Source of the DNA: Halegenticoccus soli
GTDB taxonomy: Archaea > Halobacteriota > Halobacteria > Halobacteriales > Haloferacaceae
Assembly: GCF_002844195.1 (NCBI RefSeq)
Contig: NZ_PEND01000002.1
Coordinates: 372,001-436,000 of the forward strand
Direction of reading: 5' to 3'
DNA: 64,000 nucleotides
The position numbers and the translations under genes were made by a program. Shown here one piece after another: positions 1-64,000 of the stretch. The notes beneath the pieces were generated by a model. That model saw nothing but the letters and a program-made list of their open reading frames with translations, did not search any database and was not told the origin of the DNA. Position 1 is the first letter of the stretch. Every line of letters begins with the position of its first letter.

Positions 1-335
1 GTGGTGCCCGCAGCACCGAGGACTACGTCGAATTGGACCTGGACGACTTCGACACCGCCCGCGGCGAGGCGGGGATGACGGTCCACATCGCCGAAATCGG
101 CGGCCAGCAGGACGTGGTCGCGATCAAGGACGCGGTGTACGACGGCGACTTCGTCATCGCCGACATCACCCGCCTCCGGACGCGGGACCGCACGGTCGAG
201 CACATCATCGACGAACTCCGGCAGGTCGCCCGCGAAGTCGACGGGGACATCGTCCAGAAGGGCGACGACCAGCTCATCGTCGCGCCGACCGGCGTGACCA
301 TCGCCCGGCGGAAGCTCGGCGCTAAGACGCGATAA
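1..335 (+). CDS. sepF: SepF cell division protein (5' end outside the window)
   Basis: Reading frame open from base 3, so the true start lies upstream. The visible part is almost the whole conserved SepF domain: an acidic stretch, then the beta-rich core containing IAEIGGQQD, VYDGDFVIADI and a C-terminal VAPTGVTI strand. Archaeal SepF anchors FtsZ to the membrane at midcell through an N-terminal amphipathic helix, which would be in the missing part. It lies just upstream of uvrA on the same strand, an order I recall from other haloarchaea. The identification is strong; only the membrane-binding N-terminus is unseen. Confidence 0.9.
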   Translation, partial: GARSTEDYVELDLDDFDTARGEAGMTVHIAEIGGQQDVVAIKDAVYDGDFVIADITRLRTRDRTVEHIIDELRQVAREVDGDIVQKGDDQLIVAPTGVTIARRKLGAKTR

Positions 336-607
336 CGCGGACGTTCCGGATCGAACAGTCTCGTCCCGGGTCGGACGATCCCGTTCGGTTCCGTCGTCGA
401 TTCTGCCTCCGTTCTCCCGACTCCTCGCGTTCTCGGCCGGTTCGCTCCCGGCTCTCGGTGCCGTCGAAGCGCGGAGCGGGTGTGCTTCGGTCCATCACAA
501 TCAGGTTAAGTGCGTCCGCCCCCGAGGGTGGATCAGATGACGAGTCGCGAGCATCCGGTATCGCTGGCCGCACAGGCAGGGACGGGGACGCTTCCGATCG
601 GGTGTCC
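336..607 (+). other. sepF-uvrA spacer
   Basis: About 270 bases with no convincing gene. The frame of uvrA is open back to base 458, but the extra 50 residues are arginine- and serine-rich and not UvrA-like. A weak AT-rich patch near 498-508 could belong to a uvrA promoter. No clear terminator for sepF is seen. Confidence 0.4.
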
Positions 608-3556
<2,949 letters not shown>

Positions 3557-3895
3557 ACGCGGTCCGTCGTGATGACGGACGAAAGAAAGATAGAGATTCG
3601 CGCGACGAGACCGATCACCCGCGCCCGACGGGTCAGCCGTCAGACGCGGTATGGTCCGATGGAGTGGCGAACAGGCGGTGCCTGCCGAACTCGCGGGCGG
3701 CGCACCGCACTCCCGCCTCGACCGACCCGCGACGAAGCGTCACATTCGAGACGGGTTGGTCGCCTTCTGGTTGATAAACCTTCGCACCGCTTCACATCCA
3801 GCGCAGAAGCCGCTCGCGGGTCGATCAGTGCCGACAGGCGACTGCTTCGAGCGCCCGCCGTCTCGTTTTTGCCCGCCGCGCCCGAAGTGTGCGGT
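3557..3895. other. Intergenic region after uvrA
   Basis: About 340 bases without a supported gene. ORFs crossing it are arginine-rich shadows or upstream extensions of the next gene. A TATA-like element (ggttgataaacc, around 3769-3780) is too far from the next start codon to be a leaderless promoter for it, so the BNR gene may have a long 5' leader or another promoter. Confidence 0.35.
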
Positions 3896-4903
3896 ATGCC
3901 CACCGTTTACGCCGCGCTGGATGACGCCCTGCTCGTCGTCCGCGGCGACCCCGGCGACCGCACCGCCGACAGAACGCTCGACGATCACGACCTCGACTGC
4001 CTCGCCGTCGCGCCCGGCGCCGGCGAAAACGGCGACCGCGTGTTCTGCGGGACGTTCGACGCCGGCCTGTGGCGCAGCGAGGACGGAGCCGACTCGTGGG
4101 AGCGCGTCGGCGAGGGAACCGTCGGGAACAAGGTGATGTCCGTCGCGGTCAATCCCGACGATCCCGACGAGGTCTGGGCCGGGACGGAGCCGAGCGCCGT
4201 CTATCGCTCGACCGACGGCGGAGAGGCGTGGACCGTGCGGGAGGGACTCACCGACCTGCCCTCCGCGTCGTCGTGGTCGTTCCCGCCGCGCCCGTACACG
4301 CACCACGTCCGGTGGATCGAGGTGGATCCGGCGGATCCGGCGCACCTCTACGTCAGCATCGAGGCCGGCGCGCTCGTCCAGACGTTCGATCGCGGGGAGA
4401 CGTGGGAGGACCGCATGCCCGATTCTCGACGCGACAACCACAGCCTGACGACCCACCCCGAAGCGCCCGGTCTCGCGTGGGCCGCCGCGGGCGACGGCTA
4501 CGCCGAGACCGTCGACGGCGGCGCGACGTGGTCCCACCCGCAGGAGGGGCTCGACCACCGCTACTGCTGGAGCGTCGCGGTCGACGCCGAGGATTCGCGG
4601 ACGGTCCTCGTCTCCGCGGCCCGGGGGGCGCGCTCGGCGCACAACCCGGCGAGCGCCGAATCGTACGTCTACAGGAAGCGCGGGGACGAACCCTGGGAGC
4701 GCTGTGACGCCGACCTCCCGGCGGGAGAGGGGATGGTCAGGGCCGTCCTCGCCCGCGGCGACGACGGAGGCGAGTTCTACGCCGCGACGAACCGCGGGCT
4801 GTTCGAGACGGCGGACGCGGGCGAGACGTGGGAGGCGTTCGACGTCGAGTGGCCGGCGGCGTTCGAAGAGCAGACGCCGAGCGGACTGCGGGTGGTCTTC
4901 TGA
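3896..4903 (+). CDS. BNR/Asp-box repeat beta-propeller protein (sialidase-like fold)
   Basis: 335 residues with at least five Asp-box-like turns (S/T-x-D-x-G-x-x-W), for example SEDGADSW, STDGGEAW, FDRGETW, TVDGGATW and TADAGETW. These mark the blades of a sialidase-type beta-propeller, also seen in the photosystem assembly factor YCF48. No signal peptide or membrane segment is visible, so it is probably cytoplasmic. Sialidase catalysis is not supported: no arginine triad can be recognised. The ATG at 3896 gives MPTVYAALDD, where propeller-like sequence begins. Haloarchaea carry many such paralogues annotated only as WD40/YVTN/BNR-like; the function is unknown. Confidence 0.75.
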   Translation: MPTVYAALDDALLVVRGDPGDRTADRTLDDHDLDCLAVAPGAGENGDRVFCGTFDAGLWRSEDGADSWERVGEGTVGNKVMSVAVNPDDPDEVWAGTEPSAVYRSTDGGEAWTVREGLTDLPSASSWSFPPRPYTHHVRWIEVDPADPAHLYVSIEAGALVQTFDRGETWEDRMPDSRRDNHSLTTHPEAPGLAWAAAGDGYAETVDGGATWSHPQEGLDHRYCWSVAVDAEDSRTVLVSAARGARSAHNPASAESYVYRKRGDEPWERCDADLPAGEGMVRAVLARGDDGGEFYAATNRGLFETADAGETWEAFDVEWPAAFEEQTPSGLRVVF

Positions 4904-4984
4904 CCGGCCGGTTCGCACCCCGTCGCCCCGACTGACGCGCGACCGCGTCGCAGAGCGACGGTCGCGACGCGGCCCGACTGACAA

Positions 4985-4994
4985 GCTATTTACT
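4985..4994 (+). promoter_or_regulatory. TATA box for the flavoprotein gene at 5017
   Basis: The sequence gctatttact is centred about 27 bases before the ATG at 5017, the usual spacing of a haloarchaeal leaderless promoter. Transcription should begin at or within a few bases of the start codon. Confidence 0.6.
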
Positions 4995-5016
4995 CCGCCG
5001 GGAAGCAGAGGCGCGC

Positions 5017-6105
5017 ATGTACGACTTCGTCGTGGTCGGCGTCGGGCCCGCCGGCGCGCGCCTCTCGCGGCGCGCCGCCGAGGCCGGATACGACGTGCTC
5101 GCCCTGGAGAAGGGAGAGGTCGGCACGCCGCTCGCGTGCTCGGGCCACGTCAGCACGGACGTCTGGTCGTTCGTCCCCGACGGCGCGAAGGACCGCCTCC
5201 TCCAGAACCGCGTCTACGGGGCGAACTTCCGGGTCGGGGGCCCCGACAGCGACGCGCACCCATTCTACAAGAACGAGGAGGTGTCGAACGTCGTCGACCG
5301 GGTCGAACTCGACCGGACGCTCGCCGAGGCGGCCCGCGAGGCCGGCGCGGACGTGCGCGAGGGACACACCGTGACGGCGGTCGAGGAGCACGCCGACCGG
5401 GTGACCGTGACGGCGAGCGTCGGCGGCGAGCGCCGGACGTTCGAGGCGCGAATGGTCGCCGGGTGCGACGGTCCCGTCTCCCGGGTCCGCCGGGCGGTCG
5501 GCCTCCCCGAACCCGCCGAGAAACTCCACGGCGTCCTCGCGTTCGACGACGAACCGGACTTCGGCGACTACGTCGACGTGCACCTGACCGTCCCGCGCTT
5601 TTTCGCGTGGCGCATCCCGCGGGGGGACGCCGGCGTCGAGTACGGACTGGCCGCGCCGCCGGGGCGCGAGGTGAACGAGCTCTTCGACCGGCTCACGGCG
5701 GCGTACGGCGTCGAAACCGACCGCTTCTGCTCCGGGGCGATACCGATCGGACCCCCGGAGACCGTCACCACCCGCCGGGTCTTCCTCGCCGGCGACGCCG
5801 CGGCGCAGACCAAACCGTTCACCGGCGGGGGCATCCTCTACGGGATGACCGCGGCGGACCTCGCCGTCCGGGTGATCGATCCGGATCGCCCGCGGACGCT
5901 CGCCGAGTACGAGCGGGCCTGGCGGGACGCGCTCGCGAACGAGATCCGCCTCGGCCACCTCATTCGCCGGGCGTACTCGCTTCCGGCCCCCGTCCAGCGG
6001 GCCGGGCTGCGAGCGCTCTCCGGCGAGATCGGCGTCCACATGGACCGCCCCTCGTCGTTCTTCTCCCGCGAGCACCTCCGGGCCGCCCTCTCGTCGATCG
6101 CCTGA
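5017..6105 (+). CDS. Geranylgeranyl reductase family FAD-dependent oxidoreductase
   Basis: 362 residues. The N-terminus YDFVVVGVGPAGARLS is a Rossmann FAD-binding motif (GxGxxG), and LAGDAAAQTKPFTGGGILYGM near the middle-to-end is the second FAD contact typical of this family. Members reduce geranylgeranyl chains of archaeal lipids, menaquinone side chains or related isoprenoids. Haloarchaea have several paralogues, so the substrate cannot be named from sequence alone. It is transcribed alone from a leaderless promoter; the neighbouring genes are not lipid genes. Confidence 0.85.
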   Translation: MYDFVVVGVGPAGARLSRRAAEAGYDVLALEKGEVGTPLACSGHVSTDVWSFVPDGAKDRLLQNRVYGANFRVGGPDSDAHPFYKNEEVSNVVDRVELDRTLAEAAREAGADVREGHTVTAVEEHADRVTVTASVGGERRTFEARMVAGCDGPVSRVRRAVGLPEPAEKLHGVLAFDDEPDFGDYVDVHLTVPRFFAWRIPRGDAGVEYGLAAPPGREVNELFDRLTAAYGVETDRFCSGAIPIGPPETVTTRRVFLAGDAAAQTKPFTGGGILYGMTAADLAVRVIDPDRPRTLAEYERAWRDALANEIRLGHLIRRAYSLPAPVQRAGLRALSGEIGVHMDRPSSFFSREHLRAALSSIA

Positions 6106-6191
6106 GCGCGCCGCTCCGGTCGTGCAACCCCCCTGTTCATTCTCTTTCACGATAATGTTATGTAGCCGAAGAATCGATAGCGCTACGAGCG

Positions 6192-6854
6192 ATGGTGGCG
6201 AGCGAACAGGGGGACGGTTCTCTCACGTCGACGGCCAGATCCATGGCGGAAGCGCTCTGTGCGGGATTTCGGGCGCACGACGACGCTCGGTACTCGGACG
6301 CGGTGGAGGCGTTCTACGCGGTCGACCGCCGGCAGTTCCCGCGCCTGGAGGACGCCGACGTCCGCGACGGGGCGACGGCATACGCGGACGCGCTCTGGGC
6401 GAAAGACGCGGCGGAGTCCGAGTGTCGGAACGCCGACGGGACCCTCCGCGCCGTCGACCTGGCGGACGCGGACTGGGGGGCCGTGCATCGGTGTTTCCGC
6501 CGGCGCGCGGACGCGCTCGGGATCGATCCGGCGTACGCGAAAAAGAGCGCTCTCGCCTGGCGGCGCCACAAGACGGGCGGCGACTACTGGACGCCCATGC
6601 AGGAGGCGCAGCTGTACGAACTCCGCGCCGCCCTGGGGACCGACCGGTACCCGGACAAGCCGAGCGAGGGACAGTCCGGGTTCGGCCCGGAAGCGGCCCG
6701 GTACGCGCTCGGCGTCGAACTCCACGACATGCACACGTCGCACCACTGGGCGCAGGCGGTCGCGGTCATGACGCCGTACTACGAGCGGATCCTCCGCGAG
6801 CACCGCGACCGGGATCGGCGCGACGCCGCGCGGTCGTCACCACGAAGTATTTGA
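6192..6854 (+). CDS. Uncharacterised haloarchaeal protein
   Basis: 220 residues from ATG 6192; a later ATG at 6243 would remove 17 residues of weak character. I do not recognise the family. The sequence is soluble and mixed in charge. It is unusually rich in aromatic residues and histidines towards the C-terminus (VELHDMHTSHHW), which might bind a metal. No signal peptide, membrane segment or CxxC motif is seen. It ends inside the promoter of the next gene, 22 bases before that gene's start. Confidence 0.65.
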   Translation: MVASEQGDGSLTSTARSMAEALCAGFRAHDDARYSDAVEAFYAVDRRQFPRLEDADVRDGATAYADALWAKDAAESECRNADGTLRAVDLADADWGAVHRCFRRRADALGIDPAYAKKSALAWRRHKTGGDYWTPMQEAQLYELRAALGTDRYPDKPSEGQSGFGPEAARYALGVELHDMHTSHHWAQAVAVMTPYYERILREHRDRDRRDAARSSPRSI

Positions 6855-6855
6855 A
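6847..6855 (+). promoter_or_regulatory. TATA box for the gene at 6877
   Basis: The sequence gtatttgaa overlaps the stop codon of the upstream gene and is centred about 27 bases before ATG 6877. This predicts a separate leaderless transcript for the downstream gene rather than cotranscription only. Confidence 0.6.
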
Positions 6856-6876
6856 CCGACCCCTCGACTTTCGAAT

Positions 6877-7248
6877 ATGTCCACGGACTTCGCCCCGCTC
6901 GTCGACCGCGCCCGCGAGGTCGCCGGCGAGGCGCTGTTAGGCGTCGGGCGATACGACGGCGACTCCTACGAGGTGCTGTACATCAGCGCCGAGTTCGCGG
7001 CCCGCTACCCCGCGGAGCGGCTCGAAAAGATCGCCCACGACATGTACCTCGAACACCTCTCGAACGAGTACCAGAAGACCCTCCTCTACGACTTCGGCGA
7101 GCTGCACGCCACGGTCAGGCTGTTCGACGGCGGGATCGCGATACACGTCCCGATGTCCGAATCGACCGGCGTCGCTTTCGGCGTGGAGGCGACGACCCTC
7201 TCCGTCGCCGAGGACCTGGTTCGAGCCTGCCGCGAGTACGCCGATTGA
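6877..7248 (+). CDS. Small haloarchaeal protein, DUF7522-like
   Basis: 123 residues, acidic, soluble, with no export signal. The pattern LVDRAREVAGEAL, then YEVLYIS and an alternating strand region (ATVRLFDGGIAIHV) resembles the haloarchaeal DUF7522 proteins. That match is from memory and uncertain. The function is unknown. It has its own leaderless promoter and is convergent with the folate-binding protein gene, with stop codons 11 bases apart. Confidence 0.7.
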   Translation: MSTDFAPLVDRAREVAGEALLGVGRYDGDSYEVLYISAEFAARYPAERLEKIAHDMYLEHLSNEYQKTLLYDFGELHATVRLFDGGIAIHVPMSESTGVAFGVEATTLSVAEDLVRACREYAD

Positions 7249-7259
7249 AGCCGACGGAG

Positions 7260-8348
7260 CTACTCGTATCGGGGGAGCCGCGCCGACCGGACGCTCCCTT
7301 CGACGAACGGCAGGGAGCCGCGCTCGGCGGGCACGTCCCGGCCGTCGACGCGGACCGAGAGGGCTGCGTCGGCCTCCAGGCCGAACTCGACGAGGGCGAG
7401 CGCGATCGGTTCGTCCCTGCTGGGGCTGTGGACCGCCCGCGTGACCTCGCCGACTGAGGAATCCCCGCGAAACACCGCGGCCCCCGTTTCGGGAAGCGCC
7501 TCGGGGAGCAGCCCGACGAGCCGGGTGCTCGGGCGACCGCGGTTCTCCACCTTCGAGACGACCTCCTGTCCGACGTAACACCCCTTCTCGAAGTCCAGCG
7601 CCGTCCGGAGCCCGAGCGCGTTCGGAACCCGCCCCTCGAGCTCCGTCTCGAACAGCGGGGTGCCCGCTTCGGTGGTGAGCGTTTCCCAGGTCCGGTAGCC
7701 GAACGGCGCCGCGTTCAGGCCGTAGTTGAGCAGCGCGTCGAAGACGTCCGCCGCGTCGGCGGCGGCGCAGACGACCTCGTACCCCTCCTCGCCGGTCGGC
7801 GCGTCGGTCGCGACGACGGTCACGCCGGCGTCGCCGATCGACCCGCGGACGAACGTCAGCGCCGGCTCGGGCGCGCCGGGGCCGGTGAGGACGCTCGCTA
7901 TCTTCTCCGTCGATTTCGGCCCGTGGACGCCGAAGACGCCGAAGTCCGCCGAGGCGTCGCGTATCTCGACGTCCTGGATGAACACCTTGCCGGACCAGTC
8001 GTCGACCAGCGGTCCGGCGACGTCCGGAGGGGTGAAAAGCAGGAGTCGCTCGCCGGCGTTGTAGACGTACATGTCCGTCTCGATTTGACCCTGCGGGTCG
8101 AGAACGAGCGCGTAGCACCCCTCCCCGTCGGCGGTCGGGACGCGGTTGGTGACGACGTTGTCGACGTACTCGACGCGGTCGTCGCCCTCGACGACGACGA
8201 CGCCGTAGCCCATCTCGACGACGCCCGCGGCGTTTCGGACCGCCTTGTGGGTTCGTTCGGGACGCCCGTAGTCGCGGACGACTCGCCGCCCGCCGCGCTC
8301 TTCGAACGTCGCCCCGTGGTCGGCATGGAGGTCGCCGATGACTGTCAT
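7260..8348 (-). CDS. GcvT/YgfZ-family folate-binding protein
   Basis: 362 residues. Near residues 252-259 it carries KGCYVGQE, the signature of the YgfZ/IBA57 branch of aminomethyltransferase-like proteins. That branch uses tetrahydrofolate in maintenance of Fe-S enzymes rather than in glycine cleavage. The N-terminal part looks like a normal GcvT domain. No gcvH or gcvP is adjacent, which fits a YgfZ-like role, but a true aminomethyltransferase activity cannot be excluded. A NifU-domain protein involved in Fe-S assembly is also in this window (15235). Confidence 0.8.
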   Translation of the reverse strand: MTVIGDLHADHGATFEERGGRRVVRDYGRPERTHKAVRNAAGVVEMGYGVVVVEGDDRVEYVDNVVTNRVPTADGEGCYALVLDPQGQIETDMYVYNAGERLLLFTPPDVAGPLVDDWSGKVFIQDVEIRDASADFGVFGVHGPKSTEKIASVLTGPGAPEPALTFVRGSIGDAGVTVVATDAPTGEEGYEVVCAAADAADVFDALLNYGLNAAPFGYRTWETLTTEAGTPLFETELEGRVPNALGLRTALDFEKGCYVGQEVVSKVENRGRPSTRLVGLLPEALPETGAAVFRGDSSVGEVTRAVHSPSRDEPIALALVEFGLEADAALSVRVDGRDVPAERGSLPFVEGSVRSARLPRYE

Positions 8349-8393
8349 CGCTCGTGTCGTGGGCGGCGAGCGATAAAACGTGGTGGTATCCTG

Positions 8394-8693
8394 TCAGAGT
8401 CCGAACCGCTCGCGCACGGCGTCGAAGATGCTCTGATCCGACGGGGGGTCCTCGTCGGGGTCCGGCACGACCCGCTCGTCCGGCATGATGACGACCCGCT
8501 CGCCGCTCTCCTCGACGGAGATCAGGTCGTCCGCTTTGAGTTCCGCGAGCGCCGATTCGAGCGAGTCGATGTCGGCGTCGACCGCTGCACGGAGTTCGAA
8601 GACGGTCATCCCCTCCTCGGCGCGGTCGACGAGCGCGTCGAGCACCGCGACCTCCGTCTCCCCCCGGTTCCGATACTGCCGCTTCGCTCTCAT
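8394..8693 (-). CDS. Small winged-helix-like haloarchaeal protein (DUF6432-like)
   Basis: 99 residues. The N-terminal 65 residues read as a compact helical DNA-binding-like domain (VAVLDALVDRAEEGMTVFEL, then a second helix and a basic turn), followed by an acidic proline-rich tail. This resembles the haloarchaeal DUF6432 family, which is a recollection and not a search result. It is divergent from the zinc-ribbon gene at 8829 with 135 bases between the starts, so the two may share a control region. The function is unknown. Confidence 0.7.
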   Translation of the reverse strand: MRAKRQYRNRGETEVAVLDALVDRAEEGMTVFELRAAVDADIDSLESALAELKADDLISVEESGERVVIMPDERVVPDPDEDPPSDQSIFDAVRERFGL

Positions 8694-8828
8694 ACCCTAT
8701 GCATTGGCGGCCGCCGATTTACGTTTAACTCAGGCGCAGTGCCCGAACGCGGCCCGGTCGGCCGCCGTCTGCCGGGCGTCAGACGCCGAGGGGGTAACTT
8801 TTAGTCCGCCAACTCGGAACGTCCCTCA

Positions 8829-9854
8829 ATGGGACTCAGGTGTCTGTTCGGCCACGATTTCGGCGACCCCGAGATCGAGCGCGAACGAGAGGAACAGGGA
8901 AAGGAGATGGTCGTCACCGTCCGGGAGGTCGAAACGTGCCGCCGCTGCGGCGAGCGGCGGATCGTGAGCGAGAACAAAGAAGTGACCGCGGTCGCGTCCC
9001 GGGACGCCGGATCCGCCGAGGGCGCGACCGCCGAAGGGCAGATCGGAGACGCCGCCGAAGGTCCGATCGGGGAGTCTCCCGAGCGACCGGCCGGAGGAGC
9101 TCCCGAGAGTTCGGTCGAAGGCCCTCCTGAGAGTTCTGCTGAGGACGCCCCTGAGAGTTCGGCCGAAGAACCGCCCGGGAGGGCGGACGATCCCGTCGAC
9201 GGCATGCCGACGCACCCCGCGATGAAGGCGTCGACCGACGACGGCGGCGACGCCGAGGACTTCGCCGCGATGACCGCCGAGGAGGACGACGGCGTCATCC
9301 TCGACGAGACGGACGAGTCGACCCGGCGTCCGGGCGAGTGGCCCGACGCCGGCGACGTCGGCCGGCGAGACGATCGGGCGCCCACGCTCGAAGAGGTCGA
9401 AGCCTCGATGGGCGACGCCCGCGGCGATTCCGGTCGCGCCGGGGCCGCCCCCGAGTCGGGGACCGACGACGCCCCCGCCCCCTGGCCGGAGCCGACCGGC
9501 GAGGACGAGGGATTCGCCGCGGAGGTCTCCGACGGAAGCGTGACCGACGTGTCGTTCGGCGGCCTCGCGCCCGAAATCGCCCGCGACGAGGGCGGGGACG
9601 AAGCGGTCGAGGAGGGAGACGACGCCGAGTTCGTCGGACACGCGGCGGACCGGGGCGACCGCGCCGAGGGCGTCGACGAGGGGTTCGCCCGCGTCGACGA
9701 CCCTTCGGTCGACTCGCAGACCCCGCCGGAGGTGTCGACCGAGTACTACTGTCCCGCCTGCGAGATGACCCGCGACGCCGCCAGCAGTTCGATGCGCGCC
9801 GGCGACATCTGCCCCGAGTGCCGGAAGGGGTACGTCACCGAGCGCGAACGCTGA
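8829..9854 (+). CDS. Zinc-ribbon protein with long acidic linker (DUF7093-like)
   Basis: 341 residues. The N-terminus MGLRCLFGHDFG plus CRRCGERR (CxxC) forms one metal site. The C-terminus carries CPACEMT and CPECRKGY, a second zinc ribbon. The roughly 240 residues between them are disordered-looking and rich in Asp, Glu, Pro and Ser. Near 75-115 there is an internal repeat of a PESS(V/A)E-type unit. The N-terminal domain resembles haloarchaeal DUF7093. It probably tethers two zinc ribbons by a flexible linker; partner and role are unknown. Confidence 0.8.
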   Translation: MGLRCLFGHDFGDPEIEREREEQGKEMVVTVREVETCRRCGERRIVSENKEVTAVASRDAGSAEGATAEGQIGDAAEGPIGESPERPAGGAPESSVEGPPESSAEDAPESSAEEPPGRADDPVDGMPTHPAMKASTDDGGDAEDFAAMTAEEDDGVILDETDESTRRPGEWPDAGDVGRRDDRAPTLEEVEASMGDARGDSGRAGAAPESGTDDAPAPWPEPTGEDEGFAAEVSDGSVTDVSFGGLAPEIARDEGGDEAVEEGDDAEFVGHAADRGDRAEGVDEGFARVDDPSVDSQTPPEVSTEYYCPACEMTRDAASSSMRAGDICPECRKGYVTERER

Positions 9855-10083
9855 TCCCGCCCTCTCGGACGCGCCGTTCCCGGAGCTAACGTCCCGTTAC
9901 TCCGAACGCGATTCGGAAACCGATTCTTGTCGGCCGAACCGTCCGGCGACCAGCCGCGACGGCGGTTTCCGCGTCGGAACTCGATCGTCGCCCAGCGGAT
10001 CGTTACCCGGCGCGGGGTGCCACTACGACCCACTCTCGACCGGTGACGAAACAGGTAAACCATACCCTGCCGAACGGCCCCCC

Positions 10084-10467
10084 ATGAAGGAGTACAAAAT
10101 GCGGCGCGGAGAGACGCTGGAGGAGCGTGCGCCGGATCTGAAGGCGGTAATCGAACGATACTTCGGTCCGGTTACCGGGACCGAGGACGTCGAGGGTCAC
10201 GAGCTCTACGTCGTCGACGAGCCCGACAACCCGGTCTTCGAGCGCATCGTCGCCGGGGCCGCGAAGTACAGCGGCAAGAAGGACAAGCTCGCCGTCCACT
10301 TCGAGGAGCGCCCGGCGGCGGAGGTCATCGCGGAGGGGCACGCCGACGCCGCCCAGGACGCCGTGGCGGCCAAGAACGACTTCCTCCTCGAAGTCACCGG
10401 CCGCGACGCGAAGTCGCGCCGCGAGTCGATGAAGCGGCAGGTCGAAGACGACGCGCCGGACTACTAG
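10084..10467 (+). CDS. DUF5611 family protein
   Basis: 127 residues, MKEYKMRRGETLEERAPDL at the start, a conserved haloarchaeal sequence I recognise as DUF5611. It is small, soluble and mixed in charge, with a Lys/Arg-rich C-terminal helix. The function is unknown. Its stop codon lies inside the left arm of a 26-bp perfect hairpin, so the mRNA ends in, or runs through, that structure. It is convergent with the SDR gene at 10821. Confidence 0.85.
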   Translation: MKEYKMRRGETLEERAPDLKAVIERYFGPVTGTEDVEGHELYVVDEPDNPVFERIVAGAAKYSGKKDKLAVHFEERPAAEVIAEGHADAAQDAVAAKNDFLLEVTGRDAKSRRESMKRQVEDDAPDY

Positions 10468-10820
10468 CGACCGTTTGCGCTGCGGGATGGCTTCGCCATC
10501 CCGCAGCGCAAACGGTCGCTCAAAAGCTCTCCTCCCTCACTTCGGCACGCGGAGCGTGCCTCCGTTCGGTCGTCGGCCCGCGAGCGCCAACGGCGCTCGC
10601 GGTACAATCGATCGCACCCCGTCCGCACGTGCTTCCCTCGGTGCGTGGTTTACCCGCGCGGAATCACATCATCGGCGTCCGCTCGTGTCGCGCGGGCTGC
10701 ACCGCGAGTGAACGACCGGAGGGAGTGAGCGAGCGGACCGAGGAGCGACCGGAGGGAGCGACGAGGATTTTGGTCGAGCTTTTGCCGAGCGAGCGTAGCG
10801 AGCGCAGCGCAAACGGTCGC
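10466..10820. repeat. Structured convergent spacer with stacked hairpins and repeats
   Basis: A 355-base gene-free spacer between two convergent genes. It begins with a perfect 26-bp inverted repeat (10466-10491 with 10495-10520, 3-base loop). A 7-bp hairpin (10544-10550 with 10554-10560) and an 11-bp hairpin (10578-10588 with 10592-10602) follow, also with 3-base loops. The 18-base sequence at 10502-10519 recurs in direct orientation at 10803-10820, touching the stop of the SDR gene. A 13-base repeat (cgaccggagggag) occurs at 10713 and 10746. Bidirectional termination or mRNA 3'-end protection is plausible. Confidence 0.85.
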
Positions 10821-11561
10821 CTACAGGCGCTCGGGGATCCACCCGCCGTCGATCTCGACGTTCTCACCGCTCACATACCCGCTGTCCTCGTCGAGGAAGA
10901 ACAGCACCGCCTGCCGGACGTCGTCGAAGGAGGCCGGGCGACCGCGGGGGAGTTCGTCGGGGAACTCCTCGGAGTTCTCGACGACGTACGGCGACACCGC
11001 GTTGACCGTGATGCCGTCGCCCTGCGTGTCGTTCGCGAGCATCCGCGTGAACATGATGACGCCCGTCTTCGCGACGAAGTACGGGAAGTTCTTCGGGTAG
11101 ACCAGGGCCTTCTCGCTGCCGGCGTAGCCGACGTTGACGATCCGGCCGTAGCCGGCCTCGCGCATCGCCGGCAGCGCGCGCTTCGAACAGAGGTACGTGC
11201 CGTTGAGGTTCGTCTCCAGCACCCGGTTCCACGTCTCGAAGGAGATCTCCTCCCAGTGCTGCGGCGCGAAGTCCCCGACGTTGTTGATCAGCACGTCGAC
11301 GGGACCGATGTCCTTCTCGACCGCGTCGAACATGTGATCGACCGCGTCCGGTTCCCTGACGTTCCCCCGAACCGTCGTCGTCTCCGGCGCGCCCCGGGCG
11401 CGCGCCTCCTCGACCGCCCTCTCGGCCGCGTCGCCGCTCGTGTGGTAGTGGACCGCGACGGACGCGCCGGCCTCGGCGAGGGCGAGGAGGAGCGCGCGCC
11501 CGATCCCTTTCGAACTTCCGGTGACCAGCGCGGTTCGCCCCGACAGGTCCGGACGTATCAT
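10821..11561 (-). CDS. SDR-family NAD(P)-dependent oxidoreductase (FabG-like)
   Basis: 246 residues, the normal length for a classical short-chain dehydrogenase. The dinucleotide motif GSSKGIG is near residue 16. NNVGD marks the structural Asn, and the active-site Tyr-x-x-x-Lys appears as YFVAK. It ends with the usual IDGGWIPERL. An Arg is absent after the glycine motif and the start is LSGRTALVTG, so NADP preference cannot be judged. The substrate is unknown; neighbours give no pathway clue. It is convergent with the DUF5611 gene and divergent from uspA. Confidence 0.88.
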   Translation of the reverse strand: MIRPDLSGRTALVTGSSKGIGRALLLALAEAGASVAVHYHTSGDAAERAVEEARARGAPETTTVRGNVREPDAVDHMFDAVEKDIGPVDVLINNVGDFAPQHWEEISFETWNRVLETNLNGTYLCSKRALPAMREAGYGRIVNVGYAGSEKALVYPKNFPYFVAKTGVIMFTRMLANDTQGDGITVNAVSPYVVENSEEFPDELPRGRPASFDDVRQAVLFFLDEDSGYVSGENVEIDGGWIPERL

Positions 11562-11701
11562 ACCCGTTCACTGGGCCGCCGGTGCCAAAGGCGTCCCGGT
11601 CGGGAGAAAATTTCAAGTATCGTGCTACCGATGCTCACCCTACCGGAAGCGACCGCGAAACTCCTCGGCAAACATTTATTCTCTTTCGAGTAAACCACCG
11701 C

Positions 11702-11714
11702 TATATTTAAATAT
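11702..11714 (+). promoter_or_regulatory. Strong TATA box for uspA-like gene
   Basis: tatatttaaatat, an almost pure A+T stretch in very GC-rich DNA, lies 22-34 bases before ATG 11736. This is a textbook archaeal promoter and predicts strong, nearly leaderless expression. Confidence 0.75.
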
Positions 11715-11735
11715 CGCCCGGGAGAACCGGCGAGT

Positions 11736-12194
11736 ATGGCCATCGACACCATCCTGTTGGCGATCGGACCGACCGACGCCGACCGCATCGACCGACTCGC
11801 GGAGGAGACGATCGAGGTCGCCGGCCCGACCGGCGCGACGGTCGTGCTGGCGCACGTGTTCACCACTTCGGAGTACGAGGACACCCTCGACAAGCTGGAG
11901 TTCGACACGACCGCCGAGGAGGTGTCGCCGGACGACGTCGCGAGCCGTCACGCGACGGTTCGGGAGCTCGCGTCGGCGTTCGACGACGCGGGCGTCGACT
12001 ACGAGATCCGCGGCGCGGTCGGCAAGCACGGCACGGCCATCGTCGATCTCGCGACCTCGGTCGACGCGGACCGGGTCGTCGTCGGCGGTCGGCGGCGCTC
12101 GCCGACCGGCAAAGCCGTCTTCGGCAGCGTGGCCCAGGAGGTCATGCTCTCCGCGCCGTGTCCGGTGACGTTCGTCCGCTCGGACACGAAGTAG
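11736..12194 (+). CDS. Universal stress protein (UspA family)
   Basis: 152 residues, a single Usp domain. The ATP-binding signature G-x2-G-x9-G-(S/T) can be read in GGRRRSPTGKAVFGS near residues 114-128, and the first strand (TILLAIG) is typical. ATP-binding Usp proteins act in stress survival and often dimerise. It is expressed alone from a strong promoter. Haloarchaea contain dozens of paralogues and the specific role is not known. Confidence 0.9.
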   Translation: MAIDTILLAIGPTDADRIDRLAEETIEVAGPTGATVVLAHVFTTSEYEDTLDKLEFDTTAEEVSPDDVASRHATVRELASAFDDAGVDYEIRGAVGKHGTAIVDLATSVDADRVVVGGRRRSPTGKAVFGSVAQEVMLSAPCPVTFVRSDTK

Positions 12195-12605
12195 CGACCG
12201 CCGATCGCGGCCGTTCGAGATTCGAGGTCCGGGCGACTGGACGATCAGGACGAGCCGTCCGCCGCCGAGCTGACGGTTCTCGCCCCCCGTCGCCGGGATA
12301 CCGGGCGATCGTCGTCCCCTCGCCGACCCGTATTTCTCCCGATCGGGTGTGTTGAAATATGTCGTGGGGTATGAGAGAGCGAGTCATTTACTCACGGATT
12401 GGGTAACGCTTATTCTGACCGGTACCCGATTCGGGCATAGAATGGGTAGTACCACGTTGGCGGACGAGTCCGGGCCGTCGCTCCTGCGATCGGGCGTCGC
12501 GGGCGCGAAGCGGAACCGGGGCGTGACGCCTGGTACGCGGCGTGTTTTCACTGACGACCGACCGACGACCGGAGCGTCGTCCCGCTCCGCCCTCCCCTAA
12601 CGACA
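12195..12605 (+). promoter_or_regulatory. Long upstream region of glucokinase gene with palindromes
   Basis: 411 bases without a supported gene. It holds a perfect 10-base palindrome (cccgatcggg, 12338-12347). A TATA-like cttattctg near 12409-12417 is followed immediately by the inverted repeat cccgaTtcggg (12425-12435). That repeat sits where transcription would start, so it could be an operator giving a 5' leader of about 170 bases. The ORFs across this stretch have shadow-like composition. Confidence 0.45.
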
Positions 12606-13574
12606 ATGGCCTGTTACGTGGGTGTCGACCTCGGTGCGACGAACGTCCGTGCGGTCGTCGCCGACGGGAACGGAACGATCATCGGCCGGAGCGATCGGGG
12701 AACGCCGCGGGGGCCGACGGGCATCGCGGTGACCGAGGCCGTCCTGCAGGTCGTCCGCGAGGCGTGCGACGCGGCGGGCGTCGATCCCGACGACGCCGTC
12801 GCCGCCGGGATCGGCTCGATCGGCCCGCTCGACCTCGCCGAGGGCGTGATCGAGAACCCCGCGAACCTCCCCGACACGATCGATCGCATCCCCCTCACCG
12901 GCCCGATCTCGAAGCTCCTCGACACCGATCGGGTGTACCTGCACAACGACACGAACGCCGGCGTCATCGGCGAGCGCTTCTACAGCGACCGGAACCCCGA
13001 CGACATGGCCTACCTCACGATCTCCTCGGGGATCGGCGCGGGCGTCTGCGTCGACGGCAACGTGCTCTCGGGGTGGGACGGGAACGCCGGCGAGGTCGGG
13101 CACATGACGCTCGACCCCCAGGGCTACCGCACCTGCGGCTGCGGCCACGACGGCCACTGGGAGGCGTACTGCTCGGGGAACAACATCCCCGAGTACGCGA
13201 AGGACCTCCACGAGGAGGACCCCGTGAACACCTCCCTCCCCATCGACGATCCGGACTTTTCGGCCGTCGACGTGTTCGAACACGCCGGCACGGACGACTT
13301 CGCCGACTTCGTCATCGACCAGGTCGCACACTGGAACGCGATGGGGCTCGCGAACATCATCCACGCCTACGCGCCGCTCGTCATCTTCGTCGGCGGTGCC
13401 GTCGCGCTCAACAACCCCGAGCTGACCCTGGAGCCGATCCGCGAGCGGATGGACGAGATGGTCTTCATCAACGTGCCCGACATCCAGCTCACCACTCTCG
13501 GAGACGACGTGGTCGTCCAGGGCGCCGTCGCCAGCGCGTTGACCGGCGGAACGGGCGACCGCTCGCGGCTCTGA
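12606..13574 (+). CDS. ROK-family glucokinase
   Basis: 322 residues. It starts with the phosphate-1 motif GVDLGATNVRAV. The ROK zinc signature CGCGHDGHWEAYCSG lies near residues 176-190, and HNDTNAG with EVGHM supplies the sugar-binding and catalytic residues. ROK glucokinases phosphorylate glucose with ATP. In haloarchaea, which degrade glucose mainly by the semi-phosphorylative Entner-Doudoroff route, this would feed glucose-6-phosphate uses. It stands alone, with a long palindrome-bearing upstream region suggesting regulation. Confidence 0.9.
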   Translation: MACYVGVDLGATNVRAVVADGNGTIIGRSDRGTPRGPTGIAVTEAVLQVVREACDAAGVDPDDAVAAGIGSIGPLDLAEGVIENPANLPDTIDRIPLTGPISKLLDTDRVYLHNDTNAGVIGERFYSDRNPDDMAYLTISSGIGAGVCVDGNVLSGWDGNAGEVGHMTLDPQGYRTCGCGHDGHWEAYCSGNNIPEYAKDLHEEDPVNTSLPIDDPDFSAVDVFEHAGTDDFADFVIDQVAHWNAMGLANIIHAYAPLVIFVGGAVALNNPELTLEPIRERMDEMVFINVPDIQLTTLGDDVVVQGAVASALTGGTGDRSRL

Positions 13575-13634
13575 GGGTTCGGCCATCCGCCGACGAAGCC
13601 GCGCCCTTTTGCCGCCCCGCCACCTGTTGGTGGT

Positions 13635-15161
13635 ATGCGCAGACGCGACCTGCTCCGGACCGGGGTCGCGGCCGTCGGCCTCTCCGTCCTGGGCGACGCG
13701 GCGAGCGCCCATCCCGGTCCCTACCGCCCGTACGGGCGCGTCGGGATTCCGGGTGCGAGGGAGGCGGTCGTCGGCCCGGACGGCGAGACGGCGTACGTCG
13801 CCGCGACGAACGGCTACGCGGTGGTCGACGTCTCGGTCGCCGACCGACCGCGGCTGCTCGCCGAGCGGCGGAACCTCCTCGCCGACCGCGACGGCGGGCC
13901 GCTCCGGGAGATATACGACGTCAAGGTCGACGGCGACCGCCTCGTCGTCGTCGGCCCGGCGAACCCGCTGCCCGGCGCGCTCGCGGGGGTGCTCGTCGCC
14001 GACGTGAGCGACCCCACAGAACCCCGGACGGTCGCCTTCCACGAGACGGATTTCGCCATCCACAACTGCTTTCTCGACGGCGACTACGCCTACCTGACCG
14101 CCACTGACTTCGAGCGGAATCCGCTCGTCGCCGTCGACGTCGGCGGCGACGAGCCGGCGGAGGTCGGCCGCTGGTCTCTCCTCGATCACGACCGCCGGTG
14201 GGAGGCGGTCGCGCCCGAACTCCGAGTCCTCCACGACGTCCGGGTTCGGGACGGCGTCGCCTACGCGCCCCACTGGGACGCCGGAACCTGGCTACTGGAC
14301 GTGAGCGATCCGTCCTCGCCCGCGTACCTGGGCCGCGTCGCCGAGTGGACGCGCGAGGAGCTGGCCTCGGTTCCCCCGCGCCGAACCAGCTTTCAGACGA
14401 GGGTCCCGCCCGGGAACGACCACTACGCCGCGACCGACGAGAGCGGGACGCTCCTCGGAATCGGGAGGGAGGCCTGGGCGGTGTCCCCCGACGGTGGAAG
14501 CGACGGCGACGACGGCGGGGGCGACGGCCGCGATGACGGACGCGACCTGATCGGCGGTCCCGGCGGCATCGACCTCTGGGACGTCTCCGATCCGACCGAC
14601 CCGGTCCGCCGCTCGACCATCGACCCGCCGCCGTCGCCGGACCCGACGTTCGACGGCGTCTGGACGACCTCGCACAACTTCGAGCTCCGCGACGGCGTGC
14701 TGTACAGCTCCTGGTACCGCGGCGGCGTGAAGCGCCACGACGTGAGCGATCCCTCAGACCCGATCGAAGAGATGTGGTGGCGAGAGCCCGACGAGGCGAG
14801 CTTCTGGACCGCCCGCGTCGCGTTGCCGGGCGAGACGTTCGTCGCCAGCGCGACGGATCACGGGGGCGGACCGCCGGGGGCGCTGTACGTCTTCCCCGAC
14901 CACGCGGGCGAACAGGCGAATCCGCCGTCGCTCGGCGCGGGGCGGCGCGGGAACGATTCGACCCGCGGTGCGTCCTCGGACTCGCCGTCGCGGACCGGCG
15001 GCGGAACCGCCGGGGGAGACGCCGGGGCCGCCGATCGGGTCGGTGAAACCGGCGCTCTCGCTCCGGGTTTCGGTGCCGGATCGGCGTTGGCCGGACTCGG
15101 GATCGGCGCGTGGTGGGTACGTCGCCGCGTCCGGTCGCGCGGCGGGCGTGACGATCCGTGA
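13635..15161 (+). CDS. Tat-exported LVIVD-repeat surface protein with PGF-CTERM-like tail
   Basis: 508 residues. The N-terminus [15 protein letters not shown] is a twin-arginine signal, with likely cleavage after ...DAASA. The body has LVIVD-type repeats, each with a DVSDP(T/S) turn, for example [30 protein letters not shown] and [10 protein letters not shown]. This predicts a beta-propeller. After a Gly/Asp-rich linker the C-terminus has [12 protein letters not shown], a hydrophobic helix and an Arg-rich end, matching the PGF-CTERM signal cut by archaeosortase A for lipid anchoring. It is probably cell-surface bound; ligand unknown. Confidence 0.85.
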
Positions 15162-15234
15162 CACAGATATTTGTTCGTGAAGCCGGAGGAGGAAAACCAC
15201 AACATACCCATAGCTGGGACACGAACAGACGACA

Positions 15235-15561
15235 ATGAGCGAGGAGAGCCTCAGAGACCGCATCGAGACGTGGATGGTCGGGCAGATGCCGATCATCCAG
15301 ATGCACGGCGGGACGAGCGTCGTTCGCGAGGCCGACCCCGAGTCGGGCGAGGTGGTCGTCGAGCTCGGCGGCACCTGCTCGGGCTGCGGTATCAGCAACA
15401 TCACCGCCCAGAACATAAAGCGCGACCTCATCATGGACTTCGACGAGGTCGAGGACGTGACCGTCCGCGTGCCGAGCACCGGCGAGGTCGGCTCCGAGAC
15501 CGTCGAGGGCGGCCGCGGCGGGGACCTCCAGTTCTCGAACGAACCGGCGGACCACTTCTGA
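15235..15561 (+). CDS. NifU C-terminal domain Fe-S protein
   Basis: 108 residues. The pattern [26 protein letters not shown], then CSGCG with CxxC cysteines, is the NifU C-terminal domain that holds a transient Fe-S cluster. It is a stand-alone Nfu-type carrier that delivers clusters to target proteins; the N-terminal scaffold domain is absent. The ATG at 15235 gives the expected start. No other suf/isc genes are nearby. Confidence 0.9.
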
Positions 15562-15903
15562 AGACGCGCGAAGCGGTCAGCGCCGAAGCCGCGCGATAGC
15601 CGATCTCCCTTTCGCCGACGCTTCAATCCCCCTTTTCGTCGGCGCTCCCGCCCGCTACCGTTTCCGTTTTCGGACTCGGCGGGACCGCGTCGCCCCGACG
15701 TCGATCTCTCCTGCGCCGACCATCCGTGCCCAGGTTTATGTACCGGGACGGGCCCACCGACGGTATGACCTGAGACTCGCCGAGGGACGGTTCGCGGGAG
15801 CACGGCACGCCGTTCCTCGTTCGCCCGCGCGCCCGAACGGCCCGCTCTGGATCCGACGGGCGTCGAAAGCTCAGCCGGTGTCGTCTGTCAGCCCCGTACC
15901 GCC
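15562..15903. other. Convergent spacer with an unexplained promoter-like element
   Basis: 342 bases between convergent genes, with no coding frame I can support. A TATA-like ggtttatgtacc at 15733-15744 is followed 27 bases on by ATG-ACC-TGA, so a start codon meets a stop after two codons. This could mark the start of a short non-coding or antisense RNA running towards the 3' end of fau-1, or be chance. Confidence 0.35.
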
Positions 15904-17397
15904 TCACAGCGCGCGTTCCAGCGCCGACGCCACGCTCCGCGCCTTCTCCGCAAGCGGTTTCGGAACGGTCCCCGCTTCGACCGACGCGTCGAGTTCGTCG
16001 TCGTCGACGCGCTCGACCGTCCCGTCCGCGTGTTTCACGACGTCCACGTGGAGGTCGACGTAGCGGATCTCGTCCGGGAAGCACTCGACAGGCGTGCAGA
16101 CGTTCACGTACGTCCCCTTGCGGTTTCCGTCGTCGTCGCGGTAGACGGTCGGGTACCACCAGCGTCCCTCGCGGAACTTCGTCAGCGCGACGTCGCCCGC
16201 CTCGCGCTCGGTTCCGAGCGCGTCGTACGTGCCGCCCGGGGACATCTCGCGGCGCACGGCGATCGTCCCGCCGGGGTCCCGTTCGAGGACCTCGCCCGCG
16301 CCGAGAACGACGAGCCGTCCGTCGGGCTTCCCGTGTCCGATTCTGACGGCGTCGCCTTCGACGGGGCCGAACTGCTCCGTGACGACGCCGAACGGAAAGT
16401 CCCCCTCCGGCTCGCACAGCGCCTCGACGAAATCGACGCCGGCGCTCGCGGCCCGATCGGCGGCCTTGATGCGGTGGTGTCCGGGCATCGTCGCCGTCAC
16501 CCGCCGCCGGCGTTCGTCCAGCGAAAAGCGCGATTCGCGTCCGAACCAGATCCACGCCGTCGCCGACGGCGCGACGAGCACGCCCGATCCGTCTCCCTCG
16601 GAACCGAGAGCCGCGTCGATCGCGCCCGCCCGGTCGCGGGCGCGCTCCAGCGAGTCGCTCAGCGCGCCCATACTCGCCTCCGTCGCCCCTCGGCTCCAGC
16701 GGACGCCCCACCCGTCGGGTACGTCCGCGTCGAGGAGGTCGGTCATGCCGACGAGTTCCCGCCCCGCGGGATCGTCGTCCGTCCGCACGGTGACTCCTTC
16801 GTGCCCCCGAACGAGCGTCGCCAGGCCGCCGTCCGCCCGGAACTCGGTGTCGAGAAGCGGCCGGTCGTCGTCCCAGGGCGGCGCCCCTTCGACGACCTGA
16901 ACGCGGACCGAGTCACCCTCCTCGACGTAGTCGGTCGCACTGTCGTAGGGGAGGTAGCCTTCGGTTTCGCCGAACTCGCCGGAACGTGGTGGATCGTCGC
17001 CGTCGAGATCGTCAGGATGAGACGACTCGTCGCCGTCGAGCTCGGCGGGGCGAGGCGGATCGCCTCCGCCGAGCTCCACGACCGCCCCGCCGCCGAGCGT
17101 CTCGGTCACGCGGCCGTCGAACACCGCGCCGGTCGGCGCGGGCGCCTTCCAGGCGAGCGTGTCGACGCCGACGTCTCCCAGGAGCGTCGTCGCCGCCGCG
17201 ACGGCGTCGGGCTCCCCTTCGACGCCGACGCCCTGCCTGTCGCGCGTCGCGTCGACGGCGACGTCGTGGTTTCCGTCGGGGAGGTCGGCGTCGAACCGCC
17301 GCCGGATGGGTTCGGATGCCTGAACGACCTCGTGACCGGCGTCGAGGAGCAGCCGCGTCAGCGCCGTCGCGTAGATGCCCCTGACTCGCGCTCTCAT
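15904..17397 (-). CDS. fau-1: FAU-1, RNase E/G-like AU-rich RNA-binding ribonuclease
   Basis: 497 residues. The N-terminal half resembles the RNase E/G-type S1 region, and the C-terminal half is a DUF402 domain (TKFREGRWWYPTVYRD, then YVDLHVDVVKH). This two-part layout is that of archaeal FAU-1/AU-1, implicated in 5S rRNA processing and AU-rich RNA binding. Within the S1-like part there is an acidic insert of about 40 residues with repeated DGD(D/E) and DPPR-type units, probably disordered. It overlaps the upstream small gene by four bases, so the two are translationally coupled. Confidence 0.85.
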   Translation of the reverse strand: MRARVRGIYATALTRLLLDAGHEVVQASEPIRRRFDADLPDGNHDVAVDATRDRQGVGVEGEPDAVAAATTLLGDVGVDTLAWKAPAPTGAVFDGRVTETLGGGAVVELGGGDPPRPAELDGDESSHPDDLDGDDPPRSGEFGETEGYLPYDSATDYVEEGDSVRVQVVEGAPPWDDDRPLLDTEFRADGGLATLVRGHEGVTVRTDDDPAGRELVGMTDLLDADVPDGWGVRWSRGATEASMGALSDSLERARDRAGAIDAALGSEGDGSGVLVAPSATAWIWFGRESRFSLDERRRRVTATMPGHHRIKAADRAASAGVDFVEALCEPEGDFPFGVVTEQFGPVEGDAVRIGHGKPDGRLVVLGAGEVLERDPGGTIAVRREMSPGGTYDALGTEREAGDVALTKFREGRWWYPTVYRDDDGNRKGTYVNVCTPVECFPDEIRYVDLHVDVVKHADGTVERVDDDELDASVEAGTVPKPLAEKARSVASALERAL

Positions 17398-17846
17398 CGA
17401 TCGTCGGATTGAGACGGTCCGCCGCCGTCGAGAGCCTCCGGATCCCGGGCGAATCGGACCCGGTCGTGGACCGTGGGGCCGAGCGTGAGTTCGACCACGT
17501 CGCCATTCAGCACCCGGCCGTCCTCGACGTACGCGCCCCAGGTGTCGAAGCGGAGGTAGCCGCGGAGGCTCCCGCCGTGGGTGTAGAGGTCGAGGTACGC
17601 GACGCGGTGCTCCTGAACGTCGCTCTTGCTGTGGGCCATCTCCATGTCGGAGTAGAAGGCGCGACCGCCGCCGTCGCCGGACGCGGCCTCCGGCGGCCCG
17701 GACGAGTCGGTTCCGCCGAAGAACGCCTCCAGCGCCTCCGCCTCCTCCCGGACCGCCTCGGCGACGAGAGACGAGGCCGCCCGGAGGTCGTCCTGATCCA
17801 ATCCGACTTCTCGAAGGGCCCGCTGCGTCCGTGGATCGAAGTGCAT
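17394..17846 (-). CDS. Haloarchaeal protein cotranscribed with fau-1
   Basis: 150 residues, acidic. The N-terminal helices (TQRALREVGLDQDDL...) are followed by a Gly/Ser-rich break and a strand-rich C-terminal domain (VAYLDLYTHGG, LRFDTWGAYVED). I do not recognise a named family. Its stop overlaps the fau-1 start by four bases, which strongly implies a shared operon and perhaps a shared role in RNA handling. No metal site, export signal or membrane segment is visible. Confidence 0.75.
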   Translation of the reverse strand: MHFDPRTQRALREVGLDQDDLRAASSLVAEAVREEAEALEAFFGGTDSSGPPEAASGDGGGRAFYSDMEMAHSKSDVQEHRVAYLDLYTHGGSLRGYLRFDTWGAYVEDGRVLNGDVVELTLGPTVHDRVRFARDPEALDGGGPSQSDDR

Positions 17847-17951
17847 ACCGGCCGTTCGACGGCAGGGGTTTTCAGCCTACCTCGTTTCGCCCGAGCTGTC
17901 CGCCGTCGCTTCGGTCCGTGCCGTTATGTTCCTGGGCGGAGATGTGTCGGT

Positions 17952-18959
17952 ATGGCACGGAGACGGGACCCGGTCGAGGCAGCGTCCGACGGCTCTGTCG
18001 ACCTCTACGACATCTCGACGTGGGAGGAGCGAACGTCGCTCGACGGGCTCGCGGTGGCGCTCTATCGACTCATGGTCGGCACGACCCGGGCGGCCGTCGT
18101 ACTGGTCGCCTTGCTCATCCTGATCGGTATCGGCGGGCTGAGCGCGCTGACGGATCCACAGACCGGCGCTCTGACCATCCTGTCGGCCATCCCCGCGCTC
18201 GGCCTCGCGGCGTACGTCTGGTACAGCGACGCGACGACGAGCGAACCGCTCTCGCTGCTCGTGGCGACGTTCCTCCTCGGTGTCCTGATGGCGAACTTCG
18301 CGGCCGTCGTCAACAGCGTCGCCCAGCGGCCGTTTCAGGCGCTCGGCCCGCTCGGGGTGGTCCTGTTCTTCTACGTCGTCGTCGGTCCGGTCGAGGAGAC
18401 GGTGAAGCTCCTCGCGGTCCGGTTTTACGCCTTTCGGAGCGACCGGTTCGACGCTGTGGTTGACGGCGCGGTCTACGGCGCGATGGCGGGACTCGGCTTC
18501 GCGACCATCGAGAACGCGCTCTACATCACCCGGAACATCGGGGCGACGAACCTCGATTTCGGCCTCGAACTGATCGGCGCCGGCGGCGGGATCACCGCCA
18601 TTCGCGCGCTCGCCGGCCCCGGCCACGTCATCTACTCCGCGTTCGCGGGCTACTACCTCGGTCTGGCGAAGTTCAACGAGGAGAACGCCGGACCGATCGT
18701 CGTCAAAGGCCTCATCATCGCCGCGTTCATCCACGCCACGTACAACACCACCGCGGGCCTCGGAACCGGATTGCTGGCGTCCGTCCTCGGCCTGCCCGAC
18801 CTCCTCGCGTACCTCTCGTACGTCGTGCTCTACGACGGGTTCTTCGCGCTCATCCTGCTCCGGAAGATCCACCGCTACACGCGCGCCTACCGGGCCGTTC
18901 AGGACGACGATCGGAGTCTCGAAGGGGCGATCCAGTCGGAGCGGACCGAGTCGGAGTAG
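17952..18959 (+). CDS. PrsW-like intramembrane metalloprotease
   Basis: 335 residues with about eight hydrophobic segments. The family motifs are all present: EETVK near residue 148, GLGFATIEN, GPGHVIYSAFAGYYLG, and IHATYN. Together these supply the Glu and His residues of PrsW/CAAX-like membrane proteases. PrsW cleaves an anti-sigma factor in Bacillus; archaea lack that pathway, so the substrate here is unknown. The ATG at 17952 was chosen because the ORF upstream is arginine-rich and non-membrane. It is divergent from the fau-1 operon. Confidence 0.88.
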   Translation: MARRRDPVEAASDGSVDLYDISTWEERTSLDGLAVALYRLMVGTTRAAVVLVALLILIGIGGLSALTDPQTGALTILSAIPALGLAAYVWYSDATTSEPLSLLVATFLLGVLMANFAAVVNSVAQRPFQALGPLGVVLFFYVVVGPVEETVKLLAVRFYAFRSDRFDAVVDGAVYGAMAGLGFATIENALYITRNIGATNLDFGLELIGAGGGITAIRALAGPGHVIYSAFAGYYLGLAKFNEENAGPIVVKGLIIAAFIHATYNTTAGLGTGLLASVLGLPDLLAYLSYVVLYDGFFALILLRKIHRYTRAYRAVQDDDRSLEGAIQSERTESE

Positions 18960-18970
18960 TTCGGCGCCGG

Positions 18971-19912
18971 TTACCGAAGCCGGCTCACGTCGGAGAGCAC
19001 CGCGGTCGCCGTCTCCGGCCCGCCCGCGCCGCGTCCGCTGATGTTCAGTCGGCCGGCGTTGGTCGTCTCCAGCTGGACGATGTTCCGCGTCCCCGTCACG
19101 GCGAGCGTTCCGTTCTGCGGGATCAACCGCGGGCCGACCCGGACGCCCTCTGGCGTCGCCTCGCCGATGAGTCGGACGGTCTGGCCGTCCTCGGCGGCCA
19201 GTTCGAGCGCGCTTCCGGGGATGTCGCGGATCCCCCGAACTTCGGCGTCGGCGAGGCTGTGTCCCCCGTCGCCGAGGACGTTCGCGAGGATGACGCACTT
19301 GAGCGCGGCGTCGGTCCCGTCCACGTCGAACGTCGGATCGGCCTCCGCGACGCCGAGATCCTGCGCCTCCGCGAGGACGTGCTCGTACCCGAGCCCCTCG
19401 GCGGCCATCCGCGAGAGGACGAAATTCGCCGTCCCGTTGAGAACGCCGCGGGCCGCGGTGATGTGGTCGGGTCCGAAGTCGCGGATCGCCGAGAGCACCG
19501 GGATCGCGCCGCCGACCGTCGCCTCGAAGAGCACCGACCCCGCGCTGTCGCGTTCGAGATCGCGCACGTCGTCGTACCGCTCGGCGACGGGTCCCTTGTT
19601 CGCCAACACGACGTGCCGGTCGGCTTCGAGCGCTGCCCGGACGTGCGAGAAGCCGGGCTCCGCGTCGCCGAGCGTCGTCGGCGTCGCCTCGACCAGCACG
19701 TCGGACGCCGCCGTCAGCGCGTCCGCGGGGGCCGCGTCGCCCACGGTCCCCTCCCGCTCCTTTCGCGCGAGCACCGCCTCGGGGTCGACCCCGTCGGGAT
19801 CGATCGCGGCGCTTTCCGAGTCCGCGACCGCCGTCACCGTGTGGCCGTACTCGCCCGCCAGTTCGACGACGGAGCGGCCCACCGCCCCCACGCCGAGCAC
19901 CGCGAGCTTCAC
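18971..19912 (-). CDS. hom: Homoserine dehydrogenase
   Basis: 313 residues. Reduces aspartate-semialdehyde to homoserine for threonine and methionine synthesis. The N-terminal Rossmann motif GVGAVG is at residues 7-12, and the catalytic-domain signature LNGTANFVL is present. I chose the GTG at 19912: it overlaps the upstream ACT gene's stop (GTGA) and has a GGAGG eight bases upstream. It lacks a C-terminal ACT domain. The separate ACT protein encoded just upstream is the likely source of allosteric feedback. Confidence 0.93.
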   Translation of the reverse strand: MKLAVLGVGAVGRSVVELAGEYGHTVTAVADSESAAIDPDGVDPEAVLARKEREGTVGDAAPADALTAASDVLVEATPTTLGDAEPGFSHVRAALEADRHVVLANKGPVAERYDDVRDLERDSAGSVLFEATVGGAIPVLSAIRDFGPDHITAARGVLNGTANFVLSRMAAEGLGYEHVLAEAQDLGVAEADPTFDVDGTDAALKCVILANVLGDGGHSLADAEVRGIRDIPGSALELAAEDGQTVRLIGEATPEGVRVGPRLIPQNGTLAVTGTRNIVQLETTNAGRLNISGRGAGGPETATAVLSDVSRLR

Positions 19913-20493
19913 GGCGATCCCTCCGAGAGCGGCTCGACCACGTGCAGCCCCTTCTCGGCGGCGATGTCGCGGACGATTCCGACGGCCCGCTGTGCCCGCC
20001 CCTCGCGGGCGGCGAGGCGCACCCGGGCGCTCGACGTGTCGTCCGTCCCCTGCGGCGCGGACAGCGACAGGTCGATCACCGAGGCGTCCGAGCACTCCTC
20101 GATGCGGCGGAGCGTGTCGGAGAGGTCGGAGTCGATGAGGTGACCGGTCAGGAGGACCGTCACCTCCTCGCCGTACCGCTCCGCGTCGGCCTGAATGACG
20201 TTGACCCCGCGGTCGCGGAGCGCGTCGACGATCGCCTCGAACCGCTCCGGCGGGCACTCCAGGTCGACCTCGACGGGGATGCGCCCGCGCGGCGTGATGT
20301 TGCCGCGCTCGTGGAAGATCGACAGGAGGTTCCCGCCGTTCTCGGCGATCGGTCGCAGCGCCCCGAGCAGCTGTCCCGGCTCGTCGATCAGCTCCAGACG
20401 GATCGTGTGGGTCTGGGACTCCCCCCCGTCCGTCTCGGGTTCGCCCCGGGCGACGCCGGAGGACGCCGGCGTCGGCCCGCCGATTTCGGTCAT
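19909..20493 (-). CDS. ACT-domain amino-acid-binding regulator
   Basis: 194 residues. After an acidic leader of about 28 residues come two ACT-like domains. The first starts IRLELIDEPGQLLGALRPIAENGGNLLSI in pattern, a classic ACT beginning. ACT domains bind amino acids, and gene overlap with hom suggests feedback by threonine or methionine. The start at 20493 has the ribosome-binding sequence GGAGGTG five bases upstream, and it overlaps the stop of a short upstream ORF (ATGA). The binding specificity is inferred only from context. Confidence 0.85.
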   Translation of the reverse strand: MTEIGGPTPASSGVARGEPETDGGESQTHTIRLELIDEPGQLLGALRPIAENGGNLLSIFHERGNITPRGRIPVEVDLECPPERFEAIVDALRDRGVNVIQADAERYGEEVTVLLTGHLIDSDLSDTLRRIEECSDASVIDLSLSAPQGTDDTSSARVRLAAREGRAQRAVGIVRDIAAEKGLHVVEPLSEGSP

Positions 20494-20594
20494 CGGTGCA
20501 CCTCCGTGGCACGCGCGGTCCCTGTTGTCGGCGCGGAGCGGTCGAAGCGTGGCTCCGCGCCGATGCGAGTCGGGGTGTGCGTGCCCGTCTGCAT
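20490..20594 (-). CDS. Putative threonine-rich leader peptide of the ACT-hom operon
   Basis: A 34-codon ORF, beginning MQTGTHTPTR, with 8 threonines (positions 3, 5, 7, 9, 24, 25, 27, 31). Its stop TGA overlaps the ACT gene's ATG by four bases. A TATA box 25-31 bases upstream makes this the first ORF on a near-leaderless mRNA. Codons 11-22 hold an 11-bp perfect hairpin. The make-up recalls thr attenuation leaders of bacteria. The reading as a leader peptide is inference; in GC-rich DNA a short chance ORF is possible. It is in a different frame, so it is not an N-terminal extension of the ACT protein. Confidence 0.5.
   Translation of the reverse strand: MQTGTHTPTRIGAEPRFDRSAPTTGTARATEVHR
20529..20562 (-). 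promoter_or_regulatory. 11-bp hairpin in the hom operon leader
   Basis: cggcgcggagc (20529-20539) and gctccgcgccg (20552-20562) are perfect inverted repeats with a 12-base loop. On the minus-strand RNA the hairpin starts just after the first cluster of four Thr codons. It ends just before the next two Thr codons, and the ACT ribosome-binding site follows 23 bases later. It could be an attenuator or a translational switch. Confidence 0.6.
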
Positions 20595-20618
20595 GTTACG
20601 CACCTCTCGTCGCTGCCG

Positions 20619-20625
20619 CTATAAG
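20619..20625 (-). promoter_or_regulatory. TATA box of the ACT-hom operon
   Basis: Minus-strand CTTATAG, 25-31 bases upstream of the leader-ORF ATG at 20594. The expected transcription start falls at or within about five bases of that ATG, leaving the ACT gene with a leader of about 100 bases. Confidence 0.6.
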
Positions 20626-20770
20626 CCTTCGTCGGTCGCAAAACTCTCCGGCTCGCCGGCGTGTCAGCACTCGACGCGGCCGCCGGTCTGCGAAATGAGC
20701 AGCGTCTTTTTCACCGCGATTGTGAAAACTGGCCGATAGGTTCAGGGGTCGAACGCGAGACTAGGGAACC

Positions 20771-22096
20771 ATGGGGGAACTCGGTCTGAAGGAGGCCGTA
20801 GCGATGGCGCTGGGCGGCATGATCGGTGGCGGCATCTACTCCGCCTTCGGCATCGTCGTGGCCATCTCCGGGACGCTCGCGTGGTTCGCGTTCCTCCTCG
20901 CGGGCGCCGTCGCCATGTGCGCGGGGTACAGCTACGTGAAGCTGAACGAACTCGTCGAGGGCAACGGCGGCGCGCCGACGTACATCTCCGCGTTCGTGGG
21001 CAATTCAACCCTCGCCGGCATGACCGGCTGGACGCTGCTCTTCGGATACATCGGGTCGATGGCCCTGTACGCCTACGCGTTCTCGTCGTTCTTCTCGGAG
21101 CTCGTCGGTCGGCTCCACGTCGGCGGCGTTCCGGTCGCGAACGCCGTCTCGGTGCTTCTGATCGCCGTCTTCGTCGGGCTCAACCTGCTGGGGGCCGCCG
21201 AAACCGGCAAAGCCGAGGACGTGCTCACCTTCTTCAAGATCGCCGTCATCGGCGTCTTCGGCGTCTGGGGCGTCTGGTTCGCCTTCAACGGCCACGCGCT
21301 CTCGTTCGGCGTCTCCCGGATCAGCTTCACCCCGATCGTCGGCGCGGCGATGTCGTTCGTCGCCTTTCAGGGGTGGCAGCTCCTGATGTACGACCAGGGG
21401 CAGTTCGAGAACCCTCGGGACGACATCCGAAAGGCGATCTACGTTTCGATCCCCGCGGCGACGCTCCTGTACGTCCTCGTCGCGCTCACCACGGTGAGCC
21501 TGCTCGAAATCGCCGTGATCTCCGTCTCCCCGGAGGTGTCGCTGCTGTACGCCGGGCTGCAGTTCATGGGGAGGATCGGCGCGTTCGTCATCGGCCTCTC
21601 GGCGCTGTTTTCGACGGCGAGCGCGGTCAACGCGACGCTTTTCAGCAGTGCGCTGTTCTCGCGCGATCTGATAGCCATGGGGCTGATGCCCGAGTGGGCC
21701 GGTTCGGGAACCGATTCGGCCTCGAACGGCGACGACCGGGGGATTCCGAAGAAGATCGTGATCGTCCTCGGGATCCTGTCGGCGGCGTTCGCCGTCTTCG
21801 GCAGCCTCCGGAGCATCACCTCGTTCGCCTCCCTCGCGTTTATCGCCGTGTTCGGGGGGATGAGCTACCTCGCGTACGCGAACCGCGACGAAATCGACCT
21901 GCTCTCGCCCGTGCCGCTCTTCGGGTTGATCGGCTGCGCCGCGTTCTTCCCGCTGCTCCTGTACAGCCTCTACATCGACGATCCGACGACGCTCGCGCTC
22001 GTGTTGCTCATCGCGGCGCTCGTCGTCGGCACTGAACTGCTGTACTTCGAGCGGGAACCGGTCGAGGAAGCGCTCCCGTGGATGGAGAGAAAGTGA
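20771..22096 (+). CDS. APC-superfamily amino-acid permease
   Basis: 441 residues with about 12 hydrophobic segments. The first helix has GGMIGGGIYSAFG, the helix-1 break sequence of APC transporters that binds the amino-acid carboxyl group. The length is normal. It is divergent from the ACT-hom operon (176 bases between starts) and followed 18 bases later by a solute-binding protein gene, with which it is probably cotranscribed. The substrate is unknown; an amino acid linked to the hom pathway is only a contextual guess. Confidence 0.9.
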   Translation: MGELGLKEAVAMALGGMIGGGIYSAFGIVVAISGTLAWFAFLLAGAVAMCAGYSYVKLNELVEGNGGAPTYISAFVGNSTLAGMTGWTLLFGYIGSMALYAYAFSSFFSELVGRLHVGGVPVANAVSVLLIAVFVGLNLLGAAETGKAEDVLTFFKIAVIGVFGVWGVWFAFNGHALSFGVSRISFTPIVGAAMSFVAFQGWQLLMYDQGQFENPRDDIRKAIYVSIPAATLLYVLVALTTVSLLEIAVISVSPEVSLLYAGLQFMGRIGAFVIGLSALFSTASAVNATLFSSALFSRDLIAMGLMPEWAGSGTDSASNGDDRGIPKKIVIVLGILSAAFAVFGSLRSITSFASLAFIAVFGGMSYLAYANRDEIDLLSPVPLFGLIGCAAFFPLLLYSLYIDDPTTLALVLLIAALVVGTELLYFEREPVEEALPWMERK

Positions 22097-22114
22097 GCAC
22101 GCCCGCAGAGACAG

Positions 22115-23722
22115 ATGTCCGACGACACAACCTCACCGATGCGACTGACGCGACGTAACGCGCTGAAAGGATTCGGCGCTGCGGCCGCCGCGGCGTCGTC
22201 CGCCGGCTGCGCGGCGGTCTCCGGCCGAGCGTCGAAAAAGCGGATGCGCTACGCGCAGGTCCTCCCGCCGCTCACGCTCGATCCGATCGTCGTCCGCGAG
22301 CCGTGGTCCGGACAGGCGGCCTCGCTGGTGTTCGAGGGCCTGTACACCTACGACTGGGAGATGAACCCCGTCCCGCTCCTCGCCGAGGGGAAACCGAACG
22401 TCTCCGACGGCGGCACGACCTACGCCGTGACGCTCGCGGAGGGCGCCGCGTTCCACGACGGCACCCCGGTCACAGCCGAGGACGTGAAGTACACCTTCGA
22501 GGCGCCCGAACGCGAGGAGTCGGCCAACCGGTGGCGGACGGAGATGATCTCAGAGATCAGGACGCCGGACGAGCGGACGGTCGAGTTCTCCCTGGCGTAT
22601 CCCTACCCGGCGTTCCGCCACTCGCTCACGCTCCCGATCGTGCCGAAGGCGATCCGCGAGGAATCGCCCGGACAGTTCGGCTTCGAGAACCCGGTCGGAA
22701 CCGGCCCGTACAGCGTCGAGGTGTTCAAACGGGGCGAGCGCGCGCTGTTGAAACGACACCGGAACTACTGGCGCGGCGTCGAACCGGCGATCGAAGCGGT
22801 GACGTTCGTCGCCAACCACGCGGGGCTCTCGCGGACGATGAGCCTCAAGACCGGGCAGAACGATGTCGTCGAGCGGATCGAGGCGAAGCTGTGGGACGCG
22901 ACGAAGAAGTTCCCGGACTCGCGGGTCGTTTCGACGCCCAGTTACCACTCGTTTTACCTCGGGTTCAACGTCACCGACGGTCCGACGTCGAACCCCCGGG
23001 TGCGCGAGGCGGTCGATTACCTGTTCACGATGGACGACTTCGTCCGGAACGACGTCGCTCCGGGGGGCGCACGGCAGCACGGGCCGGTGCCGGACCGCCT
23101 CGCCGAGCGGTGGGGACTGCCGCTCGACGAGTGGAAGGAGATCCCGCGCCGGGAGAACGTCCGGAAGGCGAAGCGGATCTTCGAGGAGGAGGGGGTCGAG
23201 GGCTGGTCGCCGAAGGTCGCCGTTCCGGGGACGAAAAGCTCCGGCGACAAGCTCCGGGAAAAGCTCGCCGAAACCGTCGTCTACGGGCTGAAGCGGGCCG
23301 GATTCAGGACCGCACGGACGGAGAAGTACGAGTGGTCGAAGTTCCACGGGAAGACCACCTCCGGGAACAGGCGGGACTACGCGATGTTCGTCGGCTCCTG
23401 GCCCGGCGCTCCCGACCCCGACGCGTACTTCTACCCCCTGTTCCACGAGAACATGCAGGGGATCACGAACGGGACCTACTACAACCGCGAGGCGGTCATG
23501 CGGCGGATCGACGAGGCGCGACGGACGCAAAACCGGAAGAAGCGCCGGCACCTGTACGCGAGGGCGGGCACGACGCTGCTCGAAGACCGGGTGGTCCTCC
23601 CCGCGTTCACGCTCGACAACAGCTTCGGCGTGAAGAACCGCGTGAAGGGCTTCCGCCCGCACCCGGACGCGAAACTGAACCCGCGGCTCGTCTCCCCGGA
23701 CGGATCCGTCTCGCTCCGCTGA
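22115..23722 (+). CDS. Family 5 solute-binding lipoprotein (oligopeptide/nickel type)
   Basis: 535 residues. The N-terminus has a twin-arginine motif (LTRRNALKG) and a lipobox ending SSAGC, with Cys32 the likely lipidated residue, so it is a Tat-exported lipoprotein. The body matches SBP family 5: LYTYDWEMNPVPLLA, then FHDGTPVTAEDVKYT and a long C-terminal lobe. Such proteins normally feed an ABC importer with two permeases and two ATPases; none of these genes is here. It directly follows an APC permease instead. Confidence 0.92.
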   Translation: MSDDTTSPMRLTRRNALKGFGAAAAAASSAGCAAVSGRASKKRMRYAQVLPPLTLDPIVVREPWSGQAASLVFEGLYTYDWEMNPVPLLAEGKPNVSDGGTTYAVTLAEGAAFHDGTPVTAEDVKYTFEAPEREESANRWRTEMISEIRTPDERTVEFSLAYPYPAFRHSLTLPIVPKAIREESPGQFGFENPVGTGPYSVEVFKRGERALLKRHRNYWRGVEPAIEAVTFVANHAGLSRTMSLKTGQNDVVERIEAKLWDATKKFPDSRVVSTPSYHSFYLGFNVTDGPTSNPRVREAVDYLFTMDDFVRNDVAPGGARQHGPVPDRLAERWGLPLDEWKEIPRRENVRKAKRIFEEEGVEGWSPKVAVPGTKSSGDKLREKLAETVVYGLKRAGFRTARTEKYEWSKFHGKTTSGNRRDYAMFVGSWPGAPDPDAYFYPLFHENMQGITNGTYYNREAVMRRIDEARRTQNRKKRRHLYARAGTTLLEDRVVLPAFTLDNSFGVKNRVKGFRPHPDAKLNPRLVSPDGSVSLR

Positions 23723-23884
23723 ACGCCCGCCCGTCGCGGAGGGGTTCGTCGGAGACGAAAACGAGAAAGAAACGGCGAATCGAGACGAGTTCGGGACGAT
23801 TCGGACGCGAACCGGCTCAGAGTGGACCGGCCGCGCCGGAGGTAAGCGAACGCGACGCGTTCGCGAAGGTCGCGTCGCCGACCG

Positions 23885-26071
23885 TTAGATGTAGTCGATG
23901 GAGGCCGGGAGTTCGAGCTTCATGCCCTTGCGCTCGCGGATCTCCATGATCTTCTCGCGCTGGAGGTTGTCGGCCATGACGCGGAAGCCGGCGTTCTCCG
24001 TGTTCCAGGAGGCGCGGCCCTCGGTGGCCGAGCGGATGTCGCTGGCGAAGCCGATCATCTCCTCGACGGGCGCGACGCCCTCGACGACCATGAGGTCGCC
24101 CTCCTGGTACATGTCGTCGACCTGGCCGCGGCGGCCCTGGATCTCGCCGGAGGCTGCGCCCATGTGCTCGGACGGAACGTCGATACGGACGTTCTGGATC
24201 GGTTCGAGGAGCCGCACCTGCGCGTCGATCAGCGAGCGGTGGACGGCCTCGCGGACCGCGGGGATGACCTGCGCCGGGCCGCGGTGGATGGTGTCCTCGT
24301 GGAGCTTCGCGTCGTGCAGCCGGATGAGCGCGCCCTGCACCGGCTCGCGGGCGAGCGGACCGTCGTCGAGCGCCTCCTCCAGCCCCTCGATGACGAGTTC
24401 CATCGTCTCGTTGAGGTGCTGGATACCCTTCGTGTCGTCGATGAGGACGTTGGTGCCGAAGATGTGCTCGACGTTCTGGGAGGTCTCCTTGTCCATGCCG
24501 GCCTCCTGCAGCGCCTCGCGGCGCTCCAGCTCGGGCATGTCCATCGAGGCGTCGCCGAGCTTGATGGCGTCGACGACCCCCTGCGGGAGGGGCTCGGCGG
24601 TGATGTAGAACTTGTTGTGCCGGTTGGGCGAGACGCCCTCGACCGTGTCGGACGCGCGGGTCGGCGACTCGCGGTAGACGACGATCGGTTCGCCGGTCGT
24701 CACCGGGATGCCGCGCTTGCGCTCGATGCGCTGGGTGATGACTTCGAGGTGGAGCTCGCCCTGCCCGGAGATGAGGTGCTCGCCGGTGTCCTCGTTGATC
24801 TCGACCTTGATCGTCGGGTCCTCCTTGGACACCTGCTGGAGCGTCTCGATGAGCTTCGGCAGGTCGTCCATGCTCTTTGCCTCGACGGACTTCGTGATGA
24901 CCGGCTCGGAGATGTGCTCGATGGACTCGAACGGGGTCATCTCGACCGAGGAGACGGTCGAACCAGCGATGGCGTCTCGCAGCCCCGTGACCGAGGCGAT
25001 GTTCCCGGCGGGGACGTGCTCGACCTCCTCGCGCTCGCCGCCCATGAAGATCCCGACGGACTGGATGCGGTTCGTCCCGGCGGTGCCGGAGACGTAGAGG
25101 TCCTGGCCGCGTTCGAGCGTGCCGGAGAACAGCCGCCCGGTGGCGATCTCGCCGGCGTGCGGGTCCATCGAGATGTCGGTCACCATGAAGACGACCTCGC
25201 CCTCCGGGTCGACCTCGCGCATCTGCCGGGCGATGTCGCTCTGGTCGTCGCCGCGCCAGATGGTCGGGATTCGCTCGGGCTGAGCGTCGAGCGGGTTCGG
25301 GAAGTGCTCGGCGACCATGTCGAGCACCACGTCGGACAGCGGCGACCGCTCTTTGAGCTCCTCGACGTTGTCGTTGCGGTTGTACTCGATGATGTCGCCG
25401 AAGTCGATCCCCGTCTCCTGCATCGACGGCAGGCTCACGGCCCAGTTGTACAGCGCGGAGCCGAACGCGACGGTGCCGTCCTGCACGGACACCTTCCAGC
25501 CCTCGTTCTCGTACTTCTCCTCGGCCATGCCGCGGATGAGCTCGTTGACGTCCGCGATGACGGACTGGAGGCGCTCCTGCATCTCCTGGGGGCCCTCCTG
25601 GAGCTCGTTGATGAGGCGGTCGACCTTGTTGATGAACAGCGCGGGCTTCACGCCCTCGCGGAGCGCCTGTCGGACGACCGTCTCGGTCTGGGGCATCGTC
25701 CCCTCGACGGCGTCGACCACCACGAGCGCGCCGTCGACGGCGCGCATCGCGCGGGTCACGTCGCCGCCGAAGTCGACGTGGCCGGGCGTGTCGATGAGGT
25801 TGATGAGGTGGTTCGTGCCCTCCCACTCGTGGGTCATCGAGACGTTCGCGGCGTCGATGGTGATGCCGCGCTCCTGCTCGTCCTCCTCGGTGTCCATCGC
25901 CAGCTGCTTGCCGGCGAGATCCTTGGAGATCATCCCCGCGCCCGCGAGCAGGTTGTCGGTGAGCGTCGTCTTGCCGTGGTCGATGTGAGCGGCGATGGCG
26001 ATGTTCCGGATGTTCTCCGGTTTGTCCATCAGCCGCTCACACTCCTGTACGATCTTCTTTCGTCGGCCCAT
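23885..26071 (-). CDS. aef2: Translation elongation factor aEF-2
   Basis: 728 residues, full length. The GTPase translocates tRNA and mRNA on the ribosome. The P-loop AHIDHGKTT is at 28-36, DTPGH at 94-98 and NKVD at 148-151. The diphthamide target is His596 in IHRGPAQ. I chose ATG 26071 ([14 protein letters not shown]); the frame runs on upstream without EF-2-like sequence. A small inverted repeat (ctcct/aggag, about 26079-26094) lies just upstream in the leader. It belongs to the block of minus-strand translation genes, with rps7 and rps12 nearby. Confidence 0.97.
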
Positions 26072-26230
26072 TATACTGGCTCCTACCGGCAGGAGGGTGA
26101 AAAGGGTAGTGTTTTGCCGACGCAGAAACCCCGGCAGCGGCCGGAACGGCCGCGTATGCGGGAATGTAACACGCGCGGATCTGTCCGCGGCACAAGAGCC
26201 ATACCCGTCCGGTCCCTGTGAGTAGCACGC

Positions 26231-26971
26231 ATGGACGTTCGCGTGCAGGGGCCCGCCGCCCCCGACCCGTTTCTGAGCGCGGCGGACCTGTTCGAGACCG
26301 AGTACGACCTCCAGTGGCCGGTTCGCGTCTACGTCCGGGCCGACCCCGACGAGCGGACGTGGACCGCCCACTACGACGAGTACCACGTGCTGAACATCTC
26401 GCGGCAGGCCGCGACGAGCGCGATGGCCCGCGAACTCGCCCTCCACGAGTTCTCACACATGGCCCGCAACGAGGAGGCCCACCCCTCGCACACGCAGTCG
26501 ACCGAGGAGGCGCTGTACCTGGCGCTCACGGGCCGGTCAGTGGAACGGCGCAAGCTCGTCCACTGCTATCAGATCGCAAATCACATGAAGGACATCTACG
26601 CCGACGACATCACCCTCTCGGTCGCCCCCGCGGACAAACTCGTCTACTTTCTCGAATCCCAACTCGCGGCGGCGATCTCGGACCGACCGTCGCTGCCGCC
26701 GCGGCCGGGACTGCGCCGGCTGACGTCCGGATCCGACCCGGAGATCACCGCGGTCAACGCCGCCTTCGCCCTCGCGCTGGTCGAGCGGCACGGCCTCGTC
26801 GATCCGGACCACAGGCTGTACGACCTCGCCCACGCCGCGGCGGACGACGCCCCGACCGTCGGGTTCGACTCCTTCAGGCGGCGCTTCCGATCGCTGGTCG
26901 AGAACCCGACCGAGAGCGACTACCGGAAGGCGCTCGTCGACGTGACCCGGGAGTACGCGGCGGGCACCTGA
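26231..26971 (+). CDS. DUF5781-like protein with HExxH motif
   Basis: 246 residues. It resembles the haloarchaeal DUF5781 family. Residues 72-76 read HEFSH inside a helix ([15 protein letters not shown]), the zinc-binding core of gluzincin-type metalloproteases; a third ligand could be one of the glutamates that follow. There is no signal peptide. It is divergent from aEF-2 with 159 bases between starts. Proteolytic activity is inferred from the motif alone. Confidence 0.8.
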
Positions 26972-27356
26972 GCGGCGGCGCTCCGCACGGTCGAGTCCTA
27001 TCAGTTTTGCGTGCAGATTACATAACTGCCACGTAATATGTATGTTTGCAGCGGGCGGCGATCATATTCTCACGCGGTGAAAAACAGGCTGGAATGGCCT
27101 TCTCTCGCCCGAAAATGACCTCCTTTGAAGACACACCTCATCTCTCGATCGTCGGGTGACGGCGAGCGTCCGCGGATTCTATAAAAGAGAATATATTGTA
27201 ATCGATCCAATATTACGACCGAGACATGACCACCGCCTGTTCAGCCACTCGACCCCGACGACCGCGGTGGACGACGCGACGCCGACTGCCCGCCAGTACC
27301 GTCGACGAACGACCGCGCGCGAACTCGACTCCGCGTCAGGAAGCGGGTGACGGCCG
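26972..27356 (+). promoter_or_regulatory. AT-rich control region of the Bat-type regulator gene
   Basis: 385 bases, much richer in A+T than its surroundings. At 27012-27050 an imperfect palindrome is bounded by TGCA on both sides. A TATA-like aatatattg lies at 27190-27198, followed by the inverted repeat gtaat/attac (27198-27217). A 45-codon ORF starts near the predicted transcription start (27226) and runs into the regulator's start. Its Arg/Pro-rich sequence looks like chance. The layout suggests a regulated, probably autoregulated, promoter. Confidence 0.5.
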
Positions 27357-28013
27357 ATGGTGACCATCGCCGACTTTCTCGTGCCCGCGGAGGGGTTCGT
27401 GCTCTCGGACGCGCTCTCTCGGACGAACGACGTGCGCGTCACCGCCGAGCAAGTGGTCACGCTGAGCGACGCCCGACTGTCTCCGTACGTCAGAGTCGAC
27501 GGCGCGGACGTCGACGCGTTCGAGTCGGCGCTCGCCGCGGACGCGACCATCACCGAGATCGATCGCCTGCAGAACGGCGCCGAAGAGCGGTTCTACCGGA
27601 TCGAGTGGGGACCGTCCTCCGCGCCGTTCCTCTCGATTCTCGACGACGGAACCGACGCCAGCGTCCTCAGCGCGAGGAGCGACGGGCGAAACTGGAAGCT
27701 GCGGCTCATCTTCGACGACCGGACGGACTTCATCGAGTTCTGCCGGCGGTGTCAGCGGGTCACGCCGCTGAAACTGACCCGCGTCACGGACGGGGCGATT
27801 TCGACGCCGATCGGGGACTATGGCCTCACCACCGCACAGCGGCAGGCGCTCCTGCGGGCGCTCGAATCGGGCTACTTCGACGTCCCCCGACGGACGACCC
27901 AGCAGGGGCTCGCCGACGATCTACACCTGTCCTCGCAGTCGGTCTCCCAGCGCCTCCGGCGGGGCCAGCGGAACCTCCTGCAGAACACGCTCGGCGCGCA
28001 CGTGTTCGACTGA
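27357..28013 (+). CDS. Bat-type HTH transcriptional regulator
   Basis: 218 residues. The C-terminal 55 residues are the bacterio-opsin-activator-type HTH (LTTAQRQALLRALESGYFDVPR..., then LADDLHLSSQSVSQRLRRG and a final LL). The N-terminal 150 residues match the usual Bat-associated sensory region without a clear PAS or GAF domain. It should bind DNA; no effector is known. It is convergent with a Tat-exported protein gene (83 bases between stops), and its AT-rich upstream region may hold its own operators. Confidence 0.9.
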   Translation: MVTIADFLVPAEGFVLSDALSRTNDVRVTAEQVVTLSDARLSPYVRVDGADVDAFESALAADATITEIDRLQNGAEERFYRIEWGPSSAPFLSILDDGTDASVLSARSDGRNWKLRLIFDDRTDFIEFCRRCQRVTPLKLTRVTDGAISTPIGDYGLTTAQRQALLRALESGYFDVPRRTTQQGLADDLHLSSQSVSQRLRRGQRNLLQNTLGAHVFD

Positions 28014-28095
28014 GCCCCCGCCGCTCGGCGGTTCTCGGCCGCGAAAACGGCGACGAAAATGGGGGGATTTTCACCCGCTTCGACCGACGCGTTAC

Positions 28096-28593
28096 TTAGC
28101 CGCCGTTGTTGCTGCCGCCTTGGCTGATCGACGCTTCGACCAGGTTGAGTTGGTCGGCGAAGTAGTTCGCGCCTTCCGTGCCGAACGTCCACGTGCTCCC
28201 TTCCGAGACGTTGCCGACGTCGCCGGGGTCGACGAACATCATCGCGTAGAGCGCGGTGGGCGTTTCGGTGTAGCGGATGACGTATCCCTGGTAGTCGCCC
28301 GGGTTCTGGACGACGTTCAGGTCCCGACCCTGGCCGCCCTGCAGCAGGTCGATCGTCAGGCTGTTCGGGAGCTGCCCCGTGACGCTGAACTGCGCGCCCG
28401 GGATGAAGTCGTTGGCCTGCACGAGGACCGTGCCGCCGTCCTGGGCGGCCGCCGAGCCGGCGGCTCCGAGACCGAGCGCGACCGCGCCGGTCGCGACCGC
28501 CCCCTTCTTCATGAACGAGCGACGCGACTCGTCGCCGTTCGGCTGTTCGTCGAGTCCCTCCTCCTCCGTCTGATTGGTTACTTCCTCTGTCAT
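28096..28593 (-). CDS. Tat-exported haloarchaeal protein of unknown function
   Basis: 165 residues from the ATG at 28593. A charged 20-residue leader precedes RRSFMKKGAVATG (RR at 24-25), with likely cleavage after GSAAA near residue 50, so export by the Tat route is predicted. The mature part is strand-rich with FIPGAQFSV, LLQGGQGRDLNV and YVIRYTETPTAL. I recall similar haloarchaeal proteins but no assigned function. No lipobox or membrane anchor is present, so it is probably released or cell-associated. Confidence 0.75.
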   Translation of the reverse strand: MTEEVTNQTEEEGLDEQPNGDESRRSFMKKGAVATGAVALGLGAAGSAAAQDGGTVLVQANDFIPGAQFSVTGQLPNSLTIDLLQGGQGRDLNVVQNPGDYQGYVIRYTETPTALYAMMFVDPGDVGNVSEGSTWTFGTEGANYFADQLNLVEASISQGGSNNGG

Positions 28594-28828
28594 GGTTTTT
28601 CGGGCGTTCGTTGGGGCGCCGATTCGCCCCCGACGCGAGTGAGGCGCCGACGGGGACCGCACGTCGTGCCGGGTCCACCCGTACCGTCGGAGCGGACGCC
28701 CTAATTGCGACGTATGCGTCCGCGCGGCACAAACCGCACGCTCGCATTTCAGCTACTTCAAGTGGGGAGGGACGATCCGGACCGCGCGCTGACGGTCGCG
28801 TGCGAGAAAAGCGAAAAGCGGGGTCAGA

Positions 28829-29443
28829 TCAGCGAGCGGCGGCGGCGACGCGCTCTTTCTCCTCTTTCTGGGAGACGGCGTAGGTCTGCACGTCGTAGTT
28901 GGCCGCGCCGACGAGCTGCTGGGCGAGCGCCTCGGCGGCGCTCGTCTTCGACTTGTGCGAGCCGCTGTACGTCCCCTCGGCGATGAACTTCAGCGCCTGG
29001 TCGACGCGGCGCTGGGGCGCGACGTCGACGGCCTTCGGGACGGAGATGCCGCCGTACTTCAGGCGGACGGTCTCCTCGCGGGGGGCGGCGTTCTCGACCG
29101 CGCGGACGAGCACCTGCACCGGGTTCTCCTCGGTGCGCTCCTCGACGAGTTCGAACGCGTCGCGGACGATGTTGAGCGCCTTCTGCTTGTGGCCCGTGTT
29201 GTCCTCCGTCTGCATCAGCCGGTTGACCAGCCGCTCGACGACGCTGATCTCGCTCTTTTTGAACTGCTTGCCGGCGTGGCGACCCATCGTGTGGGCGACG
29301 GGCGTCACGGAGAGGTAGCGCTTCGTGCTCGGATCGCGGTACTCGATCTCGGTCACGTCCCAGACGCCGAACAGGAGCGCGTTCGAGGACGCCCCCTCGC
29401 TGTCGGCCGGCGCGTCCGGCTCGGGAGTTTCGCTCTCCGACAT
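28829..29443 (-). CDS. rps7: 30S ribosomal protein S7 (uS7)
   Basis: 204 residues with an acidic haloarchaeal N-terminal extension of about 20. The S7 core is clear: [39 protein letters not shown] and the C-terminal [14 protein letters not shown]. It binds 16S rRNA in the head of the small subunit. It follows rps12 with only two bases between stop and start, so it is the second gene of that operon. Confidence 0.97.
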
Positions 29444-29445
29444 GG

Positions 29446-29874
29446 TTATCGGACCGGCTTCTCCGCGTTGCCGCGCACGAGCTCGATGAGCGAGACGCCG
29501 TTCACCTTCTCGACCTTGTAGTTCACGCCCGAGAGGTCGCCCATCGCGCGGCCCTTCGCGCCGCCGATGCCGGCGATCGTGACCTCGTCGTGCTCGTCGA
29601 TGAAGGAGATCGCGCCGTCGCCGGGGCAGAACGCCGTGACCTGCTTGCCGTTCTTGATCAGCTGGACCCGGACGCACTTCCGGATCGCGGAGTTGGGCTG
29701 CTTCGCCTCGATACCGACCTTCTCGAGGACGATGCCGCGGGCCTGCGGCGCGCCCTCCAGCGGGTCTGACTTCTTCCGGAGCCCGCGCTCTCGTCGCGCG
29801 TACTTCGAGTCGGACCACCGGTGCTTCTGGCGGTCCTGTTTGAGTTTGCGGGCCGCGTACTTGCCGTTCGCCAT
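29446..29874 (-). CDS. rps12: 30S ribosomal protein S12 (uS12)
   Basis: 142 residues, the archaeal length. The decoding-centre motif [15 protein letters not shown] is present. The N-terminus [15 protein letters not shown] is typical of archaeal S12. It is the first gene of the rps12-rps7 pair and has its own TATA box upstream, so it need not rely on readthrough from the RNA polymerase operon. Confidence 0.97.
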
Positions 29875-29899
29875 AGTGACGGATTCTTCCTGACGGAGC

Positions 29900-29907
29900 T
29901 ACTTAAG
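29900..29907 (-). promoter_or_regulatory. TATA box of rps12-rps7
   Basis: Minus-strand CTTAAGTA lies about 26-33 bases upstream of the rps12 ATG at 29874. The position fits an almost leaderless transcript. Confidence 0.55.
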
Positions 29908-30046
29908 CCTCCCTTTTCGAACCCGGCGAGACGGCCGCAGGTTCGGTTAGCGGGGTGTAAGAAGGAATCTGAGACCGTTTCTCGGGCGCGAACGAACGCC
30001 GCTCCGGACGGGAGAGCGGACGAGCGGCGCGCAGAATCCGTCGATC

Positions 30047-30870
30047 CTACTCGGCCGGCCGCATCGCGATTTCGGCCTCCTCGAACCGCTCCTGCACGCG
30101 GCCGGCGTAGTCCAACCGGACGCCGGCGACGGTTTCGCGGGTCGGATCGACGATCCAGAACTGCGCCCGCAGCCGGATCGTCGCGTCGCCGAACTCGAGA
30201 AACCGGACGGACGGGGCGGGCGCGTCGAGGATCCCCGGGTGAGACCGGGCGACCTCGCGGAGGATCGCGGCCGCCTCGTCGACGTCGGCGGCGTAGTCCA
30301 CGGCGACGTCGACGTCGGCGCGGTAGCGGTTCCGGCTGTACGGACGCGTGACGGCGTTCGCCGTCAGGTCCGCGTTCGGGACGCTCACGATCTCGTTGCT
30401 CGGCGTCCGGATGCGGGCCACCCGGAAGCTGATGGCCTCGACCGTGCCCTCCCGGCCGCTCCACGCGATCCAGTCGCCGACGTTGAAGTTCGGGTCGGCG
30501 ACGAGAAACAGCCCGCTGACGAGGTTCCCGATGACGGCCTGCCCCGCGACGCCGACCGCGAGCGTCAGCGCCGCGATGATGATGCCCGACCGGGTCAGGA
30601 CGTGTCCGTACCCCCGGCTGTCAGCGCCGCGGCCGCGGCGACGAGGACGACGAGCGCCTCGACGTACCGCGTCACCGCCTGCCGGAGCGTCGGGTTGTTC
30701 CGGTTCCGCGCGCGGACGACGCGGTCGACGGCCGGGACGACGAACAGCCGGCCCGGCAGGTAGACGAGCGCGAACGCCAGGACGGAGCGGACGACCGGCA
30801 CGACGAAGCCGGCGCTCGGCGGGAGCGGAAACGGAACGGGCACCTGCGACGCGGGCGCGAACGACGTCAT
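30047..30870 (-). pseudogene. MscS-family mechanosensitive channel, frameshifted
   Basis: Two frames together make one MscS protein of about 274 residues. The first (30870 to 30595) gives the N-terminus and two membrane helices, ending TAGGTDTS. The second, open from about 30620 to 30047, gives YGHVLTRSG, the pore helix (VAGQAVIGNLVSG), the MscS beta-domain DPNFNVGDW and RTPSNEIVSVPN. Adding one base in the G5 run (C5 at 30611-30615 on the plus strand) joins them as ALTAGGYGHVL. This is either a real one-base deletion or a sequencing error. Confidence 0.8.
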
Positions 30871-30945
30871 CGGCTCCCTGCGCTCGTTCGTCGCGTCGGG
30901 AGAAAAGCGCCGGGGCCGAACTCGCTCGCGGTGCCGCCGCGTCGG

Positions 30946-31365
30946 CTACGTCAGTTGGATGTCGTCGATGTCGTAGTGTCGCTCGGCCAGTCGACGGGCG
31001 GTGTCGATGTTCCGCCCGCCCTTCCCGATGGCGACGCCGCGGTCGTCCTCCGCGACCTCGACGTACGCCACGCGGTCGTTCTGCTCGCTTATCGTCACGT
31101 GCCGGACCGCCGCGGGCGCGAGCGCGTTGGCGACGAACGCCTCCGCGGTGTCGGCGTCCTCGACCAGCTCGACCGTCTTGCCGACCCGCTCTTCGAACTC
31201 GCGGACCGTCCGCCCGCCGTGACCGACGGCCTTTCCCATCTCGCCCGCGGGGACGAGCACGACGAGCCGGTCGTCCTCGACGAGGCAGTCGTTCGCCCCG
31301 GCGTCCGTCACCTCGTCGAAGAGGCCGATGTACCGACGGGCGGCGTCCGACAGCGTGACCTTCAT
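30946..31365 (-). CDS. nusA: NusA-like transcription termination factor (KH protein)
   Basis: 139 residues with two KH RNA-binding domains. The GxxG-type loops are GHGGRTV in the first and GKGGRNI in the second. The protein is the archaeal NusA homologue, which lacks the bacterial S1 and polymerase-binding parts. It is encoded 13 bases after rpoA2, the usual last gene of the RNA polymerase operon, and probably contacts nascent RNA. Confidence 0.95.
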   Translation of the reverse strand: MKVTLSDAARRYIGLFDEVTDAGANDCLVEDDRLVVLVPAGEMGKAVGHGGRTVREFEERVGKTVELVEDADTAEAFVANALAPAAVRHVTISEQNDRVAYVEVAEDDRGVAIGKGGRNIDTARRLAERHYDIDDIQLT

Positions 31366-31378
31366 CCGTCTGTCCCTC

Positions 31379-32632
31379 TCAGTCGTCCGACGGCCGCCCC
31401 GCCGCTCCGCCGTCGGCGCTGAACGAACCCATCTTGAGGTTCACGTCGCCGGTGCCGATCGCGACGGGCTTGCCGACGATGACGTTCTCGATGACGCCGT
31501 TGAGGTCGTCCTCCTCGCCGTGGATGGCGGCGTCGAGCAGGTGGTTGACCGTGACCTCGAACGCCGCCCGCGCCAGGACGGACTCCTTGCTGCCGGAGAT
31601 GCCGTGACGACCGATGGACTCGATCGTCCCGCGGTTGGTCATGATGTCGGCGACGAGCATCAAGTGGCGGATGTTCACGTCGTCGAGACCCTGCTCCTCC
31701 AGCGTCTCCATCGTCTCCTCGATGATCGCCTCGCGGGCGGCCTCGACGCCGAGGTTCCGGTAGATCTCGTGGATGTTGTTGCACGTCGTCCGGGTGGCGT
31801 CGACGCCGTCGATGGCGAGCACGTCCCCGAACGCCGATCCCTCGGTGTAGAGGACGAACTCCTCCTCCTCGTCGCCGGTCTTCTCTTTGCGGATGACGAC
31901 CCGGGTGACGTCTTCGATCCCCTTGAACACGATCTCGCGGAGCCGCTCGACGAGCTGCAGGAGCTCGCGGTAGCTCGGCTGTTCGGGGCCGAACTCGATC
32001 ACGGTCCCGCTGCGCCGGGTCGTCACGCCGAGGGCGTCCTCGATCGTCTCGGCGATCTCGGTCGCGACCTCGTCGACGCTGTCGGCGCGGGGCCACCGCT
32101 CCATCAGCGTCTCCTCGTTCAGGTCGACGCGGACGAGCATGTCCGCGACGTTCGTGCTCACGTCGCCGAGCGCGAGGATCTTCGTGGACTCGATCGCCCA
32201 GACGACCTCGTGGGCCCGCTCGCGGTCGGTCGCGTACGGGACGCCCTCCTCGTTCTGCGCTTCGTCCTCGAGGTAGACCGTCATCATCGGCGTGTCGGGG
32301 GTTTTCCGGGCGTCGACGAGCTCGATGAGGCGCGGCAGGCCCTGCGTCACGTCGATTTCTGCAACGCCAGCATAGTGAAAAGTATTCATCGTCATCTGGG
32401 TTCCGGGTTCACCGATGCTCTGGGCGCTCACCGTTCCAACGGGGTCGAGCGGGTCGACCCGCGTGTCGAGGTAGCGGGCCTCGACCGCCTTCGCGATCTC
32501 GTCCGCCTGCTCGACCGTCACGCCGCCGCGCTCCTCTATCGTCCCGTACACTCGATCCTTGAGGCGGCGCGGGAGCTCCGTGTCCTCGACGACCGCCTCG
32601 ACGTCCTCGTTCACGTGTTCGTACTCAGTCAT
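31379..32632 (-). CDS. rpoA2: RNA polymerase subunit A''
   Basis: 417 residues, the C-terminal part of the largest subunit, split from A' as in all Euryarchaea. The bridge-helix and trigger-loop region is recognisable in [25 protein letters not shown] in pattern, which helps position the nucleotide in the active site. It overlaps rpoA1 by eight bases, implying coupled translation and balanced amounts. No intein is present in this conserved stretch. Confidence 0.97.
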
Positions 32633-35555
32633 CCGACTGCACCCCCTGTCCGCGGGCGACGCGCCGCGGCTCGGCGTGTTCGGAGAGGTTCGTCGGCTCC
32701 TCGCGCTCGCCGAGGAACCGCTGCTTTTCGGCCTCGTCGCCGAACTCGGCCTCCAGGATCCGGTCGGCGATGCTGTCCACGTCGATGTCGTTGGCGTCGC
32801 CGGAGGAGACGCGGACGGGGCTCGTGCCGTCCTCGCCGAACTCGAACTGGACGATGGTGCCGCTGGTGTCGCGGACCGTCCCGTCGTACTGCGTTTCGAG
32901 CTCGGACAGCGCGTTGATCAGACGGCGCTGGAGGTACCCGGACTTGGAGGTCCGGACCGCCGTGTCGACGAGCCCCTCGCGGCCGCCCATCGCGTGGAAG
33001 AAGAACTCCCGGGGGGTCAGCCCGCCGCGGTAGGAGTTCTCCACGAAGCCGTGCGCCTCGGCGGAGAGGTCGTTCTTCCGGTAGTGGCTGAGGGTGCGGT
33101 CCTCGTAGCCGCGGTTGATGCGCTCGCCCCGAACCGCCTGCTGGCCGACGCAGCCGGCCATCTGGGTCAGGTTGAGCATCGACCCGCGGGCCCCGGAGCG
33201 GGCCATGATGACCGCCGGGTTGTCGTCGCCGAAGTGGTCTTCGGCGATCTCGCCCGCGCTGTCGCGGGCCTTCCCGAGGGTCTGCATGATCTTCATCTCC
33301 AGCGTCTCGTCGACCGTCCGGCCCGGCAGGGACTCCAGCTCGCCGGCCTCGTACGTCTCGATGAGCTCCTCGATGCGCTCGTAGGCGTTCTCGATGGCCT
33401 CGTCGACCATCTCGCCGGCCTCGTCCGGGATGGACTCGTCGTCGATGCCGAGCGAGAACCCGAAGTGCATGATGGCGCGCATCGCCAGCGAGGCGATCTC
33501 GTTGATGAAGATCCGCGCGCGCGTCTCGGAGTACACCTTCGTGATGGTGTCGACGATCTCGCCGCCGAACGCGCCGACCGCGTCCTCGTCGATCGTCCCC
33601 TCGATCAGCTGGCCGTCCTCGATGACGACCGTGTCGCCGGTCGAACTCGGGAACTCGAGCGAGAGGTCGTCCGGCAGGAGCAGCGAGAAGATGGTCCGGC
33701 CGGTCCAGTACGGCTCGCCGTCGTCCCGACCATCGGGCTCGGGGAGCTCGTCGACGCTCGTCGCCCGCAGCAGGTCGAGCGCCTGCGTCTCGCTGAACCG
33801 CGGGTTCTCGTGCGTCAGCAGGTACGTCCCCGAGATGTGGTCCTGGATGGCCCCGATGATGTTCTCGCCGAAGCGCGGGCTGAGGATCTGCTCCTGCACG
33901 CGCATGAGGACGCGCGCCTCCGCGCGGGCCTCCTCGTTCTGCAGCGCGTGCATGTTCATCTCGTCGCCGTCGAAGTCCGCGTTGTACGGCGGGCAGACGG
34001 TCGTGTTCAGCCGGAACGTCTTGTACGGCATCACCACGACCTCGTGGGCCATGATGGACATCCGGTGCAGCGACGGCTGCCGGTTGAAGATGACGATGTC
34101 GCCGTCGACGAGGTGGCGGTTGACCTCCCAGCCGACCTCGACCTTCTCCGCCAGCTCCTCGCAGTTCTTCTCCGTCACCTTGAGCCGGCGGCCGTCCGGG
34201 CGCTTGACGTAGTTCGCGCCGGGGTGGCTCTCGGGCCCGTTGCGGACGTACTGGCGTGCCTCCTCGATGTTCCGCTCGGTGACGTTCATCGTCTGGGTCA
34301 TCTCCTTGGCCACCCGGTCGGGGACGCCGACCTCGTTGAGCGACAGCGTCGGGTCGGGGCTGATCACGGTCCGCGCGGAGAAGTTCACGCGCTTGCCGGA
34401 CAGCGACCCGCGGAAGCGACCCTCCTTCCCCTTGAGGCGCTGGCTGAGCGTCTTCAGCGGGCGGCCGGAGCGGTGTCGCGCCGGCGGCGTCCCGCTGATC
34501 TCGTTGTCGATGAACGTGGTGACGTGGTACTGCAGGAGCTCCCACAGGTCCTCGATGATGAGCTGCGGCGCGCCGGCCTCGCGGTTCTCCATGAACCGCT
34601 GGTTGATCCGGATGATGTCGACCAGCTTGTGCGTGAGGTCGTCCTCGGAGCGCTGGCCGTTGTCGAGCGTGATCGACGGCCTGGCCGTCACGGGCGGCAC
34701 CGGCAGCACCGTCAGGATCATCCACTCGGGTCGGGAGCGCTCCGGGTCGATTCCGAGGGTTTCGATGTCGGAGTCCGGGATGTCCTCGAACCAGTCGCGG
34801 ATGTCCGAGGGCATCAGCTTGTTCATGTCCTCCTCGGTCAGGTCGATACCGAGCGCCTTCTCGATGGCTCGGCGGTCGTCCTTGCGCGGGCGGAACTCGC
34901 CCGCGAGGATCTCGTTCACCCGCGCGAGGTCGATGCCGGTCTCCTCCGCGAGTTCCTGCGGGGAGGTTCCCTGGTCGTCCTCGTCGTCCGGGTCGGGCTG
35001 CATCGCCGAGGCGATGCGCTCGGAGTAGTCCCCCGAGAGGACGTCCTGCACCTCGTAGTACGTCGTCGGCTTCTCGTGTTTGATGTCGTGCTGTGGGGCG
35101 CCGCAGTACGGGCAGCGGCTGGCCTTCCGGGCCTGCCGAACCGCGGCCTTCAGCACGTCGTTGGGATCCTCGCCGAGCTCTCTGGTGCGCACGAGCCGGT
35201 CGCGGAACTCCGCCTGCTCCTCCTCCGTGAGCGCCAGCCGGCCGCACTCCCGGCAGGTGGCCCGGAGCAGCCGACGGATGAGCTTCGTGAAGCCGACGTG
35301 GATGACCGGCGCGGCGAGTTCGATGTGGCCGAAGTGACCGTTACACGACCCGGAGTGCTGACCGCAGGTGCGGCACTCAAGGCCGGGGTCGATGACGCCG
35401 AGCCGCGGGTCCATCAGCCCCATGTCGATGGGGTAGCCGTCGTCGTCGTACGTGTCCGCGGTGATGACCTTCGTCGCGGACATGTCCCGGTACGTCTCCG
35501 GGTCCATCAGTCCGAACTGAAGACCGCCGAGCTCTTTCGGTGTTTGCATTGACAT
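32625..35555 (-). CDS. rpoA1: RNA polymerase subunit A'
   Basis: 976 residues. The catalytic magnesium motif [10 protein letters not shown] is near residue 525. Zinc sites in the clamp include [17 protein letters not shown] near the N-terminus and CRECG and CPYCG later. An ATG at 35555 gives MSMQTPKEL, and one two codons later is also possible. It is followed by rpoA2 with an eight-base overlap, and rpoB1 ends 15 bases upstream. No intein or frameshift is seen. Confidence 0.97.
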
Positions 35556-35570
35556 GTGTGTTCCTCCCGG

Positions 35571-37397
35571 TTAGACCGCGTCCTCCAGTTCGAGTCGGGG
35601 TCGGATGCCGAGTGCGATCATCTCGTCGAGCAGGAGCTTGAACGCGTAGCTGACCTCGATCTGGTGGATGTTGTCCTCGTCCCCGGTGATGGGGTCGTAG
35701 ATGCGCCGCTGTTCCCTGTCCTCGACCGCGACCATGCCCGTGTCGGCGCTGACGTACACGAGCTCTCGGTCGGAGGAGTCGAGGAGCCGCTCCTTGAGCG
35801 CCATCGCCGCGCCGTGGCCGATGAGCACCTCGCGTTCCATCTCGCCGACGCGCAGGCCGCCCTCGCGGGCGCGCCCCTCGGTGGGCTGCCGGGTGAGCAC
35901 CTGCACCGGCCCGCGGGAACGGGCGTGCAGCTTGTTGCTCACCATGTGGTACAGCTTGTGGTACAGGATCACGCCGACGAAGATCTCGGCCTCGATCTTC
36001 TCGCCGGTGACGCCCGAGTACATGACCTCCTTGCCGGCGGAGTTGAAGCCGTGCTCCTCCAGCGCCCCGCGGAGCTCGTTCTCGCTTTCGCCCTGGAACG
36101 GCGTGCCGTCGACGCGCCGACCCTCCAGCGCGCCAACCTTCCCGCCGAGCATCTCCAGCACGTGCCCGACCGTCATCCGGGACGGGAGCGCGTGGGGGTT
36201 GATGACGAGGTCGGGGACGACCCCCTCGTCGGTGAAGGGCATGTCCTCCTGGGGCGCGAGGTGGCCGACGACGCCCTTCTGGCCGTGGCGCGACGCGAAC
36301 TTGTCGCCCAGCTCCGGGATGCGCTCGTCGCGCACCTTCACCTTCGAGAGCTTCGAGCCGTCCTCGCCCTCCATGAGCGTGACCGTGTCGACGACGCCGT
36401 CCTCGCCGGAGCGCATCGTCACGGAGGTCTCGCGGCGCTTCTGGGGCGACAGGCCGCCCATGTCGTCCGGCTCCTCCAGGAAGCGCGGCGGACTGGTCTT
36501 GCCGAGCAGGACCGAGTTCTCGTCGACCACGGTCTCGGGGTTGACGAGGCCGTCCTCGTCGAGGTGCGTGTAGGCGTCCTCGCCGCGGGCGCCGCGCACG
36601 TCCTGGGAGGGGATCTCGAAGCGGTCCTCCTGGCCGCCGGGGTAGCGGCGCTCCTCGCCCTCGTAGGTCCTGAAGAAGTGCGAACGGGCGAGCGCGCGCT
36701 CCACGGAGCCCTTGTTCATGACGAGCGCGTCCTCGATGTTGAACCCCTCGTAGCTCATGACGGCCACGACGAAGTTCTGCGCCGCCGGCCGCTCGTCGAA
36801 GCCGATCTGCTCCGTCGTCTGCGTCTTGACCATCGCCACCTGCGGGTAGTGCAGGAGGTGCTGACGGGTGTCGGGTCGGATCCGGTAGTTCGCGGAGGGG
36901 ATCCCGAGCGACTGCTTCATCATCCCCGCGCCCATGGTGATGCGGGGCGACGCGTTGTGCTCGGGGTAGGGGATCATCCCCGACCCGACGCTGAAGATGA
37001 GCGAGGGGTCGATCTCGAGGTGGGTGTGTTCCGGGGTGAGTTCGTCCTCGTCGACGGCGACGAAGATGTCCTCCTCCTCCTCGGCGTCGATGAACTCGAC
37101 GTACCCGCGCTCGACGAGGTCCTGGAAGTCGAGGGTGCCGCTCTCGACCGCCTCTATCTCCTCGTCGCCCAGCAGGGGTTCGCCGTTCTCGACGACGAGG
37201 AGCGGGCGGCGAGCGCGCCCCGCGTCGGCGTTGACGATGACCTCCCGGGTGCGCTCCTTGACGCTCACGTTCACCATGCCGCTTATGTCGCCGCGCCGTC
37301 GCGCTTCTCGGATCTGTTCTGCGAGCTGGTTCGGGTCCGGGTGGGTCCCGACCAGGCTGCCGTTGACGTATACTTTCGCCTCTCGTGCCTGAGCCAT
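35571..37397 (-). CDS. rpoB1: RNA polymerase subunit B'
   Basis: 608 residues, the C-terminal part of the second-largest subunit. Conserved regions include [13 protein letters not shown] and the polymerase-wall motif [13 protein letters not shown]. The C-terminal region has [21 protein letters not shown] in pattern, followed by a clamp end. It follows rpoB2 by seven bases. The B subunit is split into B'' and B', as in methanogens and haloarchaea. Confidence 0.97.
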
Positions 37398-37404
37398 GTG
37401 TGGG

Positions 37405-38979
37405 TTAGTCGTCCGCGGTCGTTGTCGTGGGTTCGACGCCCTCGATTCCGGGGATGCCCTCCACCCCCATCGACGCCAGCTCCCGTTTCAGCGACTGTTC
37501 GTCCTCGACGTTCTGCGACAGCTCCATCGCCTGCGCGAAGTTCTTCACGAGGCCGCAGTTCGGCCCTTCCGGGGTCTCGGAGGGTCCGATCCGACCCCAC
37601 TGGGTCGCGTGCAGGTCGCGCGCTTCGAAGTGCGGTTGGCTGCGAGACAGCGGGCTGCGCAGCCGCCGCAGGTGCGACAGCACGCCCATGTAGTCCGTCC
37701 GATCGACGAGCTGGGAGACGCCCGAGCGACCGCCCACCCAGTTTCCGGTGGCGATCGGGTGTTCGAGCCGCTCGGTCAGCACGTCGGAGCGGACGACGGT
37801 GTTGACGGTGAGCCGCCGGTTGCGCATGTTGGCGCGTTCGAGCTGGTATTTCACGTCGCGCGCGAGCTTGTTCAGCGCCGTCCGGAACAGGTCCTTCATC
37901 AGGTCGCCGCTCACCTTCAGGCGCTTGTTCGCGTAGTGGTCCTTGTCGTCCGCCTCGCGGCGGTTGAGCGCGAGTTCGAAGCACGCCTCGGCCATCCGGC
38001 AGAGGTAGAACGCCTTGTTGATCCGGACCTCCTCCTCCTCGACGCCCTCCTCGTGGAGGTGCGGCAGGAGGTACCGGTCGATGACGTAGTTGGCCCGCTT
38101 GAGCTGGTAGTTCTTCCCCTGTCCGCTGGCGACGCGCTTGCCGAGCGTTTCGATGGCCTCCTCCTGGGTCTGGACCTCGGCCATCTCCAGGTTCTCCAGC
38201 ATGAACTTCACGATCTCCGGGTCGTCGGAGACGCGGTGGACGATCTCCTCGTCGGATTCGAGCCCGAGGGCGCGAACGAGCGTGACGAAGTTCACGCTGC
38301 CCGACACGGAGGGGAACGACACCTCGAGGATGCCCTCGCGGTTCCGCTCGCAGAGGACCAGCGCGCGGTAGCCGCGGCGCTGGCTGAACGTCTTCGCCAC
38401 CTGGATCTCGTCGCCGTACTTCGTGTCGTACTCGGCGAGAATCTTGTTCGGCGCGAGGTCCTCGCTCGTCATCAGCACCCGCTCCGAGCCGTTGACGATG
38501 AAGTAGCCGCCGGGGTCGACGGGGTCCTCGCCGATCTCGATGAGCTCCTCGTCGGAGAAGCCGGCGATGTTGCACTTGGTGGAGCCGACCATGATCGGCA
38601 TCCGCCCGACCTTCGTCTCCGCGGAGTCGACGACGACCTCCTCCTCCTCCTCGCCGCCGCGGACGATGGACATCTCCATGAACACCGGGGCGGCGTAGGT
38701 GATGTTACGCAGGCGCGCCTCCTGCGGGTAGAGGAGTTCCTCGCTGCCGTCGGCTTCGCGGACGCGCGGCGTCACGACGCGGATGTCGCCGAGTTCGACC
38801 CAGACCGGCTCCTCGCCCTCTTTGTCGCCGATGTCCGTGTCGATCGTCGCCTTCTCGTCGACGACCTCCTGCATCCCCCGGTCGAGGAACGCGTTGAACG
38901 AGCGGAAGTGGTGCTCCGCGAGTCGGTCCTGCGAGAAGTACTCCCGCGAGATGTTGCGTCTGGCTGTTCGGTCCATCAC
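37405..38979 (-). CDS. rpoB2: RNA polymerase subunit B''
   Basis: 524 residues, the N-terminal part of the second-largest subunit (protrusion, lobe and fork). Recognisable regions are [14 protein letters not shown] and the fork-loop area [23 protein letters not shown] in pattern. The ATG at 38979 overlaps the rpoH stop by four bases; a second ATG follows directly. It is part of the rpoH-rpoB2-rpoB1-rpoA1-rpoA2-nusA operon. Confidence 0.97.
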
Positions 38980-39209
38980 TCGACCACCAGTCGGTACACG
39001 ACTGCTCTTTCGGCCGTTCGGGAGTTGCGGACGATCTCGACCACGTCACCGGGTTCGGCGTCTGTCTCGCGCAGCGCCGGGTCGTTCTTCTTTATCTTGG
39101 GCAAGTTAGTTTTGTTGACGTTGTACTCTTCCAGCACCTCCTCGACGCGCTCGGGGTCGTCGAGGACGGTGTGCTCCGGAACCAGGTTGTGTTGGTTTAC
39201 GTCTACCAT
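38976..39209 (-). CDS. rpoH: RNA polymerase subunit H (Rpb5-like)
   Basis: 77 residues, matching the C-terminal domain of eukaryotic Rpb5: [18 protein letters not shown], then [14 protein letters not shown] and VVYRLVVE. It contacts downstream DNA through the jaw of the polymerase. It is the first gene of the operon and overlaps rpoB2 by four bases. Confidence 0.97.
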
Positions 39210-39270
39210 GGATGGGTTCGGCTGTGGGGAGAAGCTATCACGAGATACTACAGCGGGCTAATGGCCCCAT

Positions 39271-39280
39271 CCATTTAATA
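39271..39280 (-). promoter_or_regulatory. TATA box of the RNA polymerase operon
   Basis: Minus-strand TATTAAATGG region, around 62-71 bases upstream of the rpoH ATG, predicting a 5' leader of roughly 35-40 bases. Unlike most genes here this mRNA would not be leaderless. Confidence 0.5.
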
Positions 39281-39435
39281 CTTGCCAAGTCGAACGGGAA
39301 GCTCGGCTACTCGACCGCGACGTCGAACCGCGGTCTGCGGGCTTGTGTTATCCTCACGCATGGTCTCCCGCGGTATATGCGTTGCGGCGAGAGGCGTCGC
39401 GGTATCGTGGCGCACACCGGTCTGAGATGGCAAGC

Positions 39436-39445
39436 CTTATTTAAC
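39436..39445 (+). promoter_or_regulatory. TATA box of tRNA-Asp
   Basis: cttatttaac lies 28-37 bases before the mature 5' end of the tRNA, leaving only a few bases of 5' leader for RNase P. Confidence 0.6.
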
Positions 39446-39472
39446 AGTCGGGGCAACGACTGAGTGCAGCAA

Positions 39473-39545
39473 GCCCGGGTGGTGTAGTGGCCCATCATAC
39501 GACCCTGTCACGGTCGTGACGCGGGTTCAAATCCCGCCTCGGGCG
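39473..39545 (+). tRNA. tRNA-Asp (GTC anticodon)
   Basis: 73 bases. The acceptor stem gcccggg pairs with ctcgggc (one G-T wobble). The anticodon stem cgacc/ggtcg encloses the loop with anticodon GTC. The T-arm is gcgggttcaaatcccgc, with discriminator G. CCA is not encoded and there is no intron. The 3' 23 bases are copied twice downstream. Confidence 0.97.
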
Positions 39546-39847
39546 CTTCTGCGGCGAACCAACGTGAGGAGCGAAGCGACCTCACGGCGGATTTGAACCA
39601 GAGAGGTCGCGGTCTCGCGAGCGAAGCGAGCGAGGAAGCGTCCCGACCGCGGTTCAAATCCCGCCTCGGGCGCATTTTTGCCGCAACCGATTCCGACGAC
39701 CACCGCGTAGCGTGTGCTCGTCACTGTGTGAGCGGCAATACGGCTACCAAGGGATTTGAATCCTGCCAGTCGCGCGCAGCGACCGGCGGGAGCGAGCACG
39801 TCTGGCTCCGGTTCAAATCCCGCCCCGGGCGTACTTTTGCCGCGACC
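39524..39847 (+). repeat. Tandem copies of the tRNA-Asp 3' end with inverted T-arms between
   Basis: The 3' end of tRNA-Asp (39524-39546) recurs identically at 39651-39673 (23 of 23 bases) and with one change at 39810-39831. Between the copies lie inverted T-arm sequences, ggcggatttgaacc at 39586-39599 and gggatttgaatcc at 39751-39763. A 7-bp hairpin (39563-39569 with 39580-39586) sits in the first unit. Copies 2 and 3 share a following ttttgccgc tract. No integrase gene is nearby. This looks like repeated att-type scars or a small repeat family. Confidence 0.85.
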
Positions 39848-39910
39848 AACTTCCCGAGCGAGGCGTCTCGTCGCCGAGCGAAACGGCTTTTGGCCCGCCG
39901 AGGGTAACGC

Positions 39911-40264
39911 TCACAGTTCTCCGCCGATCGATTCCGGACCCTCGGCGAACGTGGACGACGAGCCGTCCGCCTGCCGGAGCGTCACGAGGAGCTGGTTCGC
40001 GTTCAGCCGGACTTCGATGGTTTCGAAGTTCGGTTCGTAGACACTGTAGTGGTGTCCCTCCCTGTCGACCTTCGTCTCCTCGCGGAGCAGCCCGTGGGTC
40101 GCCATGACGCCGACCCGCCGGTAGATCGACGACTCGCTCCCGTCGCAGATCCGGCTCAGATCTTTGACCGACCGCCGCTTGGCGCGCGTCTCGACGAGGA
40201 TCCGCCGGACGTGCGGATCCGCGAGCACGTCGAACACGCCGTTCGGATCCCACTTGCGCGTCAC
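39911..40264 (-). CDS. Winged-helix transcriptional regulator
   Basis: 117 residues. DPNGVFDVLADPHVRRIL, then a helix-turn-helix (SVKDLSRICDGSESSIYRRV) and a wing ending in a basic strand give an ArsR-like winged helix. The frame is open to a GTG at 40345. I prefer the GTG at 40264 because GGAGGTGA (40272-40279) lies seven bases upstream. The C-terminal 35 residues are strand-rich (FETIEVRLNANQLLVTL) and may be a dimerisation or ligand part. It is divergent from the HalOD1 gene. Confidence 0.85.
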   Translation of the reverse strand: MTRKWDPNGVFDVLADPHVRRILVETRAKRRSVKDLSRICDGSESSIYRRVGVMATHGLLREETKVDREGHHYSVYEPNFETIEVRLNANQLLVTLRQADGSSSTFAEGPESIGGEL

Positions 40265-40376
40265 TGCCCTTTCACCTCCGTCGACATCCGCGAATTCGGT
40301 AACTTCCCGGTAAGTGAGTGTTCCGACGCGATGAATCGCGCGCACGTTCCGGCGTCGGCTGGAATCTACCCATCGA

Positions 40377-40386
40377 TTTATATATC
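40377..40386 (+). promoter_or_regulatory. TATA box of the HalOD1 gene
   Basis: tttatatatc is 21-30 bases before ATG 40407 and predicts a leaderless transcript. The element lies between two divergent starts, so the winged-helix protein could act here. Confidence 0.65.
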
Positions 40387-40406
40387 AGCTTTCGTATCTC
40401 TATCGC

Positions 40407-40676
40407 ATGCAACCCGTGCAGTCCGACGCGGAGGCGCACTACTTCACGTCCGAGGAGGACGGCGAGCTGAGCGTCGACATCGTCACCGCGGTCGCGGCGG
40501 TCAAAGGCGTCGATCCGCTGGAGATGCGGCCGCTGAACGACGTTCTCGACGGGGACGCGCTCGATCAGCTGATCCGGTCGATGGCGACCGACGCCGACGG
40601 AGCCGTCTCGTTCCGGCTGGCCGGCTGCGACGTGTACGTCCACGCCGACGGCGGCATCGTCGTCTACGGCGAGTGA
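40407..40676 (+). CDS. HalOD1 output-domain protein
   Basis: 89 residues, a single HalOD1 domain: SVDIVTAVAAVKGVDPLEMRPL, then LDQLIRSM and a C-terminal strand pair (VSFRLAGCDVYV). This small domain occurs as the output end of haloarchaeal response regulators and also alone, as here. Its molecular action is not known. It has its own promoter and no receiver domain. Confidence 0.9.
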   Translation: MQPVQSDAEAHYFTSEEDGELSVDIVTAVAAVKGVDPLEMRPLNDVLDGDALDQLIRSMATDADGAVSFRLAGCDVYVHADGGIVVYGE

Positions 40677-40829
40677 CGCCGACCCGGCCTCCCGGCGGCC
40701 ATCGGGCGGATCGCGGAACCCTCGTCGCGACGCGGCAGCACCTGACGCCGGTGTCCAGCGAGTGCGAACGCCGGCGAGTGCGAACGGGCCCAGCGACGCG
40801 CCGGTTCCCGACGCGGGGCCGACCGGGCG

Positions 40830-41966
40830 TTAATCTTCCTCGGGAGACGGTGGCGACCTCCGGTCGCTCGCCCGCGGACTCGCGCCGCCGTGCGGCGTCT
40901 CGCGCTCGCGTATCCTGACGCCGTGGACCGCCTCGGTGGCGTCGTCGACGACGAGCGCGTCCCCCGGCCGGCGCGGCAGTCGCTCCCGCAGCGACCCGGC
41001 GAAGTACGTCGGCCGGGCGGCCGCGAGCGCCTCGATGTCCGCGCCCGACGTGAGGCGGTGGACGATCGCGAGGTCCGCCTGCGACACCGCGACGTCGGGA
41101 AGCGCGCTCGGCCGCTGGGTCGCCGCCACGAGGCTGACTCCCGGGACCCGCCCCCGCGTGAGAACCGTCCGGAGGGCGTCGGCGGCGATTCCCCCGAAGA
41201 ACGCGTGCGCCTCGTCGACGAACAACCACGGAAGTCGGTCGAGCTTCCCGGCGGTTCGAGCCTCGTACAACCCCCGAGCCACGGCCGCGCAGACGGCGTT
41301 CATCGCCGCGGGAACGGCGTCCGTCAGGTCGAGGACCGTCGCCTCCGTCCCGACGAGATCGTCCACGCCGAGGCCGTCGCCCCCGAACACGTCCCACGAT
41401 TCGGCGAGCCGGAGGTGGTTCTCGGCCGCCCGTCGAACGCCGTCGCCGACGGACGCTTCGGAGACGTACCCGCGCATTCCGGCCAACGTCGCCCGTTCGC
41501 TCGCCGCGCGCCAGACGAGCGCGCCGACCGGCGCTGCGGCGTCCAGTCCGAGCAGGTCGGGCCAGGTCGACGGCGGGAGCGCCGAGGCGCGGACGGTCGG
41601 CCGCTCGACGCGCTCCGCGGGGACGACCTCGTCCCGCGCCCCCGCGCCGTCCGCCAGCCCCGCGAACGCGCCCATCGGATCGATCACGACCGGGGCGACG
41701 CCGTCCGCGCGGGCCGCCGCCTCGGCGACGACCCCGATCGTGTACGACTTTCCGGACCCGCGCTTCCCCACCACGAGCCCGGCGTGCGGTCGGTCGAGGT
41801 CGATCCCGACCGCCGCGCCGCCGCTCCCATCTCGCGCGCGGTAGATTCCGAGCCGGCCGGTCGGCGCCCGCCCCTCGCGATCACACTGGTCCGGCGTCCG
41901 TCCAAGCACCTGCATCGTCGCGGTCTGGCCGCGGCTTCCCACGTAAACCTCCGGCCGTAGGTTCAT
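40830..41966 (-). CDS. HerA-like ATPase (DUF87 type)
   Basis: 378 residues from the ATG at 41966 (MNLRPEVYVG). The Walker A GKRGSGKS is at 67-74, the Walker B is LPWLFVDEAH near 240, and a VAATQRPSALP segment matches sensor motifs of the HerA/FtsK superfamily. These ATPases pump DNA or form conjugation and repair motors. The NurA nuclease partner and Mre11/Rad50 are not adjacent, so this is a paralogue rather than the canonical HerA. Its start is only 26 bases from the divergent pilin-like gene. Confidence 0.82.
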   Translation of the reverse strand: MNLRPEVYVGSRGQTATMQVLGRTPDQCDREGRAPTGRLGIYRARDGSGGAAVGIDLDRPHAGLVVGKRGSGKSYTIGVVAEAAARADGVAPVVIDPMGAFAGLADGAGARDEVVPAERVERPTVRASALPPSTWPDLLGLDAAAPVGALVWRAASERATLAGMRGYVSEASVGDGVRRAAENHLRLAESWDVFGGDGLGVDDLVGTEATVLDLTDAVPAAMNAVCAAVARGLYEARTAGKLDRLPWLFVDEAHAFFGGIAADALRTVLTRGRVPGVSLVAATQRPSALPDVAVSQADLAIVHRLTSGADIEALAAARPTYFAGSLRERLPRRPGDALVVDDATEAVHGVRIRERETPHGGASPRASDRRSPPSPEED

Positions 41967-41992
41967 AAGCGAAAACGGGACCACTTCCCGAC

Positions 41993-42436
41993 ATGTTCGA
42001 CGCACTCCGCCGCGACGAGCGGGCGATCGAAGGCCTCCCCGTGCGGCTCGTCATCGCGCTCGTCGTCGGCGTCGCGAGCTTGAGCGTCATGATGAACATG
42101 ATCTCGGGGCTCCAGGGGCTCTCCGTCACGGAGTTCGACGCGCGTCCCGAGCCCGATGTCGTGACCCCCGGCGCGCAGACGCTCGACGTCACCGTAGTCG
42201 GGACGAACGGCGACAGGGTCGCGGGCGCGACGGTCGTCGTCAAGAGCGGAACCGCCCGAATCGACGGCGTCGAGACGGCGAAAACCGGCGCGGACGGGAC
42301 CGCGACCGTCAGCGTCGCTCCGTCGCTCGGACCGAATCAGGAGGACGGAACGCTCGTCATCGACGTGAAGCCGCCCGCCGGAAGCCAGTACGCCGATCGG
42401 CGCGGGAACACGGAGGTGCTGGTCGTTCGAGAGTGA
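41993..42436 (+). CDS. Pilin-like membrane-anchored protein with Ig/carboxypeptidase-regulatory-like domain
   Basis: 147 residues. Residues 1-16 are charged (DALRRDERAIEG), then comes a single hydrophobic helix (LPVRLVIALVVGVASLSVMM). This resembles a type IV pilin signal, with possible processing just before the helix. The outer part is one beta domain (LDVTVVGTNGDRVAGATVVV, DGTATVSV) of the kind often annotated carboxypeptidase-regulatory-like. It is divergent from a HerA-like ATPase, and the two promoters must overlap coding DNA. Confidence 0.75.
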   Translation: MFDALRRDERAIEGLPVRLVIALVVGVASLSVMMNMISGLQGLSVTEFDARPEPDVVTPGAQTLDVTVVGTNGDRVAGATVVVKSGTARIDGVETAKTGADGTATVSVAPSLGPNQEDGTLVIDVKPPAGSQYADRRGNTEVLVVRE

Positions 42437-42445
42437 CCCGCCGGG

Positions 42446-43225
42446 TCACAGGTGCTCGTCCCAGTTCACCCAGTCGTACTCCCAGCCCGTTCGGGCGTGC
42501 CACCCCATCTCCGCGTACTCGCGGTCCTCGCGCTCGGTGCGGTTTCGCGCTGGACCGTCGGCCTGCTCGCCCTCGACGAGAAGCGGGTCGAACGCCGCCG
42601 GTCCGAACTCGCGGACGACCTCGAAATCCCCCGTCGCCGGGGCGGCACCGCCGCGGGCCGCGTCGGTCGGCTTCTCGATCGCCGCGAGCGTCTGGCTCGG
42701 ACCGCCGAGCGGCATCGCGAGCCGTCCGTCGTCCGCGAGCTGACGGAGCAGCGCCTGCGGCGGACGGACCGCCGCCGCCTCGACGAGGATCCGATCGAAG
42801 GGGGCGTACTCGGGGAACCCGTTCGCCCCGTCCCGGCGGTCGACGAGGACGGCGTCGTAACCCGCGCGGTGGAGGTTGTGTCGCGCGTCGAGCACCATCC
42901 GCCGGTTGATGTCGACCGCGTGGACGTTCCGCTCCCCGACGATCTCGGCGAGCACCGCCGACGTGTAGCCGACGCCCGCGCCGACGACGAGCACCTGCTC
43001 GCCCGGTTCGGCGGCGAGCGCGTCGAGCAGGCGGGCGACCGTCGAGGGCGCGAGGACGCGCGTGCCGGCGCGTTCGCTGTCGCGGTTGTCGTAGGCGTGG
43101 TCGGCGACGAACTCGTGGCGCGGGACCGTTCGCATCGCCATGGCGACGCGCTCGTCGATCCCTCGACCGCCGAGGGCGTGTTCGAGGCCGTCGACCATGT
43201 CCTCGCGCAGCACCGCGGGGTCCAT
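42446..43225 (-). CDS. pcm: Protein-L-isoaspartate O-methyltransferase, long form
   Basis: 259 residues from the ATG at 43225 (MDPAVLRED). It repairs isoaspartyl damage in proteins using SAM. The SAM motif is VLVVGAGVGYTSAVL, preceded by the conserved RTVPRHEFV and a changed segment (GTRVLAPS) where the usual isoaspartate-site QTISAP stands. It has a C-terminal extension of about 50 residues with WHARTGWEYDW. The altered site means the substrate may differ from normal Pcm. It is the last gene of a four-gene run. Confidence 0.8.
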   Translation of the reverse strand: MDPAVLREDMVDGLEHALGGRGIDERVAMAMRTVPRHEFVADHAYDNRDSERAGTRVLAPSTVARLLDALAAEPGEQVLVVGAGVGYTSAVLAEIVGERNVHAVDINRRMVLDARHNLHRAGYDAVLVDRRDGANGFPEYAPFDRILVEAAAVRPPQALLRQLADDGRLAMPLGGPSQTLAAIEKPTDAARGGAAPATGDFEVVREFGPAAFDPLLVEGEQADGPARNRTEREDREYAEMGWHARTGWEYDWVNWDEHL

Positions 43226-43247
43226 ACACCGGGCTCGGAGCCCGACC

Positions 43248-44183
43248 TTAATCAACTGTGTGCTTGTAACCGACTGCCGCCGCTCGATCCGTCCCGGGAA
43301 CGTCCCGGACGGCGACGTCGGAAAAGCCCGCGTCGGCGAGCCACGCGCGGAACTCCGCTTCGCCGTACGTGCCGCCGCCGCCCTTCGCCAGCGCCTCCGC
43401 GGCGATCCTCGTCGCGGCGTCCGACCGCCCGCGCACCGCGTCTACCAGCACGATCGCCCCGCCGGGCGCGAGCGCGTCGAACGCGGCCGCGCACAGTTTG
43501 CGGTTCCCGTCGATCGACCGCTCGCGGCAGGCGTCCGCGGCGAACGCGAGATCGAACGCCGCCGCGGGGAGCGTCGGCGGGTCCCCGGCGACGAGTTCGA
43601 CCGGTCCGCGCGCCAACAGCGGTTCGACGATCTCGATCACCGCCGGATCGTCGACGAGCGTCGCGTCGAACCCCCGGGCCGCGAACTCGCGGGCGTAGAC
43701 GCCCGAACCGCCGAAGAGGTCGGCCACGCGCTCCGCGTCGGGACGGGCGCGGACCGCCGCGGTCACCGCCGCCCGCACCAGCGCGTCGTCGGTGGCGGCG
43801 TGGGCTCCGAGCCGGTTTCGCGTCCAGTTCGGCGGCCGCGCGGGCGGATCGTCGGTCGCCATGGTTTCGGGGAGCGCGACCCACAGGTCGAACAGATCGA
43901 GCGCGTGCGGGAGGCGGCCGATGGACCGAACGTCCCGCTTGGCGAGGAAGCCGAGCGCGCGGTTCGTGAGCTCGTACTCGTCACCCACGCGCGCGAGAAA
44001 GCCGAGTTCGGCCAGCGCCTCGACGGTCGCGCGGGCGGCCCGGTCGGTCACGCCCGCCTGTTCGGCGACGGCCTCCGGCGTTCCGGCTCGGTCGGTCAGC
44101 GCTCCCAGGACGCCGGATCGCCGGGCGGCCCACAGCAGAAACAGCTCCTCGATGTCGAGTCCGGTGCGGTCGCGCGTCGGCAT
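43248..44183 (-). CDS. Class I SAM-dependent methyltransferase with N-terminal winged helix
   Basis: 311 residues. The N-terminal 80 residues form a winged-helix dimerisation-type domain (GVLGALTDRAGTPEAVAEQAGV). A Rossmann methyltransferase domain follows (VADLFGGSGVYAREFAARG, then FDLAFAADACRER). This layout is seen in O-methyltransferases of the hydroxyneurosporene/acetylserotonin type. The substrate is unknown. It lies between two pcm genes in one direction, 22 bases before the next start. Confidence 0.82.
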   Translation of the reverse strand: MPTRDRTGLDIEELFLLWAARRSGVLGALTDRAGTPEAVAEQAGVTDRAARATVEALAELGFLARVGDEYELTNRALGFLAKRDVRSIGRLPHALDLFDLWVALPETMATDDPPARPPNWTRNRLGAHAATDDALVRAAVTAAVRARPDAERVADLFGGSGVYAREFAARGFDATLVDDPAVIEIVEPLLARGPVELVAGDPPTLPAAAFDLAFAADACRERSIDGNRKLCAAAFDALAPGGAIVLVDAVRGRSDAATRIAAEALAKGGGGTYGEAEFRAWLADAGFSDVAVRDVPGTDRAAAVGYKHTVD

Positions 44184-44224
44184 ACCCGTCCGTGCGCGCG
44201 GCGTCTACAATCAGTTACCGGTCG

Positions 44225-44857
44225 TCAGTCGCCCCGCCGCATCGGGACGAACCGGACGCCCCCGTGGGTCTCGCGGTCGATCCCGCCGTCGGCGCGGCGG
44301 CGGAGCCGAACGAGCCGTTGGCGGGACTCCCCGACGGGTCCGACGATCGTGCCACCGGGTCGGACCTGTTCGACGATCGCGTCGGGCATCTCGGCCGGCG
44401 CGCACGTCAGGTACGCCGCGTCGTACGGCGCGTGGTCGGGCCACCCCTCGTGGCCGTCGCCGACGCGGACGCGCACGTCGTAGCCCAGGTCGTCGAGACG
44501 GCTCCGCGCGTTCTCGGCGAGATCGGGGTCGTACTCGACGCTGTAGAGGGAGCCGTCGTCGACGACTTCGGCGGTGACGGCGGCGTGGTAGCCGCACCCC
44601 GTGCCGATTTCGAGGACCCGATCGTCGGCGTCGAGCGCCAGCAGGTCGGTCATCATCCCGACCATGTGCGGCGCGCTGATGGTTTGCCCGCCGCCGATGG
44701 GGAGCGGACGATCCCTGTACGCGGCCTCGCGCCGGTCCGGCGGGACGAACTCGTGTCTCGGGACCGACCGAAGCGCCTCCGCGGTCGCGTCCCGATCGAC
44801 GGCGCCCCGCGTCACGAGGCGGTCGACCATCCGCTCGCGGGCGGTCTCGAAGCTCAT
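44225..44857 (-). CDS. pcm: Protein-L-isoaspartate(D-aspartate) O-methyltransferase
   Basis: 210 residues, the normal Pcm length. All key motifs are present: SVPRHEFVP, the isoaspartate-binding GGGQTISAPHMV and the SAM motif VLEIGTGCGYHAAV. It is therefore the catalytically standard copy, in contrast to the longer paralogue downstream. It follows the zinc-finger gene by seven bases and probably belongs to its operon. Confidence 0.95.
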   Translation of the reverse strand: MSFETARERMVDRLVTRGAVDRDATAEALRSVPRHEFVPPDRREAAYRDRPLPIGGGQTISAPHMVGMMTDLLALDADDRVLEIGTGCGYHAAVTAEVVDDGSLYSVEYDPDLAENARSRLDDLGYDVRVRVGDGHEGWPDHAPYDAAYLTCAPAEMPDAIVEQVRPGGTIVGPVGESRQRLVRLRRRADGGIDRETHGGVRFVPMRRGD

Positions 44858-44864
44858 CGCGCCG

Positions 44865-45521
44865 TCACCAGGCGGACCAGGCGGTGGTCGTCTCGTCGCG
44901 GGCGTACACCCGCTTTGCGTCCTTTGCGAACACCATGTCCCCCTCGTGGTCGAACTTGTCGAAGCGGTAGCCGGCCGCGTCGTCGCGGACCTGTATCCCC
45001 TCGACCTCGAACTTCTCGTCGCCGAACTCCTCGACCTCGCCGACGGTGAACTCGTAGTCCCCCGGCACCTGCACCTTCAGACTGCGCGTCTCGTCGCGGC
45101 GGCCGTCCCTGGGGTGGACGGTGACGTTCACGCTCACGTTGTCGACCGCGCGCGTCCAGATCGTCTGTACGTCCTCGACCGCCGCCTCCTCGACCCGCCG
45201 ATCGCCGCCGAGATCGAGAGCGGTGATGCGGACGAGCATGATCGCCTCCGGCGTGTCGACGATGAACTCCTCGCCGACGGCGACGATCTCGTCCGGCGGC
45301 GCGCCGACGGTCGTCGAGAACGATTCGTCCTCCTGGGAGACGATCACGTCCGTTTCCACCTCCGCCTCGCGCTCGATCGGTACTTTGTGCACGTGACCGC
45401 ACGCCGTGCACCGCACGGTCGCCCGTCCGCCGCCTCCCGCTTTCAGCACCTCGTGGACGGTTTCCTCGGTCGGCGAGCAGGAGGGACAGACGACGGCCAC
45501 CTGCTCCGCTGGTTCGCTCAT
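44865..45521 (-). CDS. HVO_0476-family zinc-finger protein
   Basis: 218 residues from the ATG at 45521 (MSEPAEQVAVVCPSC). A zinc ribbon is formed by CPSC and CTAC (with an adjacent His), followed by a strand-rich domain rich in VxV patterns and a basic C-terminal end (KRVYARDET). It matches the haloarchaeal family named after H. volcanii HVO_0476. The role is unknown; the first position in a run with two protein-repair methyltransferases hints at protein quality control. Confidence 0.85.
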   Translation of the reverse strand: MSEPAEQVAVVCPSCSPTEETVHEVLKAGGGGRATVRCTACGHVHKVPIEREAEVETDVIVSQEDESFSTTVGAPPDEIVAVGEEFIVDTPEAIMLVRITALDLGGDRRVEEAAVEDVQTIWTRAVDNVSVNVTVHPRDGRRDETRSLKVQVPGDYEFTVGEVEEFGDEKFEVEGIQVRDDAAGYRFDKFDHEGDMVFAKDAKRVYARDETTTAWSAW

Positions 45522-45638
45522 ACCTCGGCGTAGCCGGTCGCGCGGTAAAAACCCGTGCTTCCGTCCGCCGTTCGATCCGCTATTCGTTCGATCCACCCTC
45601 CGACCGATTCCCTGGCGGTCCGCCAGACAGACCCGACG

Positions 45639-46661
45639 CTACCGCCGCTCGGCGCTCCGGGGGAGTTCTACCTCCCCCCCGTCGGCGTACACCGTCGGCT
45701 CGCGGAGGATGCCGTCGAGGTGCAGCGGCGCGTCCGTGTCGCCGCCGATGCCCGCGTCGTCGCCGATGGCGATGTGAACCGTGCCGGCGGCCTTCTCGTC
45801 GAGCAGCACCGATCCGACCAGCTCCTCGACGCCGACGTTGGTGCCGATGCCGAGCTCGGCGAGGTTGTACGCGTCCCGGCCGGCCGCCTCCGCGGCCGCG
45901 CCGGACGAGAACTCCCGGCCCCTCGCCAACTCGGCGGCGGCGGCCTCGACCTGCTCGCGCACGGCGTCGTCGGAGATCTCGGTGACGTATCCGTCCTCGA
46001 CTTCGAACCGGAGCTCCCGCCCTTCGTCGAGGAGTCCGTGCGGCATCATCGTCCCGTCGACGACGTAGGTGCCGTTCGCCGTCTCGGGGCTGACGAACAC
46101 CTCGCCGGCCGGGAGGTTGGAGAACGCCCCGGGTTCGCGGACCATCCCGGTGTCGGCGAGCCACTCGCGGTCGCCGGGTTCGAACGTGATGTCCGTGCCA
46201 CGCGGCGAGGTGACGCGGATCTCCTCCGCGCCGCCGACCTGCGCGAGCAGCTCCTCGCAGTGCCGCGCGATGGCGCGGTAGTCCGCGTCCAGGCCGACGA
46301 CCATCACCTCCTCGGTGATCCCCGGAAGCGTCGCGCCCCGCGCGCCGGCGTCGTTCGCGGCTCCGCGGGCGCGCGTGTGGCTCAGGCTCTTCGTCGTCGG
46401 CGCGAGGAAGGCGTCCGCCACCTTCATCGCCGCCGCGACGGGCTCGGGCGGCTCCTCGCCGTGCTGGCTCCCCGGCGGATACCGGACGATCGCGGTGTCG
46501 TCCGTGATCTCGCTCGCCGCGTCGTAGAGCGCCTCGCCGATTCGTCGGCGCTTGTCGTCCGTGATCACGGCGCACGATTCGTCGCCCCCGAGGTTCAGAC
46601 ACTGCCTCACGGCCGTCCGAGCGGCCTCTTCGAGGGCCGCCTCGTCGATTCCGTGGCTCAT
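45639..46661 (-). CDS. Aminopeptidase (M29-like, AmpS/T family)
   Basis: 340 residues. The segment HTRARGAANDAGARGATLPGITEE and the later GTNVGVEELVGSVLLDEKAAGTVHIAIG are the two metal-binding regions of M29-like leucyl aminopeptidases. A terminal HLDGILREPTV completes the pattern. The protein is cytoplasmic. The family also includes the dihydroxypyridine dioxygenase fold, so peptidase activity is likely but not certain. It is divergent from the GAPDH gene at 46937. Confidence 0.8.
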   Translation of the reverse strand: MSHGIDEAALEEAARTAVRQCLNLGGDESCAVITDDKRRRIGEALYDAASEITDDTAIVRYPPGSQHGEEPPEPVAAAMKVADAFLAPTTKSLSHTRARGAANDAGARGATLPGITEEVMVVGLDADYRAIARHCEELLAQVGGAEEIRVTSPRGTDITFEPGDREWLADTGMVREPGAFSNLPAGEVFVSPETANGTYVVDGTMMPHGLLDEGRELRFEVEDGYVTEISDDAVREQVEAAAAELARGREFSSGAAAEAAGRDAYNLAELGIGTNVGVEELVGSVLLDEKAAGTVHIAIGDDAGIGGDTDAPLHLDGILREPTVYADGGEVELPRSAERR

Positions 46662-46854
46662 GCCCGACGAAGGGGCCGGCGGGGGATTATGTCTTGCCCA
46701 ACCGGAGCCGAACGGACGACCGAATCCGACGGGGAGGACGCCTACCGTACCGCCGGCGATTCCGTCGGTGGTCGCGGCGCGGTCCGTCCGGACCGCCGCC
46801 GCGCTGCTCCGCCCGCGGTCCAGTACTTACCCGTTTTTGGAAAAATCCCCGCGG

Positions 46855-46870
46855 ATACTCGTCCGAGAGT
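46855..46870 (+). promoter_or_regulatory. TrmB-like operator upstream of archaeal GAPDH gene
   Basis: TACT, seven bases, then GAGTT: one base from the published Halobacterium TrmB consensus TACT-N7-GAGTA. It lies 67-82 bases before ATG 46937. TrmB activates gluconeogenic genes when glucose is absent, which would suit this GAPDH. The match is by eye only, and a trmB gene is not in the window. Confidence 0.4.
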
Positions 46871-46936
46871 TAATTTCTGGCTGATTAGACCCGGAATAAC
46901 TATCTGTCTCGGTGCGGGACACCTGAACGAGTGCAA

Positions 46937-47998
46937 ATGATAAAGGTGGGCGTCAACGGATACGGAACGATCGGAAAGCGCGTCGCGGACGCGGTCCGAG
47001 CCCAGCCCGACATGACGTTGGTCGGCGTCGCGAAGACGCGGCCGAACTACGAGGCGGAGGCGGCGGTCCGGAAGGGGTACCCGCTCTACGCGGCCATCCC
47101 GGAGCGTTCCGACCGATTCCGCCGGGCCGGCATCGACCTCGCCGGCGAGGTGGACGACCTCGTCATGCAGAGCGACGTTGTCGTCGACACCACCCCGTCC
47201 GGGATCGGCGCCGAGAACCGCGAGCTGTACGAGCAGTACGACACGCCCGCGATCTTCCAGGGCGGCGAGTCCGCGGACGTCGCCGACGTGAGCTTCAACG
47301 CGCGGGCCAGCTACGACGCGGCCGAGGGCGCGGACTTCGTCCGCGTCGTCTCCTGTAACACCACCGGCCTCTCCCGGCTCCTCGCACCCCTCCGCGAGGA
47401 GTACGGCGTCGAGAAGGCGCGCGTCACGCTCATCCGACGCGGCGGCGACCCCGGCCAGGCCGACCGCGGTCCCATCAACGACATCCTCCCGGACCCGGTG
47501 ACGGTCCCCTCGCACCACGGCCCCGACGTGAACACGATCTTCCCCGACCTGGACATCGACACCGTGGGCGTGAAGGTGCCCGCGACGCTCATGCACCTCC
47601 ACAGCGTCAACATCACGCTCGAAGGGTCGCCCGACACCGACGAGGTGAAGGAGCTGCTCGACGCGGAATCGAGGCTGTTTCTCGTCCCCGGCGAGGCCAA
47701 GATCGACGGGACGGGGAAGCTCAAGGAGTTCGCGATGGACACCGGCCGCCCGCGCGGCGACCTCTGGGAGAACTGCATCTGGGAGGAGTCGATCTCGATG
47801 GTGGACGACGATCTGTACCTCTTCCAGTCGATCCACCAGGAGAGCGACGTCATCCCGGAGAACGTCGACGCGATCCGCGCCATCACCGGCCGGGAGACGC
47901 AACTGGACAGCATGGCGACGACCGACGAGCGCCTGGGCGTCGGCCTCGAAAGCCTGTTCCGCGGCCCGCGCCAGCGGGTCGTTCCGGCGGACGACTGA
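46937..47998 (+). CDS. gapII: Archaeal type II glyceraldehyde-3-phosphate dehydrogenase
   Basis: 353 residues. The N-terminal NAD(P) motif is GYGTIG at 7-12. The catalytic cysteine is Cys140 in SCNTTGLSR, the archaeal GAPDH position. This enzyme type is mainly gluconeogenic in Haloferax volcanii. A GTG two codons upstream is also possible, but ATG-Ile-Lys-Val is the usual start. A 275-base AT-rich upstream region with a TrmB-like site precedes it. Confidence 0.95.
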
Positions 47999-48097
47999 CA
48001 ACCCCACCGCAGCGGCCCACCTCAGACTTCGGGCTTCGGGATTTCGCGTTCTGGAGTTTTGGGAATCGCTTTTGCGAACCGTCGGCCCGCCCCTCGG

Positions 48098-48598
48098 TCA
48101 CTCGAGCCGGTGGTGCTCCACGGCGTCGGTCCCGTCGCGCTCCGTGTCGATCGTCGCGACGTGGAACGCGTCGTCGGCGTCCGGGATCGGCAATCCGCCG
48201 GGGTTGACGCGGACCGATCCGTCGCGGTCTTCGACCGCGCGCTCGTGGGTGTGCCCGTGCAGGACGTAGTCGTAGTCGCCGCAGTCGACCAGCGCGTCCC
48301 GCAGGACGGCGTTGGTCCCGTGGTAGGCCGCGACCGGGACGCCGTCGAAGCCGAGCGCCCCGCAGTGTCCGAGGTAGGTGCCGAACGACTCTACCGTCGA
48401 CCGGAGCGCCCACTCCCCGTCGTTGTTGCCCCGGACGTAGTAGAAGTCGAACCCCGCGTCGAACGGCTGCGCCGAGAAGGGCGCGACCACGTCGCCGCAG
48501 TGGATCACCGCCTCCGCGCCCTCGTCCTCGAAGAACTCCACCGCCGCCTCGACCAGGTCGAGGTTGTCGTGCGTGTCGGAAACGACGCCGAGTTTCAT
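48098..48598 (-). CDS. MJ0936/YfcE-family metallophosphoesterase
   Basis: 166 residues. Metal-binding motifs are in order: DTHDN near residue 8 (D-x-H), GDVV, GNND, and the C-terminal GHTH. This is the small phosphodiesterase family whose members act on cyclic nucleotides or artificial diesters. The physiological substrate is unknown. It lies between two glycolytic genes but shows no family link with them. Confidence 0.92.
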   Translation of the reverse strand: MKLGVVSDTHDNLDLVEAAVEFFEDEGAEAVIHCGDVVAPFSAQPFDAGFDFYYVRGNNDGEWALRSTVESFGTYLGHCGALGFDGVPVAAYHGTNAVLRDALVDCGDYDYVLHGHTHERAVEDRDGSVRVNPGGLPIPDADDAFHVATIDTERDGTDAVEHHRLE

Positions 48599-48667
48599 GC
48601 TCGGCAGTTCGACGCGGCGCGGTAAAGATCCTGGCGGCGAACGGTACGCGGATACGTGGGTGCGCGG

Positions 48668-49888
48668 TTACGCCCCGGCCGACTCCTCCAGCGCCACCAC
48701 CGCCACCAGCGGCTCGCCCGTCAGCGCCCGGATGTACGCCCCGCCGGCGATCGAGACGTGCGAGAAGTCGTCCTCGTCGAGGCCGTACATCTCGATCGCG
48801 CGAGAGGTGTCGCCGCCGCCGACCACGGAGAAGCAGTCGGTCTCGGCGATCGCTTCGAGCACGCCGACGGTGCCCTCCTTGAACCGCTCGTCCTCGAAGA
48901 CGCCGAGCGCGCCCTTGACGAACACGGCGGCCGAGTCGCGGACGATCGGGTCGTACTCCTCGACGGTCCCGGTGCCCACGTCGAGGTACGACTCGGTCTT
49001 CTCGTCTATCTCCCCCACGTCGCGCTCGGCGCGTTCGCCGTCGTCGTCCTCGTAGGCGAGGTCGACCGCGAGGCGGATCTCGTCGCCGCGTTCCTCTAAG
49101 AGCGACTCGATCGTCCCGTGGTTCCTCTCCCACTGCTCGTCGAAGAGGTCCGTGCCGCCGACGTCGTACCCGACCTCGTGGCCCGCGGCGCGGAGGAACA
49201 ACTCGCCCGCCACGCCGCCGAGGCAGAACGTGTCGACCCTGTCGCCGAGGTTGTTCATCACGTCGATCACGTCCGTCGCCTTCGTCCCGCCGACGACCAT
49301 CGTCACGTCGCCGTCGAACTCCCGGCCCGAGATGCTCGTGTTCGCCTCGTACTCGGTCTCCATCACGCGCCCGGCGTACGCGGGGAGGACGAGCGGGAAG
49401 CCGACGAGCGAGGCGTGCGCCCGGTGGGCCGCCGAGTAGGCGTCGTTGACGTAGGCGTCGAACTCGGGCGCGAGGGTTCGGACGAAGTCGCTCTCGGCGT
49501 GCTCCTCGGGCTCCTTCTCGGGGAGTTCGTCGTCGGCCATCCGCACGTTGTCGAGCAGCAGCGCCTCGCCCGCGCCGAGGTCGCGGATCGCGTCGACGGC
49601 TTTCTCGCCGTAGACGTCGTCGACGAAGCCGATCTCCCGGCCGACGTGCTCGCCGAGAATCTCGGCGTGCCGGTCGAGGGAGACGAAGTCGTCGCCCCCC
49701 GGTCGGCCCTGGTGGGCCATCAGGACGACCCGGTGGTCGCCTTCGAGGAGCTCCGTCACCGTGGCGGCGTGCCGGGTGAAGCGGCGGTTGTCCTGTACCG
49801 CACCGTCCTCGACCGGGGAGTTCAGATCGAGTCGGACGAGGACGCGCTGTCCGGGTTCGAGGTCGTCGAGGGTTCTGAAGGGTGCCAT
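48668..49888 (-). CDS. pgk: Phosphoglycerate kinase
   Basis: 406 residues. The N-terminal VRLDLNSP, the substrate-binding MAHQGRPGG, LLLDNVRM and VVGGTKATDV, and the C-terminal nucleotide motif VVGGGDTSRA are all present. It interconverts 1,3-bisphosphoglycerate and 3-phosphoglycerate, the step adjacent to GAPDH. I chose ATG 49888 (MAPFRTLDDL); the frame is open further upstream without Pgk-like sequence. Two GAPDH genes lie on either side. Confidence 0.97.
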   Translation of the reverse strand: MAPFRTLDDLEPGQRVLVRLDLNSPVEDGAVQDNRRFTRHAATVTELLEGDHRVVLMAHQGRPGGDDFVSLDRHAEILGEHVGREIGFVDDVYGEKAVDAIRDLGAGEALLLDNVRMADDELPEKEPEEHAESDFVRTLAPEFDAYVNDAYSAAHRAHASLVGFPLVLPAYAGRVMETEYEANTSISGREFDGDVTMVVGGTKATDVIDVMNNLGDRVDTFCLGGVAGELFLRAAGHEVGYDVGGTDLFDEQWERNHGTIESLLEERGDEIRLAVDLAYEDDDGERAERDVGEIDEKTESYLDVGTGTVEEYDPIVRDSAAVFVKGALGVFEDERFKEGTVGVLEAIAETDCFSVVGGGDTSRAIEMYGLDEDDFSHVSIAGGAYIRALTGEPLVAVVALEESAGA

Positions 49889-50203
49889 CTCGTTCGGAGT
49901 GTCGTCGGTCGGTGACTTAGAGGTGGGCGAAATTCGATCGCGCGGGCGGATTCGTCCGTGCGGGAGGTCGGTTCGGCGGGTATCTTCGTCCGTCGGTGCG
50001 GTGGACGTGACGGTTCGTCGACAGCCTGTGGGCGCGAAGCCCCCGTCCCGCCCCTCGGCCTCGGCCCTCCCCAGCCTCGCGGTCGCCCCGAGAGTCGACC
50101 GCTCCCTCGCGCGACGCGCTCGCGCGCGGAGGCGCTCCGCCGCGCGCAATCGTGATGATCAAAGTCAAAGTTGACGCGGTGTACGGAACGAGACGAACGC
50201 GGT
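49889..50203 (-). promoter_or_regulatory. Upstream region of pgk
   Basis: 315 bases with no supported gene. Near 50110-50145 lie interlocking gcgcg/cgcgc inverted repeats. AT-rich tracts near 50151-50165 (gatgatcaaagtcaaag) fall about 260 bases before pgk and are too distant to be its leaderless promoter. A nearer TATA box is not obvious, so pgk may have a long leader or a weak promoter. Confidence 0.3.
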
Positions 50204-50770
50204 TCAGAGGTCGACGAGCACCGAACCGGCGGCGTCATACGTCCGGTCGCCCTCGGTTTCCGACAGCTCGAACTCGACGTCGACCGCGAGTTTTCGGGGC
50301 GGCCGATCGCCGACAGTCTGGAGCACCAACTCCGTCGTGAGCGTGCCCTGACCCTGCGCGCCGAGGTCGTCGACCTCGACGATCGTCCGACCGTTTCGGT
50401 CGTTGCGAAAGTGCACCTCGGGGAACTCGGGACCGCCGGGCGCGTTCAGGTACACCTCGCTCGCGTGCTCCGGATCGTCCGGAAGCACGGCGAAGCGATA
50501 CCTGAAGCCGTCGAGGCCCGTGCCGTCGGCGTGCCACGCGCTGACGCGAAGCGGGTGAAAACGGTCGTCCTCGTAGACGTCGTGGCGTATCGTGGTCACG
50601 AGAAGGAGCTCGTCGCCCCGGCGAAACGTGAGATGGGTCTCGTCGCCGTCGTTCTCCGTGTCGGGGTCCGAGAGAGTCACGGCGCTCGATTCGGCGGTGG
50701 TGAACTGGCTACACCCCGAGAGTACGGTGGCTCCGAGGGCGACAGCGGGGAGGAACTGGCGGCGTCGCAT
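50204..50770 (-). CDS. Tat-exported lipoprotein of unknown function
   Basis: 188 residues. MRRRQFLPAVALGATVLSGC is a twin-arginine signal with a lipobox; Cys20 is the likely lipidated residue. The mature part is strand-rich with no known domain that I can name (THLTFRRGDELLLVT, VEVDDLGAQGQGTL). It probably sits on the outer face of the membrane. It is transcribed alone between gapI and pgk, with which it has no evident link. Confidence 0.8.
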   Translation of the reverse strand: MRRRQFLPAVALGATVLSGCSQFTTAESSAVTLSDPDTENDGDETHLTFRRGDELLLVTTIRHDVYEDDRFHPLRVSAWHADGTGLDGFRYRFAVLPDDPEHASEVYLNAPGGPEFPEVHFRNDRNGRTIVEVDDLGAQGQGTLTTELVLQTVGDRPPRKLAVDVEFELSETEGDRTYDAAGSVLVDL

Positions 50771-50890
50771 ATTCGGCTCGAACAGGTCAAACGATGATAA
50801 GCTTTCCCGGACTGGACGCTACACCGTGGAAAAACGCCGGCGGGGTCGACGGGAGCGACGGCGAAAAAACGCTATCGGCCGACGGCGGGC

Positions 50891-51946
50891 TTACTCAGCC
50901 TTGCCCGAGATGTACGCCGCGACGTCGAGCATCCGGTTCGAGAAGCCGTACTCGTTGTCGTACCACGTCAGGACCTTCGCGAGGCTCCCGCCTTCGAGCA
51001 CCCGCGTCGAGTTCAGGTCGACGTAGGAAGAGAACGGCAGCCCGACGATGTCGGTCGAGACGATCTCCTCGTCGGTGTAGCCGAGCACGCCGGCGAGTTC
51101 GTTGTCCGCCGCGTTCCGGAACGCCTCGTTGATCTCCTCCGCGCCGGGGTTCCCTTCGAGGTCGACCGTGAGGTCCGTGATGGAGCCGTTCGGGACCGGC
51201 ACGCGCATCGCCATGCCGTCGAGCTTCCCTTCGAGCTGGGGCAGGATTTCCGTCGTCGCCTGGGCGGCCCCGGTCGTCGTCGGGATGATGTTCTCGGCGG
51301 CGGCGCGGCCGCGGCGGGTCTTGCCCTTCGGGCCGTCGATGAGGTTCTGCGAGCCCGTGTAGGCGTGGACGGTCGTCAGCAGGCCGGCGTCGATGCCGAA
51401 CGCGTCGTCGAGCACCTTCGCCACCGGCGTGACGCTGTTCGTGGTGCAGGAGGCGTTCGAGACGACCTCCTCGCCCCCGTACTCCTCGTGGTTGACGCCG
51501 TAGACGATCTGCTTGACCGGCTCGTCGCCCTTCGGCGGGGCCGAGATGAGCACCTTGTCCGCGCCCCCGGCGAGGTGGGCGCTCGCGTCCTCCCGCGTCC
51601 GGAAGATGCCGGTGCACTCCAGCGCCACGTCGACGTCCAGGTCGTCCCACGGGAGCTCGGCCGGGCTCTGGACGTTGAGGAGCGGGACGGACGTGCCGCC
51701 GATCGTCAGGTGGTCGTCCTCCAGTTCGACGCCGTCGAGCCGCCCCATGACGGTGTCGTACTTCGCGAGGTACGCCATGTCCGCGGGGTCCATCACGTCG
51801 TTGATCCCGACGAGGTCGATCCGCGGGTCGTCCATGACCGCGCGGAAGACGTTCCGCCCGATGCGTCCGAAGCCGTTCAACCCGACGCGCACGACCTCCG
51901 AGTCGTCTACGTCGTCCGCCGCGTTCAGGTGCGATTTTTCACTCAT
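50891..51946 (-). CDS. gapI: Bacterial-type (class I) glyceraldehyde-3-phosphate dehydrogenase
   Basis: 351 residues with a short acidic N-terminal extension. The NAD motif is GLNGFGRIG near 22-30. The catalytic SNASCTTN is near residue 170, and WYDNEYGFSNRM is near the end. This enzyme type works in the glycolytic direction in Haloferax. The presence of both GAPDH types within five kilobases, with pgk between, gives opposing enzymes for glycolysis and gluconeogenesis. It has its own leaderless promoter. Confidence 0.95.
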   Translation of the reverse strand: MSEKSHLNAADDVDDSEVVRVGLNGFGRIGRNVFRAVMDDPRIDLVGINDVMDPADMAYLAKYDTVMGRLDGVELEDDHLTIGGTSVPLLNVQSPAELPWDDLDVDVALECTGIFRTREDASAHLAGGADKVLISAPPKGDEPVKQIVYGVNHEEYGGEEVVSNASCTTNSVTPVAKVLDDAFGIDAGLLTTVHAYTGSQNLIDGPKGKTRRGRAAAENIIPTTTGAAQATTEILPQLEGKLDGMAMRVPVPNGSITDLTVDLEGNPGAEEINEAFRNAADNELAGVLGYTDEEIVSTDIVGLPFSSYVDLNSTRVLEGGSLAKVLTWYDNEYGFSNRMLDVAAYISGKAE

Positions 51947-51970
51947 ATACGAGTTAGTAGCGGTTTGGGC

Positions 51971-51980
51971 TACTTAAACC
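51971..51980 (-). promoter_or_regulatory. TATA box of gapI
   Basis: Minus-strand GGTTTAAGTA, about 25-34 bases upstream of the ATG at 51946, fits a leaderless transcript. Confidence 0.6.
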
Positions 51981-52162
51981 TGGGTGTAACCGCTCTCCGG
52001 TCGGTTCCCTCCGGCGCTTGTCGCCGGACCGGCTTAGCGGTTTGGTGGGATTTCGGGGTAGTTCACGCGGTCCGCACTGTCGGTCCTCGGCGCCGGCGTG
52101 ACCGACGATATCGGGGAGCACACGTCAGAAAGTTTTTGGGCGAGAACGGCCTAGCGATTCCC

Positions 52163-52534
52163 ATGGATAGAGACGACCGCGACGATCCGTTCGACAACAT
52201 CTTCAACGAGATCGAACGGATGATGAACGAAATGACGGGTGGTCCCGGCGACCGGACGGGCTTCACCACCGAAACCCACGTCGACGTGTTCGACGAGGGC
52301 GACACCATCCGACTCGTCGCGGATCTCCCGGGCGTCGAAAAGGACGCCATCGAACTGAAGTGCGACGGCGAGGTGCTCACCATCAGCGCCGCCAGCGACC
52401 GCCGGGAGTACGACGAGCGCGTGCGCCTCCCGGCCCGCGTCGACGAGCACTCCGCGAGGGCGTCGTTCAACAACGGCGTCCTCGAAGTGACGTTCGAGCG
52501 CGTCGAGGACTCCGCCGCCATCGACGTCGAGTAG
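52163..52534 (+). CDS. Hsp20/alpha-crystallin small heat-shock protein
   Basis: 123 residues. The alpha-crystallin domain is complete: VDVFDEGDTIRLVADLPGVEKDAIEL, then VRLPARVDEHSARASFNNGVLEV, with the usual strands. The short N-terminus is Asp- and Met-rich. It should act as an ATP-independent holdase chaperone. An AT-rich tract (gaaagttttt, 52128-52137) lies 26-35 bases upstream. Upstream ORF sequence was rejected as antisense to gapI. Confidence 0.93.
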   Translation: MDRDDRDDPFDNIFNEIERMMNEMTGGPGDRTGFTTETHVDVFDEGDTIRLVADLPGVEKDAIELKCDGEVLTISAASDRREYDERVRLPARVDEHSARASFNNGVLEVTFERVEDSAAIDVE

Positions 52535-52553
52535 AACCGTTCTCACCCGTTCT

Positions 52554-53423
52554 CTACCGGCCGCCGAGCGATCGCTTTCGGTCGATCCCCCTGGCTTCGA
52601 GCATCCACTCGTCGAGACGTTCCCGGTAGGCCCTTCGCTCGGCCGCGTCCGGTCCCTCGAAGTCCGCGGCGTCCAACAGCGCCTCGATCGCCCGCTCCGC
52701 GCTCGACGCGAGCGCCGGATCGAGCTCGCCCCCGGCCCGCTTCGCGTCGACGAGTTCGTCGGCCAGGTCGGCGTCGCCGAGCACGGCGTCCGCGAGCGTC
52801 CGGACGTCCGCGACCACGTCGCTCCGCTCGGCGACGTAGTGTGCCGCCAGCGCCCCTCTGAGGGCGTAGAGGTACGTCTTCGCCGTCGCGTCGTCCCGCC
52901 GGCAGCGCTCGTAGTTGTGCCGCGCCATCCCCGCGTACCGCGCGGGCGCGTCGAGCGGCAGTTCCTCCCGGATCGCGTCCCTGAGCCATTCGACGCGCAC
53001 TTCGGGCGCGTCCGTCACCACGATCCCGTCGAGCACGGCTTCGAGCGCGTTGACGTTCGACTCGGCGAGCAGCGTTCCGAACGTCCGCAGTTCGTAGCTG
53101 ACGAGATCAATCTCGGCCCGATCCTCCTCGCCGACGGGATCGGCCTCGATCCTTCTGCCCTCGCCGTCCGGATCGGCTTCGGCCGGGCCCCCCTCGCCCG
53201 GCGAAACCGTCGCCGCGATCCGCTCGGCCGGCGGTTCGAGGAGCAGGTAGCGGACGCCGTCCGCGACGTGAAAGCCGCGCACGTCGACGTCGCTGTCGAC
53301 GCCCGCGAAGCCGTAGATCCGGCTGCCGGTCACCGCGTAGAACCCCGGCGATCCCTCGGTGCCGACGGCGTCGGCGACGATCCGCGCCAGCCCCTCCCGC
53401 GACCAGCCGCCGAGTTCGTCCAT
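52554..53423 (-). CDS. Predicted nucleotidyltransferase (DNA polymerase beta superfamily, YcgL-like)
   Basis: 289 residues. The signature GSRIYGFAGVDSDVDVRGF carries the G-S and D-x-D of the polymerase-beta fold, with a third acidic residue probably in EIDLVSYE. An Asp/Glu/Gly-rich insert of about 35 residues splits the domain. A helical C-terminal region (ARYAGMARHNYERCRRD) matches the COG3541 type. The substrate is unknown. The ATG at 53423 was preferred over an upstream GTG. Confidence 0.8.
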   Translation of the reverse strand: MDELGGWSREGLARIVADAVGTEGSPGFYAVTGSRIYGFAGVDSDVDVRGFHVADGVRYLLLEPPAERIAATVSPGEGGPAEADPDGEGRRIEADPVGEEDRAEIDLVSYELRTFGTLLAESNVNALEAVLDGIVVTDAPEVRVEWLRDAIREELPLDAPARYAGMARHNYERCRRDDATAKTYLYALRGALAAHYVAERSDVVADVRTLADAVLGDADLADELVDAKRAGGELDPALASSAERAIEALLDAADFEGPDAAERRAYRERLDEWMLEARGIDRKRSLGGR

Positions 53424-53468
53424 GGAACCGCTTCGGGCGACCGGCACTTAATCGACCTGCCGCCTGCC

Positions 53469-54329
53469 TCAGTCGACCTGTCGCCGGACGAGCGCCGCGA
53501 GCCGATCGTAGAAGTCGGGGTCGTACTTCGTCGCGGCGTCGACCGTCGGCCGGGCGTTCGTCTCGTTGACGACGACCCGCCCGCCCGATTCGAGGAGGTC
53601 GACGCCGAGGTACGGGACGTCGAGAACGTCCGCGGTCCGCTCGGCGAGGCGTCGGTGCCTCCGGGGCAGGTCCACGGCCGTCGCCGACGCGCCGCGGTGG
53701 ACGTTGTGCTTCCAGCGCCCCTCGACCAGCGCGTCGTCCGGCAGTCGGCGCTCCACCGCGCCGACGCACTCGCCGTCGACCACCATCGCCCGGTAGTCGC
53801 GCGCGTCGGGGAGGTACTCCTGGATCAGGTAGGACCGATCCCCCGTGGCGGGGTACTCGTGGAGCAGGTTCAGGTAGTCGACGACCCCGAGCGCCGAGTC
53901 GAGGTCGGACGCCTTCGCGACGCCGACGCCGCGGGTGGTCGAGTTCGGCTTCACGACGACGGGGAACGCCGCGTCCGACAGCGCCTCCTCGACCGCCGCG
54001 TCGCCCGCGGGGTTCGACACCATCGTGGTCTCGGGCACCGGCACCCCCGCCCGGCCGAGCGCGGCGAGCACGCCGGCCTTGTTCCGCGAGGTGAGCACCG
54101 CCTCGCGGTCGTTCACCCAGGGGATCCCGAGCAGCGCGTCGGCGACGCCGCCCTCCATCGGCCGGGGCGGGAAGACGAACCCGACGTCGAACGAGTCCGG
54201 CCACGGCTCCGCGAGGGGGACCGTCCGCTCGTCCGTCCGGAGGTGACGGACCTCGATGCCGCGCTCCGAGAGCGGGTCGCGAACGCGCTCGAACGTCTCC
54301 GCGCGCGTGGCGACCGCGAGCCTGAGCAT
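53469..54329 (-). CDS. RimK-like ATP-grasp ligase
   Basis: 286 residues. ATP-grasp elements are visible: FPVVVKPNSTTRGVGV, SYLIQEYLPDARDYRAMVVDG and the metal-binding VNETNARPTVD near the C-terminus. RimK-type enzymes add glutamate or other amino acids to proteins or cofactors such as F420. In this archaeal setting a cofactor or peptide substrate is possible, but context does not show which. It sits 46 bases upstream of the nucleotidyltransferase gene on the same strand. Confidence 0.85.
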   Translation of the reverse strand: MLRLAVATRAETFERVRDPLSERGIEVRHLRTDERTVPLAEPWPDSFDVGFVFPPRPMEGGVADALLGIPWVNDREAVLTSRNKAGVLAALGRAGVPVPETTMVSNPAGDAAVEEALSDAAFPVVVKPNSTTRGVGVAKASDLDSALGVVDYLNLLHEYPATGDRSYLIQEYLPDARDYRAMVVDGECVGAVERRLPDDALVEGRWKHNVHRGASATAVDLPRRHRRLAERTADVLDVPYLGVDLLESGGRVVVNETNARPTVDAATKYDPDFYDRLAALVRRQVD

Positions 54330-54376
54330 ACGCTATCGGGGGGGATGAGGGCCCAAAAAGGTGCGTCCGACGCCGA

Positions 54377-54907
54377 TCAGGAGACGAGCAGCTTCTCGCC
54401 CTTCTCGACCACGATGCGGCACGGCGGCGACATCTTGTTGTACGCGCGCCGGAGGGCGTCCTTGGCGACCTCGGCGTCCTCGGGGTTGCAGTAGATCGTG
54501 AAGACGGTCTCGCCCGCGCCGACGCGCGCCGCGGTGCCGACCGGCTTCCCGAACGCCTGCCGCATGCCGTCGGAGACGCGGTCCGCGCCCGCGCCGGTCG
54601 CCTGCTTGTTCTCGCGCAGGACGTGGTGGGGGAACTTCCGCAGCACCATCTTGTAGTTCTCCTGCCCGACGTGCTTCAGCATGAGCCGGTTCGCCGACAG
54701 GCGCGCGGATTCGAGCGCGCCGTGGCGGATCTGACACTCCTCCTCGACCTCGAGGCTGATGTGGACGGGGTAGTCGTCCGGCCCCGTCTGGAGATTGCCC
54801 ATGTTGTGCTGTGCGATCTTCGAGCCGGGGATCCCCGTGATGTACTCGCGTCGCGTGTACGGGGGGTTGGAGATCTCCCGGTACATGGAGGCCGGTTTGT
54901 CTGCCAT
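54377..54907 (-). CDS. rpl10e: 50S ribosomal protein L10e (uL16)
   Basis: 176 residues: [23 protein letters not shown] in pattern at the start and [21 protein letters not shown], the family signature near the peptidyl-transferase side. The C-terminal part is [18 protein letters not shown] in pattern. It binds 23S rRNA. It is not in the main ribosomal cluster, as usual in haloarchaea. A TATA-like element lies within the spacer to nucS. Confidence 0.97.
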
Positions 54908-55004
54908 GGTTACTTGTGCGGGACAAGGCCGACGCGGCGAATAAAGCCTTCGATGCGTCCGCTGCCGCCGTGGGAGCCGGTGACGCGCCGCCGACCGGTT
55001 TCGG

Positions 55005-55781
55005 CTACTCCTCGATTCCCCCCTCGTCGTCGACGATTCGATCCGCGGCGTCGGTCGGCTGGCCCGTGTCCAGGTCGATCGCGACGAACTCCAGCCCCGA
55101 CTCGTCGAGCAGGTCCGCGGTCCGGTCGGTGATCGAAGGGGCGACGAGGATACCCCGCACCGGCGCGTCGTCCCCGACTTCCCTGCGGAGCGCGTCGACG
55201 TACCGACGGAGCTGGCTCGCGGCCGAGGGGCCGACCCGCCGCCGCTTGAGTTCGACGACGACCGGCGTGCCGTCGGCGTCCTCGCCGTAGATGTCCATCG
55301 GCCCGGCGGCGCTCGGTCGTTCGGTTTCCAGGGGTGTGAAACCCGATTCGAGCACCGACGGCGAGTCGAGGATGTGCTGTCGGAGGTCTTCCTCGCTTCC
55401 CCGGAGGTCAAGCGACCGACCGCCGGTCACGGCGAGCGCCGAGAACTGGTGGACGCGCTCGAAGTGCACGTCGAGCGTCTCGTCGGGGTTCGAACGCGTG
55501 CTCCGAACCCTGAGCGTCCCGTCGCGGACGCTCGCGCGGTGTTCGCTCCCCGGCGGCTGCCAGTTGACCGGCGTCCGCTTCTCGTCGGTGTGGACGAGCG
55601 CCGTCCCGTCGGGTTTGAGGATGACGAGTCGGTCGCCCGAGCCGAGCGTGCTCGCCGCCCGGCCGTCGTAATCGACGGTGCAGCGGCCGAACAGGGTGAT
55701 CAGCTCGCCGCGCTCGAACGCCTCCTCCAGCGCCCAGAGGACTTCTCGGTGCGTCGGCCGGTACAGTGTCGTCGCGTGCAT
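55005..55781 (-). CDS. nucS: NucS mismatch-specific endonuclease
   Basis: 258 residues. The C-terminal RecB-like nuclease domain has Asp163 (MDIYG), Glu177 and Lys179 (VVVELKRRR). The N-terminal DNA-binding domain is also recognisable ([16 protein letters not shown]). NucS/EndoMS makes double-strand cuts at mismatches and is the mismatch-repair entry point in archaea lacking MutS function. Here it is a single gene. Confidence 0.95.
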
Positions 55782-56024
55782 GTCCGTGATGGGTTCGTGA
55801 CTCCTTCGAGCCCGGCGGACAAAAGCGGCGCGTCGTCGGTCGCCGACGCGTCGGTTTCCCCCTCCGCGGGCGGCGATTTAACCGGCGCTTTTCGACCGGC
55901 TAGTCATCGCCCGCGAGGCGATCGTTTCGCCCCTTTATCGCATCGTGTCCGATGTTCATCCATTTCGAGCGACGTGACGTTTAATCGACTAATAATGAAA
56001 CTACCACTTCGACAGACTAGTTGC

Positions 56025-57743
56025 ATGATTGACCGATTGACGGTCCTCGTTTCGGACCCCGACGCGCGCGTGATCGAAGCCGAGACGGGAACCTGGGTCG
56101 TCTCCGGCGTTCGGACCGGCGCGCTCGAATCGCTGATCCGGCGCGCCGAGTCGGTCGCGGCGGTGCGGCGTCGCGTCGGGTCCGCGACCGAGGACGCCGC
56201 GCTGGTACACGTCTCGGACGACCGCCGGACGGTGCGGGCGTACCGCACCGTCGTCGGCAGCCGCCGGCTCTACTTCCTCCGGGGGTCCGACGGCGGCGCG
56301 GTCGTCACGGACCACTTCAGGACCGCGCTCGCGCGGCTCGACGCCGGCGACCGGACCGTCCCCCGGTCGGCGCTCGCGGATCACCTCCTCTTCAGAGCGC
56401 CGATTCCCCCGTCGACGTTCGTCTCCGAGATCGGTTGCGTGCCGCAGGGCGAGTGGCTGACCTGGGACCTCGACGCGGACGAGCGCGCGCTCACCGCGGT
56501 CGATCGCCTCTCCCCCGGACCGCCGCTCCGCCCGAAAGCGGCGATCGACCGCCTCGACGGGCTGCTCGCCGACGCGCTCCGCTTCGACGACGATCGACCC
56601 GCGTCGAATCTCTACTCGGGCGGCGTCGACTCGACGCTGGTCCAGTCGTACCTCGGCGATTCGGTCCCCATGCTGAACGTGGGGATCGACTCGCCGGAGT
56701 ACGCCTTCGAGGTCGAGTACGCCCGCGAAGGGGGAGCGCGGTTCGACGCCGAGTTCAGACAGGAGATCCTCGACGAGCGCGAGGTTCTGGAGCGCCTGGA
56801 GTCGAGTGTCGACGCCCTCGGATCGCCCGCGTTCCCGCTCATGACGCCGCTCATCGACGCGGCGTTCGCGCGGGGGAACGACCGGCGGTACATGATGGCG
56901 ATCAACGCCGACACGCTCTGCGGCGACGCGGGGACGAAGGGCGCGCGGGTCGCGTCGTGGCTGGCCCCTGTCCTGCTGTCGCCGCTCGGCGCCCTCGCCG
57001 GACGGACGGCCCCGTCCGGGATCGGCTCCCGGATCCGCCGGCTCCGGTCGATCGCGCGCCGACAGCGGTACGACCCCTCCGACCCGCGATCGTTCCCCCA
57101 GCAGTTCGTCGCCTACACGAAGCCGGCGCTCGTCGCCGACGTTCTCGGCGAGGACGTCGTGAAGGCGCGGTGTCGCGCGCAGGTTCGGCACGTCCGCGAC
57201 CGACTCGACTTCGCGCCCGCCGGCTCCCGGTTCGAGCGGCAGATCGAGGCGGCGCACCTGCTCTCCATGTACGCCCACCGCATCGGCTGCCGGTGGCGTC
57301 AGCTCGCGGCCTCTCACGGGAACGCGCTCGAGACGCCGTTCGAGACGCGAAGCGTGGCCGAGTGCGTCCTCTCGGTGCCCGCGTCGCGGCGGTACGTCGA
57401 GGGACCGCCCCGCGCCCGGCGGCTGCGCACGAAGCACCTCCTCAAGCGGCTTCTCGCCCGACGCCTCCCGTCGTATCCGACGACGCAGCCGAAGGGCGCG
57501 GGGGTGCTCCCGTTCGAGCGGTACTTCGAGGAGGGCGCCCTCACCGGGGTTTTCGACCGGTACGACGTCCCCGAGTTCGTCCCCGACGAGCTGCGCGAGG
57601 CGGCGATCGAAGACAGCGGCAGGCAGGCGTGGAACCTCGTCACGTACGCCGTCTGGCGCGACCGAGTCCTCCGCGATCCGGCGCTCGAACCCGCGCCATC
57701 GCCGATCCGACTGGAGTGGCGGGCGGCCCCCCGAGTCAGCTAG
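56025..57743 (+). CDS. Asparagine-synthase-like protein lacking the glutaminase nucleophile
   Basis: 572 residues. The ATP pyrophosphatase loop SGGVDSTL is near residue 198, inside an AsnB-type synthetase domain. The N-terminal part looks like the Ntn-glutaminase fold, but residue 2 is Ile instead of the catalytic Cys, so it cannot use glutamine in the usual way. The TATA-like tract at 55979-55988 lies about 40 bases before ATG 56025; an in-frame ATG at 55995 is too close to it. The product is unknown; ammonia-dependent amidation or another adenylation is possible. Confidence 0.82.
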   Translation: MIDRLTVLVSDPDARVIEAETGTWVVSGVRTGALESLIRRAESVAAVRRRVGSATEDAALVHVSDDRRTVRAYRTVVGSRRLYFLRGSDGGAVVTDHFRTALARLDAGDRTVPRSALADHLLFRAPIPPSTFVSEIGCVPQGEWLTWDLDADERALTAVDRLSPGPPLRPKAAIDRLDGLLADALRFDDDRPASNLYSGGVDSTLVQSYLGDSVPMLNVGIDSPEYAFEVEYAREGGARFDAEFRQEILDEREVLERLESSVDALGSPAFPLMTPLIDAAFARGNDRRYMMAINADTLCGDAGTKGARVASWLAPVLLSPLGALAGRTAPSGIGSRIRRLRSIARRQRYDPSDPRSFPQQFVAYTKPALVADVLGEDVVKARCRAQVRHVRDRLDFAPAGSRFERQIEAAHLLSMYAHRIGCRWRQLAASHGNALETPFETRSVAECVLSVPASRRYVEGPPRARRLRTKHLLKRLLARRLPSYPTTQPKGAGVLPFERYFEEGALTGVFDRYDVPEFVPDELREAAIEDSGRQAWNLVTYAVWRDRVLRDPALEPAPSPIRLEWRAAPRVS

Positions 57744-57827
57744 CCCGGCCGCGTCCCGTTCCGCCCTATCGGGCACAACACTTTCCCCCCGCGAGGGCGA
57801 ACACTTCCCCCACAGCGATCCAGAGCC

Positions 57828-58487
57828 ATGAGCGACACATTCACCACGAAAGCGAAGGAGAACGTGACGAAGTTGGCGCAGGAGACCGCGAGGGAATCCG
57901 CGAAGGAACTGATCAAGGAGGCGGTCCGCGAGGCGAACGAGGAGTCATCCTCGGGGTCGAGCCGTCGCGTCCCCGGCCTGCTGCTGCTCGGCGTCGGGGC
58001 CGGGATCGGCTACCTCCTCGCCGGTCGCCGGTTCGCGGCCGCCGCGCCCGACGACTCGACGGCCGGGGAGTCCGCGAAGGAGATCACCGTCGAAGCGCCG
58101 GACGAATCCGACGAGGGAACGGGCGGCGGTTCGTCCGGTCCCGGCCCGCTCCGACTCCTGCTCCTGCTCGGGGGCGTCGCGGTCGGCAGCTACCTCGTTC
58201 GGAAAAAGCGCGGCTCGAAGCCAGACGAGCTGAGCGACCTGGCCGACGACGTGGTCTCCGACGTCGAGGAGGTCGCGCCGTCCGGGGTCGAGGAGGACGG
58301 CGAAGCGTCGTCCGGCGGGACCGACGAGGAAGCGGACCGCCCGGCCGACATCGAGGAGCTGGGCGAGACTGACGAGGCCGCCGCGATCGGGTCGGACTCC
58401 ACGGAGGTCGGTGCGTCGGACGAGGCCGAAGCGTCGGAGGAGGACGGCTCGGACTCGGACGACGCCGACGAAGAGGAGTCGGACTGA
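57828..58487 (+). CDS. Two-helix membrane protein with acidic tail
   Basis: 219 residues. A helical amphipathic N-terminus (ENVTKLAQETARESAKELIKEAV) precedes one short hydrophobic helix (VPGLLLLGVGAGIGYLL). A second follows at about 105-120 (PLRLLLLLGGVAVGSYLV), each closed by Arg/Lys. The last 80 residues are almost entirely Asp, Glu, Ser and Ala. No family is recognised. The inside-outside layout cannot be decided, though positive residues after each helix suggest a hairpin. Confidence 0.7.
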   Translation: MSDTFTTKAKENVTKLAQETARESAKELIKEAVREANEESSSGSSRRVPGLLLLGVGAGIGYLLAGRRFAAAAPDDSTAGESAKEITVEAPDESDEGTGGGSSGPGPLRLLLLLGGVAVGSYLVRKKRGSKPDELSDLADDVVSDVEEVAPSGVEEDGEASSGGTDEEADRPADIEELGETDEAAAIGSDSTEVGASDEAEASEEDGSDSDDADEEESD

Positions 58488-58606
58488 ACCCGCGGCCGGC
58501 GACCGTAAACGCGGACGCCGCGGTACCGTCGCCGGCTCGGACTCCTCTTTCCGTCGCCGCCTGCGACCCCCGCTCTCTCCCGTCTCCGCCGTCCGAGCGG
58601 CGGCTC

Positions 58607-59176
58607 CGCGCGACCGCCGCCTCGTTCGTCTTCGACACGGCTCCGACCGGGTACACGCCCCGCCTGCTCGAACTCCCCGCGGTGGCGAGCGCGACGATGG
58701 ACGCGACGCTCGCCGTCCGGCGACAGGTCCGGCGGATCGCCGATTCCACCCGCCGCGTGATGTTCGGTCCGGCCTACTACGCGGTCGGATCGCGCGCGGA
58801 ACCGGACGCGAACGACGACCTCGTCGAGCTGAAATCGCGGATGGAGCGCGTGAAGGAGATCGTCCGGGATCCCGACCGAACCGAGTTCCGCGTCGTGCTG
58901 CTGCCCGAAGCGATGGCGATACGCGAGACGCGGCGGTTCGTCGATCGACTCCGCGCGTTCGACGTTCCGGTGCGAACGCTCCTGGTGAACGGGGTGCTGG
59001 AGGACGCCGACGACCGCTGCGATCGCTGCCGCGCTCGTCGGGCGCGGCACGAGCAGCGCCTCGACGAGATCCGTCGGCGGTTCCCGGGCCTCGACGTTCA
59101 GCGCCTCCCCGCGCTCGACGGCGAGGCCCGCGGGACCGAGTCGCTCGCGACCATCGCCGATCGACTTCGGATCTGA
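58607..59176 (+). pseudogene. ArsA/Get3 ATPase remnant, N-terminal half missing
   Basis: The frame gives FVFDTAPTGYTPRLLELP, the switch-II motif of ArsA/Get3 (normally DTAPTGHTLRLL), and runs to the normal C-terminus. It includes FRVVLLPEAMAIRETRRF and the CDRC pair that corresponds to the Get3 zinc CxxC. Everything before, including the P-loop KGGVGKTT and switch I, is absent; upstream sequence to 58488 shows no match in any frame I checked. The GTG at 58682 starts a 164-residue ORF. Intact ArsA-family proteins run about 310-400 residues, so this is probably a decaying gene. Confidence 0.75.
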
Positions 59177-59262
59177 GCGACCGTCGCAGTTCTTCGTGGC
59201 GCTCGACGCCCCCTGACCCGTGGCCATTACACCTATTGAAACCGCCGGCGAAACTCTCGGAC

Positions 59263-59691
59263 ATGGATTACGACACCTTCATCGGCGAAGTGCAGAACCG
59301 CGCACAGCTCCCCTCGCGCGAAGACGCGGTCCGGGTGACCCGGATCACCCTCGAAACCCTCAGCAAGCGCCTGGAACCGGGCGAGGCGGACGATCTCGCC
59401 GCGCAGCTCCCCGAAGAGATCGGCCGCCACCTGAGCAAGGTCGACTCGGTCGAGGGCTTCTCCTGGGACGACTTCGTCGACCGCGTGGTCGAGGAAGGAG
59501 GGTACGACTCCCGGGACGAACGAGGCGACGCGGTACACCACGCCAGAGTCGTGATCGACGTGGTCGACGACGCCGCCTCGCAGGGCGAGATGACCGACGT
59601 TCGCGCTCAGCTCCCCCAGGAGTTCGAAGAGCTGTTCGCGCTGGCCGATCAGGAAGAAAAGCCCGTCGAGGAGGAACAGCGCCCCGAGTAG
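59263..59691 (+). CDS. DUF2267 family protein
   Basis: 142 residues, two copies of the helical DUF2267 unit. The first starts MDYDTFIGEVQNRAQLPSRE in pattern and includes TLETLSKRLEPGEADDLAAQLP. The second runs DRVVEEGGYDS...DVRAQLPQEFEELF. These proteins are helical and poorly understood. The ATG at 59263 matches the family start, although the frame stays open much further upstream. Confidence 0.88.
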   Translation: MDYDTFIGEVQNRAQLPSREDAVRVTRITLETLSKRLEPGEADDLAAQLPEEIGRHLSKVDSVEGFSWDDFVDRVVEEGGYDSRDERGDAVHHARVVIDVVDDAASQGEMTDVRAQLPQEFEELFALADQEEKPVEEEQRPE

Positions 59692-59863
59692 CCGGCGCGT
59701 CGCCGTCCCGGCGTTCGTCGGACGGCTCCCCGACGCCCCGTTTTCGGCCACCGGTTCCGAGACCAAAGCGGCGCGGCCGCTGTCGCGAACCGACGCTCCC
59801 CTGCTCGGAGTCCGTTAAAATGCGAAACCGTTTCGTTGCGCCGTTACTCGCCGGAGATCCGAC

Positions 59864-60058
59864 TTACAGCCGCTGGAGGTTCGTCGCGCGCGGGCCCTTC
59901 GGAGCCTGCTCGATGTCGAATTCGACCTCCTGACCCTCTTCGAGATCCGGGCCGCCGATGTCCTCCATGTGGAAGAATACGTCGTCGTCCGCGTCCTCTG
60001 TCGAGATAAAACCGTAGCCGCCGGTGTCGTTGAAGAAATCAACGGTTCCTTTTGCCAT
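59864..60058 (-). CDS. cspA: Cold-shock domain protein (CspA family)
   Basis: 64 residues, one cold-shock domain. The RNP-1-like motif GGYGFIS and RNP-2-like VFFHME are present, and the end is PKGPRATNLQRL. It binds single-stranded nucleic acid and acts as an RNA chaperone. Haloarchaea carry several such genes. It has a 66-base spacer from the GvpH-like gene downstream-most end, in the same direction. Confidence 0.95.
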   Translation of the reverse strand: MAKGTVDFFNDTGGYGFISTEDADDDVFFHMEDIGGPDLEEGQEVEFDIEQAPKGPRATNLQRL

Positions 60059-60124
60059 TGCTTCTGACGGGAGACGCCGAACACTAATAACGCTTCCGCG
60101 AGACGAGGTACCACGGACTTCGGC

Positions 60125-60631
60125 TCACGCCCCGTCCGCCGATCGAGCGCGTATTTCGAGAACCCCGTTGTTGAACCAGACCCTGGTGATAACGACCGGA
60201 TCCCACGGGAGGGACACCCGCCTCACGACCCGCCCGCGAACCGCGATGACGAGGGAGTTCGTTTTCTCCGAGAGCCCGACCGACAGGTCGTCCTTTTCGA
60301 CGCCCGGAAGATCCGCGACGACGGTCATCTCGTCTCCGGACGTGTACGTCTCCACGTGGTACCCTTGCGCGCCCGCGGTACCGTCCGTGCCCGTCGTCGA
60401 ATCGGTCGAGCCACCTTCGTACCCCGTCCACTCCCCGCGATCGGCCGGCCGACCGCGGTCCGGGTCGCCCTCTATCGGACGGTGGCTGACGTCGACGATG
60501 CCGCTCAGGAGGTCAGTTATCGGCCGTAACCCGATCTCCAGCCGGATTCCGGAGGGCCGCTCCCGACGGTCGTCGGACGACTCGGGGTTCGCTCGCTCGT
60601 TCTCGTCGTCGGTCGGGTCGGGATCTGTCAT
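60125..60631 (-). CDS. GvpH-like Hsp20-fold protein
   Basis: 168 residues from ATG 60631. The N-terminal 30 residues are acidic. A segment (IRLEIGLRPITDLLSGIVDV) is followed by a Gly/Asp/Thr-rich linker and a small Hsp20-like domain (DEMTVVADLPGVEKDDLSV, then FNNGVLEIRARS). This order matches haloarchaeal gas-vesicle protein GvpH and related orphan Hsp20 proteins. No other gvp gene is nearby, so a gas-vesicle role is not supported by context. Confidence 0.75.
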   Translation of the reverse strand: MTDPDPTDDENERANPESSDDRRERPSGIRLEIGLRPITDLLSGIVDVSHRPIEGDPDRGRPADRGEWTGYEGGSTDSTTGTDGTAGAQGYHVETYTSGDEMTVVADLPGVEKDDLSVGLSEKTNSLVIAVRGRVVRRVSLPWDPVVITRVWFNNGVLEIRARSADGA

Positions 60632-60807
60632 GGTGTTCGAACTCCGTTCGCGCGGCTTTCGATCCGTGATATTTGATGGCACGGGTAATAAGGTGTCCGG
60701 TACCTCCCCCTCTTCCGTGATCCGGACCGCTGACGTGTCGGCTTTCGGATTCGAAGCTATCAGCGAAATTTGACGTTCTCGCACGCGTCACCGTCGCTCA
60801 CCGTGAC

Positions 60808-60816
60808 GTATAATTA
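60808..60816 (+). promoter_or_regulatory. TATA box of the malectin-like gene
   Basis: gtataatta is centred about 28 bases before ATG 60840, with ideal spacing for a leaderless mRNA. Confidence 0.65.
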
Positions 60817-60839
60817 GCTCCACCGGAAAGCGGACACCC

Positions 60840-61826
60840 ATGTCCGCCTCGTCGCGCTCGTCGCCGAACGACACTTCGTCCAGCGCCCGGCAGTCCGCGA
60901 GTTGGATACACTGGGTGCTTCTCGGCATCGGGGGCCTCTTCTTTCTCACCGGCATCCTGGTCGCCGCCGGCGTTCCCGACGTGCCGCTCGGCGGCCCGGT
61001 CGCGGACGACGGCGACACCCCGTCTCCGACGCCCGAGACGGGCGACGATTCGACTCCCGCGGACGCGAACGCCGGGAGCGACTCCGCCACGGCGGACGCG
61101 GACGGCGACCGGCGGTCCGGCGACGGCGCGCAGGAGTCCGATCCGCCGAGCGCGACCGGTACCACACCGCCCGCCGGGACCGCGACTCCGACCTCGACTG
61201 CGGTCTCGTCGCCGACGCCCGGGGCGGTCGCCGAGCCGGTGTACCGCGTCAACGTCGGCGGTCCGAGGATCGGCGCGGCCGACGGCCCCGACTGGTCTCC
61301 CGACCGCGCGGACGACCCCTCGCCGTATCTCAACTCCGGCGGGAGCGACACGGTCGCCCACTACACGCCGGACCGGATCACCGTCGACGACGGCGTGCCG
61401 CCGACCGCGCCCCGCGCGATGTTCAAGACGTACCGGTTCGACCGCGGTTCCGCCGACGGGCGGTACGAGGAGATGATCTGGCGCTTCCCCGTCGATCCGA
61501 ACCGCGAGTACGAGGTCCGCCTCTACTTCCTCGAAGCGTTCTTCACGGACGGCGACTCGGGCCGCGAGTACGAGAAGCCGTACGCCGAGGGCGGGCCCCG
61601 ATCGTTCGGCGTCGCCGTCGACGGCGAGGTCGTCCTGCGGAACTACGAACCGTTCCGCGAGCACGGCCACGACGTCGGCGGCGTGAAGTCCTTCCGGGTG
61701 ACGGCCGAGGACGGCGTGATCGAGATCCGGTTCCTCCGCGAGGCGGAGAACCCGACCGTCTCCGGGTTCGAGATCGTCGACACTGGTCCGCGTAACGGCG
61801 GGACCGGCGGGAATAGTGGGAATTGA
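60840..61826 (+). CDS. Membrane-anchored malectin-like domain protein
   Basis: 328 residues. A short polar N-terminus precedes one membrane helix (WVLLGIGGLFFLTGILVAAGV, residues about 24-45). A Ser/Thr/Asp/Pro-rich linker of about 85 residues, a likely glycosylation region, follows. The outer domain shows malectin features: YRVNVGGP, YEVRLYFLEAFF, SFGVAVDGEVVL and the closing ENPTVSGFEIV. Malectin domains bind sugars. It probably displays a carbohydrate-binding head outside the cell. Confidence 0.8.
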   Translation: MSASSRSSPNDTSSSARQSASWIHWVLLGIGGLFFLTGILVAAGVPDVPLGGPVADDGDTPSPTPETGDDSTPADANAGSDSATADADGDRRSGDGAQESDPPSATGTTPPAGTATPTSTAVSSPTPGAVAEPVYRVNVGGPRIGAADGPDWSPDRADDPSPYLNSGGSDTVAHYTPDRITVDDGVPPTAPRAMFKTYRFDRGSADGRYEEMIWRFPVDPNREYEVRLYFLEAFFTDGDSGREYEKPYAEGGPRSFGVAVDGEVVLRNYEPFREHGHDVGGVKSFRVTAEDGVIEIRFLREAENPTVSGFEIVDTGPRNGGTGGNSGN

Positions 61827-61895
61827 ATCGGGCACCGCCTCGGACCGCTCACGCTAGGGACCCCAGCGGGAATGCTGCCCGAACAGGGCGTCGGG

Positions 61896-62285
61896 CTACC
61901 CGTTCGACCGGCCGGATTCGCGCTTCCCGCGCTCTATCGGGTACCGACGTCCGTCGGCCAGCCCCTCCAGCGCCGCGTCGGCGACCGATTCGACCGCCTC
62001 CAGGATGCCGTCCTCGAACTCGGCGACGAGTTCGTAGGTCAGTTTCCCGTCGGCGGTGACGCCCGCCGGCAGGATCTCCCCGTCGAGGCGGTCGGCGACG
62101 CCGTCGTGCTCGCCGCGGAGTCGCCGTTCGGCCTCCTCGAAGTGCTCCATCGCGGCACCGACCGAGTGGTGGAACTCCACGAGCGCCCCGTGGGCGCGGT
62201 AGAACCGCTCCAGTCCCCGCTCTATCTCCTCGATCGCCGCCCGTTCGTCCTCGGTCAGGTCGTCGATCGCGTCGGAATCGCTCAT
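61896..62285 (-). CDS. Uncharacterised helical haloarchaeal protein
   Basis: 129 residues, acidic and helical (DERAAIEEIERGLERFYRAHGALVEFHHSV). It is followed by a short strand region with GKLTYELVAEFEDGI, another helix, and a basic tail (RYPIERGKRESGR). No family is recognised and there is no signal peptide. It is transcribed towards the malectin-like gene; the two are convergent with 69 bases between. Confidence 0.7.
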   Translation of the reverse strand: MSDSDAIDDLTEDERAAIEEIERGLERFYRAHGALVEFHHSVGAAMEHFEEAERRLRGEHDGVADRLDGEILPAGVTADGKLTYELVAEFEDGILEAVESVADAALEGLADGRRYPIERGKRESGRSNG

Positions 62286-62397
62286 GCGCTCCGTACTCGG
62301 GTCGGACAGTTAGGGATTGCCTCGACTGTGCGGCTCGCCGTGGCTCGCTTCGATCGTCGGCAGAGTCGTTGATCGCTGTATCGTTCGGGAAGGATCG

Positions 62398-62618
62398 TGC
62401 CGCCTCCCGGATTGTGAACCTCGCCGAGACGTTCCTGCTCACTTCGTTGCGCGGGCTGCGACTCGTCTGGTTCAAATCGCGGTCGGGAGCAGTTTCACTG
62501 CTCACATCTCGGTCGCTTCGCTCCCTCGATAGTTCGCAGGAAAATGCCGCCTCCCGGATTTGAACCGGGGACAGCTCGATCTTCAGTCGAGTGCTCTCCC
62601 AGTCTGAGCTAAGGCGGC
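62398..62618 (-). repeat. tRNA-Phe 3'-end duplication module
   Basis: Downstream of tRNA-Phe on the minus strand, a near copy of its 3' end is found at 62398-62420 (tgccgcctcccggattgtgaacc on the plus strand, one inserted base). Between them, on the plus strand, lies ggttcaaatcgc at 62469-62480, an inverted T-arm. A 7-bp hairpin with a TTC loop is at 62487-62503. The order (tRNA end, inverted T-arm, direct copy) is the same as behind tRNA-Asp. Confidence 0.8.
62545..62618 (-). tRNA. tRNA-Phe (GAA anticodon)
   Basis: 74 bases on the minus strand. The acceptor stem is GCCGCCT with AGGCGGC. The anticodon stem CTCGA/TCGAG surrounds CTGAAGA, giving GAA. The T-arm contains GGTTCAAATCC, with discriminator A. 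There is no intron and no encoded CCA. Confidence 0.96.
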
Positions 62619-62672
62619 GCACTCGGAACGAGGACGAAGGGAGCAAAAAGGATTTCGAAACGGGGCGGTGCC

Positions 62673-63242
62673 CTACGCGACTTTTCGCCGCCTCGCGAAC
62701 GTTTCCCTCCCGCCGTCCCACCTGACCGTCGCCGTGACCCGCACGTAGCCGTCGTTCCGCCTGATCTTGTCCGCGTCGAGGGGACCGACCCTGACGCGCT
62801 TCGTGCGCCTGATCCGCTCCCCGCTCGCCATCGGTCCGAGGCGCTCTCGGTCCCGCCAGAGCACGTCGTCGCGGACGGACATCCGCGCGCGGATCCTGAC
62901 GTTCTCGGCTCTGCCGGGGCCCGTGTTCCTGATGGTCACGGCAACGTCTCGACAGCCCGGCCCGCACTCTTCGACCGCTCCGAGGGCCAGGCGGAACCGC
63001 CGTCGCTCCCGATCCGATCCGGTCTGTCCGCCTTGCCCGCTGCGGGGCCCGCCGTTCGGTCCCCCGCCGCCGTCGTCCGGCTGCCTCGCGGCTCCGGCGG
63101 TCGACGCGGCCGCCGATCTCTCGACCGCCGTTCCGTTCGCCGATTCGTCGGTCTCGCCGTCCGGCTGGCGCGTGACCGCGCGCGCCACCCCCGAAACGGC
63201 GACGAGCCCCACCGCCTGGCCGAGTACGTGTCTCCGTTTCAT
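62673..63242 (-). CDS. Exported protein with Tat-like signal
   Basis: 189 residues from the ATG at 63242. MKRRHVLGQAVGLVAVSGVARA is an RR-containing signal with a hydrophobic core and AxA-like end. A Gly/Gln/Asp-rich linker of about 60 residues is followed by a beta domain with two conserved cysteines (VEECGPGCRDV) and IRNTGPGRAENVRIRARM. The latter looks like an Ig-like or CARDB-type adhesion module. The name is not certain. A longer upstream frame to 63374 lacks signal character. Confidence 0.72.
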   Translation of the reverse strand: MKRRHVLGQAVGLVAVSGVARAVTRQPDGETDESANGTAVERSAAASTAGAARQPDDGGGGPNGGPRSGQGGQTGSDRERRRFRLALGAVEECGPGCRDVAVTIRNTGPGRAENVRIRARMSVRDDVLWRDRERLGPMASGERIRRTKRVRVGPLDADKIRRNDGYVRVTATVRWDGGRETFARRRKVA

Positions 63243-63498
63243 CGAACTCGATCTCCTCCCTGGTCCGGTACCGCGCGGTTTCGTGCGGGTGAGTCGTCCG
63301 CCCCACGCCATCTGTACCTGCCACCGCGACGGTTGAATACGTTCTGTCTCCCTCTCGGATACGTTCCAATCCAAGAACGGTTTGGGGGTTTCGGGGCGGG
63401 TGTCTCGTGAGCCGCAGAAACGTGGGTTCGGGCGGGACTAATTCGAATCCTTCCTCGCGTCCACGATTCACGCCTCGCTGTCGCTCGGCGAAAAGGAG

Positions 63499-63572
63499 TG
63501 GGCTCGGGCGGATTCGAACCACCGATTTCGGCCTTGTAAAGGCCGCGTCATGACCAGCTAGACCACGAGCCC
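63499..63572 (-). tRNA. tRNA-Val (TAC anticodon)
   Basis: 74 bases on the minus strand. The acceptor stem GGGCTCG pairs with CGAGCCC. The anticodon stem CGGCC/GGCCG encloses TTTACAA, so the anticodon is TAC. The T-arm is present as GGTTCGAATCC, with discriminator A. No duplicated 3' end is seen nearby, in contrast to tRNA-Asp and tRNA-Phe. Confidence 0.95.
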
Positions 63573-63655
63573 GCGATTCAATAACTCGACCCCGGCCGAA
63601 TAACTGTTACTTTCTGCCCCGGAACGTTTACGCGACTCCCTCCCGTTTCTCCGGT

Positions 63656-64000
63656 GTGGCATCCCGACGCGTCCTCGCCGCCATCGCCGCCGTGCTGCTC
63701 CTGGCAGTCGTCGGTGCCGGCGCGGCCTACGCCTTCGGCCTCTTTTCGCCCGGCGAGTACGAGCGGACGACCGTCACCGTCGTCGACGAGAACGGGACCG
63801 AACTCGCCACCGTCGACGTTCGGATCGCCGACACCTACGCCAAGCGGTACACCGGCCTGAGCAACACCACGTCGCTCGACGACGGCGAGGGCATGCTGTT
63901 CGTCCACCCCGAGGAGGACAGACAGGCGTACGTCATGCGCGACATGGACTTCCCGCTCGACATCGTCTTCGTCGACGCCAACGGCACCATCACGCGGATC
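63656..64000 (+). CDS. DUF192 protein, secreted or membrane-anchored (3' end outside window)
   Basis: 115 codons visible. A GTG start gives ASRRVLAAIAAVLLLAVVGAG, an N-terminal membrane or signal helix. The DUF192 domain begins near residue 37 (TTVTVVDENG) with VRIADTYAKRYTGLSNT, GMLFVHPEED and YVMRDMDFPLDIVFVDA, the standard core. DUF192 is a small secreted beta-barrel of unknown activity. The reading frame is open at the window end. Confidence 0.85.
   Translation, partial: MASRRVLAAIAAVLLLAVVGAGAAYAFGLFSPGEYERTTVTVVDENGTELATVDVRIADTYAKRYTGLSNTTSLDDGEGMLFVHPEEDRQAYVMRDMDFPLDIVFVDANGTITRI

Follow-up and report, generated by a model that had tools for sequence, protein, structure and literature searches.

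A conserved leader ORF preceding the ACT-homoserine dehydrogenase operon of haloarchaea, a candidate threonine-responsive translational attenuator in two families

The operon for an ACT-domain protein and homoserine dehydrogenase (ACT-hom) of Halegenticoccus soli is preceded by a threonine-rich leader ORF. The observation is confirmed, and the leader is strongly conserved among haloarchaea. It looks like an archaeal version of the leader-peptide control of amino-acid synthesis known from bacteria. In the reading that we prefer, the leader is translated from a leaderless transcript, is coupled to the ACT gene by termination and reinitiation, and acts in Haloferacaceae and Halobacteriaceae as a translational attenuator that responds to threonine, and perhaps isoleucine; we put its probability at slightly below one half. 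Threonine-responsive attenuation is a plausible and partly supported interpretation, and the direction of regulation given below is hypothetical.

Organization of the leader and the hom operon

The window analysed is a stretch of 64,000 nucleotides from contig NZ_PEND01000002.1, in which the leader, the ACT gene and hom lie on the minus strand (Table 1). The original prediction described an ORF of 34 codons including eight Thr codons, and both its length and the Thr count match the sequence, the Thr codons being numbers 3, 5, 7, 9, 23, 24, 26 and 30. The TATA box that had been placed 25-31 bases before the leader ATG was found there, with the first T of TTATA at −30 relative to the A of the ATG. 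Likewise, the Shine-Dalgarno (SD) sequence GGAGGTG inside the leader and the ATGA shared by the leader stop and the ACT start are where they were described, and the ACT gene in turn overlaps hom by 4 nt (GTGA, 19912-19909, minus strand). The predicted hairpin is also present, but its size and extent needed correction from 11 bp over codons 11-22 to 12 bp, with a loop of 12 nt, spanning codons 11-23. By its PF00742 match hom is a threonine-pathway gene, which places the Thr-rich leader upstream of a gene of the matching pathway. An amino-acid permease gene (PF13520, window 20771-22096, plus strand) is divergent from the leader and shares the intergenic region with it; a gene for a family 5 solute-binding protein (22115-23722) comes next after the permease gene.

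Table 1. Features of the leader and the ACT-hom operon in the window
Feature	Position in window	Strand	Basis
TATA element CTTATAG	20619..20625	-	sequence; 25-31 nt 5' of leader ATG
Leader ORF, 34 codons + TGA, MQTGTHTPTRIGAEPRFDRSAPTTGTARATEVHR	20490..20594	-	ATG to TGA; counterparts in 159/175 haloarchaeal loci
P1 5' strand GGCACGC, leader nt 10-16	20579..20585	-	covariation with 20508-20514
P2 5' arm TCGGCGCGGAGC (P2 pairs leader nt 32-43 with 56-67)	20552..20563	-	covariation
P2 3' arm GCTCCGCGCCGA	20528..20539	-	compensatory changes
Codons 23-24, ACA ACA (Thr-Thr), adjoining P2 on its 3' side; proposed to exert control	20523..20528	-	cluster comparison
P1 3' strand GCGTGCC, leader nt 81-87, just 5' of SD	20508..20514	-	covariation
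SD GGAGGTG for ACT gene, within leader ORF	20499..20505	-	sequence
ATGA, leader stop/ACT start overlap (−4)	20490..20493	-	sequence
ACT-domain protein gene, 194 aa	19909..20493	-	PF01842
hom, homoserine dehydrogenase, 313 aa, GTG start	18971..19912	-	PF00742 and NCBIfam homoserine dehydrogenase models

Conservation of the leader ORF and its overlap with the ACT gene

ACT-hom loci were gathered from named genomes and from family- and order-level genome searches, which gave 175 distinct loci; the names used for the numbered families (f1, f7, f12 etc.) are our own assignment from the named loci. A 5' mini-ORF with a stop codon that overlaps or abuts the ACT start was found at 159 of the 175 loci and in 10 of the 11 families sampled, under a loose overlap criterion (−11 to +3) by which a few of the short-form assignments could be due to chance. 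None of the 13 loci of family f17 has a leader ORF, and in most of them a TATA box stands at the leaderless distance from the ACT gene itself; f17 loci such as L265-L274, L199 and L210 form a natural comparison group. Outside f17 the mini-ORF is present at 159 of 162 distinct loci. Two of the three misses (L156 and L243) are failures of pattern detection, the ORF or its relatives being visible by eye, and at the third (L262) the ACT gene is leaderless.

The mini-ORF comprises 7-18 codons in most families and mostly 33-70 codons in Haloferacaceae (f1) and Halobacteriaceae (f12). Its spacing from the ACT gene is −4 at most loci, −8 in most of Natrialbaceae (f7) and TAG|ATG in Halobaculum. Leaders of the Halorubrum type range from 17 to 67 codons in 18 distinct lengths, all of them in frame and all with the overlap retained; insertions and deletions that preserve the frame in this way lend indirect support to a dependence of ACT translation on that of the leader. 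Reading frames shifted by +1 or +2 end at the ACT start in 4 of 354 cases. An SD-like motif occurs in 175 of 177 leaders. Of 111 long-form leaders, 89 have the first T of TTATA at −30, and most short forms have it between −28 and −30. A TATA box 30 nt before the leader ATG predicts a transcript start at or next to this ATG, i.e. a leaderless transcript. Together, the retention of ORF, frame, TATA spacing, SD and overlap is the pattern expected from selection for translation through the leader up to the ACT start.

The original prediction had allowed for a chance origin of the ORF. This no longer holds, since the same layout recurs 5' of the ACT gene across haloarchaea as against 2 of 84 ilvB, trpE and thrC loci of the same family. 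A general haloarchaeal device on biosynthetic operons was considered as well and was rejected on the same 2 of 84. The comparison across haloarchaeal hom operons that had been proposed as a check found the ORF, its frame, the overlap, the hairpin and the Thr cluster all kept. Two further arrangements were seen in the course of these searches. Locus L288 has a lone leaderless-type ORF of 20 codons (MQYTTRQRPTNRHRPTENYR) located 140 nt 5' of the ilvB match, with a 4-nt ilvB overlap, which is absent from the other 27 genomes. Genome G267 carries tandem ACT genes (L222 and L223, ca. 2.3 kb apart), each with its own short leader ORF and ATGA overlap.

Reinitiation at the ACT gene, as originally suggested, is the natural reading of this arrangement; experiments in Haloferax have shown that −4 overlaps couple translation (PMC6728339, PMC10666635), with a steep dependence on distance (PMC10666635). 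Such coupling may be all that the leader does. A leaderless mini-ORF would then feed an SD-dependent ACT start and set stoichiometry without sensing any amino acid, and the RNA fold described below would tune efficiency or mRNA stability. Most families indeed have leaders of 7-18 codons, which leave no space for the fold and mostly show no Thr excess, while the ATG, SD and overlap are retained. Three Halorubrum leaders (L112, L127 and L131; 17-22 codons) lost the hairpin by in-frame shortening and kept the Thr codons, the SD and the overlap. A function in coupling alone does not explain why a covarying fold and a Thr/Ile cluster are kept in two families, nor why the layout is so rare at ilvB, trpE and thrC, and we judge it unlikely.

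A covarying RNA fold within the leader

The folding energy of the leader RNA is −55.1 kcal/mol, compared to −42.6 kcal/mol for dinucleotide shuffles (z −3.4, 1/200). The long-form leaders share a common fold in which a second helix, P1, which the original prediction did not include, closes over the hairpin P2. In a set of 19 diverse leaders the covariation score at the P1/P2 register was 0.237 against 0.139 (sd 0.012) for shuffled alignments, with 9 of 19 pairs doubly changed, including 5 of the 7 pairs of P1; at slid registers covariation was far lower. P1 was confirmed on a larger set of 48 model matches, in which the score was 0.218 against 0.114 (sd 0.009) and 17 of 19 pairs were doubly changed; because the structure itself guided this alignment, and because a few of its sequences match on the opposite strand, the 19-leader set is the cleaner test. 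In L024 and L164, P2 changes in a compensatory manner from UCGGCA/UGCCGA to UCGACA/UGUCGA. Such changes switch both encoded amino acids together, as in GGC..CCG to GAC..TCG. RNAalifold run by itself on a mixed alignment recovered part of P2 but not P1, so that the case for P1 is built on explicit pair counts. The hairpin is absent in the three Halorubrum leaders and in a few other genera.

When 60 genomes of the family were searched with the model, ACT-hom was the sole site of the element and all else consisted of weak matches due to chance; the one apparent second copy, in G166, falls inside an aroE-like gene and was discarded as chance. Rfam 15 gave no match at the locus at E values up to 1, and none over the window at gathering thresholds. 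The covariation is clear, and the P1/P2 element has no counterpart in Rfam.

Inverted repeats this close to a promoter could also be DNA operator sites for a transcription factor acting just 3' of it, and P2 is a nearly perfect palindrome less than 100 bp from the promoter. However, the arms of P1 are ca. 65 nt apart and covary as well, certain fixed positions admit mismatches and internal loops, and operator sites would leave both the frame constraint and the Thr/Ile codons unaccounted for. This makes an operator function very improbable.

Threonine and isoleucine codons

Thr makes up 14.3% of codons in the leader frame, whereas position-specific composition predicts 9.5% and the two shifted frames have 6.1% and 8.7%. 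The enrichment is concentrated behind P2. Among the AU-rich codons at positions 21-29, 97 encode Thr and 42 Ile, together 139 of 174 (80%), against 27% Thr plus Ile elsewhere, counts that come from sequences related to one another. Nearly all leaders in a diverse set of 49 have their first in-frame ACA within codons 22-26, a position that is tied to the conserved ORF frame and is thus not independent evidence. ACA is the usual codon of the cluster, but accounts for none of the 32 Thr codons of the ACT gene and hom in the window. In several genera the cluster also includes Ile codons, which goes beyond the original prediction. The cluster peptides are PTT in the core genera, PITII in Haloplanus and Halobaculum, and TSTTII or STITVIL in others; the consecutive codons are ACA ACA in most core genera and ATT ACA ATT ATT in Haloplanus and Halobaculum, and Halorubrum has a single ACA. 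Thr is only modestly enriched in the leaders of Haloferax (12%) and Halobellus (10%).

Families without the hairpin retain the coupling ORF, mostly without extra Thr, another finding beyond the original prediction. Families f4, f5, f6 and f14 show no Thr excess, and in f7 Thr codons occur at positions 2-3 in the absence of a hairpin. These Natrialbaceae leaders (L109, L141 and L235-L248) comprise 14-18 codons, often read MTTCGRP..GGDGDG, overlap the ACT gene by 8 nt (ATGGGTGA), and have ACG ACG at codons 2-3; they have no hairpin, yet are conserved.

Across the leaders, nucleotide identity is 0.79 at the first codon position, 0.74 at the second and 0.77 at the third, i.e. there is no relaxation at the wobble position. 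The absence of wobble periodicity means that the RNA and the reading frame are conserved rather than the peptide. The frame has been retained over long evolutionary distances, as it would be if the leader encoded a functional microprotein. In that case the missing periodicity and the variation in length from 7 to 70 codons would be difficult to understand; all long-form groups are basic (K+R exceeding D+E), which is unusual among haloarchaeal soluble proteins, and no NCBIfam model matched. We regard a microprotein as extremely unlikely.

Conservation at the RNA level without third-position relaxation would also fit a cis-acting RNA in which P1/P2 binds a ligand, e.g. threonine, or a regulatory protein, e.g. 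the ACT protein, and thereby gates the 5' AUG, the ORF serving for coupling and the Thr codons being incidental. Loop positions such as C-N-A-C are kept though the encoded amino acid changes, P1 closes the domain beside the SD as in many riboswitches, and the fold looks modular, as if inserted into a mini-ORF that is short without it. On the other hand, the fold lies within a translated frame and would be disrupted by each passing ribosome, the Thr/Ile specificity of the cluster behind P2 would be left without explanation, and no Rfam family matches. A binding RNA of this kind appears rather unlikely to us. It is, along with a leader that does no more than couple translation, one of the two main rivals of the attenuator, and each is compatible with much of the data.

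Proposed mechanism of translational attenuation

The attenuator reading draws on the comparative support for the ORF, its frame, the overlap, the TATA spacing, the fold and the Thr/Ile cluster; from these we infer the leaderless transcript, reinitiation at the ACT gene, and the threonine response with its direction. Ribosomes would load on the AUG at the extreme 5' end of the mRNA and translate the leader. They would stop at the UGA, which shares bases with the ACT start, and reinitiate at this start, aided by the SD within the leader, and hom would be coupled to the ACT gene by the same overlap route. The input to control would be charged tRNA-Thr, and possibly tRNA-Ile. When threonine is scarce, a ribosome dwelling at the ACA codons would cover the 3' arm of P2 and block closure of P1 and P2, and the open fold would leave the 5' AUG and the SD region accessible to further ribosomes. 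When threonine is plentiful, passage would be fast and the fold would shut behind each ribosome, throttling entry; since P1 starts at a distance of 9 nt from the 5' end, its formation would be in competition with ribosome loading. Slower translation of the leader alone would lower coupled expression, which means that the proposed direction needs such an RNA gate.

The original interpretation of the leader is partly supported. The conservation of ORF, frame, hairpin and Thr cluster upholds an attenuation reading, but the idea that ribosome speed on the Thr codons sets folding or output was not borne out by folding calculations, in which neither the SD nor the 5' end became consistently more or less accessible when the ACA codons or codon 5 were masked by a ribosome. 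Two anti-SD sequences were examined and rejected as the switching element. One in the linker between P1 and P2 fits by eye in several species but had a mean z of −0.18 against shuffles, with 4 of 56 significant, and when SDs were swapped between species it displayed only slight specificity. The other, in the 3' arm of P2, had a mean z of 0.06 and no specificity. No T-run follows P1 or P2 in the sequence and no conserved pairing competes for the SD, so neither a U-tract terminator nor an alternative structure was found.

If the attenuator reading holds, its design would be distinct: a leaderless ORF with Thr/Ile codons controlling a covarying RNA gate at the 5' end, with obligatory termination-reinitiation as output. 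In Haloferacaceae and Halobacteriaceae it may have arisen through the incorporation of an RNA module into an older coupling mini-ORF that most haloarchaea have. We advance this reading tentatively, with the odds leaning somewhat against it.

Comparison with known systems

In E. coli, threonine-pathway genes are preceded by thrL, a leader peptide gene in which Thr and Ile codons lie next to an RNA hairpin. Control is exerted through intrinsic termination of transcription, the leader having alternative hairpins, a U-tract and its own SD. Thr/Ile leader codons beside a hairpin before threonine-pathway genes are common to both systems, whereas termination, alternative hairpins, the U-tract and a leader SD are absent from the haloarchaeal locus, where the leader ORF instead overlaps the first gene.

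The closest described system, in the account of PMC9031893, which cites Canestrari et al. 2020, is that of the leaderless polycysteine short ORFs of mycobacteria. As described there, a leaderless 5'-terminal short ORF precedes an amino-acid-related operon, as is predicted here, and contains codons for the controlling amino acid, with elongation speed proposed to set downstream translation. The mycobacterial ORFs are bacterial, Cys-specific and have runs of Cys codons (PMC9031893); the present ones are archaeal, have Thr and Ile codons, a two-helix covarying fold and a nearly invariant overlap.

With the −4 overlaps studied in Haloferax and E. coli the leader has in common the ATGA and an SD inside the upstream ORF, and for coupling a short 3' region of the upstream gene suffices, 15 nt in E. 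coli (PMC6728339, PMC10666635). Those overlaps join ordinary gene pairs, whereas the upstream partner here is a leader of 7-70 codons at the predicted 5' end of the transcript, with a fold embedded in it in two families. Leaderless transcripts predominate in Haloferax, making up 72% of its protein-coding transcripts (PMC4983044). The uORFs reported for Haloferax volcanii are also short ORFs before archaeal genes, but they encode 15-31 aa with low isoelectric points and lie inside 5'-UTRs of 150-250 nt (PMC4983044), whereas the leaders described here are predicted to be 5'-terminal, are basic and overlap the next gene.

Implications

The original prediction knew of no archaeal counterpart, and our search, which covered mainly the open literature and is not proof of absence, likewise found no archaeal leader-peptide attenuator of amino-acid synthesis. 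If the proposed mechanism is true, archaea would possess leader-peptide control of amino-acid synthesis. According to the Haloferax start-site study, haloarchaea do not typically control translation through structured leaders (PMC4983044); the present leader would be a case of such control. Such control would be built on leaderless initiation and termination-reinitiation, not on a bacterial terminator. Haloferax species carry the leader element, which makes the group tractable. Should threonine sensing prove wrong, ACT-hom would still be preceded by a near-universal coupling ORF that is predicted to be leaderless, and there would still be, judging from its covariation, a new RNA element without an Rfam match.
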